NCBI RefSeq assembly: GCF_009834025.1
Contig: NZ_CP047156.1
Coordinates: 1,488,001 to 1,552,000 of the forward strand
From: Epidermidibacterium keratini
GTDB taxonomy: Bacteria > Actinomycetota > Actinomycetes > Mycobacteriales > Antricoccaceae
Length of the DNA: 64,000 nucleotides
Reading direction: 5' to 3'
This document shows positions 1 through 64,000 of the stretch, piece by piece. A program made the translations under genes and the position numbers. The stretch's first letter is position 1, and each line of letters opens with the position of its first letter. The notes under the pieces were generated by a model. That model saw nothing but the letters and a program-made list of their open reading frames with translations. It was not told where the DNA came from and ran no database searches.

Positions 1-2572
1 GGCAGGTGGCCTCGTGCTTGCCGCGATGCTGTTTCCCGCCTTCGGTGGTGCCGGACAGGCGGCCAAGAGCACGGCTGACATCGTCAACAAGGTCGACCCG
101 GAGTTCACCGCCGAGGCACCGCAGCTCGTCACCACCGTGCTTGCCGCTGACGGATCACCACTGGTCAACTACTACAACTACTACCGCCTGCCGATCCCGC
201 TGGATCAAATGGGCGAGTGGATGCCGAAGGCGATTGTCGCCGTCGAAGACAAGCGCTTCTACGAGCACAAAGGCGTCGACACGCAGGGCATGTTCCGCGC
301 GGCCGTCCAGAACGCGGTGACCGGCGGCGTCTCGCAGGGCGCCTCGACCATCACCCAGCAGCTCGTCAAGAACACGCTGCTCTACCAGGCCGAGAGCCAA
401 GCCGAGCGCGATGCGGCTACCGAGCAGAGCCTGGGCCGCAAGCTGCGCGAGGCCAAGATCGCCCTGCAGCTGGAAAAGGACTTCAGCAAGGAGCAGATCC
501 TTGAGAAGTACCTGAACCTGATGAACATGGGCAACGGAGCGTACGGCGTACGCGCCGCGTCGCTGACCTACTTCGGCGTCGAGCCGGTCAACCTGACGAT
601 CGACCAGGCCGCCCTGCTGGCCGGGCTGGTGCAGAACCCGACCAAGTTCAACCCGACCCACAGCCCGGATGCGGCCAAGGAACGCCGCGACATCGTTTTA
701 AAGCTGATGGCCGACCAGGGGCAGATCAGCGAGGAGCAGTACCAGCAGGCGGTCGCCACGCCGATCACGCTGTCCGGCACGGGTAAGCCGTCGCGCTCTT
801 GCGCCGACGCGCCAAACTACGGCGGCTTCTTCTGCGACTACGTCTGGCAGTACCTCACCCAGAACCTGCAGATCCCCGAGGCGACGCTGAAGAACGGCGG
901 CCTCACGATCCAGACCACCCTGATGCCGTCGTACCAGGTGGCCGCGACCGACGCCATCGTGGGCGCCAGTTCGTCGTTCAAGCAGAATGCGTCGATCTTC
1001 GGCTTCGGCGACAACCGGATCGCGACGATGCCGATGCTCGACGTGGATTCCGGAAACGTGCTCGCGCTCGGGGTCAACAAGCGTTACGGCAACGACCCGA
1101 ACGATCCGGCGCAGACCAACAACAACTTCGCAGTCTTGCCGGCCTCGGACGGTAACGGCTCGACCAACAAGCTCTTCCCGGCCACGGTCGCACTCTCGCA
1201 GGGCACCGGTTGGAAGTTCGAGTTGACCGCGAAGGCGCCGTATACCTCTCAGATCATGAAGCGCCAGGGCGTCAACTATGCGGTCTCGAACGCCAGCAAC
1301 GGCTACCCGGATCGGATGCCGCTGGATACCGCCTTGTACATGTCCTCCAACACCTACTTCGTCGCGCTGGAGGACTACATCGGCGAGATGAAGCCAATTG
1401 CCGACATGGCCTACAACATGGGCTTGTGGGCCCCGGGCGACACGGGCGCGCGTGACACCATCGCCGCGGAGGACCGCGCTGCGTTCACGCTCGGCCCGGA
1501 CGGGGTGAGCCCGCTGCGCCTCGCCACGGCGTACAACACGATCGCCAACCGCGGCACGAAGTGCGAGCCGACCCCGGTCCAGTCGGTCACCGGTCCTGAT
1601 GGGCAGCCGGCGATCAACCCGGCGACCAACCAGCCTTGGTTCACACCAGGCTCTAATTGCACGGCAAACGTCGTCTCGCAGGGCGTGGCCGACACTCTCA
1701 ACCAGATCCTGCTCAAGGACGTCATGCCCGGCAACAGCGGGCAGACCGGTGCGCGTGCCTACATCAACGGCTATCAGATCGCCGGCAAGACCGGTACAGC
1801 GCAGGACAACCGCTCCTACACCTTCGTCGGCTGGACGCCGGACATCCTGGCCGCCGTCTACGCCTTCAGCCCGACCTCGAACGACACCATGCCGGCTCCA
1901 GGCGGCGCCAGCGGTGAAGGCTTCGGTGGCGGTTACCCAGCGCAAATGTGGAAGCTGGCGATGCAGAACATCCTGCCGCAGATAGGCAGCTCGCCGTTCC
2001 CGCCAGCGAACCAGCAGGTGGCCGCCGGCAACACCTCCGTGCTGAGCGTGGACTGCGTCGGCCAGTCGCCAAGCAACTGCCAGGCGCTGCTCGAGCAAGC
2101 CGGGCACAGTGGCCAAGACTCGGGTACGCCGGTCGACTCGACGCTTCCCGCGGGCACCGTTGCGGTGCAGAACCCGCCGGCCGGTAGCAGTGTCAGCCCA
2201 GGCAGCACCATCACCTACTCGCTGTCCAGCGGGAAGGCACCCGCCGGCCAGCCGTGTCAGCCAGGCCAGGATCCAGCCTCCACCGGATGTATCGCGCAAA
2301 ATGCGGCCGGTTCCGTATGTGCTACCGGGCAGGATCCCGCGACCGGCTGTCTGCCGCCTGCGCCTGCTGGCCAGCCGTGCGTCAGCGGCCAGGATCCCGC
2401 GACTGGCTGCGTCGCTGCTGCGTCGCCGTCCCCATCGCCATCGCCGTCGCCGGCTCCGGCGCCGTCGTCAGATCCCAACGCCGGCGGGGACGGAAACGGC
2501 GGCGGTAACGGAAACGGCGTCGGTAGTGGAAATGGCAACGGCAACGGCAACGGCAACGGCGGCAACGATTGA
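1..2572 (+). CDS. Class A penicillin-binding protein (transglycosylase/transpeptidase) with PASTA domain, 5'-truncated by window
   Basis: Bifunctional peptidoglycan synthase: polymerises lipid II and cross-links stem peptides outside the membrane. The frame is open to base 2, so the true start lies upstream; the first visible residues look like the end of a membrane anchor. Counting from the GTG at 14, the GT51 domain shows EDKRFYEHKGVD (catalytic Glu ~77), GASTITQQ and RKLREAKIALQLE. The transpeptidase domain shows STNK (nucleophile Ser ~382), SSN (~443) and KTGTAQ (~591). A PASTA-like domain follows (~685-740). The tail is odd: three Cys-pair repeats of the type C-x2-GQDP-x-TGC, a Pro/Ser run and a Gly/Asn-rich end. 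The gene overlaps the next one by 4 nt. Function is secure; the role of the tail is unknown. Confidence 0.95.
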   Translation, partial: AGGLVLAAMLFPAFGGAGQAAKSTADIVNKVDPEFTAEAPQLVTTVLAADGSPLVNYYNYYRLPIPLDQMGEWMPKAIVAVEDKRFYEHKGVDTQGMFRAAVQNAVTGGVSQGASTITQQLVKNTLLYQAESQAERDAATEQSLGRKLREAKIALQLEKDFSKEQILEKYLNLMNMGNGAYGVRAASLTYFGVEPVNLTIDQAALLAGLVQNPTKFNPTHSPDAAKERRDIVLKLMADQGQISEEQYQQAVATPITLSGTGKPSRSCADAPNYGGFFCDYVWQYLTQNLQIPEATLKNGGLTIQTTLMPSYQVAATDAIVGASSSFKQNASIFGFGDNRIATMPMLDVDSGNVLALGVNKRYGNDPNDPAQTNNNFAVLPASDGNGSTNKLFPATVALSQGTGWKFELTAKAPYTSQIMKRQGVNYAVSNASNGYPDRMPLDTALYMSSNTYFVALEDYIGEMKPIADMAYNMGLWAPGDTGARDTIAAEDRAAFTLGPDGVSPLRLATAYNTIANRGTKCEPTPVQSVTGPDGQPAINPATNQPWFTPGSNCTANVVSQGVADTLNQILLKDVMPGNSGQTGARAYINGYQIAGKTGTAQDNRSYTFVGWTPDILAAVYAFSPTSNDTMPAPGGASGEGFGGGYPAQMWKLAMQNILPQIGSSPFPPANQQVAAGNTSVLSVDCVGQSPSNCQALLEQAGHSGQDSGTPVDSTLPAGTVAVQNPPAGSSVSPGSTITYSLSSGKAPAGQPCQPGQDPASTGCIAQNAAGSVCATGQDPATGCLPPAPAGQPCVSGQDPATGCVAAASPSPSPSPSPAPAPSSDPNAGGDGNGGGNGNGVGSGNGNGNGNGNGGND

Positions 2573-3522
2573 GCGCACTGACTAACCTGACCGGCTTTCG
2601 TGGCTGGCGGGTCGGTGCTGGGCTGCTCGGTGCCGGCGCAACCGCGCTTGCGTATGGCTCACTGATCGAACGCAACGCCTTCACGGTGCGGCGTTTCGAA
2701 ATCGAGGCGCTGCCGCGTGGGATGCGCAGCCTTCGGGTGCTGCACATCTCCGACGTACACCTGACGATGAAGCAGCATCGCAAGGTCGAGTGGATCAGGT
2801 CGCTGGCTGCGCTCAAGCCCGACTTTGTCGTCTCGACGGGCGATCATCTCGGCGGCGACGAGGCGGTCTTCCCCAACGTGATCCGTGCGCACGGACCGCT
2901 GCTGGACTTCCCGGGGGTGTTCGTCTGGGGCAACAACGACCACTTCAAGCCCGTGCCTAAGAGCCCCACCCGCTACTTCACCCGCTCGACTGCGTCTCGC
3001 GCCGGTCAGCGCGTCGACCTCGGGCCTCTGGCTACCGAGTTCACCGATCGCGGGTGGCTGGATCTCAACAACCGTCGTGATGCTCTGGAGATCGACGGCG
3101 TACGGATCGCCTTCGGCGGCGTCAACGATCCGCATACTGCGCACGATCACTACGAGCGCATCGCCGGCCCCGCCGACCCGGACGCCGCGGTTCGCATCGG
3201 CGTGCTGCACTCACCCGAGCCCCGGCTGCTCAGCCCGTTCACTGACGACGGCTACGAGCTGCTGCTTGCCGGGCACACGCACGGTGGGCAGGTGCGAGTT
3301 CCCTTTTACGGAGCGCTCGTCAGCAACTGCGAGCTCGACCCGTCGCAGGCTCGCTGGGTGTCGACGTGGGACACCGACGCCGGCAACCGCTCGACGCTGC
3401 ACGTGTGCGCGGGACTGGGGACATCGCCGTACGCGCCGGTCCGGTTTGCCTGCCGACCGGAGGCCACGCTGCTGACGTTGACTGCATCACCCGACAGTCC
3501 GATCCGTTCGCGGGCCAGGTAA
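2569..3522 (+). CDS. Membrane-anchored metallophosphoesterase
   Basis: Calcineurin-like phosphoesterase of 317 aa. A hydrophobic N-terminal segment (~12-30) probably anchors it. Metal-binding motifs appear in order: HISDVHL (~59-65), GDH (~91), GNND (~121, a GNHD variant) and GHTHGGQ (~235). The start is TTG within TTGA, overlapping the PBP stop by 4 nt, so translation is probably coupled. Relatives of the YkuE/YaeI type act on lipid-linked or envelope substrates, and the pairing with a PBP fits an envelope role. The substrate cannot be told from sequence. Confidence 0.85.
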
Positions 3523-3564
3523 ACTGTTCGGGTTGCTTGCGGGCGATTAGCCTGCAAGATGCGC

Positions 3565-3640
<76 letters not shown>

Positions 3641-3641
<1 letters not shown>

Positions 3642-3688
3642 ATGCAACAGGGTCTCCGCGAGGAACGAAGCGGGGGCCCTTTTGCATT
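3641..3688 (+). terminator. Rho-independent terminator of tRNA-Pro
   Basis: Stem arms GGGTCTCCGC (3650-3659) and GCGGGGGCCC (3670-3679) pair with two wobble positions and are followed by TTTT. Flanking AATGCAA (3641-3647) and TTGCATT (3682-3688) extend the stem. Confidence 0.85.
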
Positions 3689-3769
3689 GAACGAACGCAG
3701 TGTGAGCCGTCGTAGGTGGGCACCTGGACCGACGGTTCGGGCCACCCCAACCAGGGAGCGGGGCACGGC

Positions 3770-3815
3770 GTGATTTCGACGAATGTGGCTCGTGCCTCGC
3801 CCCTACTCAATCACC
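3770..3815. repeat. Dispersed palindromic repeat, diverged copy
   Basis: Begins GTGATTTCGAC and ends in ACTCAATCACC. Read on the minus strand it matches the copy at 31235-31286, sharing GGTGATTGAG at one end and GTCGAAATCAC at the other, with a diverged middle. It lies in the otherwise empty stretch between the tRNA terminator and the small membrane-protein gene. Confidence 0.6.
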
Positions 3816-3847
3816 GAGCTAACGCTCCGAGCATTCCCGCGCACGAG

Positions 3848-4117
3848 CTATCGGTAGTCCTCGTCTTCGGTTTCGTCGTCGTCTTCGTCGGGTTCATAGT
3901 CGAGGTTGACGATCTCGCGTCGCACTTTGACCGGGACCTGGGTGGCGAGCGCATGAAACGTCAGCAGTACGCCGATAAGGCCAGCGAGCATGAAGTTCGG
4001 GGCGAAGTAGTAACCAGGTTCCACCGGCGTACCGACCGTCGCGAAGCCGAGGATCAGGAACGCCACAGACAGGACGCCAAGGAAAAACGCAAACGCCGTG
4101 CGATAGTCAGCATTCAT
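3848..4117 (-). CDS. Small two-TM membrane protein with acidic C-terminus
   Basis: Unrecognised 89-aa protein. The start at 4117 is set by GGAGG 8 nt upstream; longer in-frame starts lack one. Two hydrophobic segments (~8-28 and ~39-56) are followed by a basic stretch and an acidic tail (~70-89: DYEPDEDDDETEDEDYR). It lies 124 nt downstream of the sugar-phosphotransferase gene on the same strand, with a hairpin between, so co-transcription is uncertain. No function assigned. Confidence 0.7.
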   Translation of the reverse strand: MNADYRTAFAFFLGVLSVAFLILGFATVGTPVEPGYYFAPNFMLAGLIGVLLTFHALATQVPVKVRREIVNLDYEPDEDDDETEDEDYR

Positions 4118-4210
4118 CTCAGTAACCTCCGCTCCTGAGTGTGCCGGGAGAGCTTTATGTGGGTCCAGCGTCCGGGCCCGGGTCCTCCAACGCCAGACCC
4201 GGACGCCTTT

Positions 4211-4238
4211 CCCCAAACGGGCTACGCCGTTTGTGGGG
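4211..4238 (-). terminator. Putative hairpin terminator after sugar-phosphotransferase gene
   Basis: CCCCAAACGG and CCGTTTGTGGGG form a 10-bp stem with one bulged base and a 6-nt loop, starting just past the stop at 4242. There is no T-run, so termination efficiency is uncertain. Confidence 0.45.
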
Positions 4239-4241
4239 GGC

Positions 4242-5792
4242 TCAAAAGGCGCCCCGTTTGGCTAGTACCGCTCCCACTGTCTTCCACAGCAGCAGCAGAT
4301 CCATGCTGAGGCACCAGTTCTCGACATACCTCAGGTCAAGGCGCACCGACTCCTCCCAGGTCAGCAGCGAACGCCCGCTGACCTGCCAGAGACCGGTGAG
4401 GCCAGGCTTTACCAGCAGCCGGCGATGCACATCAGCCGGATACTGGTCGACTTCGGCCGGCAGCGGCGGTCGCGGACCGACAAGTGACATGTCGCCGCGC
4501 AGCACGTTGAAAAGCTGCGGCAGCTCATCGAGCGAATACTTACGCAGCCACCCCCCGACGCGGGTAACCCGCGGGTCGTCGTGCAGCTTAAACAGCACGC
4601 CGCCGTCGACTTCATTGCGGGATTTCAACTGCGCCGTAAGGGATTCCGCGTTCCGCACCATGGTGCGGAACTTGTAAACCTTGAACGTCTCACCATCGAG
4701 CCCGACGCGAGTCTGGGTGAAGAAGACCGGACCGCGGTCACCAAGCTTGATAAGCAAAGCCACCACGACCATGACCGGCGCAGCGAGGACGAGTGCGCCG
4801 GCAGTCAGCGTGACGTCGGTTGCCCGCTTGACGACTCGCCGCCACCCGGTGAAATGCGGCTGCTCGACATGCAGCAGCGGAAGCCCGACGTAGGGACGAA
4901 GATGCATACGTGGCCCTGCGACCTCGACAAGGCCGGGATGGACGTACAGATCGATGTCCATCTCTTCCAGCGACCAGGAGAGTCGACGCAGGAACTCCGG
5001 CGAATGCCCTGCAGTGACGGCGATGCCGTCACATTCGGCAAGCGCCGCCGTGCCAGCGACATCCTCAAGATCGCCGAGGACGTTGAGGCCGAGCCGGCGC
5101 CCCTCGGGCACGTCGACCCGCGGCACGCACACGCCGACTGCTCGCAAACCGCAATAGGGTTCGCGCTCGAGGACCTCGACGAGGTGCCGCACGCCCTCGA
5201 GCGAGCCGACGACCACGACGTCGCGCAGCAGCGCGCCGGAGTACTGCCGACGATGCACGAGTCTGCGCGCACCGAGACGAGCGACCAGTGAGACACCTGC
5301 AGCAACTGGCGCCGCCACCACGAGCAGGGTCACGATTCCGTCGGCATTGAAGACGGATCTGACTAACGCTGCCGCGGCGATCAGATAGACGACGGCACGG
5401 AGCACGGCGCCGATGTCCTTCGTGCCGACACCAACCTCGTTGCGGTCGTAACCGCCCAAGACCGCAATGATCACCGGCCACATCAATGCGGCCGCTCCGG
5501 CCCAGGCGGGATTCAATCCGATACTCAGCCCGAATCCGGATCGGACCGTGAGGATCACGAGAGATCCCAGCAATAGATCAAGAGTTGCTAATGCGACGAC
5601 GTATGTCGTCGTCCAGACCTCGTGTCGACTGGTGCGCGCAGTCGGACGGTCATCGACGCTCGACTGCCGCGTGATGACGCGACGCGCGCCTTGAGCGCCG
5701 TCCGGCAGTTCCCGCGCACCATGAGAGTCGCCTGACTGGCGCCCCCACGCCGCAGGCACGCTTTCGCGCACACCAAAGTGGTGGACAGACAC
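4242..5792 (-). CDS. Exopolysaccharide polyprenyl glycosylphosphotransferase (initiating enzyme)
   Basis: Transfers a sugar phosphate to undecaprenyl phosphate, starting the glycan repeat unit at the inner membrane face. The 516-aa protein has four hydrophobic segments (~65-160), a CoA/NAD-binding-like middle domain, another TM (~335-355) and the C-terminal WbaP/PglC-type catalytic domain. Visible motifs are KFRTM (~374-378), LDELPQLFNVLRGDMSLVGPRP and PGLTGLWQVSGRS. The GTG start at 5792 is chosen because GGGGGAG lies 5 nt upstream. A promoter and 5' hairpin precede it. Confidence 0.93.
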   Translation of the reverse strand: MSVHHFGVRESVPAAWGRQSGDSHGARELPDGAQGARRVITRQSSVDDRPTARTSRHEVWTTTYVVALATLDLLLGSLVILTVRSGFGLSIGLNPAWAGAAALMWPVIIAVLGGYDRNEVGVGTKDIGAVLRAVVYLIAAAALVRSVFNADGIVTLLVVAAPVAAGVSLVARLGARRLVHRRQYSGALLRDVVVVGSLEGVRHLVEVLEREPYCGLRAVGVCVPRVDVPEGRRLGLNVLGDLEDVAGTAALAECDGIAVTAGHSPEFLRRLSWSLEEMDIDLYVHPGLVEVAGPRMHLRPYVGLPLLHVEQPHFTGWRRVVKRATDVTLTAGALVLAAPVMVVVALLIKLGDRGPVFFTQTRVGLDGETFKVYKFRTMVRNAESLTAQLKSRNEVDGGVLFKLHDDPRVTRVGGWLRKYSLDELPQLFNVLRGDMSLVGPRPPLPAEVDQYPADVHRRLLVKPGLTGLWQVSGRSLLTWEESVRLDLRYVENWCLSMDLLLLWKTVGAVLAKRGAF

Positions 5793-5850
5793 TTAACTCC
5801 CCCGAGCCCCCATTGTCTGTGCTCGCACCGATCCCCCGACCGTGCGATCT

Positions 5851-5870
5851 GGCCAATCCCCCGATTGGCC
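5851..5870 (-). promoter_or_regulatory. 5'-leader hairpin with GGGG loop
   Basis: GGCCAATC and GATTGGCC form a perfect 8-bp stem; the loop is GGGG on the transcribed strand. It sits at the predicted 5' end of the 5792 transcript. The leader repeats TCGGGGGA three times, the last serving as ribosome-binding site. Confidence 0.6.
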
Positions 5871-5879
5871 TGACTATCG

Positions 5880-5909
5880 ACACTATGCCGATCCGCGCAC
5901 TCGATGCAA
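5880..5909 (-). promoter_or_regulatory. Putative promoter of the initiating transferase gene
   Basis: On the minus strand, TTGCAT (-35, 5909-5904), an 18-nt spacer and TAGTGT (-10, 5885-5880). The predicted start falls near 5873, directly before the hairpin. Confidence 0.5.
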
Positions 5910-5987
5910 CCCGAACCGTCGAAGTGCGAGGTAGTTACGGCGTTTCGTCTGACGGCAACGAACCAACCGTTGATGATCGAGCCAGAG

Positions 5988-6719
5988 CTACCGCACGAAT
6001 CGCGCCGACAACACAGGATCGCCGCCACGTAAGGCTTCTCCGAGCGAAGTCGGCGAAAGTCCCTTGTCCCGCAGGCCATCGATGACTAACCGCACCAGCT
6101 CGCCCTTGTCGACATCGGGCGCCGGGCCGTCGTCGACCAGGTCGTGCCGACCCGCATGTCCATCGTGGGCAAGGATGATTTCCCCGCTATGTATGCCATC
6201 TAGCGCCTTCGCTAGACGCTGATCTTGAGACGCCGGCTTCCAGTCCCACGTCGTGCGGCCCCACAGAGCCGACTGCAGCCCCGCCATCCGGATCGCTGCG
6301 TGCGTGCTCGGCAGCCCTGCGCCGTACGGCGGGCGGAACCACCGGACCTTAGTTCCGGCGGCGTCGCTCAGCCGCTCGCGGGCCTCAAGCAGCCCCGTGT
6401 GCACGTCACGCGCGGCAAAACCGGTAAGACGGCGATGATCACTGCCGTGCAAGGCGATCTCGTGACCCTCGCTGATGATCGCTTTGAACAGCGGTCGGTA
6501 CCGGGTGACCCGCGTAAGCAAAACGAAGAAGGTTGCCTTCGCTCCCGCATCGGCCAGCGCATCGAGCACCGCCTCGGTGCTCCCGGGCTCTGGACCGTCA
6601 TCGAAGGTCAACACGACCTCCGGACGCTCGGTGCGCACGGCCGTCACTGAACGAAGCGGCCCACCGGCACGGTCCAGGACCGCATGCGCGGCACGCCTCA
6701 CGTAGCTGCGTTGACTCAT
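5988..6719 (-). CDS. Polysaccharide deacetylase (NodB homology domain)
   Basis: Carbohydrate esterase 4 family, 243 aa, removing N- or O-acetyl groups from a surface polysaccharide or peptidoglycan. Motif 1 TFDDGP (~38-43) carries the base and metal Asp, motif 2 HGSDH (~91-95) the metal histidines, and motif 3 RWFRPPYG lies at ~130. No signal peptide is evident, so it is either exported another way or cytoplasmic. ATG 6719 is preceded by GGAGGAG. It is divergent from the polymerase gene 55 nt away. Confidence 0.88.
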   Translation of the reverse strand: MSQRSYVRRAAHAVLDRAGGPLRSVTAVRTERPEVVLTFDDGPEPGSTEAVLDALADAGAKATFFVLLTRVTRYRPLFKAIISEGHEIALHGSDHRRLTGFAARDVHTGLLEARERLSDAAGTKVRWFRPPYGAGLPSTHAAIRMAGLQSALWGRTTWDWKPASQDQRLAKALDGIHSGEIILAHDGHAGRHDLVDDGPAPDVDKGELVRLVIDGLRDKGLSPTSLGEALRGGDPVLSARFVR

Positions 6720-6762
6720 CCCCGACTCCTCCAAAGCGCCCCGCCCCCCGGGACGCGCTGGG

Positions 6763-6777
6763 TACACTCCAGCGGTG
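6763..6777 (+). promoter_or_regulatory. Leaderless-type promoter of wzy-like gene
   Basis: TACACT (6763-6768), then 6 nt, then GTG 6775. No ribosome-binding site is possible in so short a leader. Confidence 0.5.
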
Positions 6778-8016
6778 GCCATGCAACGCACGGCCGGTCT
6801 CCGGTCGCACGCGCACGCGCCGGTCGCCGTCCCAATCATAGCGGTGATCGCTGCCTCGGCTGCCGGCTTGCGCTACGAAATTGCCGGTGGGCTCACCGTC
6901 ACAGTGGCCGTCGCAATCCCGTTAGTACCGCTGTGGTGGACGTCGCTTCGCCACTTCCGCTTCGCTCGCGGCCTGATCATCCTCGGCCTGCTCGGCGCAC
7001 TGAGCGGCGTACTGCTGTCGATGTTCGACCCGATTCGCCCCCTATCGCAGACCTTGATGCGACAGGAAGTCTTCACGTTCGCCACGCTGATCGCAGCCAT
7101 CGGCCTCCTGCTATGGGCACGAGCGCAGATCGGGGCTGGCTGGACGGCCGTCGCGTTCGGTGTGGGCGGACTGATGCTTGTAGCACTCACCGGCGGGAAT
7201 CCGGAAAATATCTGGAAGTTCTCGCTAGCGATACCGGTCAGCGCTATCGTCCTTGGCCTCGCCGACCAGCTGGGTAGTCGAGTCACCGAACTGCTGGCGC
7301 TGGGTGCGCTCGCGTCGCTATCGCTGGTCTCCGACTCACGCTCGATGACGGCGTTCCTGCTCCTCGCCGCCGCTCTCACGCTGGGGCAGGCCTTCGCGGG
7401 TAAAGGACGCGGCAGACCGTCGCCCGGGCGAGTAATGCTATTGCTCGCTGTGTTCGGCGTGGCCATGTTCAGCCTGTTCCAAGCGTTGATCTTGGACGGC
7501 GCGCTCGGCGATGCCGCACAGCAGCGCACGCAGAGCCAGATCGACGCGTCAGGATCGCTGCTGACCGGCGGTCGTCCCGAGCTCGGGGCGGCGACCGCAC
7601 TCATTGCGCAGCAGCCGTGGGGATACGGTGCCGGCACGGTTCCGGTGTCTCAGGATGTCTGGCTGGCCAAAGAGGGCATGAACCAGCTCAGCTACGAGGC
7701 CGACAACGGGTACGTCGAGAACTACATGTTCGGCGGCCATTTCGAAGTTCACTCCTCTCTCGGCGACCTCTGGATCCGGTTTGGCCCACTCGGGGCAGCG
7801 TTCGCGCTGACGCTGCTCGGGGTGGCCATCTGGTCGACAGCGCGGCTCATCTCCGCCCGCTCAGCGAGCGCCCTGGTGAGCCTGCTCGTGTTGCTGGGGA
7901 TCTGGGACACCTTTTTCAGCCCGTTGCTGACCTCGATATCCAACCTTGCGCTGCTCTTTGCCCTCACTGCGGTGCCGCGGGCAGGCGCGTCGATCAGAGC
8001 TGACTATCGCGAGTAG
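6775..8016 (+). CDS. O-antigen ligase/polymerase-like membrane protein (Wzy-like)
   Basis: Polytopic protein of 413 aa with about ten hydrophobic segments, a long extracytoplasmic loop (~250-330) and a terminal membrane pair. It resembles O-antigen ligase/Wzy proteins that polymerise lipid-linked repeat units on the outer face of the membrane. The loop contains GGRPELGAATALIAQQPWGYGAG, typical of the family. Start at GTG 6775 (ATG 6781 also possible). Its 3' end overlaps the convergent glycosyltransferase by 13 nt. Confidence 0.82.
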   Translation: MAMQRTAGLRSHAHAPVAVPIIAVIAASAAGLRYEIAGGLTVTVAVAIPLVPLWWTSLRHFRFARGLIILGLLGALSGVLLSMFDPIRPLSQTLMRQEVFTFATLIAAIGLLLWARAQIGAGWTAVAFGVGGLMLVALTGGNPENIWKFSLAIPVSAIVLGLADQLGSRVTELLALGALASLSLVSDSRSMTAFLLLAAALTLGQAFAGKGRGRPSPGRVMLLLAVFGVAMFSLFQALILDGALGDAAQQRTQSQIDASGSLLTGGRPELGAATALIAQQPWGYGAGTVPVSQDVWLAKEGMNQLSYEADNGYVENYMFGGHFEVHSSLGDLWIRFGPLGAAFALTLLGVAIWSTARLISARSASALVSLLVLLGIWDTFFSPLLTSISNLALLFALTAVPRAGASIRADYRE

Positions 8017-8936
8017 TGGCGATGCCGGAAACCCACGGCGCCCGCGACCATCCCACACCCGCGATACGTCATTCGCAGGCCGAGCGCGTTGTGCGCGAGG
8101 CTGCCGCGCAGCTGCCCCCACAGAGCGCGGAGTACGCCGAACCCGATGCGGGCGACTCCCCCGACGGCGCGCCGCATCCGGATTGACGCGCGTTCTCGGC
8201 CACTGCGGGCCAGGCGCAGATCGATGTCGACCGCGACGTTTCCGCCGTTAAACGCGCGACGGAGCGCCCACGGCCTGGTAAGCCGCTCAGGGGGAACCTC
8301 GTCCTGTGCCTTCGACTCGTTGCACCACACGATCTTTTCTCCGGCGGCCACCAGCCGGCGGGAAAACAAGGTGTCCTCCCCACCGGATAGCCCGAGTGAG
8401 GAATCGAAACGCAGCCCCAGCCGCTCGGTCACCTCGAGATCGAGCAGCAGGCTGGCGGTCGCCGCCGCAGCCAAGACCGTCCCGGTCGGCCGCGCTGCTC
8501 GCTGCAGTACGCCGGACGCCAGCACCCATGGGTCGGTATCTGGCGGAAAGAGCGAGATCACCCAGCCCATGACCGCGGCTGCATCCGTGGCTTCCCACGT
8601 GGCTACGAGCTCAGACAGCCACCCCTCCAGCGGAGTCGTATCGTCGTCGATAAACGCCAGCAGTCGAGCACCAGGTGCGCTGTCCAGGATTCGGTTGCGC
8701 GCCGCCGCGATCCCTGGCATCGCTTCGATCTCGTATCGAGCCTTAAGCGGCGACGCTTCCACGACCTCGCGCGCCGTGCCCGCTGGGTCGTTGTCAACGA
8801 CAACGACAACGACCTCGACGTCGCCCGGTAGCTCGGCGATCCGGTGCGGCAGCGCATCGAGCAGCTGCGATAGGCGGTCAGGACGACGGAAGGTCGGGAT
8901 CCCGATGGCGATCTTCAGTGGCATCGGCTCGGTCAC
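8004..8936 (-). CDS. Glycosyltransferase family 2
   Basis: GT-A fold transferase of 310 aa adding a sugar to the growing lipid-linked unit. It has IAIGIPTFRRPDRL at the N-terminus, a nucleotide-binding VVVDNDP, the metal-binding AFIDDDTTP and the acceptor-side GGEDTLFSRRL. GTG 8936 overlaps the upstream TGA as GTGA, giving translational coupling; ATG 8924 is an alternative. It pairs with the next gene upstream as a two-gene transcript. Confidence 0.88.
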   Translation of the reverse strand: MTEPMPLKIAIGIPTFRRPDRLSQLLDALPHRIAELPGDVEVVVVVVDNDPAGTAREVVEASPLKARYEIEAMPGIAAARNRILDSAPGARLLAFIDDDTTPLEGWLSELVATWEATDAAAVMGWVISLFPPDTDPWVLASGVLQRAARPTGTVLAAAATASLLLDLEVTERLGLRFDSSLGLSGGEDTLFSRRLVAAGEKIVWCNESKAQDEVPPERLTRPWALRRAFNGGNVAVDIDLRLARSGRERASIRMRRAVGGVARIGFGVLRALWGQLRGSLAHNALGLRMTYRGCGMVAGAVGFRHRHYSR

Positions 8937-9946
8937 CGGGAGCGTCGGTTCTTCAGCGCCGATCGATAGACCTCGGCATGGGCGGTTCCGGCATCCGCCC
9001 ACTCGCGTCGTGACAGATCCGGCTCTCCGGTGACGGCCGCTGCGGAGCGCCACGCCGCCAGCAGCGCCGCGCCGTCAAGCTCGCCGTCGTACATCAACAC
9101 CCAGGACGGTCCGACCTCCCGCGCCAGCGCCTCGTTGACAGCGTTGCGAGGAACCAGGACCGGCCGATCGAGCGACAGCGCGGCGAGCACGCTTCCGGAG
9201 TTGTGCATGAAGCGATACGCGAGTACGACGAGCTCGGATGACGTCGCGAGCTCAACCAGCTCGTCGTCGGTCAAGAACTCCAGCTGCAGCTGAACGCCCG
9301 GCAGGTCAGCGGTTCGCTCTCGAAGATCCTCAGCCAGCTCCGGGCTGGATGGCTGCCCTCCGATCCCGATCGACAGCGTCGGCTCTTCGCGGGCGGCTTC
9401 GGCGTACGCCGACAACACGGCATCCACGCTCTTGTATCGACGTACGGCGCCAAATGTCGCGAGCCGGCCCGGTTTCTTTGCGGCCCGCTCGTGTCGGTAC
9501 CAGTCGCGGTAATGGCCGTGCAGAATCACGGTGCGCCGATCGGCTGTCTCGGTGAGCTCGTTTAACGCGATGTAGTGGTCGGTCGTGGCCTGAATCAACC
9601 GCAGCAGCAGGCGTCGAGGCGCGTTGACCTCTGGCAGCTCGACGTTGTGCACAGTGCGCACGACAGCGATGCGGCGCGAGAGGCGATGACGAAGCGCCAA
9701 CAACGCCGTGAGCCCGAAGCTTGCCACCGACTTCCACCACGTCGAGCCGTGGAGCCGATTTTCTGGCCAGTGCCAATGGAAGACGTCGTATCGCCCCAGC
9801 AGCGCGCGAGGCCAGGAAAAGGTCGCGAAGTCGACGCCGTCGGTCCGCTCCAGCGCCTGCGCGAGCATCACGATGTATGGGTTGGTCGTGGCACGCGGCT
9901 GAGGAAAAGACGCGATCACCCGGACTGGACCGTGTTGTGCACGCAC
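8933..9946 (-). CDS. Glycosyltransferase (GT-B type)
   Basis: 337-aa GT-B transferase. The N-terminal domain carries FHWHWPEN and VVRTVHNVELPE; the C-terminal half has GAVRRYKSVDAVLSAY and a donor-site region LVVLAYRFMHNSGSVLAALSLDRPVLVPRN. Linkage and donor cannot be assigned. GTG 9946 follows AAGGGCGC. It overlaps the downstream GT2 gene by 4 nt and is divergent from the GT at 10105. Confidence 0.82.
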   Translation of the reverse strand: MRAQHGPVRVIASFPQPRATTNPYIVMLAQALERTDGVDFATFSWPRALLGRYDVFHWHWPENRLHGSTWWKSVASFGLTALLALRHRLSRRIAVVRTVHNVELPEVNAPRRLLLRLIQATTDHYIALNELTETADRRTVILHGHYRDWYRHERAAKKPGRLATFGAVRRYKSVDAVLSAYAEAAREEPTLSIGIGGQPSSPELAEDLRERTADLPGVQLQLEFLTDDELVELATSSELVVLAYRFMHNSGSVLAALSLDRPVLVPRNAVNEALAREVGPSWVLMYDGELDGAALLAAWRSAAAVTGEPDLSRREWADAGTAHAEVYRSALKNRRSR

Positions 9947-10104
9947 GCGCCCTTCACCCCCTGCTCCTGGCCGTCACCCCCGCGTACGACTGAGGTGAAC
10001 GATACCGGGGCGAGCCGGGTGATTCAGGCGAATCACTGTGCGCGACCGCACCCGTGCGGCACCATGGGCTGAGGGGTCATCGGGGTCGCCTGGGGGAGGT
10101 AGTC

Positions 10105-11025
10105 GTGCGTGAGCGGATCCTGGCCGTCGTGGTCGTCAACTACGGGTCGTCTGACCTGCTGTCGTCGAACCTCGTCGCGACCCACGAGGCTGCGAGCGAC
10201 GCGACGATCATCGTCGTAGACAACCGGTCCACCGACGCCGAGCGGCAACGCCTCACCACGCTCTCGAGAGCACACGGGTGGCATCTCGTCGCAATGGACG
10301 ACAACGCGGGGTTTGGAGCCGGTGCGAACGCCGGCGCCGCTGAGGCATTGAGCCGTGGGGCGACCGATCTGCTGGTGCTCAACCCGGACGCTCGAATCGA
10401 TCGTCGGTCTATCGAGCTGCTGTCTTCGGCAACCGCGGACGGCTGGACCGTGGCCGCACCCGTCGTGACCGACCCACACGGGCATATCTGGTTTGCCGGA
10501 TCGGATCTATACCTCGATGATGGCGCGACACGAGGACGACGCCGACGGACCGAGCATCCCGGCGCCCGCCTGATGGAGTGGCTGAGCGGGGCATGCCTGT
10601 GGATTCCCCGCGCAGTGTGGGAGCAGGTGGACGGCTTCGCCGACGACTACTTCCTCTACTGGGAGGACGTCGACTTCTCCCGGCGCGCCCTCGATGCCGG
10701 AGCACGTCTTGTCGTCGTAGAAGACGCCCGGGCGATCCACGACGAGGGCGCTACCCATCGCGCGCAGGGCCAGCGCCCAGAGGCTAAGTCCGCGCTCTAC
10801 TACTACTTCAACATCCGCAACCGGATGCTTTTTGCCGCGGCTCACCTTGAGCCTTCGGACCTGCGGCGGTGGCAACGCACGGCGCCGGCTAACGCCTGGC
10901 AGGTGCTCCTTCGCGGTGGTCGGCGCCAGTTTGTGCAACGGCCCGGCGTACTCGCTGCCGCGGCCCGCGGACTTCGTGACGGTCGGCGGATCGCCCACGC
11001 CGCGCAGCCAAAGGCACGCCGATGA
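10105..11025 (+). CDS. Glycosyltransferase family 2 (rhamnosyltransferase-like)
   Basis: 306-aa GT2 enzyme. The N-terminus reads ILAVVVVNYGSSDLL, followed by VVDNRSTD, the metal motif LNPDARI, and GACLWIPRAVWEQVDGFADDYFLYWEDVDFSRR, a stretch typical of WbbL/RfbF-like rhamnosyltransferases. The start is GTG 10105 because GGGGGAGG lies 5 nt upstream. It overlaps the next gene through ATGA. Confidence 0.87.
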   Translation: MRERILAVVVVNYGSSDLLSSNLVATHEAASDATIIVVDNRSTDAERQRLTTLSRAHGWHLVAMDDNAGFGAGANAGAAEALSRGATDLLVLNPDARIDRRSIELLSSATADGWTVAAPVVTDPHGHIWFAGSDLYLDDGATRGRRRRTEHPGARLMEWLSGACLWIPRAVWEQVDGFADDYFLYWEDVDFSRRALDAGARLVVVEDARAIHDEGATHRAQGQRPEAKSALYYYFNIRNRMLFAAAHLEPSDLRRWQRTAPANAWQVLLRGGRRQFVQRPGVLAAAARGLRDGRRIAHAAQPKARR

Positions 11026-11690
11026 CCGACTCAGCCGACGCACGCCGACCACGCTGGCTCTGGTGGCTGATCGCACTCCTGGCCGCGATTGCCGTAATCG
11101 CAGCACTTGTGGTCCAGAATCGCAGCGCCGACGACCCGCCATCAGGATCGAGCTCAGCATCGACGTCACAGTCCAGCGCGACCGCGTCGAGTACGCCGAC
11201 CATCCCGCCGAGCGATATCGCCATCGACCCGAGCGCATCACGCCCGGTCGAGACGCCGACCCCTCAACCGCCGGCTAGTGGTGCTCCCGGGCCAGAACTC
11301 GCGCCGGTGGCGCCCGATGCCGAGGTCGTCACGCCGAGCGGCATCGTGATCTCTCTCGGCAAACTCGAGACACTGTCCAGCGACGCCGTCGCGCCCGGAG
11401 AGATCGCCGGCCCAGCGATCAGAGCGACCGTGGTCATCGACAACGCGAGCACCGCACCCTTGGACCTCGAGTACGTCGTCGTCAACGCCTACTACGGTGC
11501 CGATCGCACGCCCGCCGGCACGGCAATGACGCCTGGTGGCGCTCCGTTCGAGGGCGCAGTCGAAGCCGGAGCGTCCGCTCAGGGGGTCTACCTGTTTACG
11601 ATCCCTGAGCAGGAGCGCAGCGACGTGACGATCACCGTCGACTACAAGTCCGGCGAGGCGAGCGCGGTGTTCCAGGGCGATCTCGCCTAG
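11022..11690 (+). CDS. Membrane-anchored extracytoplasmic protein, DUF4352-like
   Basis: 222-aa protein not recognised by name. A single N-terminal TM (~11-27) is followed by a Ser/Thr/Pro-rich linker (~35-90) and a beta-rich domain (~95-222) reminiscent of DUF4352/Ig-like lipoprotein domains. It is translationally coupled (ATGA) to the preceding glycosyltransferase. It may assist glycan handling outside the membrane, but that is inferred from location only. Confidence 0.7.
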   Translation: MTDSADARRPRWLWWLIALLAAIAVIAALVVQNRSADDPPSGSSSASTSQSSATASSTPTIPPSDIAIDPSASRPVETPTPQPPASGAPGPELAPVAPDAEVVTPSGIVISLGKLETLSSDAVAPGEIAGPAIRATVVIDNASTAPLDLEYVVVNAYYGADRTPAGTAMTPGGAPFEGAVEAGASAQGVYLFTIPEQERSDVTITVDYKSGEASAVFQGDLA

Positions 11691-11829
11691 GAAGTTCGGC
11701 GAATCGCTACGCGAAACCCGCTCCGAGGCATATATTCGCCGTGGGGTTTCATCAGTTTTAGACCGCCTGCAGCGCGCGGGCCGGTTCACGCTTGGCCTGC
11801 ACCAGCAGGCGCCTGTGGGGGGCGGCGTA

Positions 11830-14800
11830 ATGCACATTCGTAGGTTCTTTGCGGTCAACGCAAGAAACGTCGACGCACGAAATACCGCATCGGCTCGTCA
11901 TCGGACGCGCCATGCGGCGGTGGCCGTCGCGGTGGCGGTAGCGGCCCTCTTCGGGGTGCTGACCGTCGCGCCGTCCCCACCGGCGTACGCCGACACCGCT
12001 CCCCCAGCCGGATCCGGCGCACCGCCGACCGTGAGTTCAGATCCGCTTCCCACGGTGCAGATCAACGGGATTGTGTGGGCGCAGGCGGCGAGTAGCACCA
12101 CCGTCTACGCCGGCGGAGAGTTCAGCAGTGCGCGTCCGGCTGGCGCGGCGCCCGGTACCAACGAGACCCCACGCTCGAACCTGCTGTCCTACGACCTCGC
12201 TACCGGCGTACTCAACTCGGGCTGGAATCCCCAACTCAACGGCAAAGTTCTCGCGACCGCACTGTCTCCGGATGGCTCACGCCTTTATGTCGGCGGCGGA
12301 TTCACCACGGTCAACGGACAAAATCGCTACCGGCTGGCGGCTTTCGACACCGCCACCGGCCAGTTGATCGCCAGCTGGGCGCCGTCGGCCAACACCGTTG
12401 TCCAAGGGATCGCGGCCACGGACACGACCGTCTACGTGGTCGGTGAGTTCTCCAACATCAACGGAGTCGCCCGATCTGGGGTCGCCGCGCTCAGCGCGTC
12501 AAATGGCTCGCTTCTTAGCTTCAGCGCGACGTTGACCGGCGGGTACGGCGCCCGCGCGGTGGTCGTGTCGCCGGACAAGTCGAAGATCGTCATTGCCGGC
12601 TCGTTTACGTCCACCAACGGCCAAACCAACCCAGGGCGCGGCATGGCCGCACTCGATGCCGTCACCGGAGCCAGCCTGCCGTGGGCGGTCAACGGCGTAC
12701 TGCGCAACGCAGGGACAAACGCCGCGATGTTCTCTCTCGCTACCGACGGCACGAGTGTCTACGGCACTGGCTACGACTACAGCAGCAAGGACGCTCAGAA
12801 CGGGTTCGAAGGCTCCTTCAAGGCGAGCTGGAGCGACGGCTCCATGGCGTGGATGGAGGACTGCCACGGCGACTCCTACTCCATCGCACCGTTCGACGGA
12901 GCCGTCTACAAGGCCGGACATGCCCATTACTGCGGCAATATCGGCGAGTTCGGCGAGGTGAAGCCGACGCGCTACAACTTCTCGCTCGCCTTCGACCAGA
13001 ACCCCTCAGGCACCACTATCACTCCCGATACCGAGGGCTACCGCAGCTTCACCGGCAACCCCGCTGGCAAGCTGCTGGACTGGTATCCCGAGTGGGGTCC
13101 CGGCTCGGTCTCGGGGTCCGGACAGGCCGGCTGGAGTGTCGTCACGAGCGGCAACTATGTGTTGTACGGCGGCGAGTTCGTCTCCATCAACGGCGTCAAA
13201 CAGCAAGGCCTCGTGCGATTCGCCAAGGCCGAAGTCGCGCCCAACAAACAGGGCCCGCGCATCCAGGGTGGCGCCTACCAGATTTCGGTAGCCGCCTACC
13301 GTGCCGGCCAGGTCCGCATCAGCTGGCCAGCGAACTACGACACCGACAACGCCCAGCTCACCTATGAGGTGCTGCGCCGCGATCTCGCTCAGCCCATCTA
13401 CTCCACGACGGCGGAGTCGACCTTCTACGTGCGCCCGCAGATGACGACGGTCGACAGCTCGGTCAAGGCCGGCCAGACCTACCAGTATCGCGTGCGTGTC
13501 ACCGACCCGTTTGGGAACTCGACAGTCTCGGACTGGACGTCGGTGACGGCGTCGGGCACCGTGGTCTCCAACACGTACATGGACGCTGTGCTGGCCGACA
13601 GCCCCACCGCCTACTGGCCGCTGGCCGAGCCGTCCGGGACTGCGGTCTACGACTGGGCTGGGGCGGACGACCTGACCATCACCGGCACGGCGACCCGTGG
13701 CTCGACCGGCCATGTGCCGGGTCAGCCGTCGTCGTCGACGACGTTCAGCGGGTCGAGCTCGTACGCCGCTGGCAAGGTGCCGCGCCCCGCGCCCAACACC
13801 TTCTCAGTCGAAGCCTGGTTTAAGACCACGAGCACGACGGGGGGCAAGGTGGTCGGCTACGGAAACTCCAACACGAGCAACTCGACCAGCAACGACCGCA
13901 GCATCTACCTCAACGGCAGCGGCCAGGTCACGTTCGGCGTCTACCCGGGTCAGACCCGCACGATCAGCAGCGGCTCCGGCTACAACAACGGCAAGTGGCA
14001 TCACGTCGTCGGGACGCTCGGCCCGAGTGGCATGACGATGTACATCGACGGTGTGCGAGTGGGTTCACGCACCGATACCACGAGCGGTCAGAAGTACTCC
14101 GGCTATTGGCGGATCGGCGGCGATACCGTCTCCGGCTGGCCCAACGCCGGTGCGGCGTACCTCAAGGGCAGCATCGCTGACGTCGCGGTGTACGGCGCGG
14201 TGCTCGATGCCACCAAGGTGCAGCAGCACTACAAGACGGGCTCGACCGAAGTTGCCAACCAGCCGCCGACCGCGAAGGTGAGTGCCGCGGCAAACGGTCT
14301 CAGCGTCACCGTCGACGGGTCGTCATCCTCCGATCCAGACGGCTCGATCGCCTCGTACGCCTGGGATTTCGGTGACGGCCAGACCGGCACCGGAGCCACA
14401 GCCACGCACACGTACGCCGCCGCCGGCACCTACACGATCACCCTGACCGTGACCGACAACGCCGGAGCGACAGCCACCGCGAACACCTCGGTGACGGTCA
14501 CCGCGCCGCCACCGAACCAGGCGCCGACGGCGAAGTTCACGTTCTCGACCCAGGGGCTCACCGCCGCAGTCGATGGCAGTACGTCGTCGGACCCGGACGG
14601 CTCGATCGCCTCGTACGCCTGGGATTTCGGTGACGGCCAGACCGGCACCGGAGCCACAGCCACGCACACGTACACCGCCGCCGGCACCTACACGATCACC
14701 CTGACCGTGACCGACAACGCCGGAGCGACAGCCACGGCCACTGGCTCCGTTACGGTCAGTGCCCCGCCCGCGCCGACCGTGCTGGCCTCGGACCTGTTTG

Positions 14801-15399
14801 ACCGGATGCTGCAGAATGACTGGGGCACAGCGGATCTTGGCGGTCCCTGGAGCATCTACGGTGGCTCTGCAGCGTTTGCGGTCGCCAACGGAGCGGGCAC
14901 GGTGACCGTCGCGCCAGCGGATACTCGCGAGGCCCGGCTCACCGGTGTCTCAGCGACGAGCTGTGTCGTCGAGACGAGCTTCTCATCGGACTCAGCAGCC
15001 GCCGGAGGCGCGACAAGCGTGACGGTCATCGGCCGGCGGGTCGGGACGAACACGTATTCGGCGCGCGTGCGGTTTGAGCCTAACGGTGTGGTCCGGCTCT
15101 ACCTGCTGCGCGATGAGACGGCACTGGGCGGTGCGAGCTACGTCTTGCCGACCACGTATCAACCGGGCCAGCAGCTGCGCCTCAAGCTGTCGGTGACCGG
15201 CACCAGCCCAACTTCCCTCGCGGCAAAGGTGTGGGTCGACGGTCAGGCCGAGCCTGCAAGCTGGCAGCTGCAGGCAACGGACACCACAGCCGCGCTGCAG
15301 GCGGCCGGCACGAGCGGGATCAAGGTCTCGGCGAGCTCGCTGTCGACCGTCCCGGTCACGCGGATCAGCTTCGGCGACTACACGGTCTCGGGCAGTTAG
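11830..15399 (+). CDS. Secreted multidomain surface protein (beta-propeller, Fn3, LamG, two PKD)
   Basis: 1189-aa exported protein. A long signal peptide ends near AYA|DT (~49). A delta-60/Kelch-like propeller (~60-465) has repeats of the form VYAGGEFS/LYVGGGFTTVNG. An Fn3 domain (~480-585), a LamG/concanavalin-like domain (~585-805), two PKD domains (~810-978, with SYAWDFGDGQTGTG) and a C-terminal lectin-like domain follow. There is no sortase motif or C-terminal anchor. ATG 11830 is preferred over GTG 11815 for its GGGGGG leader. Its place inside the glycan locus suggests an adhesin or glycan-binding matrix protein; no catalytic residues were recognised. Confidence 0.85.
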   Translation: MHIRRFFAVNARNVDARNTASARHRTRHAAVAVAVAVAALFGVLTVAPSPPAYADTAPPAGSGAPPTVSSDPLPTVQINGIVWAQAASSTTVYAGGEFSSARPAGAAPGTNETPRSNLLSYDLATGVLNSGWNPQLNGKVLATALSPDGSRLYVGGGFTTVNGQNRYRLAAFDTATGQLIASWAPSANTVVQGIAATDTTVYVVGEFSNINGVARSGVAALSASNGSLLSFSATLTGGYGARAVVVSPDKSKIVIAGSFTSTNGQTNPGRGMAALDAVTGASLPWAVNGVLRNAGTNAAMFSLATDGTSVYGTGYDYSSKDAQNGFEGSFKASWSDGSMAWMEDCHGDSYSIAPFDGAVYKAGHAHYCGNIGEFGEVKPTRYNFSLAFDQNPSGTTITPDTEGYRSFTGNPAGKLLDWYPEWGPGSVSGSGQAGWSVVTSGNYVLYGGEFVSINGVKQQGLVRFAKAEVAPNKQGPRIQGGAYQISVAAYRAGQVRISWPANYDTDNAQLTYEVLRRDLAQPIYSTTAESTFYVRPQMTTVDSSVKAGQTYQYRVRVTDPFGNSTVSDWTSVTASGTVVSNTYMDAVLADSPTAYWPLAEPSGTAVYDWAGADDLTITGTATRGSTGHVPGQPSSSTTFSGSSSYAAGKVPRPAPNTFSVEAWFKTTSTTGGKVVGYGNSNTSNSTSNDRSIYLNGSGQVTFGVYPGQTRTISSGSGYNNGKWHHVVGTLGPSGMTMYIDGVRVGSRTDTTSGQKYSGYWRIGGDTVSGWPNAGAAYLKGSIADVAVYGAVLDATKVQQHYKTGSTEVANQPPTAKVSAAANGLSVTVDGSSSSDPDGSIASYAWDFGDGQTGTGATATHTYAAAGTYTITLTVTDNAGATATANTSVTVTAPPPNQAPTAKFTFSTQGLTAAVDGSTSSDPDGSIASYAWDFGDGQTGTGATATHTYTAAGTYTITLTVTDNAGATATATGSVTVSAPPAPTVLASDLFDRMLQNDWGTADLGGPWSIYGGSAAFAVANGAGTVTVAPADTREARLTGVSATSCVVETSFSSDSAAAGGATSVTVIGRRVGTNTYSARVRFEPNGVVRLYLLRDETALGGASYVLPTTYQPGQQLRLKLSVTGTSPTSLAAKVWVDGQAEPASWQLQATDTTAALQAAGTSGIKVSASSLSTVPVTRISFGDYTVSGS
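14338..14477 (+). repeat. Near-identical PKD-coding DNA repeat, copy 1
   Basis: 140 bp matching 14596-14735 with one substitution (codon GCC here, ACC in copy 2). Encodes the core of the first PKD domain. Confidence 0.95.
14596..14735 (+). repeat. Near-identical PKD-coding DNA repeat, copy 2
   Basis: Offset exactly 258 bp (86 codons) from copy 1. The flanking linkers are diverged, so the cores have been homogenised or recently copied. Confidence 0.95.
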
Positions 15400-15411
15400 G
15401 CCCCGAGACCG
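15383..15411. terminator. Bidirectional terminator between convergent genes
   Basis: CGGTCTCGGG (15383-15392) and CCCGAGACCG (15402-15411) form a perfect 10-bp stem with a 9-nt loop containing the stop codon of the surface-protein gene. Confidence 0.65.
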
Positions 15412-15412
15412 C

Positions 15413-16726
15413 TCACTCGCTGCTGCTGTTCGTCGAGGTCAGGAGCCGGTCGCGGTGCCGGCGAATGTAGATCGCGTAGGGCACGTACTGGCAGAAGGCG
15501 ATTGCAATCACGACTGCGACGAGCGGTCCGAGAATGCCGAGGGCTGGTGTCAGAATGACCGCGAGCGCGACGCTGACCAGCGCCATCGCCAGTGTCGGGA
15601 TGACCTGGAAGCGAATCCCCGGCTTGTCCATGATGAACATCCCCAGCGGATAGAGCGCCGCGGTCATCGTCACCATCGCGCCGAACGCAATGATCGTCGC
15701 TGGGCGTACGTCGAGCTCGCCGTTGGAGATGAAGGCAAAGAGCCACGGGCCAATGAGCCAGATCGTCGCGGTCGCTGCCGCGATGCCTCCAGCAAACAGC
15801 AGTGAGATCCCAAACGGCCCCGTCGATAGCGAGCCTTGGTGACGGCGCTTGGCAAAATGCGGCCAGAGTGCAACGCCGGCGGCGAGCACGAGGCTGTTGA
15901 GTGCGAAGAAGACCTGACCCGCGACGCCGTACTCCGCGACGTCGCGGGCCGAGCCGAACTGGGCGAGGATGTAGCGCTGCGTTCCGACGGCAATCGGGTA
16001 GGTCACGGTCTGCGCGAGCATCGGCCAGCCAACATCCATGACCCGCACGCTGGGAAACCGCTTCAGCCACGGGACCATCCGAGCCGCCGACCCAACAAGT
16101 GGCGAGGTCGTCCGTGCCGTGATCGCCAGCCCGAGCGCAGCCACAATCAGCATCGCGACATATGACGCCATCGCCAGATAGCTCTCGGTGCGATCGCCAC
16201 CGAACTTCAGCATCAGCCAGACACCTGCAAGCGTCAGCGGTGAGACGAGGCCCTGCAGCAGGATGACGATGTGGTTGCGGCCCTGACCGAGCATGAGTCG
16301 GGTCCAGATGCCCAGCGGTACGCCGAGACAGAAGATCGTGATGCAGAGGAACGCCGCGAGCGCCGCGCCCGGAATCTGCCCGGCCTCACCGAAGATCGCC
16401 AGCCACCCGCCGGTGACGAGAAGGATCGTGTTGAGCGCCATCGCTGCGGTCGCGAAGGCCAGCAGCACTCGACCGACCGCCGTGAGCTGATATCGCAACT
16501 GCACGTCCGCGCGAGGGTCATCGCTGGTTGCGATCGAGTTGACGAGCACCGCACCGCTACCGAGGTCGGTGAAGGTCAGCAGCGCCGGGATCGTGATCAG
16601 CAGCGAGTAGAGCGCGTAGTGCTCGACATCCGTTGAACCCAGGATCAGCCGGGTCGTGATGACGCCGGTGACGAGCGAGACCGCCATCGTCACAAGACGG
16701 GCGAGCACCGCCAACAAAGAGCTCAT
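15413..16726 (-). CDS. Polysaccharide flippase (Wzx/MATE-like)
   Basis: 437-aa protein with about 12 hydrophobic segments spread over its whole length, typical of MOP-superfamily lipid-linked repeat-unit flippases. ATG 16726 lies 11 nt past the BY-kinase stop, so the two form one transcript; an in-frame extension further upstream lies inside the kinase gene and is not used. It flips undecaprenyl-linked oligosaccharide outward for the Wzy-like polymerase. Confidence 0.85.
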   Translation of the reverse strand: MSSLLAVLARLVTMAVSLVTGVITTRLILGSTDVEHYALYSLLITIPALLTFTDLGSGAVLVNSIATSDDPRADVQLRYQLTAVGRVLLAFATAAMALNTILLVTGGWLAIFGEAGQIPGAALAAFLCITIFCLGVPLGIWTRLMLGQGRNHIVILLQGLVSPLTLAGVWLMLKFGGDRTESYLAMASYVAMLIVAALGLAITARTTSPLVGSAARMVPWLKRFPSVRVMDVGWPMLAQTVTYPIAVGTQRYILAQFGSARDVAEYGVAGQVFFALNSLVLAAGVALWPHFAKRRHQGSLSTGPFGISLLFAGGIAAATATIWLIGPWLFAFISNGELDVRPATIIAFGAMVTMTAALYPLGMFIMDKPGIRFQVIPTLAMALVSVALAVILTPALGILGPLVAVVIAIAFCQYVPYAIYIRRHRDRLLTSTNSSSE

Positions 16727-16737
16727 CGACGATCTGC

Positions 16738-18159
16738 TCAGCGAACGCGGGTAGCGCGGCGCCTCGCCGGCTCGCGAGACCGCCTCGCTGGCTGGCGAGA
16801 GCGACGTGCCCGCGGTGCCTTGGCGTCTTCGGAGTAGTACGGACTGGAGTCGGACTTGGCCGCGCCGTCTACCACGACGCCGAGGATCGGCGTGTGCGTA
16901 TTCTCCAGCGCACCGAGTGCCTCGGTGAGCTGTTCCTGCTTCGTCCGGTTGGCCCGAACGACGAAGATCGTCCCGTCGACGTACGCCGACAGCCATAGGG
17001 CGTCGCTGACCACGAGCACCGGTGCGGTGTCGACGATGACGTAGTCGAAGCGCGCCCGTCCCTCCTCGATCACCTGCTGGAGTCGACCGCTCGAGAGCAG
17101 GTAACCCGGATTCGGGGGCGTCGGACCGGACGTCAGGATCGTCAGGTTGCTGCGGCCCCACGACTGTGCGGCCTCCACCAGGGTGAGATCGCTGATGAGG
17201 ACGTTCGTCAACCCCACTGATCCCTCGAGCTGGGTGTAGGTCGCCGCGCTCGGACGTCGCAGGTCGGCCTCGAGGTAAAGCACCCGATGACCGGCTTCGG
17301 CGAGGGTCAGCGCCAACCCGAGACTCACCGACGACTTGCCCTCCGTGGACAAGCCCGATGTCACCATGATGACTCTGCGGCTCTTGTCGATATCGACGAA
17401 CTTCAGGTTGGCCGCCACCTGCCGCATCGACTCCGCCACGCGCCCGTGCGGGTGGGCGTCGATGGCACGCGCCACGCTCATCGAGTCGCTCACCATGGGG
17501 ATCTCACCGAGGATCGGTAGGTCGGTCAGCTCGGAAACGCCTTGTGCGTCGGAGACCTTGGTCTTGAGCTTGCGACGGACCAGCGCGAATACCACGCCAA
17601 GTGCAAGACCGGCCGCAAGGCCGATCCCGGTGTTCAGCCGGGTGTTCGGGATGATGGGGAACTGCGGACTACGAGCCGTCGCAATCGTCTCGACTTGGAC
17701 CGCTGGCTGTTGATCGGCACCGACCGGCGACACCTCTTCGACGGCGCTGGCGAGCTCGTCGGCGATTGCGTCTGCAGTCTCCCGCGCAAGCTCGGGGCTG
17801 GGATCGGTGACTCCGATCGTGATGGCGACGGTATCGAGCGGAACCGTCACGTCGATGCGTCGAGCGAGCCGAGCTGCGGTGTCATCGAGACCTAGGTCGT
17901 CGATCACCGGGTCCAAGACGGTCGGCGAGGTAGCAAGGATCGAGTAGGTCTGGACGAGGCTCTGGACGTAGTTTGAGCCCTGGACGAGATCGGTCGCGCT
18001 ATCGCCACGGGTGGGCACAACGATAACCTGCGTCTCAGAGCGATACAGCGGTTGCACGAGCTGCGAGTAGCCATAACCTGCTGCTGCACCGAGCAACGCG
18101 AGGACGAGGATGACGATCCAGTGCGTGCGGATCGCCCGTACGTAGTCGTAAAGTGTCAT
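16738..18159 (-). CDS. Wzz/BY-kinase fusion (chain-length and tyrosine kinase)
   Basis: Polysaccharide co-polymerase controlling chain length and export. N-terminal Wzz domain with TM segments (~14-31 and ~178-195) and a cytoplasmic bacterial tyrosine-kinase domain. The Walker A-like motif is GLSTEGKSS (~268-276), Walker A' YLEADLRRP and Walker B VIVDTAP. A short Tyr pair (SPYYSED, ~438) and a basic Arg-rich tail follow; Tyr clusters are usual autophosphorylation sites. ATG 18159 has an AGGGAGCGGGGGA leader. Co-transcribed with the flippase. Confidence 0.9.
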   Translation of the reverse strand: MTLYDYVRAIRTHWIVILVLALLGAAAGYGYSQLVQPLYRSETQVIVVPTRGDSATDLVQGSNYVQSLVQTYSILATSPTVLDPVIDDLGLDDTAARLARRIDVTVPLDTVAITIGVTDPSPELARETADAIADELASAVEEVSPVGADQQPAVQVETIATARSPQFPIIPNTRLNTGIGLAAGLALGVVFALVRRKLKTKVSDAQGVSELTDLPILGEIPMVSDSMSVARAIDAHPHGRVAESMRQVAANLKFVDIDKSRRVIMVTSGLSTEGKSSVSLGLALTLAEAGHRVLYLEADLRRPSAATYTQLEGSVGLTNVLISDLTLVEAAQSWGRSNLTILTSGPTPPNPGYLLSSGRLQQVIEEGRARFDYVIVDTAPVLVVSDALWLSAYVDGTIFVVRANRTKQEQLTEALGALENTHTPILGVVVDGAAKSDSSPYYSEDAKAPRARRSRQPARRSREPARRRATRVR

Positions 18160-18290
18160 TCCCCCGCTCCCTGCTTCGGTTGAGCTTCCGCGCAACATCA
18201 TCGTTGCGTCCACGCGCAGCCTCCCGTCGGAGTACGTTCTAGTATCACGCACGGAAGTGCGATCTGTCTGGGAAAATAGGGGGCTCACCG

Positions 18291-19478
18291 TTGCAATCGC
18301 ATGACAGGAACCGGGTGTGCCTGCCTGCGACGAGCGTGGATTCTCGCGCGCTACGGGTGCTCATCGCCAACCCCTCGCCGGACGTCTACGGTGCCGATCT
18401 GCAGATGCTCGAATCGGTACGCGCCTTGGTTTCGGGCGGCTGCGACGTGCGAGTCGTGGTGCCCGGCGACGGACCGCTCGTTGAGTCGCTGTTGACTGCT
18501 GGCGCAGCAGTCGGATATCTGAACGTCCCGGTGCTTCGGCGGGCAAGTATGTCCCCGGCCGGTCTGGTGCGGCTCGCGGCGCAGGTTGGGCGCGCCCTGC
18601 CGCGGATGTGCCGGCTGCTGCGCCGAGAGCGACCCGACGTGCTTTACGTCAACACCATCACGATCCCCTGGTGGCTTGTCGCTGCACGCCTTACGGGCGT
18701 TCCGGTCGTCACGCACCTGCACGAGGCCGAAGCCCGCGACCGAGCGGTGGTACGGCGCGCGTTGATGTCGCCCATGCTGCTGGCGCACCGGATCATCGCC
18801 ATCAGCAACACGGCCCGAGATGCTGCGGTAGCCGCCGTCCCACCCCTCGCTGACCGGATCCGGGTCATCTACAACGGAGTCCCATCGCCCCCGACCAGCC
18901 CTTCGCCAGCCGGACACAGCGCGCCTCATCGGCTGGCCGTCATCGGTCGGCTTAGTCCACGCAAGGCGACGCACGTAGCGCTCGAGGCCACAGCTCTGCT
19001 GGTCGCACGAGGGTACGACGTACACCTCGACGTGGTCGGAACCTGCTTCACCGGATACGAGTGGTACGAGGAGGAGCTTCGAGCGAGGGCATCGCGCGAC
19101 GACCTGGTGGGTCGGATCACCTTCCACGGATACCGCTCGCCGATTTGGCCAGAGCTTGCGGCGAGTGAGATCGTCCTCGCGCCCTCGCTCGGCGAGGCGC
19201 TCGGCAACGTCGTTATCGAATCCCAGCACTCGATGCGCCCGGTGGTCGCGACGGCCGTCGCTGGTCATCGTGAGTCGATCGTGGATGGCCAGACCGGCGT
19301 CCTGGTGCCGGCGTCCGACGCGGTGGCGATGGCGGACGCGGCCCAGCGGCTCATCGATGATCCGGGTCACGCTGATGTCATTGCCGTAGCCGCAGCGCGG
19401 TCGGCGGATCGCAGGTTTTCGACCCACCGCTACTCCACAGAGATCAGCGAGTTCGTCCGTTCGCTGGGCTCACGATAG
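18291..19478 (+). CDS. Glycosyltransferase family 4
   Basis: 395-aa GT-B retaining transferase. The N-terminal domain has DVYGADLQMLESVRAL, and THLHEAEARDR follows. The C-terminal donor domain has IGRLSPRKATHVALEA and LAPSLGEALGNVVIESQ with the EX7E-type acidic pair. The TTG 18291 start is backed by GGGGG 7 nt upstream; GTG 18315 is possible. It is divergent from the BY-kinase gene, and its last 49 nt overlap the convergent GT gene. Confidence 0.87.
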   Translation: MQSHDRNRVCLPATSVDSRALRVLIANPSPDVYGADLQMLESVRALVSGGCDVRVVVPGDGPLVESLLTAGAAVGYLNVPVLRRASMSPAGLVRLAAQVGRALPRMCRLLRRERPDVLYVNTITIPWWLVAARLTGVPVVTHLHEAEARDRAVVRRALMSPMLLAHRIIAISNTARDAAVAAVPPLADRIRVIYNGVPSPPTSPSPAGHSAPHRLAVIGRLSPRKATHVALEATALLVARGYDVHLDVVGTCFTGYEWYEEELRARASRDDLVGRITFHGYRSPIWPELAASEIVLAPSLGEALGNVVIESQHSMRPVVATAVAGHRESIVDGQTGVLVPASDAVAMADAAQRLIDDPGHADVIAVAAARSADRRFSTHRYSTEISEFVRSLGSR

Positions 19479-20602
19479 GTCCCTCGGGATCGGCTGCCGA
19501 GCACATTGGTGAGCACCTCGTGGTACTGGTGCCCGATCCGATCCCAGGTGAACTCAGCACGGAACCGGTCGCGCGCTGCGCCGCCCATCTCGGCGAGCCG
19601 AGGGCGATCATCGAGGAGTCGATCGAGTACGCCGCGCAGGTCGTCTTCATTGCCGAAGAACTCCTGTCGATCGCCTGCGACCCAGCGGTTGTAGACGTTG
19701 TCCTGGGCAAGGATCGCGTTGCCCGCACCCATCGCCTCGACCAGTGACGGGTTGGTGCCACCGACGGTGTGCCCGTGCACGTACAACGCGCTGTGGAAGC
19801 GCACCGCGCGCAGCACGTCCTGCTCGAAGATCGCCCCGGTAAATACGATCTCGTCACCCGCGGCAGCCCGCACCGCCCGGCAGTAGGGCTCGTCGGCGTC
19901 GTATGGACCGACAACGACTAACGGCATGCCGCGACGCCGCGCGGACCACGCGGCCACGATCTCGCGGACCGAGTTTTCCGGCGTCGGACGTGACACCAAC
20001 GTCGCGTAAGCACCTGGCTGGAGCCCGAGTCCATGGACCCGGTCGGCCGGCACATGCTCAACTTCCGGTGCGCCGTAGGTGATCGTGCTGACGCGTCGAT
20101 CACCGAAGTGGCGGCGGAGGTAACGGGCGATCTCGGGGTGGTCGGCGATGAGCGCGTGCCCGATCGCGCCTGCGATGCGTTCGTTGGCCAGCAGGATGGC
20201 CTTGTGGGCGAGCCCCCACTTGGCCCGAGTCCACTCCATCCCGTCCATGTTGATGACCATCGGCACGCCACGAACTCGCGGGGCGATGTCAAACATCGCA
20301 GTGTTGTAGCCGAAGGTCAGCCACACCTCGCCGGGTCGATATGCCTTCCAGGCATGGCGAATCGACTTGAGGTCGAAGGTCCCGGTGCCACGCCATCCGG
20401 GCCGACGTTCGGGAATGTTGACCCGCTCAAGGCCCTCCCACGAGTCTTCCCACGTCGGTCCGTCGCCGTCGCGTTGGCAGTAGACGACCACTCGCCATCC
20501 GGCATCGCGCAGGTAGCGACCGACGTGCTCGGCCGCAGTCTCGAAGCCGCCGTACGACGCTGGCACCCCGTGCGTGCCAAGGATTCGGACAGTTGGCTTC
20601 AT
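19430..20602 (-). CDS. Glycosyltransferase, DUF1972/rhamnosyltransferase type
   Basis: 390-aa GT-B enzyme. It has the DUF1972-type N-terminus ILGTHGVPASYGGFETAAEHV, then INMDGMEWTRAKWG, and a C-terminal GT4 donor site (HGHTVGGTNPSLVEAMGAGNAILA). Last gene of a four-gene overlapping operon; its ATG overlaps the previous stop as ATGA. Probably a rhamnosyl or similar 6-deoxyhexosyl transferase, by family. Confidence 0.87.
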   Translation of the reverse strand: MKPTVRILGTHGVPASYGGFETAAEHVGRYLRDAGWRVVVYCQRDGDGPTWEDSWEGLERVNIPERRPGWRGTGTFDLKSIRHAWKAYRPGEVWLTFGYNTAMFDIAPRVRGVPMVINMDGMEWTRAKWGLAHKAILLANERIAGAIGHALIADHPEIARYLRRHFGDRRVSTITYGAPEVEHVPADRVHGLGLQPGAYATLVSRPTPENSVREIVAAWSARRRGMPLVVVGPYDADEPYCRAVRAAAGDEIVFTGAIFEQDVLRAVRFHSALYVHGHTVGGTNPSLVEAMGAGNAILAQDNVYNRWVAGDRQEFFGNEDDLRGVLDRLLDDRPRLAEMGGAARDRFRAEFTWDRIGHQYHEVLTNVLGSRSRGTYREPSERTNSLISVE

Positions 20603-21036
20603 GCTGACTCGCCTAACAGCGCCCGCAATGCTCGGCTGGAAGTGTGTGCGGTGTAAGGGAAGTAGCGCACCGTGACGCCGACTTCAGCCATATCGGCCTC
20701 CAGCCGATCACCCTTGGGCGTGCCTTTCCAGTCGTCGCCTTTGATCACCACGTCAAACGGCACTCGCCGCCACACGTCTGCCTTGTTGCCGCCGTAGTCG
20801 ATCACGACCTGATCGACCAGGTCCATCGACTCGACGACGATCATCCGTTCGGCGAGCGGGACCAACGGGTCGCGTCCCTTCGCGGCAATGAGTGCTTCGT
20901 CGGTCGCGACTCCCACGATGAGGAAGTCACAGAGCTCACGGGCACGCTGCAGGATGTTGAGGTGCCCGATGTGGAACATGTCCCACGCGCCGGGGACATA
21001 TCCACGGATCAGCGGGTGAGCCGACTGGTCAGACAT
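20599..21036 (-). CDS. Cytidylyltransferase-family nucleotidyltransferase (TagD/RfaE-like)
   Basis: 145 aa. It condenses CTP (or another NTP) with a phosphorylated alcohol or sugar. The family signature is present: GAWDMFHIGHLNIL with HxGH. KGDDWKGTPKG and YTAHTSSRALRALL correspond to the second substrate and phosphate sites. ATG 21036 overlaps the upstream stop by 8 nt and has GGAGG 7 nt before it, inside the previous gene. It likely makes the CDP-alcohol used by the adjacent phosphotransferase; the exact substrate is unknown. Confidence 0.85.
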   Translation of the reverse strand: MSDQSAHPLIRGYVPGAWDMFHIGHLNILQRARELCDFLIVGVATDEALIAAKGRDPLVPLAERMIVVESMDLVDQVVIDYGGNKADVWRRVPFDVVIKGDDWKGTPKGDRLEADMAEVGVTVRYFPYTAHTSSRALRALLGESA

Positions 21037-21793
21037 GGACGGCCTCCCGTGCGGCAACCGATGAGCGTGCGTCGTCCAGGTCGCGGATGCGGCGTGCCCA
21101 CCTCACCACCACGAGCGCGGTGTAAAGGGCGGTCGCGACTGCCAGGACCGTGTAGACGCTCCTAAACATCGCCTCAGAACCAAGCAATGCAAAGCTCAGG
21201 CAGAGTACGCCGTAGTCCGTGGGCAGCTTTGCCGCTGCCATCAACGTCGACGCTTCGCCACCGCCCTTAGGCGCGCCGATGCTTCGGGCCAGCAACTCGG
21301 TCAGCAGCATGCCGAAGAAGTGCACGACCGTGACGATGGCGAAACCGAGTGGCACCAGCAGCCACCAGCGCGGCGTGTCGAAGTGCCGGAATGCCATGAC
21401 CAGCACCGCGAGGTGGATAGAGACCACCTTGAGCGAGTCCACGACGTGGTCGAGCCACTCGCCGAGCAGGCTTCCCCCACCGCGCAACCGCGCCAGCTGT
21501 CCGTCGGACGAGTCGAGCGCATAGCCGACGACGAGAAGCGCCGCGATCAGAATCCCGCTTGTCCACGTGGGGCTGCCCAACGCGATCAGCCCAATGCCGG
21601 CGAAGGTGAAGACTGCGCTCACCGCGGTAACTCCGTTGGGAGTCATCCCCAGCTGGTGCGCGGCCGCGGCAAAGATCCGGCCCAGGGGTCGGTTGACGAC
21701 CACCGAGTAGAGCGGTGCGCCCTTGGCGCTTTTTTGCGCGGATTTCAAGCGCTGCAGGGAATCTGCGAATCCGTCCGTGCCGGTGCGCATCAC
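21029..21793 (-). CDS. CDP-alcohol phosphatidyltransferase family protein
   Basis: 254-aa membrane enzyme with about six hydrophobic segments. The complete CDP-alcohol phosphotransferase motif is visible: D-SSDG-QLARLRGGGSLLGEWLD-HVVD (DxxDGxxAR...GxxxDxxxD). It exchanges CMP for an acceptor hydroxyl. The start is GTGATG: GTG overlaps the upstream TGA by 4 nt, and ATG 21790 is equally plausible. Its glycan-locus context suggests a phosphodiester-linked alcohol or inositol-type product rather than a housekeeping phospholipid. Confidence 0.87.
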   Translation of the reverse strand: MMRTGTDGFADSLQRLKSAQKSAKGAPLYSVVVNRPLGRIFAAAAHQLGMTPNGVTAVSAVFTFAGIGLIALGSPTWTSGILIAALLVVGYALDSSDGQLARLRGGGSLLGEWLDHVVDSLKVVSIHLAVLVMAFRHFDTPRWWLLVPLGFAIVTVVHFFGMLLTELLARSIGAPKGGGEASTLMAAAKLPTDYGVLCLSFALLGSEAMFRSVYTVLAVATALYTALVVVRWARRIRDLDDARSSVAAREAVHV

Positions 21794-22173
21794 GCGACCG
21801 CTTGGTTGTCGGCGCGCACCTTCTCAGGTTGAAGGGCAGCGCAGCTCGACTCACAACGCGGGGTGAGGCGCACCGGCGACGGAACCTCCGGAGGGATGGG
21901 TTCGTGCTCGATCGCAAACACCGCCGACGAGCGGGGCAGCGATGTCGCAGCAGCGGGATAGACGATTGCCTGATCCACGCCTCGCACGTGACTGATCAGC
22001 CGAACTCGCTCGTCGAGCGGCATCAACGGCGGTCGGTTGCGCATGCGTTCGACGCTTTCGTCGTCCAGCACACCAACCACCAGCCGGCTATACCGCTCGC
22101 GGAGTTGGCACACGATGTCGAGGTCGCGCACGCCGATTAACTCGAACGCGCCAACGACAAAACCAGTCGGCAC
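21790..22173 (-). CDS. Degenerate nucleotidylyltransferase-like protein lacking HxGH
   Basis: 127 aa. Residues ~5-75 align with the functional cytidylyltransferase two genes downstream: GAFELI-GVRD-LDIVCQL against GAWDMF-HIGH-LNILQRA, then VVGVLDDESVERMRNRPPLMPLDERVRLI against IVGVATDEALIAAKGRDPLVPLAERMIVV. Both catalytic histidines are lost and the C-terminal substrate motifs are replaced by an unrelated Pro-rich tail. It is probably non-catalytic, perhaps a partner or regulatory subunit. GTG 22173 is preceded by GGGGGGA. First gene of the operon. Confidence 0.75.
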   Translation of the reverse strand: MPTGFVVGAFELIGVRDLDIVCQLRERYSRLVVGVLDDESVERMRNRPPLMPLDERVRLISHVRGVDQAIVYPAAATSLPRSSAVFAIEHEPIPPEVPSPVRLTPRCESSCAALQPEKVRADNQAVA

Positions 22174-22199
22174 GGAAGTCCCCCCGGATTCCCCCTGAA

Positions 22200-22219
22200 C
22201 TGCCGTCCCCCGACGGCAG
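22200..22219 (-). promoter_or_regulatory. 5'-leader hairpin with GGGG loop upstream of CDP-alcohol operon
   Basis: CTGCCGTC and GACGGCAG form a perfect 8-bp stem with a GGGG loop on the transcribed strand. A TAGCAT -10 candidate (22230-22225) places the transcript start at the hairpin. The layout matches 5851-5870 with an unrelated stem sequence. Confidence 0.55.
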
Positions 22220-22298
22220 CCCTCATGCTAACCCAGCAACCTACGGTTCGGTAGCAATTCGGTGGAACTAGGGTTCAAAAGTGTCTGCCGGTGGTGAT

Positions 22299-23758
22299 CT
22301 AGACGACGAGCGGGCGGTCGGTGGGGTTGACCGGACGAGGCAACCGGCTCGGCGTCTCCATCAGATAGGTGTCGACGCCGTTGGCCGCTGCACGGCCCTC
22401 AGCGATCGCCCAGACGATCAGCGACTGCCCGCGACCAGCGTCGCCGGCAACGAAAACCCCTGGCACAGCGGTCATGTAGTTCTGGTCACGGACGACGTTG
22501 GAGCGATCGTCGGTTTCCACGCCGAGCTGCTCGAGGAACCCGTCGTACTCCGGACCGAGGAAGCCCATCGCCAACAACACCAACTGCGCGGGGATCTCTC
22601 GCTCAGATCCTTCGACATCGCGGAAGACGCCGTCGACGGTCTCGATCTCCGAGACCTTCAGTGCCGTCAGGTTGCCGTCGTCGTCAGATACGACCTCCTT
22701 CGTGGAGATCGCATACAGCCGCTCGCCGCCCTCTTCGTGCGCGGAGGCAATGCGGAAGATCATCGGGTACGTCGGCCACGGCTGGTTCTTCGGGCGATCC
22801 TCACCGGGCTGCGGCAGGATCTCCAGCGAGGTCACCGAGCGCGCCCCCTGACGATGCGCCGTACCGATGCAGTCAGCGCCGGTGTCGCCGCCGCCGATCA
22901 CGATGACGTCCTTGTCGGTGGCCAGGATCTGGCCTTCGACCTCTTCGCCGAGAGCGACGCGGTTTGCTTGCGGTAGATAGTCCATCGCCTGGTAGACGCC
23001 GGTGGCCTCGCGGCCGGGCACCGGCAGGTCGCGGCGCACCATCGCGCCGGTGGCGATGACGACCGCGTCAAACCGGTCGCGCAGCTGCCGCGCGGTGATG
23101 TCCTTGCCGATCTCCACACCGCTGCGGAAGCGCGTGCCTTCGGCCTTCATCTGGTCGATGCGCCGGTCCAGGATGGACTTCTCCATCTTGAACTCCGGGA
23201 TGCCGTAGCGCATCAGACCGCCGGGCTTGTCGTCCTTCTCGTAGACGACGACCGTGTGGCCGGCACGCGTCAACTGCTGCGCGGCAGCGAGCCCGGCAGG
23301 GCCCGAACCGACCACGGCGACGGTCTTGCCGGTCAGCCGCTCGGGCGGCAGCGGCGTGACCCAGCCGGAGTCGAACGCAGTCTCGATGGTCTCGACCTCG
23401 ATCTGCTTGATCGTGACGGCCGGCTGGTTGATCCCGAGCACGCACGCGGTCTCGCAGGGGGCGGGGCACAGCCGCCCGGTGAACTCCGGGAAGTTGTTGG
23501 TCGCGTGCAGTCGCTCGATGCCCTCGCGGAAGTCGCCCTTCCACGCCAGGTTGTTCCACTCGGGAATCAGGTTTCCGAGCGGACATCCGCTGTGACAGAA
23601 GGGAATTCCGCAATCCATGCAGCGACCGGCTTGGCGTTGCAGCTGCTCGCGGTCCTGCTCCTCATAGACCTCTTTCCAGTCCATGATGCGTACGTCGACC
23701 GGCCGGCGCTCGGGAAGCTCCCGGTCGCGAACCTTGAGGAATCCTTTCGGGTCAGCCA

Positions 23759-23759
<1 letters not shown>
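22299..23759 (-). CDS. gltD: Glutamate synthase small (beta) subunit
   Basis: 486 aa. Supplies electrons from NAD(P)H through FAD and Fe-S clusters to GltB. The N-terminal Fe-S ligands are in CMDCGIPFCHSGCPLGN and CPAPCETAC. The FAD site is GSGPAGLAAA and the NADPH site GGGDTGADC. ATG 23759 overlaps the gltB TAA by one base (TAATG), so it is coupled; an in-frame extension upstream lies within gltB. Confidence 0.97.
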
Positions 23760-28303
<4,544 letters not shown>

Positions 28304-28450
28304 GGAGCACCACCGTCCTGTTTCCTGCGAAGGTCAAAGGGTTAGAAGCACCTGGACGGCGTCGGCCAGAGCAAACCCGAATTCTACCTGAGCAGATGCC
28401 GATGCCCAACTCGCGGGAAGGTGATCTCAGCATCCGAGACGATGACGCGG

Positions 28451-29968
28451 TCAGCGCACGAACCGGGCTGACCAGACGCGCCCCGCGGGCGTCGTACTCG
28501 TCGCCTCCGAACCCACGATCACCAGGCACTTCATGTCGACCTGCTCCGGATCGAGCTCGGCCAACGTCGTGACGGTGAGGCTTTGCTCGGGGCGGCCGAC
28601 GTCGCGACCGATGATGACCGGTACGCCGCCGTCGCGCACCGCCATCAGGGCCTGCTTGGCCCGGTGCAGCTGGTCCGGTCGTGCCGAAGAGCGCGGGTTG
28701 TAGATGGCGATGACCAGCCCCGCGGCACCGAGAGCACGCAGCCGCTGCTCGACGACCTCCCACGGTTTGAGCCGGTCCGACAGCGACAGCATCGCGAAGT
28801 CGGCTCCCAGCGGGGCGCCCGCGAGCGCCGCGACCGCGGACGCTGCGGTGACGGCGGGCAGCACCGTGACCGGAATCTCCGCGTACGCCGGGTCGTCGGC
28901 CGCCTCGAAGACGGCGCTGGCCATCCCGAAGACGCCGACGTCTCCGCCGCTGACGACCGCGACCTGCTCGCCGCGCACCGCGAGGTCGAGCGCCAGCCGA
29001 GCGCGATCGACCTCGACTGTGTTGCCCGACGCGTGCCGCCGCAGCCCTTCGCGCTGCGGCACGCGGGCGACGTACGGCGAATATCCGATGACGTGGCCGA
29101 CCCGGGCGAGTACGTCGGAGGCCTCAGGCGTCATCCACCGCTCGGGCCCCGGACCGAGCCCGACGACCCAGACGTGGCCACCTGATGTCCGGGTGACCTC
29201 AGCAGGGGTGGGCTCGGCGCGGCCGGCGGAGTCGGCGCGGCGGTCGATCCCGGGCACGATGATCTGGCTGAAGTAGGGCACGCTCGCCGGGTCGACGTGG
29301 GCTGCGGGGGCGACGCGCTGGGAGGCATGCGTGGCGCGCTCGACGTAGATCGCCTCGTCGAGTCGTCCCGCTTCGCGCAGCGCCTCGATGACCGCCGGGT
29401 AGCTGCGACCGAGCTTCATGATGACGGCGGCTTCGGTGTCGGCCAGCCTGCGCGCCAGCTCGTGCTTGGGCAGGGTGCCCGGCAGGACGGTCAGCACGTC
29501 TTCGTGGCGGCTGATGGCCTGCGCGGCAACGGCGCTGGAGCCGGAGATCGACGTGATGCCGGGGATGATCTGCACGTCGTACGACGGAGCCAGCCGGTCG
29601 TGCAGATACATAAAGGAGCTGTAGAAGAGCGGGTCACCCTCGGCGAGGATCGCGACGGTGCGCCCTTGATCGAGGTGGTCGGCGATCCGCGCGGCGGACT
29701 CGTCGTAGAAGTCATCCATAGCGCCGAAGTAGCCGCGCGGGTGGTCCGTCGTACCCGTCGTCACCGGGTAGGCCAGCAGTTCTTCGACCACCCCGTCGCG
29801 CAGGTAGGGCGCGGCGATGCTGCGCGCGATCGAGCGCTTCTGGGTCCCGGAGTAGTAGGCCACGACGTCAGCGGACTCGAGCGCCTTGACCGCCTTGACC
29901 GTGACAAGCTCGGGATCGCCGGGACCGACGCCGACGCCGTACACCGTGCCTTTTGCTTTGGCGCTCAC
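28451..29968 (-). CDS. cobIJ: Fused precorrin-2 C20-methyltransferase / precorrin-3B C17-methyltransferase
   Basis: 505 aa with two SAM-dependent tetrapyrrole-methylase domains in series: CobI (~5-240; VYGVGVGPGDPELVTVKAV, ILAEGDPLFYSS, PGITSISGSSA) and CobJ (~260-500; VWVVGLGPGPERWMTPEA, VSGGDVGVFGMA, IYNPRSSARPDQLHRA). Consecutive steps of aerobic cobalamin ring synthesis flank the CobG reaction. The GTG start shares a base with the cobH stop (TAGTG). The fusion is common in actinomycetes. Confidence 0.95.
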   Translation of the reverse strand: MSAKAKGTVYGVGVGPGDPELVTVKAVKALESADVVAYYSGTQKRSIARSIAAPYLRDGVVEELLAYPVTTGTTDHPRGYFGAMDDFYDESAARIADHLDQGRTVAILAEGDPLFYSSFMYLHDRLAPSYDVQIIPGITSISGSSAVAAQAISRHEDVLTVLPGTLPKHELARRLADTEAAVIMKLGRSYPAVIEALREAGRLDEAIYVERATHASQRVAPAAHVDPASVPYFSQIIVPGIDRRADSAGRAEPTPAEVTRTSGGHVWVVGLGPGPERWMTPEASDVLARVGHVIGYSPYVARVPQREGLRRHASGNTVEVDRARLALDLAVRGEQVAVVSGGDVGVFGMASAVFEAADDPAYAEIPVTVLPAVTAASAVAALAGAPLGADFAMLSLSDRLKPWEVVEQRLRALGAAGLVIAIYNPRSSARPDQLHRAKQALMAVRDGGVPVIIGRDVGRPEQSLTVTTLAELDPEQVDMKCLVIVGSEATSTTPAGRVWSARFVR

Positions 29969-30624
29969 TAGATCTCGGCTTCTTGTGCGAGTGCGTTGAT
30001 CGCAGACACGGCCATCGCCGAGCCGCCGCGGCGACCGTGCACGACCAGGAACGGAATGTGCGCAGGGTGCTCTGCCAGGGCTTGCTTGGACTCGGCCGAG
30101 CCGACGAAGCCGACGGGTACGCCGATGATCGCGGCCGGACGCGGACCGCCGTCAGAGATCCACTCCAGCAGGTGAAACAGCGCGGTGGGCGCGTTGCCGA
30201 TCGCGACGACTGCGCCTTCGAGGCGCTCGCCCCAGAGCGCGACGCCAGCCGCGGATCGCGTCGTCTGCCACTCGCGTGCGAGCTCGGCAACGCGCTCGTC
30301 GCGCAGCAGGCAGGTCACCTCGTTGTCGGCGGGCAGCCGTGGCCGCGTGATGCCGGTGGCGATCATCGTCGCGTCGGTGAGGATCGGGGCGCCCCGCTGC
30401 AGTGCGGTGCGGGCAGCTGCGACCAGCTGCGGGTGGATCTGCAGGTCCTGCGGCAGGTCGGTCTGCCCACACGCATGGATCATCCGCACCGCAACGGCCT
30501 CGGCGTCCGCAGGCACGCCGGACAGGTCGGCATCGGCGCGGATCATCGCAAACGACTTGCGGTAGATGTCCGCCCCGTCGGTCGAGTAGTCGTAGATGCG
30601 GGGTGGTCTGGCGGGGTTACTCAC
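29968..30624 (-). CDS. cobH: Precorrin-8X methylmutase
   Basis: 218 aa, CobH/CbiC family. Moves the C11 methyl to C12, giving hydrogenobyrinate. It has IHACGQTDLPQDL, DATMIATGITRPRLP, GNAPTALFHLLEWI and GVPVGFVGSAESKQAL, all characteristic. GTG 30624 follows AGGA. It lies between cobG (50 nt upstream) and cobIJ (1-nt overlap) in one minus-strand operon. Confidence 0.96.
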   Translation of the reverse strand: MSNPARPPRIYDYSTDGADIYRKSFAMIRADADLSGVPADAEAVAVRMIHACGQTDLPQDLQIHPQLVAAARTALQRGAPILTDATMIATGITRPRLPADNEVTCLLRDERVAELAREWQTTRSAAGVALWGERLEGAVVAIGNAPTALFHLLEWISDGGPRPAAIIGVPVGFVGSAESKQALAEHPAHIPFLVVHGRRGGSAMAVSAINALAQEAEI

Positions 30625-30674
30625 GCACGTCCTGTCGCTTCATCGGTGGGATAGAAGCCCATCGTGCCCGACGG

Positions 30675-32132
30675 CTAGCTGCCGGTGGTGACGAGGTGAT
30701 GTCGCCCGCGGGGTACGCCGCACAGCCGGTCGCACGCCGCGATGTGGATCGGCAGGCCGTCGGCGTACTCGCCGCTGCCGACCTGCTCGGCGAGCTGCTG
30801 GGCACGCGGGTAGGTCTCGAACTGGCCGTTGGCGCAGCCGGGTGCGCCGGTGCACGCGGTGATCCGAGTCCAGGGCGAGGCCGGGTCGCTCTCCAGCCCC
30901 GCCGCCGCCAGCGCACGCGCCGCCTCCGGCCCGGGGTCAGTGACCACCACCTGCCGCCCCACCGTCACGACGACCTCTCCACCGTCTTCGGTGGTCGAGC
31001 GAGCATTGCGGCCTGCGGAAGTAGTCTCGACAACCGGGCTCGTTCCTCGCCCTGCTCGACCACCGGCCGCGGGCGGACCTTCATCGGTGGTCGAGCAGTG
31101 AGGGAGCGCTAGCGACCGAGCGGTTGTCGAGACCCCGGGCACCAGATCCTCGCGACCTGCGTAAGTGGTCTCGACAACCGGGCTCGTTCCTCGCCCTGCT
31201 CGACCACCGACAACGCCAGACGAGCGGCCCCCATCCGGTGATTGAGCAGCGAGGAGCGCTAGCGACGAGCGTCCGTCGAAATCACCTCCGGCCGCGGGCG
31301 GACCTTCATCGGTGGTCGAGCAGTGAGGGAGCGCTAGCGACCGAGCGGTTGTCGAGACCCCGGTCACCTGGTCGCCGGTGAGCACCGCAATCTGCGCGGG
31401 GGTCAGTCGGCCCAGGCGGGGCATGACAACCAGCGCCGTGCCATGCACACCCACGGTCAGCGGTTCAGGGGCTGGGTGAGCACGCGGCTGCAGCGGCTCA
31501 CCGAGCTCGGCCCCTTGCTCTGGCAGCTCGCGCACCCGCCACGCCTCACCCCGCCGCGCCACGAACTCCTCAGCGAGCTCAAGCAGTCGGCGTACGCCGC
31601 CTTCGTCGTCGTACTGCTCGCCGATGAAGTCTCCGACCAACGCCCGCACGCCGGTGCCATCGGCGATCAGCCCCAGGTCGAAACCGACCTGGTCGCCGCG
31701 GCCGTCGTCGATGGCGAAGAGGAAACGCCCCGGCAGCTCGGCGAGAGCGGGCCGAGCGATGAGTCCCGCATCGAGCGCGCTGACCAGCGGTCGGATGTCG
31801 CGCACTCCCCCGGCCAGCCCGCTCAGCGGTGAGGCGGCAATGTTGCGCACGAGCTCGTGGTCCGGCGCTGGGTTCAGTCCGAGGTCCTCGATTCCGGCGG
31901 CCAAGCCCGGATCGACGGCGCCGTCGGCGAGCGTGATCCCGCGCAGCTGCAGGTTGGCGCGCGAGGTGATCTGCAGGAGCCCATCGCCGTACTGCTCAGA
32001 GAGGGCCGACAGACCGGCCAGCGCCACGGCCGTGATGCGTCCGCCTGGGATGCGGATCCGCACGAGCGCACCGTCGGCACTTTGGTAGGGCCGGACGAGT
32101 CCTGGGCAACGGTCGGTGACGGGGCGGCTCAC
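30675..32132 (-). CDS. cobG: Precorrin-3B synthase with in-frame palindromic-repeat insertion
   Basis: 485 aa. Oxygen-dependent monooxygenase of the aerobic B12 route, in the siroheme/4Fe-4S sulfite-reductase family. The first half-domain holds LVRIRIPGGRITAVALAGL. The cluster cysteines are in ACTGAPGCANG and AACDRLCGVPRG near the C-terminus. Residues ~257-380 are not family sequence: they are translated palindromic repeats (30990-31362), including GVSTTARSLALPHCSTTDE twice, inside the second ferredoxin-like half-domain. Family length is roughly 350-400 aa. GTG 32132 is supported by TACGAT 6 nt upstream. Whether the enzyme still works is unknown. Confidence 0.85.
   Translation of the reverse strand: MSRPVTDRCPGLVRPYQSADGALVRIRIPGGRITAVALAGLSALSEQYGDGLLQITSRANLQLRGITLADGAVDPGLAAGIEDLGLNPAPDHELVRNIAASPLSGLAGGVRDIRPLVSALDAGLIARPALAELPGRFLFAIDDGRGDQVGFDLGLIADGTGVRALVGDFIGEQYDDEGGVRRLLELAEEFVARRGEAWRVRELPEQGAELGEPLQPRAHPAPEPLTVGVHGTALVVMPRLGRLTPAQIAVLTGDQVTGVSTTARSLALPHCSTTDEGPPAAGGDFDGRSSLALLAAQSPDGGRSSGVVGGRAGRGTSPVVETTYAGREDLVPGVSTTARSLALPHCSTTDEGPPAAGGRAGRGTSPVVETTSAGRNARSTTEDGGEVVVTVGRQVVVTDPGPEAARALAAAGLESDPASPWTRITACTGAPGCANGQFETYPRAQQLAEQVGSGEYADGLPIHIAACDRLCGVPRGRHHLVTTGS
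31023..31065. repeat. Palindromic repeat copy within cobG (minus type)
   Basis: AGTCTCGACAACC...GCTCGACCACC. Its mate 31165-31209 has the same middle (GGGCTCGTTCCTCGCCCT). Confidence 0.8.
31086..31136. repeat. Palindromic repeat copy within cobG (51 bp)
   Basis: GGTGGTCGAGCA...GGTTGTCGAGACC. Identical to 31311-31361; together with 23 bp upstream and 2 bp downstream it forms a 76-bp perfect duplication (31063-31138 and 31288-31363, offset 225 bp = 75 codons). Confidence 0.9.
31165..31209. repeat. Palindromic repeat copy within cobG
   Basis: GTGGTCTCGACAACC at the left and GCTCGACCACC at the right; opposite orientation to the 31086 copy. Confidence 0.8.
31235..31286. repeat. Palindromic repeat copy within cobG (GGTGATTGAG subtype)
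   Basis: GGTGATTGAGCAGCGAGGAG...GTCGAAATCACC; same subtype as the intergenic copy at 3770-3815. Confidence 0.8.
31311..31361. repeat. Palindromic repeat copy within cobG (51 bp)
   Basis: Perfect duplicate of 31086-31136. Confidence 0.9.
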
Positions 32133-32144
32133 CGCACCATCGTA
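32130..32144 (-). promoter_or_regulatory. Leaderless-type promoter of cobG
   Basis: On the minus strand, TACGAT (32144-32139), 6 nt, then GTG 32132. It decides the cobG start against the longer in-frame extension. Confidence 0.5.
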
Positions 32145-32190
32145 TGACCGCGCCCGCGCGAGGGCGGCGCCCGCGACAAGTACGCTGGGC

Positions 32191-32330
32191 GGGCTATCTC
32201 GTTGCGGCCCAGGAACGCCGGTGCAAATCCGGGACGGTCCCGCCACTGTGAGCGGTGTACGACGCCGCGAAGTCAGGAACTGCCTGCGACGAGCATCCGA
32301 CGACTCGCGGGCGCGGACCCGCGTAAGGAG
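32191..32330 (+). promoter_or_regulatory. Cobalamin riboswitch controlling cobN
   Basis: The conserved core is visible: GGAACGCCGGTGCAAATCC, ACGGTCCCGCCACTGTGA and AGTCAGGA in the usual order (~32211-32278). A following hairpin CGCGGG-6 nt-CCCGCG (32306-32323) ends one nucleotide before the AAGGAG ribosome-binding site of cobN, consistent with translational control when cobalamin binds. TACGCT at 32181-32186 may be the -10. Confidence 0.9.
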
Positions 32331-32335
32331 CCCAC

Positions 32336-35300
32336 GTGCCACGCATCGCCGTCCTGTCGACATCTGACACCGACCTGCTCTCGGCCCGCGCCTGCGACGC
32401 CGACTACGCCTATCTCAACCCGACACGCGCCGACGATGCCACCGTGCGCGAGACCGTCGCCGGCGCAGACCTGATCGTCGGACGGTTCCTCGGCTCGCCG
32501 CAGATCTTCGAGCGCGAGCTGAACGTGATGCGCGAGACCGGCAAGCCGCTCGTCGTCCTTGGCGGCGAGCAACTGCCCGACGCGGCCCTGATGGGCGAGT
32601 CGAGCGTGCCGGTCGGGGTCGCGGCCGACGCGCACGTCTACTTCGCCGAGGGCGGCCCGTGGAACCTCGAACAGGCCCACCGGTTCCTCAGCGACACCGT
32701 GCTGCTCACCGGCGAAGGTTTCGAGCCGCCGCGTCGGCAGCCATCCTGGGGCGTCCTCGACCGCCCTGCCGCCGACTCCAGCGCGCCGCGCGTCGGGATT
32801 CTCTTCTACCGAGCCCAGTACGTCGCCGGAAACACCGACTATGTCGAGAAACTTGCCGATGCGATCGACGCGGCGGGCGGTGTCGGCGTACCCATCTTCA
32901 CCGCCTCGCTGCGGGATGCGCCCGAGGATCTGCTTGAACACCTGGCGTCGTACGACGCGCTGATCACCACGGTGCTCGCTGCCGGTGGCACGAAGCCGGG
33001 CACGGCGTCGGCGGGCGAGGACGACGGCGCGTGGGATGTGCGCGCGCTCGCCGCGCTCGACATTCCGATGCTGCAGGGGCTGTGTCTGACCTGGAGCCGC
33101 GACTCGTGGGCCGAGTCCGACGACGGCCTGACGCCGCTCGACGTCGCGACCCAGGTCGCCGTACCGGAGTTCGACGGCCGGTTGGTCACCGTCCCATTCT
33201 CCTTCAAAGAGACCGACGCCGACGGACTTCCCTACTATGCCGCCGATCCTGAGCGCAGCGCTCGCGTTGCGGGAATCGCGGTCGCGCACGCTCGGCTGCG
33301 GCACATTCCGCCGGCCGAGCGCAAGATCGCGATCGTGCTCTCGGCGTACCCGACGAAGCACTCACGCATCGGCAACGCCGTCGGGCTCGACACCCCGGTA
33401 TCGGTGATCCGGCTGCTACGGGCGATGCGCGATGCCGGGTACGACGTGGGCCCCGCGGACGGTCCAGACGCGCTCGCCGGTCTCGCGCCGCTCGATCCGG
33501 TCGAGGGTGAGGAGCCGGACACGACCGCGGGCAACGCGCTGATCCACGCGCTCATCGATGCCGGCGGTCAGGACGAGGAATGGCTCACCAGCGGTCAGCT
33601 GGCCGGAAACCCCGTGCGTATCAAGGCATCTGAGTATCGTTCCTGGCTGCAGCAGCTCGATCCGGAGCTGGTCGCCGACGTCACCGACGCGTGGGGCGAG
33701 GCACCCGGGTCGCTCTTTGTCGACACCTCGTCCGATCCCGACGGCGAGATCGTGGTCGCGAGCCTGCAGGCCGGCAACGTCATCGTCATCGTGCAGCCGC
33801 CGCGCGGCTTCGGCGAGAACCCGATCGCGATCTACCACGACCCCGACCTCGCGCCGTCGCACCACTACCTCGCGACCTATCGCTGGCTGGAGCACGGCTT
33901 CGGCGCCCACGCCATCGTGCACATGGGCAAGCACGGCAACGGCGAGTGGCTGCCAGGCAAGTCGGTCGGACTCTCGGCGAGCTGTGCAGTCGACGCCGTC
34001 TTCGGAAATATGCCAGTCATATATCCATTCCTGATCAACGATCCCGGCGAAGGCTCGCAGGCCAAGCGGCGAGCGCACGCCACGATCATCGACCACCTCA
34101 TCCCACCGATGGCGCGCGCTGAGTCGTACGGCGACATCTCCCGCCTGGAGCAGCTGCTGGACGAGTACGGCAACGTCTCGGCGATGGACCCGGCCAAGGC
34201 ACCGGCGCTACGCGCCGAGATCTGGACACTGATCCAGTCGGCCAAGATGGACCACGACCTCGGGCTCTCCGAGCGACCCGACGAAGACGAGTTCGACGAG
34301 TTCGTCATGCACGTCGACGGCTGGCTATGCGAGATCAAGGACGTGCAGATCCGCGACGGCCTGCACGTGCTCGGCGAGGCCCCGAGCGGTGACTCGCGAA
34401 TCGATCTCGTGCTGGCGATCCTGCGCGCCAACCAGGTGTGGGGCGGGCAGGTCCAGGCAGTTCCCGGCCTGCGAGTTGCCCTGGGGCTTAAGGAAACTGC
34501 GTCAGACGCAGCCTCGGTGGACGCCGCTGAGAAGACGGCCCGAGAGCTCGTCGCAGCGTTGGATGCCCGGGGCTGGGACCCGGCGGCGGTCGGCGACGTG
34601 GTGGCCGACGTACTCGGCGAAGCCAACGACGACGTCGCTGCGTCGCTGCGGTTTGCCGCGACCGAGGTCGTCCCGCGGCTCGCGGCGACCAGCGGCGAAC
34701 TTGATGCCGTCCTGCACGCCCTCGACGGCGGCTACACCCCCGCGGGACCGTCGGGCTCCCCGCTGCGCGGGCTGGTCAACGTGCTGCCGACCGGGCGCAA
34801 CTTCTACACCGTCGACCCGAAGGCGATCCCATCACGGCTCGCCTACGACACCGGCGCCACCATGGCCGAGTCGCTGGTCGAGCGCTACAAGGAGGAGACC
34901 GGCGACTTCCCCCGCAATGTGGGGATCTCGGTGTGGGGTACGTCGGCAATGCGCACCTCCGGCGACGACATCGCAGAGGTGCTCGCGCTCATGGGTGTGC
35001 GTCCGAAGTGGGACGAGATGTCGCGGCGCGTTGTGGGCCTTGAGGCGGTGCCACTCGAGGAGCTCGGGCGGCCGCGGATCGACGTGACGGTGAGGATCTC
35101 CGGCTTCTTCCGCGATGCTTTCCCGCACGTGATCGCAATGCTGGACGACGCGGTGCAGCTGGTCGTCGAGCTCGAGGAGCCCGAGTCGATGAACTTCGTG
35201 AAGGCACACGCGGCCGCGGACCTCGCCGAACACGGCGATCAGCGACGCGCGACGACGCGTGTGTTTGGCTCGAAGCCGGGCACCTACGGCGCTGGGTTGC

Positions 35301-35980
35301 TGCCACTCATCGAGAGCGGAAACTGGCGTGACGACAAGGATCTCGCCGAGGTCTACTCGGTCTGGGGCGGCTACGCCTACGGCCGAGACATGGACGGCGC
35401 GCCCGCACGCGAGGACATGGAGGCCAACTACCGCCGCATCGCGGTAGCGGCCAAGAACACCGACACGCGCGAGCACGACATCGCCGACAGCGACGACTAC
35501 TTCCAGTACCACGGCGGCATGATCGCCACCGTGCGCGCGCTGACCGGCAATGCTCCGCGGGCGTACGTCGGTGACTCGACGATCCCCGACGCGGTCCGCA
35601 CTCGCACGCTCACCGAAGAGACTGCGCGCGTCTTCCGGGCACGCGTGGTCAACCCGCGGTGGATCGCGGCGATGCGCCGGCACGGTTACAAGGGCGCGTT
35701 CGAGCTCGCCGCGACGGTGGACTACCTCTTCGGGTACGACGCCACGGCCGGCGTGGTGACCGACTGGATGTATGAGCAGCTCGCGACGACGTACGCCCTC
35801 GACGAGGAAAACCAGGCGTTCTTGCGCCATGCCAACCCGTGGGCGCTGCGCGGGATGATCGAGCGGCTCACCGAGGCGACCGAGCGCGGACTGTGGGAAG
35901 AGCCCGATCCCGAGGTCATGCAGCAGCTGCAGGAGCTCTACCTCGACATCGAAGGCGACCTCGAGGACGACGCCAGCTAG
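32336..35980 (+). CDS. cobN: Cobaltochelatase subunit CobN
   Basis: 1214-aa large subunit of the ATP-dependent aerobic cobaltochelatase, inserting Co2+ into hydrogenobyrinate a,c-diamide. Family blocks seen include VAVPEFDGRLVTVPFSFKE, HAIVHMGKHGNGEWLPGK, LPTGRNFYTVDPKAIPS, FGSKPGTYGAGLLPLI and RGMIERLTEATERGLW. GTG 32336 follows AAGGAG by 5 nt. It is under the cobalamin riboswitch and divergent from cobG. The partner CobS/CobT or ChlI/D-type subunits are not in the window. Confidence 0.97.
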   Translation: MPRIAVLSTSDTDLLSARACDADYAYLNPTRADDATVRETVAGADLIVGRFLGSPQIFERELNVMRETGKPLVVLGGEQLPDAALMGESSVPVGVAADAHVYFAEGGPWNLEQAHRFLSDTVLLTGEGFEPPRRQPSWGVLDRPAADSSAPRVGILFYRAQYVAGNTDYVEKLADAIDAAGGVGVPIFTASLRDAPEDLLEHLASYDALITTVLAAGGTKPGTASAGEDDGAWDVRALAALDIPMLQGLCLTWSRDSWAESDDGLTPLDVATQVAVPEFDGRLVTVPFSFKETDADGLPYYAADPERSARVAGIAVAHARLRHIPPAERKIAIVLSAYPTKHSRIGNAVGLDTPVSVIRLLRAMRDAGYDVGPADGPDALAGLAPLDPVEGEEPDTTAGNALIHALIDAGGQDEEWLTSGQLAGNPVRIKASEYRSWLQQLDPELVADVTDAWGEAPGSLFVDTSSDPDGEIVVASLQAGNVIVIVQPPRGFGENPIAIYHDPDLAPSHHYLATYRWLEHGFGAHAIVHMGKHGNGEWLPGKSVGLSASCAVDAVFGNMPVIYPFLINDPGEGSQAKRRAHATIIDHLIPPMARAESYGDISRLEQLLDEYGNVSAMDPAKAPALRAEIWTLIQSAKMDHDLGLSERPDEDEFDEFVMHVDGWLCEIKDVQIRDGLHVLGEAPSGDSRIDLVLAILRANQVWGGQVQAVPGLRVALGLKETASDAASVDAAEKTARELVAALDARGWDPAAVGDVVADVLGEANDDVAASLRFAATEVVPRLAATSGELDAVLHALDGGYTPAGPSGSPLRGLVNVLPTGRNFYTVDPKAIPSRLAYDTGATMAESLVERYKEETGDFPRNVGISVWGTSAMRTSGDDIAEVLALMGVRPKWDEMSRRVVGLEAVPLEELGRPRIDVTVRISGFFRDAFPHVIAMLDDAVQLVVELEEPESMNFVKAHAAADLAEHGDQRRATTRVFGSKPGTYGAGLLPLIESGNWRDDKDLAEVYSVWGGYAYGRDMDGAPAREDMEANYRRIAVAAKNTDTREHDIADSDDYFQYHGGMIATVRALTGNAPRAYVGDSTIPDAVRTRTLTEETARVFRARVVNPRWIAAMRRHGYKGAFELAATVDYLFGYDATAGVVTDWMYEQLATTYALDEENQAFLRHANPWALRGMIERLTEATERGLWEEPDPEVMQQLQELYLDIEGDLEDDAS

Positions 35981-35988
35981 GGGCTCGA

Positions 35989-36037
35989 GGTCTCGACAAC
36001 CGCTCGGTCGCTAACGCTCCCTCACTGCTCGACCACC
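35989..36037. repeat. Palindromic repeat copy after cobN
   Basis: GGTCTCGACAACCGCTCGGTCGCTAACGC...CTGCTCGACCACC; reverse complement of the 31086 subtype with one T/A change in the centre. Confidence 0.85.
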
Positions 36038-36058
36038 GATAACCGGCGCTCCCTTCCC

Positions 36059-36102
36059 GGTGATCGAGCAGGCCGAGGAACGAGGCCGGTTGTCGAGATC
36101 AG
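36059..36102. repeat. Palindromic repeat copy before MFS gene
   Basis: GGTGATCGAGCAGGCCGAGG...GGTTGTCGAGATCA. With the copy at 35989 it forms a head-to-head pair separated by 21 bp. Confidence 0.8.
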
Positions 36103-36143
36103 CCGGCTGCCAAATCTGCTCGACCCGCGGAATGGCCGGGCCC

Positions 36144-36158
36144 TATGCTCGGGCTGTG
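36144..36158 (+). promoter_or_regulatory. Leaderless-type promoter of MFS gene
   Basis: TATGCT (36144-36149), 6 nt, GTG 36156. Confidence 0.5.
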
Positions 36159-37448
36159 ACGCAGCCGCCAGACTTCCCGCAGACAGCAGAGGCGACTGCG
36201 CCGCCGCTGGCACTGCATCGCGATGCCAACTTCCGCCGGTTCTGGTTTGGCGAGGCCATCTCGCAGTTCGGCATCGAGGTCGGCGTACTCGCCCTCCCCG
36301 TCATCGCCGTCACGCTGCTCGATGCGACCGAGTCGCAGGTCGGCTATCTCAACGCGGCCGCGTTTGCGGCGTTCCTGTTCGTCGGATTGCCGGCCGGGGC
36401 GTGGGTCGACCGATGGAACAAGCGAAGCACGATGATCCGCGCCAATGCGCTGCGGTTTGCCGCGACGCTCGCCGTCCCCGCGCTCTGGTTTGCCGGAGTG
36501 CTCGCCATGTGGCAGCTCTATGTGCTCGCTGCGCTGATCGGTATCGGGCGCGTCTTCTTCGACGTCTGTTACCAGTCCTACATCCCGTTCCTGGTTCGTC
36601 CCTCGCAGGTATCGGACGCGAACTCCAAGCTTGAGTCGACCGCCCAGATCGCCCGCATGGGCGGCCCGGCCCTCGGCGGGCTGCTCCTGAAGTTCATCAG
36701 CGCACCGGTGCTGATGATCATCGACGCCGTCGGCTATCTCGCCTCGATCCTCGCGCTGCGCGGCGTTAACGACGACGAACAGCCCCACGATCGCGCGCAG
36801 CAGACCCGGCTGGTCGCTGACATCAGGGAAGGTCTCGCGTTCGTCGCGCAGCATCGGATCATCCGCGCGATCACCATGTGCACCGGAATCTCGAACTTCT
36901 TCGGCACGATGCTGATGACCCTCGTGTCGATCTATGTGCTGCGGTTGCTCGACTTCAGCCCCGCGGTGTTGGGATTCATCGTCGGCGCCGGCGCGGTGGG
37001 CGGGTTGCTCGGCGCGGTCTCGGCTCGCCACATCGGCGAGTACGTCGGCGAAGGGCGCACGATCCCGCTCGCCGCGCTGCTGATCGCTCCGGCGATGGCA
37101 CTCGTCCCGACCGCGTCCTACCTCCCAGAACGATGGATGCAGATCGGCCTGCTCGTCGTCTCCGAAGCGCTGTTTGGGTTCGGCGTGATCGTCTACAACG
37201 TCATCCAGGTCAGCATGCGCCAGCGCGCCTGCCCCAAACGCCTGCTGGGCCGGATGAACGCCTCGATCAGGTTCTTCGTGTGGGGCGTCATGCCGCTTGG
37301 CGCGCTGGCCGGCGGGTGGCTGGGCGAGGCGATCGGCGTCGTCGCGACGCTCTGGATCGCCGTCGCGGGTCAGGCGCTCGCCGCCCTACCGGTGATCGCC
37401 TCACCGCTGCGCTCGATGCGCGAGTTCCCCGACCCGCCGGCCGACTAG
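36156..37448 (+). CDS. MFS transporter (DHA3-like)
   Basis: 430 aa with 12 predicted TM segments. The N-terminus reads LHRDANFRRFWFGEAISQFG, typical of DHA3/enterobactin-exporter-like MFS proteins, with GLPAGAWVDRWNKR as motif A after TM2. Start GTG 36156; a longer frame reads into the repeat at 36059. Stands alone. Substrate unknown. Confidence 0.87.
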   Translation: MTQPPDFPQTAEATAPPLALHRDANFRRFWFGEAISQFGIEVGVLALPVIAVTLLDATESQVGYLNAAAFAAFLFVGLPAGAWVDRWNKRSTMIRANALRFAATLAVPALWFAGVLAMWQLYVLAALIGIGRVFFDVCYQSYIPFLVRPSQVSDANSKLESTAQIARMGGPALGGLLLKFISAPVLMIIDAVGYLASILALRGVNDDEQPHDRAQQTRLVADIREGLAFVAQHRIIRAITMCTGISNFFGTMLMTLVSIYVLRLLDFSPAVLGFIVGAGAVGGLLGAVSARHIGEYVGEGRTIPLAALLIAPAMALVPTASYLPERWMQIGLLVVSEALFGFGVIVYNVIQVSMRQRACPKRLLGRMNASIRFFVWGVMPLGALAGGWLGEAIGVVATLWIAVAGQALAALPVIASPLRSMREFPDPPAD

Positions 37449-37455
37449 CTCCTGG

Positions 37456-38652
37456 TTAGGCGCGCTCGAAGATCGCGGCCATGCCCTGGCCCGAGCCGAT
37501 GCACATCGTCTCGAGACCATAGCGAGCCTCACGGCGCTGCATCTCGTGCAGCAGCGTGGTCATGATGCGTACGCCAGTCGCCGCGATCGGGTGGCCGAGT
37601 GAGATGCCGCCGCCGTTGACGTTGAGCTTGCTCTGGTCGTCCCAGCCCCAGCCCTTGAGTACGGCGAGCACCTGCGCAGCAAATGCCTCGTTGAGCTCGA
37701 CCAGATCCAGGTCGTCGAAGGACATGCCGGTCTTCTTGAAGAGCTTGGCGACGGCCGGCACCGGGCCCCAGCCCATGGTCGCGGGCTCGCATCCCACGGC
37801 GGTCCAGCCCACCAGCGTGCCCATCGGGGTGAGACCGAGCTCGTCGAGCTTGTCTTCGGCGACGATCAAGCATGCGGCCGCAGCGTCGTTCTGCTGAGAT
37901 GCGTTGCCGGCGGTGACGACGCCGTCCTTACGCAGCACCCGCAGCTTGCCCAGCGACTCGGTCGACGCCTCGGGCCGGATGCCCTCGTCGCGGTCGAAGA
38001 TCACCGGGTCGCCTTTGCGCTGCGGCACCTCGACGCTCACTGTCTCGTCGTCAAACCGGCCCGCCTCCCACGCGGCCGCAGCACGCTGGTGCGATTGGAC
38101 GGCGTACTCGTCGGAAGCCTCGCGGGTGATGCCCTGCTGGGCGGCAAGAATGTCTGCGGTCTCGATCATTCCGCTGATCTCGCCATAGCGCCACGTCGGC
38201 TGCGAGCGCTCGCGGCCCCGGTCGAGGCGGTCGTGCAGCATCATGCCGCCGGCCCGCTTCCCCCAGCGAGCACCGGTCGTGTAGTGCTCGACGTTGGACA
38301 TGCTCTCGACACCACCGGCGAGTACGACGTCGGCAGCACCGGACTCGACCATCATCGCCGCGGTCGCGATCGACATCAGGCCTCCGCCACAGCGACGATC
38401 CAGCTGCATGCCCGGGGTCTCGGTCGGCAGCCCGGCATGCATCGCGGCCCACCGTCCGATGCACGGCGTCTCGCCGTTGGCGTAGGACTGCGCGAAGACG
38501 ACGTCTTCGATCAGCTCGGGATCGACGTCGGTGCGCTTCATGACCTCCTTGACGACGGTCGCGGCGAGGTCCTCCACCTTGACGTCGCGCAGGGAACCGC
38601 CAAAGGTTCCTACGGCGGTGCGGACGGGACTGACTACTGCTGCGCGGCGCAT
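37456..38652 (-). CDS. Acetyl-CoA C-acyltransferase (thiolase)
   Basis: 398-aa thiolase. The nucleophile Cys lies in [11 protein letters not shown], the His in [14 protein letters not shown], and the second Cys in [16 protein letters not shown] is also present. Acts in beta-oxidation or acetoacetyl-CoA formation. ATG 38652 has AAGGAGCACAG before it; the in-frame N-terminal extension is rejected. Divergent from the hydrolase gene at 38705. Confidence 0.94.
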
Positions 38653-38704
38653 CTGTGCTCCTTCAGTGGGACGGGTGTTTCGTGGGGATGGGACGATCCT
38701 TGCT

Positions 38705-39568
38705 ATGACGGTATCCGGCTCTCGGAAGCGACGCGGGCCTGCCTCGGTGGTGGTAAAGGTCGCGCTGGTCGTCGTACTCGCCGTGATCGCGGTGTACGGC
38801 GCGCTGTGGGCGCTGCAGCGCAAGATGATCTACCAAGCCGACACCTCGCCGGTGCCACCTGCCGCCGACGTCATCCCCGGCGCGCAGGACGTCACGCTGT
38901 CGACCGACGACGGCCTGGAGCTCGGCGCGTGGCTGGTGCCGCCGGATCCCGCTGCCGACCGCGGCATCGCCGTGCTCTTCGCGCCCGGAAACGGAGGCAA
39001 CCGCGAAGGCCGCGCCGACCTCGCGCAGCTGTTGAGCGACCGCGGCTTCACGGTGCTGCTCATGGACTATCGCGGGTACGGCGGGAATCCGGGGTCGCCG
39101 AGCGAGGACGGTCTGGCCAGTGACGCTGCGGCGGCGGCAGAGTTCCTTGCCCAGCAGGGATTCTCGCCCCAGCAGACCATCTACTTCGGTGAGTCGCTCG
39201 GCTCCGCGGTGGTCGCTCGGTTGCAGGAGGCGACGCCGCCCGCGGGTGTCGTGATGCGCTCGCCGTTTACCAGCATGGCCGACGTCGCAGCGGATATCGT
39301 CCCCTGGGCTCCGGTCGGGTTGCTGCTGCGAGACGAGTTTCCGGTCACCGAGTACGTCGCTGCGAGCGACGTGCCGACAACGGTGATCTGGGCGACCGCC
39401 GACACCCTCATCGACCCGGCGATGAGCGAGCAGGTGGCCGATGCTGCCGAGCAAAACGGACATCTTGTCGAGGCGATGACCCTGCCGGGGGCAAACCACA
39501 ACGACCCGGTCACCGCCGGCGCAGAGGTCGCGGACGCCGTCGTACGACTGGCCGAAGCGATCGCCTGA
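38705..39568 (+). CDS. Membrane-anchored alpha/beta hydrolase
   Basis: 287 aa. TM segment ~17-36, then an alpha/beta hydrolase fold: nucleophile GESLGSA, acid in ATADTLIDP, His in GANHND. The oxyanion region APGNGGNREGR and MDYRGYGGNPG resemble ABHD13/Bem46-type proteins. Catalytic domain probably outside the membrane. Start ATG 38705 after GGGGATGGGA. Substrate unknown. Confidence 0.85.
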   Translation: MTVSGSRKRRGPASVVVKVALVVVLAVIAVYGALWALQRKMIYQADTSPVPPAADVIPGAQDVTLSTDDGLELGAWLVPPDPAADRGIAVLFAPGNGGNREGRADLAQLLSDRGFTVLLMDYRGYGGNPGSPSEDGLASDAAAAAEFLAQQGFSPQQTIYFGESLGSAVVARLQEATPPAGVVMRSPFTSMADVAADIVPWAPVGLLLRDEFPVTEYVAASDVPTTVIWATADTLIDPAMSEQVADAAEQNGHLVEAMTLPGANHNDPVTAGAEVADAVVRLAEAIA

Positions 39569-39613
39569 GGCGCCTCGATATGGTCGAGGAAAACTCGGCC
39601 AAGGAGGACCCGC

Positions 39614-40141
39614 ATGCCGCTGTACAGCTTCGAAGGCAAGTCTCCGCAGATCGACCCGACCGCGTGGATCGCGCCCACCGCAACGATCATCGGTGATGTC
39701 ACGATCGGCGAGGGCGCGTCGGTCTGGTTTGGCACCGTGCTGCGCTCGGACTTCGGTCCGATCGTGATCGAGCGAGGCGCCAACGTGCAGGACAACTCGG
39801 TGCTGCATGGCGGTCCCGAGGGCACGGTCATCGGCGAGGGAACGACGGTCGGTCATGTGTGCGTAGTGCATGGCGCGCGCATCGGCAAGGAGTCGCTGAT
39901 CGGCAATGGCGCCACGGTGCTCGACGGCGTACGCATCGGCGACGGCACGCTCATCGCCGCCGGCGCCACGGTCACCCCGGGCACGACGTTCGGTGATCGG
40001 GTGGTCGCCGTCGGCGCTCCGGCCAAGGAGCGCGGACCGATCGAAGGGCCGGCGAAGCACTGGGCCGAAAGCAACCAGCAGCAGTACCGAGACCTGGCGC
40101 AGCGCTACGCCGCCGGATGCGAGGCAGTCGAGTCGAGCTGA
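39614..40141 (+). CDS. Gamma-class carbonic anhydrase family protein
   Basis: 175 aa, left-handed beta-helix of hexapeptide repeats. Zinc-ligand histidines appear in NSVLHGG and GHVCVVHG, with RSDFGPIVIERGANVQDN as in the gamma-CA/PaaY/YrdA family. ATG 39614 follows GGAGG by 6 nt. True carbonic anhydrase activity cannot be assumed. Confidence 0.9.
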   Translation: MPLYSFEGKSPQIDPTAWIAPTATIIGDVTIGEGASVWFGTVLRSDFGPIVIERGANVQDNSVLHGGPEGTVIGEGTTVGHVCVVHGARIGKESLIGNGATVLDGVRIGDGTLIAAGATVTPGTTFGDRVVAVGAPAKERGPIEGPAKHWAESNQQQYRDLAQRYAAGCEAVESS

Positions 40142-40156
40142 GCCACACCTCAGCTC
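40135..40156. terminator. Bidirectional terminator
   Basis: GAGCTGAG-6 nt-CTCAGCTC, a perfect 8-bp stem overlapping the stop of the gamma-CA gene, between convergent genes. Confidence 0.55.
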
Positions 40157-40179
40157 CCGACCGGGATAGGCGCTCGCGA

Positions 40180-41784
40180 TCACCGCGTTGCGCGATGCCT
40201 GGGGCGACGGGTCGCTGGACGGCGGCGCGCGGTGCGCAGCGTGCGGCGTACCACTAGACCCGGGCGACGGACCAGGCGCTGCAGCCCGGCGCGCCGCGGT
40301 TGCGGGCGCTGGCTCTCATCGTCCACGCCCTCGATATTGGCGAGCGCTTGCGCGTCCGACACACGCGCGGGACCCGCGGTGCTCGCAGGGATCAGGCTCA
40401 CCAGCACAAACGCGAGCAAGCACGCGACGATGGCGAGCACGAAACTGAACTGAAACGCGTTGAGCGGACCAAAGCTCTGCGTGACGCCGGCCAGGGTCGC
40501 CGCCAGGATCGAGCCGTGGATCGCCGACGCCAGCGAGCTCCCGACCGATCGCGAGAGCGTGTTGACCGAGTTGGCGACGGCCGTCTGCGTGGTCGGCACC
40601 GACCGCATGATGAGCGTGGGCATGGCGGCATACGACAGCGCGATGCCGGCCCCGGTCAGCAGCGCAACGATCATCGCCTCCCACACCTGCTGCACCATGA
40701 ACACGCCGACGGTGAAGCCGGTCGCGATGACGAGAGTGCCCAACCGCAGGGAGAACCGCGGCCCGTGCTGCGCAATGATGCGGGCGGCCAGCGGGGAGCC
40801 GACCATCATCATGAATCCCATCGGCGCCGAGCACAGACCCGCAACGACCATGGACTGCTCGAATCCGCCGACCGCGCGGGGAGCCTGCAGCAGCTGCGTG
40901 ACGACGAGATTGACCGTATACATCCCAAATCCGACGAGCACAGACGCGAGATTGGTGAAGAGCACCGGGCGACGTCGCGACACCTCGATGTCGACCAGCG
41001 GCTGTTTTGTACGCCGCTCCACGGCAACGAAGCTCACCGCACACAGTGCCGACACGCCAAATATGGCAAGGATCTGCGGGTTCACCCAGCCCCACGAGTT
41101 GGCTTTGGTCAGAGCAAAAAGCAACGAGACAAGCGCGCCAGACAGCAAAAGCGAGCCGCGTACGTCGAAGTGCCCTCCGGTGTGGATCGGCGACTCCGGG
41201 ATGAGCACCGCGATGGCGACAATCGCGACAGCGCCAAACGTCGCCGAACCGACAAAAAGCCAGTGCCACGAGGCATGTTCAGCGACAACCGCCGACACGG
41301 GCAGGCCGATCGCGCCGCCGATGCCCAGCGTGGCGCTCATCAGCGCGATGGCTTTGCCCAGCCGATCGGCCGGCAGGATGTCACGCATCAGGCTGATGCC
41401 GAGCGCGATCGACCCGAGCGCCGCACCTTGAAAACCGCGACCCACCAACATCGGCAGCAATGAGGAGCTGAGGGCGCAGATCACCGAGCCTACGACCATC
41501 ATCGCCAGCGAGATCAGCATCATCCGCTTCTTGCCGTACATGTCGCCGAGGCGACCGGTGATCGGCGTACACACCGCACCGAGCATCAAGGTGATGGTCA
41601 GGACCCAGGTCGCGTCGTCGGGCGGGGCGTTCAGGATCTGCGGCAGATGCGGCAGCAGCGGGACGACGAGCGTCTGCATGATGCTGACCGTCAGGCCGGT
41701 GAGAGCGAGGATGCCGACCACCACGGCCGGGCGGATTGGCCTGGTTGCGGTGGTCGGGTGAGCGGCATCCTCGATAGTTAGCAT
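40180..41784 (-). CDS. MFS drug transporter, DHA2 (EmrB/QacA-like, 14 TM)
   Basis: 534 aa. Motif A is GRLGDMYGKKRMM; motif C-like glycine-rich GIGGAIGLPVSAVVAE is also present. Fourteen TM segments are predicted. ATG 41784 lies inside a near-palindrome and 5 nt after GATACT. Divergent from the XRE regulator 123 bp away, which is likely to control it. Confidence 0.9.
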   Translation of the reverse strand: MLTIEDAAHPTTATRPIRPAVVVGILALTGLTVSIMQTLVVPLLPHLPQILNAPPDDATWVLTITLMLGAVCTPITGRLGDMYGKKRMMLISLAMMVVGSVICALSSSLLPMLVGRGFQGAALGSIALGISLMRDILPADRLGKAIALMSATLGIGGAIGLPVSAVVAEHASWHWLFVGSATFGAVAIVAIAVLIPESPIHTGGHFDVRGSLLLSGALVSLLFALTKANSWGWVNPQILAIFGVSALCAVSFVAVERRTKQPLVDIEVSRRRPVLFTNLASVLVGFGMYTVNLVVTQLLQAPRAVGGFEQSMVVAGLCSAPMGFMMMVGSPLAARIIAQHGPRFSLRLGTLVIATGFTVGVFMVQQVWEAMIVALLTGAGIALSYAAMPTLIMRSVPTTQTAVANSVNTLSRSVGSSLASAIHGSILAATLAGVTQSFGPLNAFQFSFVLAIVACLLAFVLVSLIPASTAGPARVSDAQALANIEGVDDESQRPQPRRAGLQRLVRRPGLVVRRTLRTARRRPATRRPRHRATR

Positions 41785-41791
41785 TACTAAG
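41775..41791. promoter_or_regulatory. Candidate operator over the DHA2 start codon
   Basis: TTAG-5 nt-CTAA (41778-41790) with further partial symmetry outward; the start codon is in the centre. Confidence 0.3.
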
Positions 41792-41895
41792 TATCTTAAC
41801 GACGCCAATGCCCGGGCCGCCACCGAGGTGCGCGTGACCTGGACAACGCGGCTGCCTAGCACTGACAAGGACAGGTAGACAGGCCGCGAAGGGTC

Positions 41896-41910
41896 CACAC
41901 TGGAGCCATG
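41896..41910 (+). promoter_or_regulatory. Leaderless-type promoter of XRE gene
   Basis: CACACT (41896-41901), 6 nt (GGAGCC), ATG 41908; a C-variant of the TANNNT pattern. Confidence 0.4.
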
Positions 41911-42762
41911 CCCGAAGCAACCGACCTCACCACGTTCCTGCGCAGTCGCCGCGCGGCACTCACGCCCGAGCAGATCGGCATGGCCACCTACGGTCAGCGC
42001 CGAGTGCCCGGCCTGCGCCGCGAAGAGCTCGCCGAGGTCGCCGGCGTCTCCCTCACCTACTACACCCGCCTGGAGCAGGGGCACGCACCGAACGTCTCGA
42101 CCGCCGTCCTCGACGCCATCGCTCGCGCGCTGCGGCTGTCGACGGTCGAACGGACGCACCTGTTCGAGCTTGCTCGTCCGACCGAGCTGCCGGTGGCCCC
42201 GTCCAGCGACGGGCAGCACGCGCGCCCCGGCGTACTGCGGCTGCTCGACGCGATGAGCGACGTGCCGGCGATCCTGATGGGGCGCAACCAGGACATCCTC
42301 GCGTGGAACCGGCTAGGTCATGCGCTGACGGCGCCACACCTTGACGTGGCGGCTCCGTGCGACGCGACGAGCCGACCCAACAAGCTCCAGCTGATCTTCA
42401 CCGACCCCACCTCGCGCACCTTCTACCGCGAATGGGAGCACGAGGCGCGACTTGCCGTTGCCTCGCTTCGCTACCTTGCCGCGCAGTTCCCCGACGACCG
42501 TGCCCTCGCGGCAATCATCGGTGAACTTTCCATGGCTAGCAGCGACTTCGCCGCGCTCTGGGCCGACCATCCGGTCGAGCTCTGCGCGAGCGGAACCAAG
42601 CGCTACCAGCACCCTGACGTCGGGCGCATCGACCTGCAGTTCGAGGTGCTACACCCGCCGGAGAACGACGGCCAGCGCATCCTCGTGCACACCGCCGAAC
42701 CTGGTTCGCCGCACGAAGATTCCCTGCGGCTGTTGGCATCTCAGACCCTCACCGCCGACTAA
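41908..42762 (+). CDS. XRE-family regulator with MmyB-like ligand domain
   Basis: 284 aa. N-terminal HTH (~8-80): RRVPGLRREELAEVAGVSLTYYTRLEQG. C-terminal MmyB-like domain (~100-270) with AILMGRNQDILAWN, a fold that binds hydrophobic ligands in relatives. Located between the DHA2 exporter (divergent) and a second MFS gene, so a role in export control is inferred. Confidence 0.9.
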   Translation: MPEATDLTTFLRSRRAALTPEQIGMATYGQRRVPGLRREELAEVAGVSLTYYTRLEQGHAPNVSTAVLDAIARALRLSTVERTHLFELARPTELPVAPSSDGQHARPGVLRLLDAMSDVPAILMGRNQDILAWNRLGHALTAPHLDVAAPCDATSRPNKLQLIFTDPTSRTFYREWEHEARLAVASLRYLAAQFPDDRALAAIIGELSMASSDFAALWADHPVELCASGTKRYQHPDVGRIDLQFEVLHPPENDGQRILVHTAEPGSPHEDSLRLLASQTLTAD

Positions 42763-42845
42763 CCACCCTTTTCACCACACCTCGCCGCCGGCACGCGGCG
42801 TATTTTGTGCTGCCTGCTGGCAGCAGACTAGGAGCTCGTCTACTC

Positions 42846-44057
42846 ATGTCCACACACGTATCCGCGGCAGCAGACTCAGCCGCCGAGCCGAGTACGGCGC
42901 CACGCAAGCGCCGGCTTCATCCCGGCCTAGTTGCACTGGCGCTCGGCGGCTTCGGCATCGGCCTCACCGAGTTCGTGATCGCCGGGCTGCTCAGCGATGT
43001 CTCCGCAGACCTGGCAGTGAGCGTGCCAGTCGCCGGCTACCTCATCTCCGGCTACGCACTCGCCGTTGTCGTAGGTGCACTCTTTGTGACCGGGTTTCTG
43101 ATCAAGGTGCCGCCGAAGCGCGCATTGCTGATATTGCTGGTGTTCTTCCTCGTCGGTAACACGCTCTCGGCGTGGTCACCGTCGTACGAAGTGATGCTGG
43201 CCGGGCGCATCATCGCCGCCCTCTGTCACGGCGGCTTCTTCGGGATCGGTGCCGTACTCGCTGCAGGGCTCGTCGCTCCCGACAAGAATGCGTCGGCGAT
43301 CTCGATCATGTTTGCCGGCCTGACGACCGCCAACGTGCTCGGCGTACCCTTCGGCACGTTCGTCGGCCAGCAGTTTGGCTGGCGCGCCACGTTTTGGGTG
43401 ATCACCGCGGTCGGCGTACTCGCCACCATCGGGATCATCGCGCTCGTGCCGTCGGTGCAGGCCGAGTCGGCGGGCAGCCTTCGCAGCCAGTTTGGCGCGC
43501 TCCGGCGCGGGCAGGTGATCGTCTCGATCGCGATGACGATCTTCGTGTTTGGCGGGATGTTCGGCGCGTTCATGTATATCGAGCCGTTGCTCACGCGGGT
43601 GACCGGCTTCTCCAGCTCGGCCGTGCCGTGGCTGCTCGTGCTGTTTGGGGTCGGGCTGTTCGCCGGCAACCTACTCGGGGGCCGGTGGGCCGACCGCAGC
43701 ATCGACCGCACGTTGCGCATCCTGACGATCGCGCTGCCGGTGACGATCGCCGTACTCGCGCTGGTGAGCGAGATCCCCGCGCTGACCGTGATTGCGCTCA
43801 TGGTGATGGGGTTCCTCGGCTTCGCGGCGGTTCCCGGCCTGCAGCTGCGCGTGCTGCGGTATGCCGGAGACGCACCGACGATGGCCTCGGCAGCGAACAT
43901 CGCGGCCTTCAACCTCGGCAACGCGATCGGCGTCATGATCGGTGGCTGGGCGCTTGCCGCGGGTCTTGGCTGGGTGTCACCAGTGTGGACCGGCGCCATC
44001 TTCAGCGCCCTCGGCGCGGTTGTCCTGGTCTTCGGTGCGCGTCGTGAGAATCGCTGA
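42846..44057 (+). CDS. MFS transporter (DHA1, AraJ/chloramphenicol-exporter-like)
   Basis: 403 aa, 12 TM. FGIGLTEFVIAGLLSDVSADLAVSVPVAGYLIS is the typical DHA1 start, and FGIGAVLAAGLVAPDKNASAISIMFAGLTTANVLGVPFGTFVGQQFGWRATF spans the motif C region. ATG 42846; in-frame codons before it lack support. One nucleotide separates it from the hydrolase gene. Confidence 0.88.
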   Translation: MSTHVSAAADSAAEPSTAPRKRRLHPGLVALALGGFGIGLTEFVIAGLLSDVSADLAVSVPVAGYLISGYALAVVVGALFVTGFLIKVPPKRALLILLVFFLVGNTLSAWSPSYEVMLAGRIIAALCHGGFFGIGAVLAAGLVAPDKNASAISIMFAGLTTANVLGVPFGTFVGQQFGWRATFWVITAVGVLATIGIIALVPSVQAESAGSLRSQFGALRRGQVIVSIAMTIFVFGGMFGAFMYIEPLLTRVTGFSSSAVPWLLVLFGVGLFAGNLLGGRWADRSIDRTLRILTIALPVTIAVLALVSEIPALTVIALMVMGFLGFAAVPGLQLRVLRYAGDAPTMASAANIAAFNLGNAIGVMIGGWALAAGLGWVSPVWTGAIFSALGAVVLVFGARRENR

Positions 44058-44058
44058 T

Positions 44059-44994
44059 ATGTCTAGAACTCTCGATCCACAGGCCGTCGCGTTCCTCGAA
44101 GCTGGACGGCAGGCGGCCGTTCCGCCAATCCATCAGCTGAGCGTTGCCGATGCGAGGCAGGCCGGCCTGGCCTATCTCGGCCTGCAGCGGCCGGTCGATG
44201 AGGCGGTGGAGGTCGAGCACCGGTTCATCTCCGGCCCGACCGCGGACCTGCCGGTGCGCATCTACCGGCCAGCCTCGGGCGATGCGGGGCCGACTGTACT
44301 CATGCTGCACGGCAGCGGATGGGTGATCTGCAACCTCGACGTCGCCGACGTCCCCGCGCGACGGCTCGCCGTCGATAGCGGGCTGACGGTCGTCACCGTC
44401 AACTACCAGAAGGCCCCGGAGCACCCGTATCCCGTGCCGTTGGATGACTGCTATGCGGCGCTGGAATGGATGGTCGACAGCGCCGACTCGCTGGGGATCG
44501 ACCCGCAACGGATTGCGGTGGTTGGTGACAGCGCCGGGGGCAACCTCGCCGCGGCCGTGGCGCTGCGAGCCCGCGAGCGTCGCGAGATTTCCCTTGCTGC
44601 GCAGGCATTGCTGTATCCGGCTCTCGATGCCCGACTCGAGGCGCCGTCGTACTCGCTGCACAGCGCCAACGGGATCTCACGTGACGACATGGCCTGGTTC
44701 TGGGCGCATTATCTCGGGCCGGAAGGTGATCCGGATGCTGCCGCGATCTCACCGCTACGGGCCGGTGACCTTTCCGGCTTGGCGCCGGCGTTTATCGCGA
44801 CCGCCTCGCACGACGTGTTGCGCGACGAGGGTGAGCAGTATGCCGAACTGCTGCGAGAGGCCGGCGTACCGGTCGAGCATCGCGAGTACGCCGGGATGAT
44901 CCACGGGTTCTTCTGGATGGACGGCGTACTCGACCGGGCCCGCGACCTCCAGCTCGACCTGGCCGCCTTCCTCCGCCGCACGCTCGGTGGTTGA
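44059..44994 (+). CDS. Alpha/beta hydrolase, hormone-sensitive-lipase family
   Basis: 311 aa. Oxyanion motif HGSGW (HGGG variant), nucleophile GDSAGGN, acid in SHDVLRDEG, His in GMIHGFFW. Typical short-chain esterase. Begins 2 nt after the MFS stop, so co-transcribed. A second paralogue is encoded at 48406. Confidence 0.92.
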   Translation: MSRTLDPQAVAFLEAGRQAAVPPIHQLSVADARQAGLAYLGLQRPVDEAVEVEHRFISGPTADLPVRIYRPASGDAGPTVLMLHGSGWVICNLDVADVPARRLAVDSGLTVVTVNYQKAPEHPYPVPLDDCYAALEWMVDSADSLGIDPQRIAVVGDSAGGNLAAAVALRARERREISLAAQALLYPALDARLEAPSYSLHSANGISRDDMAWFWAHYLGPEGDPDAAAISPLRAGDLSGLAPAFIATASHDVLRDEGEQYAELLREAGVPVEHREYAGMIHGFFWMDGVLDRARDLQLDLAAFLRRTLGG

Positions 44995-45137
44995 CCATTC
45001 GCGGTGGTTGACCATTCTCGGTGGGTCGAGCAGGCCGAGGAACGAGGCCGGTTGCGGTGGGTCGAGCAGGCCGAGGAACGAGGCCGGTTGTCGAGACCTC
45101 GAGACCTCGAGACCTTGAGACCTCGAAACCTCGAAAC
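44986..45137. repeat. Composite repeat block: tandem GGTGGTTGACCATTC, two palindromic-repeat copies, 8-bp tandem
   Basis: Two copies of GGTGGTTGACCATTC begin at the hydrolase stop. Then come a truncated (45019-45054) and a full (45055-45098) copy of GGTGGGTCGAGCAGGCCGAG...GGTTG(TCGAGACC). The end motif is expanded into about six 8-bp units CTCGAGAC/CTCGAAAC up to 45137, ten bases short of the cobQ stop. Confidence 0.85.
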
Positions 45138-45146
45138 CACCTCCGC

Positions 45147-46598
45147 CTACATGCCCACGAGCGCCAGCAGCCGGTCAAGGTCAGCGTGCTGCTCAATCGC
45201 GTCGGCAAGGGTGTCGATCATGAGCTCACGACGCGCGGAGTACGCCGGCGCATCGGCCGCCGGCGCCCACGAGACATCAGATATATCCGCAATCTGTCGC
45301 AACCAGGCGCGCCGGAAGTCGTCGTTCTCCAGCGTGCCGTGCCACGTTGTCCCCCAGACCGGTCCACGCCGCCAGCCGTCCAGAAACGGTTCGCCGGCAG
45401 CTCCGTCGCGCGGAACCGTGACCCCGTGGTGGATCTCGTAGGCCGCGACCTGGTGTCCATTCCACTCTCCGACCGGACGTCCGAGGATCTTCTCCTCCTG
45501 GAAGGTGACGGCGGTCGGTAGCAGACCAAGCCCGTCAACGACGCCAGCGCCGGACTCGACGGAGTCGTCGATCCGCTCTGCGAGCATCTGGTTGCCGCCG
45601 CAGATACCGAGCACCGGTCGGCCGCGTGCTGCCCGCTGCTGCAGGACTTCGGCAAGTCCGTTGGCACGCAGCCAATGCAGGTCGCTCACCGTGGCCCGCG
45701 AACCAGGCAGCACGGCGAGGTCGGCGCCGGCGATCACGTGGGGGTCGGTAGTCACCGTCACTGCGACACCGGGTTCAGCGGCGAGTGCGTCGATGTCGGT
45801 GGCGTTCGAGACGCGTGGGAGCCGGACCACGGCGACGGAGAGCTCGGCGGAATCCGCACTCCCCCAACCGCCGATCTGCAGGGTGTCTTCGCTATCGATC
45901 CACACGCCAGCAAGCCACGGCAACACCCCAAAGAAGGGGCGTCCGGTGCGCTCGGTGATCTCATCCAGCGCGGGCGCGAGCAACGACTCATCGCCGCGGA
46001 ACTTGTTGATCAGGAATCCCTTGACCAGCGCCTGATCCTCGGGGTCGAGGAGCGCCAACGTTCCGTAGAGGCTCGCGAAGACGCCGCCGCGGTCGATATC
46101 TCCGACGACCACCGTCGGAAGGTCGAACCGGCGGGCCAGTCCCATGTTGACGTAGTCGCCGGAGCGCAGGTTGATCTCCGCTGGCGATCCGGCGCCTTCG
46201 CAGACGATGACGTCGTACTCGTCGTGAAGCTCCTGGTACGCCGCAAATGCGGCTTCGGCGAGGTGCCGTCGTCCCGTGGCGTATTCGCCCGATTCCAATG
46301 TGCCGGCCGGTTTTCCTCGCACGACGATGTGCGAGCGGCGGTCCGAACCGGGCTTGAGCAGCACGGGGTTCATGGCGGAGGTTGCTTCGGCCCGGGCGGC
46401 CTGCGCTTGGAGGTTTTGCGCGCGACCGATCTCGGCACCGTCGACGGTCACCATGGAGTTGTTGGACATGTTCTGCGACTTGAACGGTGCAACTGCAACG
46501 CCTCGCCGGGCGAGCATCCGGCACAATCCCGTCACCACAAGGGATTTCCCGGCGTCCGACGACGTACCGGCGATGAGCAGTCCACGCGCTTGGTTCAC
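45147..46598 (-). CDS. cobQ: Cobyric acid synthase
   Basis: 483 aa. Amidates four carboxyl groups of adenosylcobyrinate a,c-diamide with glutamine and ATP. The N-terminal synthetase has IAGTSSDAGKSLVVTGLCR, the family's variant P-loop, and FKSQNMSNNSMVT. The C-terminal class I amidotransferase has GICGGNQML (nucleophile Cys) and YEIHHGV (His). GTG 46598 with TAGGCT 6 nt upstream. Separate from the other cob genes by about 9 kb. Confidence 0.97.
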   Translation of the reverse strand: MNQARGLLIAGTSSDAGKSLVVTGLCRMLARRGVAVAPFKSQNMSNNSMVTVDGAEIGRAQNLQAQAARAEATSAMNPVLLKPGSDRRSHIVVRGKPAGTLESGEYATGRRHLAEAAFAAYQELHDEYDVIVCEGAGSPAEINLRSGDYVNMGLARRFDLPTVVVGDIDRGGVFASLYGTLALLDPEDQALVKGFLINKFRGDESLLAPALDEITERTGRPFFGVLPWLAGVWIDSEDTLQIGGWGSADSAELSVAVVRLPRVSNATDIDALAAEPGVAVTVTTDPHVIAGADLAVLPGSRATVSDLHWLRANGLAEVLQQRAARGRPVLGICGGNQMLAERIDDSVESGAGVVDGLGLLPTAVTFQEEKILGRPVGEWNGHQVAAYEIHHGVTVPRDGAAGEPFLDGWRRGPVWGTTWHGTLENDDFRRAWLRQIADISDVSWAPAADAPAYSARRELMIDTLADAIEQHADLDRLLALVGM

Positions 46599-46610
46599 TG
46601 GCCCAGCCTA
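46596..46610 (-). promoter_or_regulatory. Leaderless-type promoter of cobQ
   Basis: On the minus strand, TAGGCT (46610-46605), 6 nt, GTG 46598. Confidence 0.5.
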
Positions 46611-46633
46611 GGCGAGCGCCCATCGGTCCCCGC

Positions 46634-46648
46634 TAGCGTGTGCGCATG
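46634..46648 (+). promoter_or_regulatory. Leaderless-type promoter of PPOX gene
   Basis: TAGCGT (46634-46639), 6 nt, ATG 46646. Only 23 bp separate it from the divergent cobQ -10. Confidence 0.5.
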
Positions 46649-47044
46649 CGCTTCGACCCCGCTAACCTGCCGGACTCCGCTCACGAGCTGTTGCGCGAGC
46701 GGCATCTCGCGACCCTGAGCACGTTGCGGCGTGACAGCACGCCGCACGTGACGCCGGTCGGGTTCACCTTCGATGCGGAGGCAGGGCTGGCGCGGGTGAT
46801 CTGCTCCGGCGACTCGCAGAAGGTCCGCAACATCGAGCGGACGCCGTACGCCGCGATCTGTCAGACGGTCGGGGCGCAGTGGTTCACCCTCGAGGGGCCG
46901 GCCCACGTCGAGCGCGATCCAGAAGCGGTGCGCGATGCAGAGCAGCGGTACGCCGAGCGCTACCGCGTGCCGCGCGTCAACCCCAAACGCGTCGTACTCG
47001 TCGTCAAGATCGAGCGCGTCACCGGCTACCTCCGATCCGCTTAA
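46646..47044 (+). CDS. PPOX-class (probably F420-dependent) flavin/deazaflavin-binding enzyme
   Basis: 132-aa split-barrel protein: LLRERHLATLSTLRRDSTPHVTPVGFTF, then QKVRNIERTPYAAICQT and FTLEGPAHVERDPEAV, typical of actinobacterial PPOX F420-dependent oxidoreductases. Divergent from cobQ. A decayed fragment of a paralogue lies at 48121-48225. Confidence 0.87.
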   Translation: MRFDPANLPDSAHELLRERHLATLSTLRRDSTPHVTPVGFTFDAEAGLARVICSGDSQKVRNIERTPYAAICQTVGAQWFTLEGPAHVERDPEAVRDAEQRYAERYRVPRVNPKRVVLVVKIERVTGYLRSA

Positions 47045-47133
47045 CGGGGTACCGATCGGCTACCGACCACATGATCTAGAGACCGACTCGTCGGATTCAC
47101 ACCTGTCCTAAGAAGCCAAGCGGCGTTAGTATC

Positions 47134-47275
47134 GCGTTAAGCACCGCGATCTGCGCAGCAACTTTAAGTTGTGTGGTCAGCCGGGAGCCCGTGTGAGCCG
47201 GGCCCTAATGGTCGCCTTAAAGATATCGGCCCGTCAGGATCCATTGGATGCCCGACGGGCGAAAGGATGATCTGG
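47134..47275 (+). promoter_or_regulatory. Putative structured leader of lipoprotein gene
   Basis: A TAGTAT -10 candidate (47127-47132) would start a ~135-nt leader. It holds CAACTTTAAGTTG (47159-47171), a CCGGG/GGGCCC-rich segment and a stacked hairpin GCCCGTC...GACGGGC (47229-47260, inner ATCC-ATT-GGAT) just before GAAAGG. It does not match any riboswitch class I know. Confidence 0.35.
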
Positions 47276-47926
47276 ATGGGCATTCGACTTTCGTGCGCTC
47301 GTGGACTCGTGGCCGTCGCTTTGCTGGCCTCGTGTAGCAGTGAGAATGTGTCGAGCGGGAGCGCCAACGAGTCGAATGCCACGACGACTTCAAGTAAGTC
47401 ACCTGTGACATCTGAGAGCGAAACAACGTCATCGTCACCCTCATCGTCACCGACTATGACGTCGCCATCGCGTTCTCCTCGCGGCCTTATCCCCAAGCAA
47501 CTTAACGAGCCGGCCATGATCATGAACGAGAGCGGCACGACAGCAACCGTCACCATCTTGATCACTCAAATCGAGATCGACCCACAGAATTGCGGACCGT
47601 ACACAACGCCGATGGCCGAAGGTATGCACCGGGTAGTGGCGCACATGTCCGTAACGACGGATCCAACCCTCGCGACCAATTCGATTTACCCGACGTTCCA
47701 ACCAACGCCGTATTACTTCAACATCGTCGGTAGCGATGGCATTACTGAGAACTCGAACATGTTGGACGGATCTCCTTGCTATGACTGGAGCGAGCAGCTC
47801 GGTGCGGATATCGGTCCGGCTCAGTCTGTGCAGGGCGTCGTCGAGCTGCAGTCGCGCTACGCGACGGGGATTCTGATGTTTCGGCCCATTGAGGTCGATC
47901 CTGGAGGTTGGGAGTGGGCCTTCTAG
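47276..47926 (+). CDS. Lipoprotein with DUF4352-like domain
   Basis: 216 aa. The signal peptide ends in lipobox LLAS-C (Cys ~21), then a Ser/Thr-rich linker (~22-65) and a C-terminal beta domain ending GGWEWAF, resembling DUF4352 lipoproteins. ATG 47276 has GAAAGG 9 nt upstream. The gene is visibly less GC-rich than its neighbours. No function assigned. Confidence 0.75.
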   Translation: MGIRLSCARGLVAVALLASCSSENVSSGSANESNATTTSSKSPVTSESETTSSSPSSSPTMTSPSRSPRGLIPKQLNEPAMIMNESGTTATVTILITQIEIDPQNCGPYTTPMAEGMHRVVAHMSVTTDPTLATNSIYPTFQPTPYYFNIVGSDGITENSNMLDGSPCYDWSEQLGADIGPAQSVQGVVELQSRYATGILMFRPIEVDPGGWEWAF

Positions 47927-48120
47927 CTTTCCGGGGTTCGGCCCGCCAACCGGCTCGGCGGTCGCCGTGCTAACTCGCAGGCAGCGCCCTGCGCCGGCTC
48001 CGAGCGGACCAATTCCGCAAGCCAGCCGGCAACTCGTTTTCAAATAATGCGTGAGGCGGGCTCTGGTTTGCGGAATTGATTCGGCACACGAGCGCAACCG
48101 GACCCACCGCCGCGGCAACT
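47927..48120. other. Non-coding stretch with 16-bp inverted repeat
   Basis: No credible gene. CAATTCCGCAAGCCAG (48010-48025) and CTGGTTTGCGGAATTG (48063-48078) are inverted with one mismatch and a 37-nt spacer. No T-run, so it is not a clear terminator; possibly a relic. Confidence 0.5.
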
Positions 48121-48225
48121 CGCCAGACGGTCGAGTAGCAGTGGTTCATCCTTGAGGGGCCGGCCGGCGTCGCGCGTGACCCCGAGAAAGGTACGCACAG
48201 TAGCGGTACGCCGCCGGTTGATGCT
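48121..48225 (+). pseudogene. Decayed PPOX-enzyme fragment
   Basis: From CAG at 48124 the frame reads QTVE-stop-QWFILEGPAGVARDPE, against QTVGAQWFTLEGPAHVERDPE in the intact gene at 46646. An in-frame TAG and loss of frame downstream show it is dead. No 5' half is present. Confidence 0.8.
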
Positions 48226-48263
48226 CGGCCACCGCAATTCTCGATGCGGCCACACGGATGTGT

Positions 48264-48310
48264 TAACGCGTAGCGTTTGAGTCACCTGGTGACTGAAACG
48301 CTACGCGTTA
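48264..48310. promoter_or_regulatory. 47-nt double palindrome, candidate tandem operator
   Basis: Outer arms TAACGCGTAGCGTTT and AAACGCTACGCGTTA (15 bp, perfect), inner AGTCACC-T-GGTGACT, one G-G mismatch. Each outer arm is itself palindromic: AACGC-GTA-GCGTT. It lies 96 nt upstream of the hydrolase start and most likely binds a dimeric (TetR-type) repressor. Confidence 0.6.
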
Positions 48311-48405
48311 GGTACTTTCGCGGCGGCAAGCGCAGTCAACCACTCGACGGGGCGGAGTTTGCTCGGCAGAATCCGATAGCGACACCGACACTTCAGGAGA
48401 AGCCG

Positions 48406-49338
48406 ATGCCCGTCGAAGCCCGCCTGCAAGAGCTGCTCGACCAGCTCAACGCGCTCGACCTCCCGCCGCTGTTCGGCGGCGACCCGCAAACAGCCCGCGA
48501 GCAGTACCGGCAGGCCGCCCTGGCCAATCCTGAGCCAGACAAGATCCCACCGGTGACTTCTGTGCAGGAGTCCGAGGTCGCCGGGCCGGCTGGCCCGATC
48601 CGCATTCGCGTGTACGACGACCACCCCGGCGCGGACCTGCCTATCGTGGTGTTCTTCCACGGCGGGGGCTGGGTAGTCGGTGACCTCGACACGCACGACA
48701 AGCACGCCCGCCGCCTCGTGCGCGATGTCGGTGCGCGCGTGATCAGCGTCGACTACCGCCGCGCACCCGAGCACCCCTTCCCGGCCGCGTACGACGACTG
48801 CTGGGCGGTGACCGAATATGTCCTCGCGCACCCCGGCGAGTTCCACGCGACCTCCATCTCGGTTGCCGGCGACAGCGCCGGCGGCAACCTCGCCGCGGCG
48901 GTCGCGATCACTGCGCGCGACCACGGCTACGACCTTGCCGCGCAGCTGCTGATCTACCCAGCGACCGACATGCTCACCGCCTACCCGTCACGCGAGGAGA
49001 ACGCCCGCGGTTACCGGCTTGAGGCCCAGGACATGGACGACGCAACCGCGTCCTACGCCCAAGGCGCGGACCTACGCGACCCGCGGATCTCACCGATCTT
49101 CGCCAAGCGCCACGACCACCTCGCGCCGGCGATCATCGGAGTCGCCGGCTACGACCCACTGCGCGATGACGGTGCGGCGTACGCCGCCAAGCTCCAGCAA
49201 GCGGGCACGAAGGTCACCTTGCACAACTACCCCACCCTCATCCACGGCTTCTACGGCTTCTACCCCATCTCGGCCGACTCCGACTCCGCGGTCACCGAGC
49301 TCAACGCCGACCTGCGCGCCGTACTCGAAACTCGGTAG
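48406..49338 (+). CDS. Alpha/beta hydrolase, hormone-sensitive-lipase family
   Basis: 310 aa. HGGGW oxyanion motif, GDSAGGN nucleophile, GYDPLRDDG acid, LIHGFYGF His. ATG 48406 follows AGGAG; the in-frame extension upstream runs into the double palindrome. Probably repressed through that operator; substrate unknown. Confidence 0.93.
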   Translation: MPVEARLQELLDQLNALDLPPLFGGDPQTAREQYRQAALANPEPDKIPPVTSVQESEVAGPAGPIRIRVYDDHPGADLPIVVFFHGGGWVVGDLDTHDKHARRLVRDVGARVISVDYRRAPEHPFPAAYDDCWAVTEYVLAHPGEFHATSISVAGDSAGGNLAAAVAITARDHGYDLAAQLLIYPATDMLTAYPSREENARGYRLEAQDMDDATASYAQGADLRDPRISPIFAKRHDHLAPAIIGVAGYDPLRDDGAAYAAKLQQAGTKVTLHNYPTLIHGFYGFYPISADSDSAVTELNADLRAVLETR

Positions 49339-49366
49339 GCGAGCGCCCTCACACAGCGAGCGCGGT

Positions 49367-49381
49367 TAGCCTGGAAGGGTG
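49367..49381 (+). promoter_or_regulatory. Leaderless-type promoter
   Basis: TAGCCT (49367-49372), 6 nt, GTG 49379. Confidence 0.5.
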
Positions 49382-49798
49382 AGCACCGAGACCACCCCCG
49401 CACTGCCGCACGTGTCGGCTAAGCCGCTGCGCATCGCGTCCCGCGTGACCGCGGGGCTCGTCAGCACCCAGCTTGTGCTGATCATCGGCGACATCGTCGG
49501 CTTCACCGCACTCGCGCTCTACCACGGGATGGTCGGCTACCTGAGCCTGACGAGCGCCATCGTGACGATGGTGCTGGCGCTGCTCGAGCGCCCCCGCGGC
49601 CTCGAGCGCGGCCCCACACTCATCGCCGCCGCCCTGCCCGTGATGATGTGCATCCAGCTCTTCCTCAGCACGGTGTCGGTCCGCGGCCCGCACATGTTCC
49701 TCGGCGGGCTGATCCTCTTCACCTCGTGGGTCGTGGTGATGCTCGTTGCTGGTACGCCGCGCAAGACCACCACGCCCGGCGACGACCAGATCAAGTAG
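49379..49798 (+). CDS. Four-TM membrane protein of unknown function
   Basis: 139 aa with hydrophobic segments at ~25-50, 52-70, 80-96 and 105-124. Not recognised. GTG 49379 begins 6 nt after TAGCCT. Convergent with the FAH-family gene, 5 nt between stops. Confidence 0.7.
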   Translation: MSTETTPALPHVSAKPLRIASRVTAGLVSTQLVLIIGDIVGFTALALYHGMVGYLSLTSAIVTMVLALLERPRGLERGPTLIAAALPVMMCIQLFLSTVSVRGPHMFLGGLILFTSWVVVMLVAGTPRKTTTPGDDQIK

Positions 49799-49803
49799 CC
49801 GAC

Positions 49804-50643
49804 TCAGCTAAACGTCTGGCGCATCGTGCCGACGACGTCCATGCTCGACTCGACGACGTCGCCGGGGTTCAGGAAGATCATCTTCGGCTTCTGCCCCTGC
49901 CCGACACCGGCCGGCGTACCCGTCCAGATGATGTCGCCGGGATAGAGCTCCACGATCTGTGACAGCCGCGCGATCGCCTCGGGGACCGGGAAGATCATGT
50001 CGCGGGTGTGCCCGTCCTGGCGTACGACGCCGTTGACCTGACAGCCCAGCGCGATGTCGTCACGGTTGGCGAACTCATCCGGACTGGCCACGACCGGTCC
50101 CATCGGCGAGAAGTTCTCAAACGACTTCGCGATGCTGAACTGCTTCGTCCCCGCGCCCTGCCGCCGCCGCTCCGACAGGTCCTGGCCCATCGTGATGCCC
50201 GCGACGTAATCCCACGCCTGGTCTTCGGCGATGTCGCGTCCGCCCCGAGCGAGTACGACGATGAGCTCGGTCTCCCAGTCGGTCAGACCACCTTCGGGCA
50301 GCTTTACCTCAGCAATCGGACCGCAGAAGCTCGAGGAGAACTTGGTAAAGACCGTCAGGTCCTCGGGGATGTCCAGGCCGACTTCTTCGGCGTGATCGCG
50401 GTAGTTGAGCCCTAAGGCGAAGATCTGCCGGGGCGCCGGAGTCGGCGCGTCGATATCCGCCGGATCGACCGCGACCGCGCCACCAAGATCGGCACCGGAT
50501 GCCCAGTCGCGGAACTCATCCCAGCGCTCGTAGATCGCCTGCGGGTCAGCGCTGAACTGACCGTCGCTGGCCTGCTCGACATCGATACCTTCGCTCTGGC
50601 TGGCCATCAGGTGCAGGCGGCCGTTGACGTTGGCGATGAGCAT
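49804..50643 (-). CDS. Fumarylacetoacetate hydrolase family protein
   Basis: 279 aa. Core LGLNYRDHAEEVG, metal-site residues in TDWETELIVVL, TMGQDLSERRRQ, and the end GDIIWTGTPAGVGQGQ typical of FAH/HpaG-type hydrolase or decarboxylase enzymes acting on oxo-acids. ATG 50643 has GGAGG; the longer frame is rejected. Follows the LLM gene on the same strand. Confidence 0.92.
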   Translation of the reverse strand: MLIANVNGRLHLMASQSEGIDVEQASDGQFSADPQAIYERWDEFRDWASGADLGGAVAVDPADIDAPTPAPRQIFALGLNYRDHAEEVGLDIPEDLTVFTKFSSSFCGPIAEVKLPEGGLTDWETELIVVLARGGRDIAEDQAWDYVAGITMGQDLSERRRQGAGTKQFSIAKSFENFSPMGPVVASPDEFANRDDIALGCQVNGVVRQDGHTRDMIFPVPEAIARLSQIVELYPGDIIWTGTPAGVGQGQKPKMIFLNPGDVVESSMDVVGTMRQTFS

Positions 50644-50658
50644 GCGTCCTCCAGGTGC

Positions 50659-50684
50659 GGTCTCGACAGGCGTACCGCTCAACC
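50659..50684. repeat. Possible minimal palindromic-repeat relic
   Basis: GGTCTCGACAGG...CGCTCAACC resembles the ends of the dispersed family without its middle. Confidence 0.3.
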
Positions 50685-50703
50685 GTACGACGCGGCCTCG
50701 AGG

Positions 50704-51681
50704 TCAGCTGACAGCGGCCATGAACCGTTCGAGCTCACCGGGAATGTCATCGCCGGCGGGCTGGTAGGCCAGCTCGGTCACGCCTTGCTCGGCGAGTACG
50801 TCGAGCTTGTCGCGGATCTGCTGCGGCGTTCCGGTGATCGTCGACTCCAGCATCAGCTCGGCCGACTGCGCGTAGACCCGCTCGTCGTGCTCGTTCAGCG
50901 CGACCAGGTGTCCTTCGTGAATCGCCAGGTGGCGTTCGTCTTCTGGCAGCGACTCGATGCGCTCGACCCATTCGGCACCACCGGGCTGCGCGATGACGGT
51001 CTCGCGCCCCGCCCGCTCGTAGAGCTTGTGAAAGACGACCGCCACACCGTGACCTGCCGCCTGAGCGACCCGCGGCGAGCGCACGTCTTCGCCGTCGGCC
51101 AGCACGGTGCCCTGCTTGAGTAGTGCTTGCCACCCGGTGACGTTCGGGTTGGGCCCGCCGGTGGCAAACGTGCCGTCGCCGACGGCCGCCGACACCTTCG
51201 CGCCCACCGGCCCGCCCGCGCCGATCAGAATCGGCACCTCGATCGGCCTGGGTGCGCCAAATCCGGGGCCGTGCAGCATCCGGATCTTCGCGCCTTCCCA
51301 CTCGGTTGTCTCACCGGCGAGCAGGGCCCGCAGCACCCGCACGTAACGCTCGACGTCGCGCCACTTCATCGACGTCTTGCCCATTGCGTGCCGGCCGGTG
51401 AAGCCGGAGCCGATGCCGACGCACACCCGCTGCGGCGCCATCTCATACAGGGTCGCGATCGCGGCCGCGTTGGTCATCGGGTGGCGCAGGCTCGGGACGA
51501 GTACGCCGGGACCGAGCCCGATCTCCGACGTACGCTCGGCGGCCTGGCCCAGCATCATCCACACGTCGGGGTAGAGCGCGGGAGAGTCGTAGGCCCAGGC
51601 CCGCACATAACCAAGCGACTCGGCGATCCGAATGTGCTCGGGGGTGTCCATGCTGGTCGCGAACGCGCAGGATATCTCCAT
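50704..51681 (-). CDS. LLM-class flavin-dependent (F420-type) oxidoreductase
   Basis: 325-aa TIM-barrel luciferase-like monooxygenase: ISCAFATSMDTPEHIRIAESLGY, GPGVLVPSLRHPMTNAAAIATL and VGIGSGFTGRHAMG are typical of F420-using relatives. No ribosome-binding site before ATG 51681. Divergent from the acyl-CoA synthetase gene and upstream of the FAH-family gene. Confidence 0.88.
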   Translation of the reverse strand: MEISCAFATSMDTPEHIRIAESLGYVRAWAYDSPALYPDVWMMLGQAAERTSEIGLGPGVLVPSLRHPMTNAAAIATLYEMAPQRVCVGIGSGFTGRHAMGKTSMKWRDVERYVRVLRALLAGETTEWEGAKIRMLHGPGFGAPRPIEVPILIGAGGPVGAKVSAAVGDGTFATGGPNPNVTGWQALLKQGTVLADGEDVRSPRVAQAAGHGVAVVFHKLYERAGRETVIAQPGGAEWVERIESLPEDERHLAIHEGHLVALNEHDERVYAQSAELMLESTITGTPQQIRDKLDVLAEQGVTELAYQPAGDDIPGELERFMAAVS

Positions 51682-51774
51682 AGTTCATGCGTAGTGTGCG
51701 AGTACGCCGTTGTCCACACTCCACCTACGATGCGGATACGCGCCCGATGTCCCGCCCCAGACCCGGAGGTCCCG

Positions 51775-53367
51775 TTGTCCAACCCGCACGATCGCGAGCT
51801 ACCCGCCCCGATGTTCGAAGGCGCCCAGGAACGCGAGGTCGCCAACGTCGCCTCATTGCTTCGCCAGAGCGCCGCGGCGACGCCGGATGAGGCAGCGCTA
51901 CGCGAGGAGTCCGGCGACACGACGTACGCCGAGCTCGATGAGCGCTCCAACCGGGCCGCCAACGCGTTCGCCGCCCTCGGGGTCGGGGTCGGAGATCGCA
52001 TCGCGATCGTCTCGGCCAACAACCATTACTTCATGGAGCTGGTCTTCGCAGCCGCCAAGCTCGGCGCTATCGCCGCTCCGATCAACACTCGCCTGAGCGC
52101 CGTAGAGATCGAAAAACTTCTATCTACAGCCGAGCCGAAGGTCCTCTTCGTCGGCGCCGAAGCGACCGAGCAGACCCCGCCCGAGGGCGCCGTACCCTCG
52201 CTTGCGGTCACCCTGACGCCGCAGTCCTATGACGAGCTGATCGCGACCGCCGACGCGACAGATCCTGGCTACGAGGCAAGCGCCGACGAGACGGCCATCC
52301 TGCTGTTTTCTTCTGGTACGACGGGACTTCCCAAGGGCATCCCGCTCAACGGACGTAATCTATCGACGTCGCTCTATGGATCGGGCGACCGCTTGAAGGT
52401 TGAGGGCCACCAGATCTCGATGGCGCCGGTGCCGTTCTTCCACGTCACTGGCCTGACGAGCGCGCTCGGCACGATCGGCAAGGGCGGCACACTGCTGCTG
52501 AAGATGCCAACCGGCCCGAAGGACCTGATGCGGCTGCTCATCGAGGAGAAGGTCACCAACGCGGTCGGCGTACCCACCCTCATCCAGATGCTCACCCAGC
52601 TGCCCGAGGCCAAGGGTGCCGACTGGTCGCACCTGCAGTACTTCGGCTACGGCGGCGCCCCCATGCCGCTGCCGGTCATCAAGGCCGCGCGGGAGATCCT
52701 CGGCTGTGAGCTCGTGCAGGGCTACGGGCTCACCGAGACCTCGGCGGCCGTCACCGTGCTGATGCCCGAGGATCACGTGCCGGCACCAGGGCGTGAGAAG
52801 CAGGTCGGCTCGGTCGGGCGCCCACTGGAAGGTGTGGAGATCAAGATCGTCGACCCGGCGACGCGCGAGGAGGTCGCGGTCGGCGAGCGCGGCGAAGTCT
52901 GGGTGCGCAGCTCGCGGGTCACCCCCGGCTACTGGAACCGGCCCGAGGAGAACTCCCGCTCCTTCACCGATGACCGCTGGTTTGCCACCGGCGACGGCGG
53001 GTCGGTCGACGAGGAGGGCTACCTCTATCTGCACGACCGGATCAAGGACATGATCGTCACCGGCGCCGAAAACGTCTATCCGGCCGAGGTCGAGAGCGTG
53101 ATCACCGGCCACCCCGACGTCTCCGAGGTCGCCGTCATCGGCATCCCGTCGCCGAAGTGGGGCGAGTCGCCGTACGCCATCATCGTCCCGCGGCCCGGCA
53201 CCACTCCCGATGCCGACGAGATCATCGCGTGGACCCGCGAGCAGATCGCGCACTACAAGGCTCCGGTCGGGATCACCTTCACCGACGTACTGCCCCGCAA
53301 CCCCAACGGCAAGCTGCTCAAGCGAGTGCTGCGCGACCAGTACGCCGACGTCCAGGCACCGCAGTAG
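51775..53367 (+). CDS. Acyl-CoA synthetase / AMP-dependent ligase
   Basis: 530 aa. Adenylate-forming enzyme activating a carboxylic acid to its CoA thioester. P-loop LLFSSGTTGLPKG (A3), QGYGLTETS (A5), FATGDGGSVDEEGYLYLHDRIKDMI (A7-A8) and the catalytic Lys in NPNGKLLKR (A10). TTG 51775 has GGAGG 5 nt upstream; the open frame to 51127 is antisense to the LLM gene and is not used. Confidence 0.93.
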   Translation: MSNPHDRELPAPMFEGAQEREVANVASLLRQSAAATPDEAALREESGDTTYAELDERSNRAANAFAALGVGVGDRIAIVSANNHYFMELVFAAAKLGAIAAPINTRLSAVEIEKLLSTAEPKVLFVGAEATEQTPPEGAVPSLAVTLTPQSYDELIATADATDPGYEASADETAILLFSSGTTGLPKGIPLNGRNLSTSLYGSGDRLKVEGHQISMAPVPFFHVTGLTSALGTIGKGGTLLLKMPTGPKDLMRLLIEEKVTNAVGVPTLIQMLTQLPEAKGADWSHLQYFGYGGAPMPLPVIKAAREILGCELVQGYGLTETSAAVTVLMPEDHVPAPGREKQVGSVGRPLEGVEIKIVDPATREEVAVGERGEVWVRSSRVTPGYWNRPEENSRSFTDDRWFATGDGGSVDEEGYLYLHDRIKDMIVTGAENVYPAEVESVITGHPDVSEVAVIGIPSPKWGESPYAIIVPRPGTTPDADEIIAWTREQIAHYKAPVGITFTDVLPRNPNGKLLKRVLRDQYADVQAPQ

Positions 53368-53399
53368 CCGCTGTTTACCTGCTGTACACCCGCCACCCC

Positions 53400-53414
53400 T
53401 AACTTGAGCGCATG
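53400..53414 (+). promoter_or_regulatory. Leaderless-type promoter
   Basis: TAACTT (53400-53405), 6 nt, ATG 53412. Confidence 0.5.
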
Positions 53415-54017
53415 ACTCCGCAGGGTGACGCCACGTTTGATGCCATCGAGTTCCGCCAGATCGAGGACATCCTCGACTGCAGCCCGGGATCGGGCGCGGT
53501 GCTGCTCACCCAGGACGCGGTCGACGGACCGGACGCCGAGCTCGTCGCCTTCAACCGTGACGTCGTCAACCAGGTGCTCGACCGGGTCGACGACGTCTCC
53601 GAGGTGGCGCTGGATGCACTGCGCAGCTACTACGTCGACCTGTACGCCGCCCTCATCCCGGTCGGCGGGCTGTCGGCGTACCGCGCCTTCGCCACCCGCC
53701 AGGTCAACGAGCTCGTGCTGCAGGGCCTGAAGCTGATGGGCGCGCCGGCGCACCTGGACTTGCTGGTCGACGCGCTCGGCGGCGACGGCATCTCGGACGA
53801 GCAGTACGCCGCCCGGTTTGCCGAGGCCGAGGCGGCGCGCCCGCTCACCGAGGCCAATGCGGCGTACCTCCGCTCGCTGGACACCGTGCAGATCGTGCAG
53901 CCGGGCAGCTTCGACGTCGCGCTGCGGATCGCGCTCGGCAAGGACGGCGACGACTTCGGCTCGATCGACCTCCCGCGCTGGCGCGGCAACGTCGAAGAAC
54001 TCATCACCGAAGACTGA
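53412..54017 (+). CDS. Conserved-looking protein of unknown function
   Basis: 201-aa soluble, acidic, largely helical protein with no motif I recognise. Begins 6 nt after a TAACTT box and 44 nt after the acyl-CoA synthetase stop. GC pattern fits real coding. Confidence 0.75.
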   Translation: MTPQGDATFDAIEFRQIEDILDCSPGSGAVLLTQDAVDGPDAELVAFNRDVVNQVLDRVDDVSEVALDALRSYYVDLYAALIPVGGLSAYRAFATRQVNELVLQGLKLMGAPAHLDLLVDALGGDGISDEQYAARFAEAEAARPLTEANAAYLRSLDTVQIVQPGSFDVALRIALGKDGDDFGSIDLPRWRGNVEELITED

Positions 54018-54112
54018 CCGGCAAGGTAAACGTCACACTCGGGTCGCAATGTCGGTCGATGGGCCTAGCGTTAAGTAGACGTGGACAGCTCATGCAGACG
54101 GAGGTTGGCACC

Positions 54113-55135
54113 ATGGCGTTTGACTTTGCCTCGCTCGAGGTGCCGGTCGTTGCCGCACCGATGGCCGGAGGCCCGTCCACCCCTGAGCTCGTCGCAGCCG
54201 TGTCGGCGGCCGGCGGGTTCGGCTTCCTTGCCGCCGGCTACCTCACTCCTGAGGCGATGGCGCAGGCGATCGACCGCACTCGTTCGCTGACCGAGGCGCC
54301 TTTTGGCATCAACGTCTTCACCCCGCAGCGCCGGGCGACTGGCCTCGGTGACGACATCGAGGAGTACGCCGAGTCGCTGCGCGACGTCGCTGCGCGCTAC
54401 GGCGTCGAGCCCGGCGAGCCGACGTTCAACGACGACCACTTCGAGGCCAAGATCGACTATCTCGTCGACAACCCGGTCCCGGTCGTGAGCTTTACCTTCG
54501 GCGCAGTCGAGTCCGGCGTCGTACGCCGCCTGCGCGAGGCCGGGGCATTGGTCGGCTTCACCGTGACGTCGGCCGACGAGGCACGCCGTGCTGACGATCT
54601 CGGGGCCGACTTCCTGATCGCGCAGGGCGCGCCTGCCGGCGGGCATCGCGGCGTCTGGAGTGAGACCGAGGAACCCAACGTGAGCACGGCGGCGATGGTC
54701 GTCGCCTCCGTCCGCGCGGTCAGTGACCTCCCGGTCATCGGCGCAGGCGCCGTCGTGGACGCTGACGGCGTACACTCCCTTCTCGCCGCCGGCTGCGTCG
54801 CGGTCGCCATTGGCACGCTGTTCGTGGCCGCCGACGAAAGCGGCGCGAGCGAGGTCCAGAAGGACGCCTACACCAGCGGGCAGTTCGGATCGACGACCGT
54901 CACGCGCGCCTTCAGCGGCCGGTATGCCCGCGGGCTGGACAACGACTTCATCCGCAAGTTCTCCGATGCCGCTCCCGCGGCGTACCCGGATCTGCACTAC
55001 ATCACCTCGCCGATCCGCAAGGCCGCGACCGCCGCCGGCGACCCGCAGGCGATGGGCATCTGGGCCGGCGAAGGATTTGCGGCCGCCGTACGCCGCCCGG
55101 CCGCCGACATCGTCGCCGCCCTCGACCCCCGCTAG
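54113..55135 (+). CDS. Nitronate monooxygenase (2-nitropropane dioxygenase family)
   Basis: 340-aa FMN-dependent TIM barrel: VVAAPMAGGPSTPELVAAVSAAGGFGFLAAGY, IAQGAPAGGHRG (His in the AGGHxG motif) and VIGAGAVVDADGVHSLLAAGCVAVAIGTLFVAADES for FMN phosphate. Oxidises alkyl nitronates. GGAGG 8 nt before ATG 54113 sets the start over ATG 54092. Confidence 0.94.
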   Translation: MAFDFASLEVPVVAAPMAGGPSTPELVAAVSAAGGFGFLAAGYLTPEAMAQAIDRTRSLTEAPFGINVFTPQRRATGLGDDIEEYAESLRDVAARYGVEPGEPTFNDDHFEAKIDYLVDNPVPVVSFTFGAVESGVVRRLREAGALVGFTVTSADEARRADDLGADFLIAQGAPAGGHRGVWSETEEPNVSTAAMVVASVRAVSDLPVIGAGAVVDADGVHSLLAAGCVAVAIGTLFVAADESGASEVQKDAYTSGQFGSTTVTRAFSGRYARGLDNDFIRKFSDAAPAAYPDLHYITSPIRKAATAAGDPQAMGIWAGEGFAAAVRRPAADIVAALDPR

Positions 55136-55152
55136 GCCTAACCCCGCGACGT

Positions 55153-55203
55153 GCGGTGGGTTCACCACCGATAACCGGCCCGGAGCGGTGGTAAACCCAC
55201 CGC
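55153..55203. terminator. Long inverted repeat, probable terminator
   Basis: GCGGTGGGTTCACCACCG and CGGTGGTAAACCCACCGC pair over 18 bp with one mismatch and a 15-nt loop; a second hairpin GCGTG-7 nt-CACGC follows at 55205-55221. Its CACCGATAACCGGC segment also occurs next to the repeat at 36037. Confidence 0.6.
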
Positions 55204-55269
55204 GCGTGGGACTAACACGCGTAGAGACACCCCGAACCACAGAAATCTTGGCCGGGGCGTGGCGCTAAG

Positions 55270-55283
55270 TTACTCGCGAGTAA
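55270..55283. promoter_or_regulatory. Perfect 14-bp palindrome TTACTCGCGAGTAA, candidate operator
   Basis: Lies 83 nt upstream of the acyl-CoA dehydrogenase start. Size and symmetry fit a TetR-type site. Confidence 0.55.
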
Positions 55284-55365
55284 TATCCTTGGTCACGGGG
55301 ACACCGCGCGGCACCGACGCCGTACACCCCGCACCATCTTTGAATCCTGAGCCGCTGGAGGCACC

Positions 55366-57225
55366 GTGGCCCACTACAAGTCCAACCTGCGCGATATCGA
55401 GTTCAACCTGTTCGAGGTCCTGAACACCCAGGACCGTCTCGGATCGGGAGTGTTCGAGGAGCTCGACCTCGAGACCGCCAAGGACTTCCTGGCCAACACC
55501 CATGAGCGCGCGACCTCGGAGGCGTTCTGCGCCTCCTTCGCCGACGCCGACCGCAACCCACCGGTCTACAACCCGCAAGACTTCTCGGTCGTCATCCCCG
55601 ACTCCTTCAAGCGCACCTTCGAGATGCTGATGGAGTCCGGCGGTCACTACCTCGACATGGACGCCGAGCTCGGCGGTACGCCGGCCCCCCGCACGCTGTG
55701 GTGGTCGATCGGCGAGCTGATCCTGGGCGCCAACCCGGCCGCCTGGATGTACGCCGCCGGGCCCGCGTTCGCCAACATCCTCTACAGCATCGGCACCGAT
55801 GAGCAGAAGGACTGGGCGCGGCTGTTCATCGACAAGCTGTGGGGCGCCACGATGGTGCTGACCGAGCCGGATGCCGGCTCGGACGTCGGCGCCGGTGTCA
55901 CCAAGGCCTTCCCCAACGAAGACGGCACCTGGCGGATCGAGGGCGTCAAGCGCTTCATCACCTCGGCCGAGCAGGACATGACCGACAACATCATCCACTA
56001 CGTGCTAGCCCGCCCCGAGGGCGTTTCGGGCGCCGGCGGCCCGGGCACCAAGGGCCTGTCGCTGTTCATCGTGCCGAAGTTCCACTTCGATCCGCAGACC
56101 GGTGAGATCGGCGAACGCAACGGCGCCTTCGTGACCAACGTCGAGAAGAAGATGGGCATCAAGGTCTCCACGACCTGCGAGCTCACCTTCGGCCAGCACG
56201 GCACCCCCGCGATCGGCTACCTGGTCGGCGACGTACACGAGGGCATCGCGCAGATGTTCCGGATCATCGAGTACGCACGCATGATGGTCGGCACCAAGGG
56301 CATGGCCACCCTCTCCAGCGCCTACCTCAACGCACTCGACTACGCCAAGACCCGCAAGCAGGGCGCCGACCTGACCCAGGCCAACGACAAGTCCGCGCCG
56401 CGCATCGAGGTCATCGGCCACCCGGACGTCAAGCGTTCGCTGATGCTGCAGAAGTCGTACGCCGAAGGCCTGCGCGCGATGGTCCTCTACACGGCGTACA
56501 TCCAGGAGCTCGTGCAGATCGCGAAGTTCGAAGGAAACACCGAGGAAGTCGACCGCCTCGAGCGAATCAACGACCTCATGCTCCCGCTGGTCAAGGCCTG
56601 TGGCTCCGAGCGCGCCTACACGCTGATCGGCACCGAGTCGCTGCAGTGCTTCGGCGGATCGGGCTACCTGCAGGACTACCCGATCGAGCAGTACGTCCGC
56701 GACTCGAAGATCGACACCCTCTATGAGGGCACCACCGCGATCCAGGGCATGGACTTCTTCTTCCGCAAGATCGTCAAGGACAAGGGCGCGTCGCTGATGT
56801 TCGTGGCGCAGCAGATCCAGGAGCTCGCCGAAAACCAGGACGTCGACGGCCGCCTGAAAACCGAGCGTGAGCTGCTCGCACAGGGACTCGCCGACGCGCA
56901 GGCGATGCTCGGCGGCATCACCGGCTTCCTGATGTCTGCCCAGGACGACATCACCAACATCTACAAAGTCGGCCAAAACACCTCGCGGCTGCTGCTCGCG
57001 ATGGGCGATCTGGTGATGGGCTGGCAGCTGCTCAAGCACGCGACGATCGCCCTGGCCAAGCTCGACGAAGGCCCGAAGTCCGAGAAGGACAAAGCCTTCT
57101 ACGAGGGCAAGGTCGCCAGCGCCCGGTTCTTCTGCTCGCAGGTGCTGCCGCGCCTGAGCGCCGAGAAGGCGATGCTCGAGGCGACCGACAACTCGATCAT
57201 GGACATCCCGGTCGAGGCCTTCTAG
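55366..57225 (+). CDS. Acyl-CoA dehydrogenase, FadE5-like
   Basis: 619 aa, matching the length class of mycobacterial FadE5 with its extra C-terminal domain. FAD/substrate features: MVLTEPDAGSDVGAG, KRFITSAEQD, and the catalytic-loop region LYEGTTAIQGMDFFFRK. GTG 55366 with GGAGG 4 nt upstream. First step of beta-oxidation. Overlaps the convergent enoyl-CoA hydratase by 4 nt. Confidence 0.94.
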   Translation: MAHYKSNLRDIEFNLFEVLNTQDRLGSGVFEELDLETAKDFLANTHERATSEAFCASFADADRNPPVYNPQDFSVVIPDSFKRTFEMLMESGGHYLDMDAELGGTPAPRTLWWSIGELILGANPAAWMYAAGPAFANILYSIGTDEQKDWARLFIDKLWGATMVLTEPDAGSDVGAGVTKAFPNEDGTWRIEGVKRFITSAEQDMTDNIIHYVLARPEGVSGAGGPGTKGLSLFIVPKFHFDPQTGEIGERNGAFVTNVEKKMGIKVSTTCELTFGQHGTPAIGYLVGDVHEGIAQMFRIIEYARMMVGTKGMATLSSAYLNALDYAKTRKQGADLTQANDKSAPRIEVIGHPDVKRSLMLQKSYAEGLRAMVLYTAYIQELVQIAKFEGNTEEVDRLERINDLMLPLVKACGSERAYTLIGTESLQCFGGSGYLQDYPIEQYVRDSKIDTLYEGTTAIQGMDFFFRKIVKDKGASLMFVAQQIQELAENQDVDGRLKTERELLAQGLADAQAMLGGITGFLMSAQDDITNIYKVGQNTSRLLLAMGDLVMGWQLLKHATIALAKLDEGPKSEKDKAFYEGKVASARFFCSQVLPRLSAEKAMLEATDNSIMDIPVEAF

Positions 57226-57971
57226 TCCCGCTTGTTGAAGCGGGCGACCTGCTCGCGGTAGTAGTCCGACGTCACGGCCTGCTCAGTCAGCTCGGTCAGG
57301 TCGGGACCCTCAAGGGTCTCGACCTGGCCGTACTGGTCGATCGCGAGCTTCGAGGCCCGCTGGGTGTACGGCGAGCGGCTCGCCATCAGGCGCGCGAGCT
57401 GCAGCGCCGCGTCGTACGGGTCGTCGGCGACCTCGGTCAGCAAGCCCATGCGTTCGGCGAGCGGTACGTCGAAGATCTCCCCCGATAGCAGGACGTACTT
57501 CGCCCACATCGCGCCGACCGCACTGGTCAGCCGCCGGCTCGCACCGACGCCGTACACCACGCCGAGCTTGGCCGCCGTGATACCGAATCGAGAGTCCGGT
57601 GCGGCGTACCGCAGGTCGCAGCCGAGTGCGATCTCCATCCCGCCGCCGATACATACGCCGCGGATCGCTGCTATGACTGGGATCTCGACCGCCGACAGCG
57701 CTGACTCGGCCGCGTCGACCACCTGTCGATAGTTATCCGCGGCGGCCGGCGTACTGCGCGTCTCGCCGAACTCGCCGATGTCGGCTCCCGCGCAGAAATG
57801 GTCGCCGGCGCCGGTCACGATCAGCACCCGCGCGTCGCCGAGCTCAGCGAGCAACGACGGAAGCCGCTGCCACATCGCGAGCGTCATCGCGTTGCGCTTG
57901 GCCGGGCGGTTGATGGTGAGGATGGCGATGTCGCCGTCGCGGCGCAGGGCCAGGTCGTCGGTGGGGGTCAT
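57222..57971 (-). CDS. Enoyl-CoA hydratase/isomerase family protein
   Basis: 249-aa crotonase: LTINRPAKRNAM, oxyanion-hole GDHFCAGADIGEF and IRGVCIGGGMEIALGCDLRYA, then FGITAAKLGVVYG. ATG 57971 follows CAGAGT by 6 nt, a variant leaderless box. The precise reaction (hydratase or isomerase) is not fixed by sequence. Confidence 0.92.
   Translation of the reverse strand: MTPTDDLALRRDGDIAILTINRPAKRNAMTLAMWQRLPSLLAELGDARVLIVTGAGDHFCAGADIGEFGETRSTPAAADNYRQVVDAAESALSAVEIPVIAAIRGVCIGGGMEIALGCDLRYAAPDSRFGITAAKLGVVYGVGASRRLTSAVGAMWAKYVLLSGEIFDVPLAERMGLLTEVADDPYDAALQLARLMASRSPYTQRASKLAIDQYGQVETLEGPDLTELTEQAVTSDYYREQVARFNKRD
57227..57244. terminator. Bidirectional terminator at convergent overlap
   Basis: CCCGCTT-GTTG-AAGCGGG, 7-bp stem inside the last codons of the enoyl-CoA hydratase gene. 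Confidence 0.5.
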
Positions 57972-58065
57972 GCCTCGACTCTGACATATGCCGCACCCCT
58001 GCTCTTCCCAAGGCGGTTTACTCGCCGGTAGGTTGGGCGGTCAACGACTTCGATGGGACCCCCGC

Positions 58066-59553
58066 ATGCGCATGCGCACACCGTTTGCCGCGACTGGCGC
58101 CGCTCTCGCCACCCTTCTGCTCGCCTCCCCTGCCGCGGCCGCGCCCGACGGTCTCGATGCCGGACAGCCCGCGAGTCAGCAGGTCGCTACCGCGGCGGCG
58201 GCTGCCCCCGTCCAGGTCGTGCAGCTCGGCGACTCGTACTCCTCGGGCAACGGTGCGCGTGACGAGGCGGGCAATCCGGCGTACTCGGCCGATGCCCCCT
58301 CGTGCCTGCGAAGCCCCTTCAACTACGGCCAGCAGTTCGCGACATCCATTGAGGCGCAGTACATCAACGCGGCGTGCAGTGGTGCGGTCTTCGCCGACAT
58401 TCGTACGCCGAAGGCCAGCGCCGGCGTACCAGCCCAAATCGATGCCGTGACCGAGCAGACCGACGTGGTGCTGATGACGATGGGCGGCAACGACATCGGG
58501 TTCGGGCAGATCGTGGTGCAGTGCTTCGCGTTGCGCAGCGGCGACGGCTGCCGCTCGGCCATCGAGCAGGCGCAGGCCGCGATCCCGCAGCTGGAGGAGA
58601 CGGCGTACACCGAGATCTCTGCTATACGGGCAAAGATGCGCCCGGACGCGGCCTTCATCTACGTCGGCTACCCGGGCCTGACCAGCGCCGAGGAGCTGGT
58701 GCTACCGACGACTGACGGCCAGGGGTATGACATGGTCGCTGGGCTCACCGAGCTGCAGGCCGCCGGCGAAGATGCCCAGGCCGCCGCGGTTGCACGGGTC
58801 AACGCCGACTCGCCGTGCGGCGCACGCACCTTCTATCTGGACACCGTCGACGAGGCCTTTGCCGGGCACGAGATCGATCAGAGCCAGCCGGGTATCGACC
58901 CTGCCACGTGGTTCTGGAACTTCGGTGAGACCTTGACTATCGGCGAGATCTACCACCCGAAGCCGGCCGGCTGGAACGCCGAGGCGCAGCTCGTCAGCGC
59001 TCTCTACGCCGAGCAGGTCCAGACGACGCCGACGCTGAGCGTCGACCCGACGTCGGTCCTGCAGGGCGGCGAGGTCACGCTGACCGCTGACGGGTTCCGA
59101 AGCGGCGAGACCGTGCGCGTCGTACTCGCCCCGGACATCGACCAGGTCGTGACGGTCGACCAGTGCGGGACCTTTACCGGAACCATCACGCTGTCGCCGG
59201 AGACCGCGACGGGTGAGCGCACGGTCACGGCTACGTCGGAGGCGACCGGCGCGAGCGCGTCGGCATCGTTCACGGTCACCGCCGCTCCGACGACCCCGCC
59301 GCCAACTACGGAGCCCACCGCCCCGCCAACCACCACTGAGCCCACTGCGCCGACCGCGCCACCGACGACGAGCGAGTCGCCGAGCACCACCGTCGCGCCG
59401 ATCGCCGGCGGCTCGGGCGGAAAGTCCGGTTCCGGGGGCGGTCAGTTGCCGCGCACTGGAGCCGGCGGCGTCGACGAGCTCGGCTGGGTCGCGATCGCAC
59501 TGCTCGCGTCCGGTGGGGCGTTGCTGGCGGCCGGCCGGCGCCGCGTCAGCTGA
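58066..59553 (+). CDS. Secreted SGNH-hydrolase (lipase) with Ig-like domain and LPXTG wall anchor
   Basis: 495 aa. Signal peptide ends near AAA|PDG (~27). SGNH fold: GDSYSSGNG (Ser ~57), GGNDIGF (~141), His in YHPKPAGW (~297), as in Streptomyces-type triacylglycerol lipases. An Ig-like domain (~325-405), a Thr/Pro-rich wall-spanning linker and LPRTG (~461-465) plus TM and RRR tail mark it as a sortase substrate. Acts on lipids at the cell surface. Confidence 0.9.
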   Translation: MRMRTPFAATGAALATLLLASPAAAAPDGLDAGQPASQQVATAAAAAPVQVVQLGDSYSSGNGARDEAGNPAYSADAPSCLRSPFNYGQQFATSIEAQYINAACSGAVFADIRTPKASAGVPAQIDAVTEQTDVVLMTMGGNDIGFGQIVVQCFALRSGDGCRSAIEQAQAAIPQLEETAYTEISAIRAKMRPDAAFIYVGYPGLTSAEELVLPTTDGQGYDMVAGLTELQAAGEDAQAAAVARVNADSPCGARTFYLDTVDEAFAGHEIDQSQPGIDPATWFWNFGETLTIGEIYHPKPAGWNAEAQLVSALYAEQVQTTPTLSVDPTSVLQGGEVTLTADGFRSGETVRVVLAPDIDQVVTVDQCGTFTGTITLSPETATGERTVTATSEATGASASASFTVTAAPTTPPPTTEPTAPPTTTEPTAPTAPPTTSESPSTTVAPIAGGSGGKSGSGGGQLPRTGAGGVDELGWVAIALLASGGALLAAGRRRVS

Positions 59554-60244
59554 CCCGCGCCTGCACGTGATCGGGCACCGGTAGGTCGCAGTCGCTGTTG
59601 GCCACGGGGGCGCCGTACTGCACCGAGACCGGGATGACTCCGGCCCACACGGCGTTGGCCTCGACGTCGGACGCATCGTCACCGGCCTCGGCGTCGCGAA
59701 CCTTGACCGATGCCTCGTGCAGCGGCAGGGCGAGTACGGCGGTCGCGGCGAGCTCCTTGCGGGTGCTGTCACGCAGCGCGGCCCACCGGCCCGGGCATAC
59801 CTGGTCGACGACGCGCTCCAAACCGAGGGTGACTTCGGCGGGGTCGGTGACCAGCCGCGGGCGTCCAATGATCACCGCGCTGCGGTAGTTCATCGAGCTG
59901 TTGAATGCCGACCGCGCGAGCACGAGCCCGTCGAGGTGCGTGATCGTCGCGCACATCTCCTGCTCGGGTGCGGCGCGCAGACTGGTCGCGGCGACCGACC
60001 CGTGCAGGTAGAGGGTGCCGCCCTGATCCGGCCCATCGGGATCGAACCCGTACGCCGTGGGCAGCACCCGAGGCGCGCCGTTCATCAGCAGGCCGATGTG
60101 ACAGATCACGCCGGCATCCAGCACGTCGTACAGCTCGCGGCGCTCGGCCTTGCCGCGCTCGCTGTGCCGACCGAGCGCCGTACGGTCCGTCGGGCTCAAT
60201 GCGGTCGTGCGGTCCGTCGGGCTCGCTGGGTCAGTGGAAGGCAT
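59546..60244 (-). CDS. Pyridoxamine 5'-phosphate oxidase family flavoprotein
   Basis: 232 aa split-barrel: ELYDVLDAGVICHIGLLMNGAPRVLPTAYGFD, TLYLHGSVAATSL, SAFNSSMNYRSAVIIGRPRLV. Resembles FMN-binding PPOX/Nim-type proteins. ATG 60244 has CATGAT 6 nt upstream. The N-terminus repeats PTDRT-A-LSPTDRTA. Divergent from alkB across the 21-bp array; overlaps the SGNH gene by 8 nt tail to tail. Confidence 0.87.
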   Translation of the reverse strand: MPSTDPASPTDRTTALSPTDRTALGRHSERGKAERRELYDVLDAGVICHIGLLMNGAPRVLPTAYGFDPDGPDQGGTLYLHGSVAATSLRAAPEQEMCATITHLDGLVLARSAFNSSMNYRSAVIIGRPRLVTDPAEVTLGLERVVDQVCPGRWAALRDSTRKELAATAVLALPLHEASVKVRDAEAGDDASDVEANAVWAGVIPVSVQYGAPVANSDCDLPVPDHVQARVS

Positions 60245-60290
60245 GCCCAGATCATGCCCGCGCGGCGCCGAGACCCCCAACCCATTTCCG

Positions 60291-60452
60291 CGATCCGAAC
60301 GTTAATTGGCCACATCCGAGCGTTATTTTCCGCGATCCGAGAGAAGTTGAGCTCGATCCGAGAGAAGCTGCGCAGTTTCTCTCGGATCGGCAGGATTAAC
60401 GCTCGGATCGGCGGGATTAACGTTCGGATCGGCGGGATTAACGTTCGGATCG
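60291..60452. repeat. 21-bp-phased dyad array: four direct and four inverted units
   Basis: Direct CGATCCGA units start at 60291, 60312 (reads ACATCCGA), 60333 and 60354. Inverted TCGGATCG units start at 60382, 60403, 60424 and 60445. Every step is 21 bp and all pairs share the dyad centre 60371.5. Outer units carry CGTTAAT after the core; inner units carry GAGAA. Units 60411-60431 and 60432-60452 are identical. The outermost 16 bp arms (CGATCCGAACGTTAAT and its complement) are perfectly inverted. Confidence 0.95.
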
Positions 60453-60467
60453 CGGGAGGATGGAGGG

Positions 60468-61127
60468 ATGGGGTTGGAGAACGGGGAGTTGTTTGCCAGG
60501 GCGCCAGTTGAGATAGCGCCCGGCGCCGTACACGTGCCGCGCTGGCTGAGCATCGAGCGGCAAAGCGAGATCGCAGCCGCGTGCCGCGAGTGGGCACGCG
60601 GTCCCGCGCCGATGCGCCACACCGCAATGCCGCGCGGTGGGCAGATGTCGGTACAGACGGTCTGCCTGGGTTGGCATTGGATGCCGTACCGCTACTCACG
60701 CACGGCCGACGACGTCAACGGCGCGCCCGTTGCCGCCGTACCGGACTGGCTCAAAGACCTCGGGCGCGACGCGGTCGCGGCGGCGTACGGCGACCGCACC
60801 GAGTACGACGCCGACGCGGTGCTGATCAACTTCTACGACGCCACCGCCAAGATGGGCATGCACCAGGACAAGGAAGAGGTCACCGACCAGCCGGTGGTCT
60901 CGCTGTCGATCGGTGACAGCTGCACGTTCCGCTTCGGCAACCCGCAGACGCGCGGCAAGCCCTACACCGACGTGCTTCTTGAATCTGGCGACCTGTTTGT
61001 CTTTGGCGGGCCGTCCCGGTTTGCCTATCACGGCGTCCCGAAGATTTCCCCTGGTACGGCGCCTGCCGGCTGCGGCATCGAGGGCGGCCGGCTGAACTTG
61101 ACACTCCGCGAGACCGGACTGTCCTAA
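60468..61127 (+). CDS. AlkB-like 2-oxoglutarate/Fe(II) dioxygenase
   Basis: 219 aa. Oxidative demethylase family that repairs alkylated bases. Fe ligands are HxD in GMHQDKE (His ~132, Asp ~134) and the distal His in FAYHGV (~188); the 2-oxoglutarate-binding Arg is in GGRLNLTLR. ATG 60468 follows GGAGGG. The 21-bp array occupies its promoter region. AlkB-type repair function is inferred from family. Confidence 0.92.
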   Translation: MGLENGELFARAPVEIAPGAVHVPRWLSIERQSEIAAACREWARGPAPMRHTAMPRGGQMSVQTVCLGWHWMPYRYSRTADDVNGAPVAAVPDWLKDLGRDAVAAAYGDRTEYDADAVLINFYDATAKMGMHQDKEEVTDQPVVSLSIGDSCTFRFGNPQTRGKPYTDVLLESGDLFVFGGPSRFAYHGVPKISPGTAPAGCGIEGGRLNLTLRETGLS

Positions 61128-61158
61128 CTGCAACCTGACATTGGGGGAGAATGACGCA

Positions 61159-62328
61159 GTGAGTTCGACTGCCGCTTCCCGACGCTTCCGGCCGACGACC
61201 CGTGACGACGGGTACGTCGCCTGGCACTCTGCCTATGAGGGTCCCGACCCGACCGCCGACGGTCCGGTCGATCACCGCATGCGCAAGGTCCTCGGACGCA
61301 CGCTGTCGAAGGCCTGGGACGACTCGCTTTTCGGGATGAGCTCGCAGGCGGCGTTCTGGAGCGCGCTGTCGACCGCCCCGATGCTGCTCGCGCTCCTGGG
61401 TCTTGTCGGACCGGTGGCCAGGCTGTTTGGCCCGGACACGATCGAACAGATCAAGGGCGAGATCGACAAGTTCCTGAACTCGACCTTCAACGCCGAGGTC
61501 GCCGAGGGGCTCGTCGGCGACACCGTCAACACGATCCTCAGCCAGTCGCAGGGCGGCACGATCTCGGTCGGTCTGCTGATCAGCCTCTGGGCGGGATCGT
61601 CTGCGATGGCGGCGTTCGTCGAGTCGATCGCGATCGCCTACGGTCAGCACGAGATCCGGCACCCGGCCAAGGAGCGGTTCTTCTCGCTGTTCCTCTACCT
61701 GGTCGCGCTGCTCTTCGGGATCCTGCTGCTGCCGCTGATGGCGGTCGGGCCCGACCTGCTGATCCAGATCCTGCCCGCGTCGACTCGCGATGTCGCCGGG
61801 ACCATCATCTCGATCTCCTACTACCCGGCCCTCGGCATCTTCTTGATCCTGCTGCTGACGACGCTCTACAAAGTGGCGCCGAAGTACCGCCACCAATGGA
61901 AGCGCGGGCTGCCGGGCGCCGTACTCGCCGCAGTCCTATTCATCATCCTGTCGGCCGGGCTGCGCATCTACCTGTCCTACGTCTACGCGCACGGACTGAC
62001 CTACGGCGCGCTCGCCACACCCATCACGTTCCTGCTCTTCTACTACTTCTCATCGATGGCGATCATCTTCGGTGCGCAGTTCAACAACGCGCTGCTCGAG
62101 TACTACCCGCCGCGCAAGGTGACGACCCGCGAGTGGTCGCTGAAGCGGCCGTACTTCAAGCGGACCGTCATCGACTCCCACGGTGACACTCTCGACGACG
62201 AAGAAGACCAGGAGGGCGACGAGTACGCCGAACAGCCGGCCGGCTCAGGCGATGACTCGCCGGTCGCTGAGACGGCCCGCGATAAGACACCGGGTCCTCA
62301 GGACAAGAGCGCGGCCAAGGTCATCTGA
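61159..62328 (+). CDS. YihY/BrkB family membrane protein
   Basis: 389 aa with six predicted TM segments; the core blocks ALLFGILLLPLMAVGPDLL and PGAVLAAVLFIILSAGLRIYLSYV, then YGALATPITFLLFYYFSSMAIIFGAQFNNAL, are typical of YihY/BrkB. Acidic C-terminal tail. GTG 61159 has GGGGGAGA 9 nt upstream. Last 31 nt overlap the convergent TetR gene. Function in the family is poorly known. Confidence 0.88.
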   Translation: MSSTAASRRFRPTTRDDGYVAWHSAYEGPDPTADGPVDHRMRKVLGRTLSKAWDDSLFGMSSQAAFWSALSTAPMLLALLGLVGPVARLFGPDTIEQIKGEIDKFLNSTFNAEVAEGLVGDTVNTILSQSQGGTISVGLLISLWAGSSAMAAFVESIAIAYGQHEIRHPAKERFFSLFLYLVALLFGILLLPLMAVGPDLLIQILPASTRDVAGTIISISYYPALGIFLILLLTTLYKVAPKYRHQWKRGLPGAVLAAVLFIILSAGLRIYLSYVYAHGLTYGALATPITFLLFYYFSSMAIIFGAQFNNALLEYYPPRKVTTREWSLKRPYFKRTVIDSHGDTLDDEEDQEGDEYAEQPAGSGDDSPVAETARDKTPGPQDKSAAKVI

Positions 62329-62912
62329 ACCAGGACCGGCTTGACGATCTCCGGATCGCCGTGCCGCACGCTGTGCGGGGTGGAGTTGAGCAGGCCGATC
62401 GCGGCCTGGCACTTCAGCCGAGCGAGCTCGCGATCGATCCCCTGCACGGCGACAAGCTGATCGACCCACAGCTCGACGTACTCGCGCTGGGTCTTGCGCA
62501 CCTGCCCACTGGCGTCATCGGCGAGCGTGCGCAGGTCGCGGTTGTGCACCCGGATGTGGTCGGTCTCGCCCAGCGCGAAGTCGGCGTGGAAATCCACCAG
62601 CGCCTCTAACGCCTCCTGAGGACTGGCGGCCTCGGCGACGCGCACCTGACCGCCGTCGCGCAGGCGTCGTGACACGTCGCGCAAAACCTCGGCGAGAATC
62701 GCCTCTTTGTTGGGAAAGTGCCGATATAGCGCGGGTCCGCTGACGCCGACCGCCGACGCGAGCTCCTCGAGCGAGACGCCACGGTAGCCACGCTGGGCAA
62801 ACAGCCGCGCGGCCTCCCGAAGCAACAGGTCAGTGCGCTCGGCCTTCAGCCGCTGCCGCGGACTCGCCGCCGCAGTCACTGCCTGATCACTCGCCCTGGA
62901 CACGACTCTCAC
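62298..62912 (-). CDS. TetR/AcrR family regulator
   Basis: 204 aa. HTH at ~35-70: LFAQRGYRGVSLEELASAVGVSGPALYRHFPNKEAIL. The C-terminal ligand domain resembles fatty-acid/branched-chain catabolism regulators (SACE_7040/FadR-like). Start GTG 62912, or GTG 62903. Divergent from the acyl-CoA carboxylase gene with a palindrome between, so it probably represses that operon and itself. Confidence 0.9.
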   Translation of the reverse strand: MRVVSRASDQAVTAAASPRQRLKAERTDLLLREAARLFAQRGYRGVSLEELASAVGVSGPALYRHFPNKEAILAEVLRDVSRRLRDGGQVRVAEAASPQEALEALVDFHADFALGETDHIRVHNRDLRTLADDASGQVRKTQREYVELWVDQLVAVQGIDRELARLKCQAAIGLLNSTPHSVRHGDPEIVKPVLVQMTLAALLS

Positions 62913-62928
62913 GATACGTTAAATTCCT

Positions 62929-62952
62929 CAGTTAGTGAACATTAACTAACTG
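62929..62952. promoter_or_regulatory. Inverted repeat CAGTTAGT-N8-ACTAACTG, candidate TetR operator
   Basis: Perfect 8-bp arms in the 115-bp divergent region, 17 nt from the regulator's start. Confidence 0.65.
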
Positions 62953-63027
62953 ATTCATCGAGTACGCCGTACTCCCCGTCGCAGCGCCGTCGCAAGCCCA
63001 TCGACAGCCATCGAAAGCAGGAGCCGG

Positions 63028-64000
63028 ATGCGCAAGCTCACGTCCACGATCGACACCGCCAGCGAGCAGTTCCGATCCAACGATGCCCACCAGCGTGGTC
63101 TTGTTGACCAGCTCCGCGACCGCATCGCCGGCGCCGACGGCGGCTCGGAGGCGAGCAAGCAGCGGCACGTCGGGCGCGGCAAGCTGCTCCCCCGCGACCG
63201 TGTCGACCACCTGCTTGACCCCGGCAGCCCGTTTTTGGAGCTGTCTCCCCTGGCGGCGTACGACATGTACGACAACGACGCGCCGGGCGCCGGGATGATC
63301 ACCGGCGTCGGCCGGGTCAGCGGGCGTGAGTGCGTGATCGTCGCCAACGACGCGACGGTCAAGGGCGGCACCTACTACCCGATGACGGTCAAGAAGCACT
63401 TGCGCGCACAGGAAGTTGCCCTCGACAACCGACTGCCGTGTCTCTACCTCGTCGACTCCGGCGGCGCGTTCCTGCCGCGCCAGGACGAGGTCTTTCCCGA
63501 TCGCGAGCACTTCGGGCGGATCTTCTACAACCAGGCCAACCTCTCCGCGCGCGGCATCGCGCAGATCTCCGCCGTACTCGGCTCCTCGACCGCGGGCGGC
63601 GCCTACGTGCCGGCGATGTCGGACGAGTCGATCATCGTGCGCAACCAGGGCACGATCTTCCTCGGCGGGCCACCGCTGGTGAAGGCAGCCACCGGCGAGG
63701 TCGTCACGGCAGAGGATCTCGGCGGCGGCGACCTGCACTCCAAGCGATCCGGCGTGACCGACCACCTGGCCAACAACGACGAGCACGCGATGTCGATCAT
63801 GCGCGACATCGTCGCCACCCTCGGCCCGCGCGGCGAGCGGCAGTGGGACGTGGGCGATTCTCGCGAGCCGGCGGTCGACCCGCAGAGCCTCTACGGCGTG
63901 ATCCCGAAGGACAGCCGCACGCCGTACGACGTCCGCGAGGTCATCGCGCGCATCGTCGACAACTCCGAGTTCGACGAGTTCAAGCGCGAGTACGGCGCCA
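63028..64000 (+). CDS. Methylcrotonyl-CoA carboxylase carboxyltransferase (beta) subunit, 3'-truncated by window
   Basis: 324 codons visible and still open at the end. Carboxyltransferase motifs: [96 protein letters not shown] and [14 protein letters not shown]. These match 3-methylcrotonyl-CoA carboxylase beta (leucine breakdown) better than propionyl-CoA carboxylase. ATG 63028 has AGGAG 4 nt upstream. Confidence 0.93.

Follow-up and report, generated by a model that had tools for sequence, protein, structure and literature searches.

Within the 64,000-nt stretch analysed here (the window) of the chromosome of the skin bacterium Epidermidibacterium keratini, a gene for a PPOX-like protein (Pyridox_ox_2, PF12900; 59546–60244, minus strand) and a gene for an AlkB-type 2OG-Fe(II) oxygenase (PF13532; 60468–61127, plus strand) are divergent neighbours, as an earlier sequence-only reading had stated, and the region between them carries a repeat array at 60291–60452. 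The array has its point of symmetry at 60371.5 and is built of four ATCCGA units and, after them, four units in inverted orientation, spaced at exactly 21 bp. On the plus strand, the ATCCGA units start at 60293, 60314, 60335, and 60356, and the TCGGAT units start at 60382, 60403, 60424, and 60445. Four phased ATCCGA triplets were found in the window versus none in 40 simulated 64-kb windows with the same dinucleotide make-up. The left array, on the minus strand, comprises two outer units of the CGTTAA or CGTTAT type (60291–60332) and two inner units of the GAGAGAA type, which is TTCTCTC on the array strand (60333–60374). The right array, on the plus strand, comprises one inner unit, TGCGCAGTTTCTCTCGGATCG (60369–60389), and three outer units of the TTAACG type (60390–60452), the last two of which (60411–60431 and 60432–60452) are identical. 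The inner ends of both arrays meet without a gap in a central dyad (60354–60371/60372–60389) with arms that are 94% complementary. The eight units, their phase and symmetry, and the identical pair agree with the sequence-only reading. On the other hand, the mirroring of subtypes that it described is inexact, being two plus two units in the left arm and three plus one in the right, and one left-arm unit is ACATCCGA, not CGATCCGA.

Each array of the window has a G-rich outer tail. The left tail (60250–60290, G-rich on the minus strand) extends into the start of the PPOX gene, and the right tail (60453–60495, G-rich on the plus strand) overlaps the start of alkB, whose start codon is 15 bp from the array. 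Along the strand that runs into each array, the best 78-nt C/G ratio was 1.9 for the left array (plus strand), and the C/G ratio was 4.1 for the right array (minus strand). Two other features were observed nearby. The N-terminal coding part of the PPOX gene contains a 27-bp tandem duplication (60179–60224; CGTACGGTCCGTCGGGCTC twice), which doubles an SPTDRTAL stretch. The gene at 57988–59553 (plus strand) encodes a GDSL/SGNH-type secreted protein with the motif GDSYSSG and a C-terminal LPRTG plus hydrophobic anchor; its product is likely a sortase-anchored lipase/esterase. GDSL enzymes of E. keratini have been described (PMC12351110).

The window array is two back-to-back copies, a rarer form, of a species-specific polar element, here in a divergent promoter. 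The genome of E. keratini EPI-7T contains at least 67 arrays with 281 units of the 21-bp repeat, spread across the whole chromosome; these counts come from 54 regions, which include 145 of the genome's 154 phased triplets, and a few arrays are therefore absent from them. Searching the 4,018,808-bp genome with GATTAACGTTCGGATCG (up to 3 mismatches) gave 173 matches versus none for the reversed control pattern, and searching with TTCTCTCGGATCG (up to 1 mismatch) gave 126 matches versus 1 for the control. The phase was kept genome-wide, a point on which the sequence-only reading had proposed a check: 202 of 214 unit-to-unit steps were 21 bp, nine were 22 bp, and one each was 20, 23, and 42 bp. 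Units of the exact type numbered 164 inside arrays and only 3 outside, and neighbouring units within one array were often identical. The boundaries and flanks of the arrays are variable, with no terminal sequence in common beyond the units. Neighbouring arrays faced inward in 14 of 18 cases (p = 4e-6 against an expectation of one in four, which is not independent of the gene-end preference described below).

On the strand carrying CGGATCG, the arrays have a polar order, from TTCTCTC units (inner) through TTAACG units (outer) to a G-rich, C-poor tail of approximately 40 nt. The outermost unit was of the ACG type in 55 of 67 arrays, and the sixth unit from the outside was of the TTCTCTC type in eight of eight. 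The GC skew of the tail was 0.44 in the first 30 nt past the outer unit and 0.12 in the next 30 nt, and then disappeared; the 45 arrays with a gene 3' end there and the 22 with a 5' end were alike in this. No composition bias was found on the inner side. On the opposite strand, the outer boundary lies within a stretch with C in excess of G that spans about −40 to +48, with central values of C 0.53 and G 0.14. Single arrays form no RNA hairpins (folding z of −0.02 on one strand and +0.79 on the other), and the strand read from the gene side was the one less structured than its shuffles (z +0.79). The long hairpin suggested earlier therefore stands for the window, which is one of only three back-to-back pairs giving a long inverted repeat (260.8 kb, the window, and 3165.2 kb), and fails for the family, whose single arrays do not fold. 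A G-quadruplex in the tail was rejected because G runs were fewer than in shuffles (107 vs 130), and an intrinsic terminator, a GC-rich hairpin followed by a T run, was rejected because no excess of hairpins precedes the T-rich inner unit. One exceptional locus (L055, genome ~1660780–1660830) has a hairpin of −37 kcal/mol in the 40 nt directly before its T-rich inner unit, which resembles an intrinsic terminator of the classical kind placed next to an array.

When genes were called by a simple codon-usage script with the arrays masked, no array lay deep inside a called gene. Of the 67 arrays, 45 had a gene 3' end and 22 a gene 5' end on the outer side, and 39 had a gene 5' end on the inner side. 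A few of the 5' assignments are probably missed genes, and two of the arrays so assigned carry the complement of CTAACC at their boundary. Twelve arrays begin exactly 3 nt past a stop codon, and in seven the stop lies inside the first unit. Arrays occur at only about 2% of gene ends. Stop codons near outer ends were TAA in 34 of 38 cases, mostly in the context CTAACC, compared with 38 of 228 (17%) in other genes (p = 1e-18). The last 30 coding nucleotides of array genes had a C-over-G skew of +0.36 versus +0.02, seen at third codon positions. A 78-nt window with C/G of at least 2, to which the units themselves supply part of the C/G excess, was present at 74% of array gene ends versus 5% of others, the background being the same regions plus a 400-kb sample; in unselected 400 kb, it was present in six of seven array genes versus 14 of 319 others. 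Eight proteins end in SER encoded by the first array unit, TCCGAACGTTAA, which also supplies their TAA stop, indicating that arrays extend or replace protein C-termini (SER-ending proteins were seen at L040, L037, L044, L061, L068, L075, L083, and other loci). Since TAA is the sole stop codon without G, codon use, stop choice, and tail could all result from G being avoided in the RNA around the gene end, and we infer that this single cause unites them. The flanking genes examined were functionally mixed, with no pathway in common.

Two loci, a small sample, were compared with those of relatives. At 260.9 kb, a 739-aa gene has its convergent neighbour within a few nucleotides in one relative, whereas in E. 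keratini a double array of about 145 bp lies between the two genes. This double array is flanked by two TAA stops, while relatives end the 739-aa gene with TAG or TGA. The 549-aa gene at 1,658.6 kb is followed by an array in none of the relatives, and its G-poor end in E. keratini, ACCGCCATCTCCTAA, has AACGCCATCGGCTGA as its counterpart in one of them. A fourth relative (G004), from the same family, carries a C-rich 26-bp tandem array (L264:3740–3909; six copies of CACGGTCGTCGAACCGCGGGCCCCTT) about 20 nt past the stop of the 739-aa gene. This array, unrelated to those of E. keratini, is the only one of its kind in G004, and beyond it lies an irregular cluster of repeats spaced 50 bp apart (L264:4048–4232).

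The arrays were found in E. keratini only. No such arrays were present in 40 relatives, including four genomes of the same family, and in an order-wide search of 399 genomes the other 398 had zero to three unrelated repeats. The same survey that detects the arrays in E. keratini found no dispersed array family in 400-kb samples of three relatives from sister genera. One scan of approximately 85,000 GTDB species representatives, a set from which the genome of E. keratini itself may be absent, for three phased TCGGATCG gave 61 stretches, none with TTAACG or TTCTCTC units. Four phased ATCCG in viral contigs gave 86 stretches, none with E. keratini units among those read. The plasmid and phage collections gave only two 35-bp hits, one in a coding gene of Paenarthrobacter and one in a Gordonia phage gene; we judged these to be chance, as well as 18 single matches of TTAACGTTCGGATCG in viral contigs. 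A 21-bp array type of Bacillus was not found in the plasmid collection, and three Rfam matches were all far below the gathering scores. Nothing on a 21-bp repeat of E. keratini was found in the literature, and the genome paper lists 0 repeat regions (PMC10143877). These results agree with the earlier suggestion of an undescribed repeat class. Different 21-bp arrays were observed in IMG/VR contigs. A tandem array of ATCCGATACCAGCGCTAGACG and variants, unrelated to the E. keratini arrays, is present in many of them (L096, L101, L104, L107, L108, and L111; also L117, L118, L132, L165, L167, and L173), and some AT-rich contigs (L097, L139, L146, L131, L129, L152, and L138) have an independent 21-bp phased dyad array with units of type ATCCGTTTGACTCGGATTTCT.

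Among known systems, mycobacterial MIRUs are actinobacterial tandem interspersed repeats that supply the stop codon of the preceding gene, as the arrays do. However, the MIRU unit is far longer and situated chiefly inside operons, while the E. keratini units are 21 bp and have two ordered subtypes and a skewed tail. We rejected membership because the MIRU unit is several tens of bp and mycobacterial, whereas the unit here is 21 bp and absent from the other 398 genomes of the order. Iterons and partition sites share direct repeats two helical turns apart, but are located at one replication or partition locus, versus about 67 dispersed gene ends for the arrays. As had been argued from the lack of spacers, the arrays are not CRISPR: their units are contiguous and homologous over their whole length, with no unique spacers. 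REP/BIME elements of enterobacteria and pseudomonads resemble the arrays in being extragenic, in tens to hundreds of copies, biased toward gene 3' ends, and mosaic in their units, and gyrase binding has been reported for them (PMC2817692). In contrast to the E. keratini units, which are non-palindromic and head to tail at 21 bp, REPs are imperfect palindromes moved by RAYT transposases, and the E. keratini genome has no match to PF01797 (Y1_Tnp, RAYT transposase). Membership was rejected because single arrays do not fold (both z values above) and no Y1 transposase is present, although the extragenic downstream placement does fit. Nor is a recognised transposon end apparent: boundaries and flanks vary and, in a search that covered Y1 transposases, none was found. 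The same observations bear on a MITE, which would have fixed terminal inverted repeats, a target-site duplication, and a related transposase.

Rut sites are defined as C-rich, G-poor, unstructured, ribosome-free RNA of 70–80 nt (PMC6407284), and the arrays resemble them in having 70–80 nt with C > G in unstructured, ribosome-free RNA past a stop codon. Ordinary rut sites, unlike the arrays, lack a conserved sequence and a fixed 21-bp repeat and do not form a dispersed family. For incoming transcription, the order is a C-rich, G-poor stretch of about 80 nt, then 21-bp units of type CGATCCGAACGTTAAT, and then 21-bp units of type CGATCCGAGAGAA; at gene ends, the C-rich stretch runs from the last ~40 nt of the gene, across the TAA stop, into the first units. 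As the best reading, we tentatively propose, at slightly under an even chance, that the arrays are a lineage-specific one-way transcription terminator or insulator stopping transcription that arrives from the outer side. In its favour are the common polarity of the 67 arrays, their placement at gene 3' ends, the TAA stops, and the C-over-G bias and low structure of the strand read from the gene. The unstructured RNA, free of ribosomes just past the stop codon, would recruit Rho, which the E. keratini genome encodes. The phased units would either lengthen the Rho site or hold, on one face of the DNA, a protein that makes RNA polymerase pause and so lets Rho release it. BIME elements are reported to facilitate Rho-dependent termination (PMC2817692), a precedent for a repeat in such a role; if the proposal holds, the array would work like a BIME-type Rho terminator without being a BIME. 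Back-to-back copies would work in both directions. At 260.8 kb, where the flanking genes converge, the pair would terminate both transcripts, and at PPOX/alkB, because of the direction of the arrays, it would keep antisense transcription of either gene out of the shared promoter region. The inward orientation of 14 of 18 neighbouring arrays fits insulation of the interior. Against termination, 22 of 67 arrays, including that of the window, have their outer side at a gene 5' end, so that antisense transcription is all they could stop, and only about 2% of gene ends carry an array.

Rho alone leaves the repeats unexplained, since a Rho site can do without a conserved unit and without a 21-bp phase. 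That indels and single units are so rare is a further argument for something reading the DNA at two-turn steps, perhaps a roadblock protein, and the units may bind protein cooperatively on one DNA face, as suggested earlier. A decidedly doubtful extension is that the lineage's own cooperative DNA-binding protein coats the units and works with Rho, forming a dedicated, recently evolved one-way barrier that delimits insulated transcription domains and takes its direction from the two ordered subtypes. The exact two-turn phase with hardly any indels, the near lack of single units, and the spread over the entire chromosome would also suit chromosome-architecture sites. In that case, a protein of the nucleoid or of DNA topology, either gyrase-like as in BIME-2 or a cooperative binder specific to the species, would occupy the units at transcription-unit ends, and termination would be secondary. 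We regard this as unlikely because it leaves unexplained why G avoidance extends to the stop choice and final codons of the neighbouring gene, and does so on one side only.

Confinement to one lineage, identical adjacent units, and the ~145 bp of arrays between two genes that nearly abut in a relative would fit selfish interspersed repeats with no function for the cell, which inserted beside stop codons and multiplied through copying and slippage. We consider this rather unlikely: the genome has no Y1/RAYT transposase, the variable boundaries and flanks share no terminal sequence beyond the units, and ordered subtypes with a bias reaching outside the repeat into changed codons are not expected of inert insertions. 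That the units are promoter or operator arrays, namely regulator binding sites or outward promoters (TAACGT fits a TANNNT −10 box), seems very unlikely, although the array ends 15 bp from alkB, so that the alkB promoter must be within or very near it, and 39 of the 67 arrays have a gene 5' end on their inner side. Most outer sides lie at gene 3' ends, no pathway is common to the flanking genes examined, and TAACGT is TAACGC in about one-third of the TTAACG-type units. As a general role, the promoter regulatory array of the sequence-only reading is thus not borne out.

Classical hairpin-plus-U terminators are scarce in high-GC actinobacteria. The array family offers about 67 replicate loci for polar termination or insulation; its members mark gene ends in a fixed direction, accompany TAA stops, and reshape the last codons of unrelated genes. 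If the one-way terminator or insulator reading is true, E. keratini would exemplify how a bacterium evolves an entire family of elements at gene ends, one missing from its sister genera.
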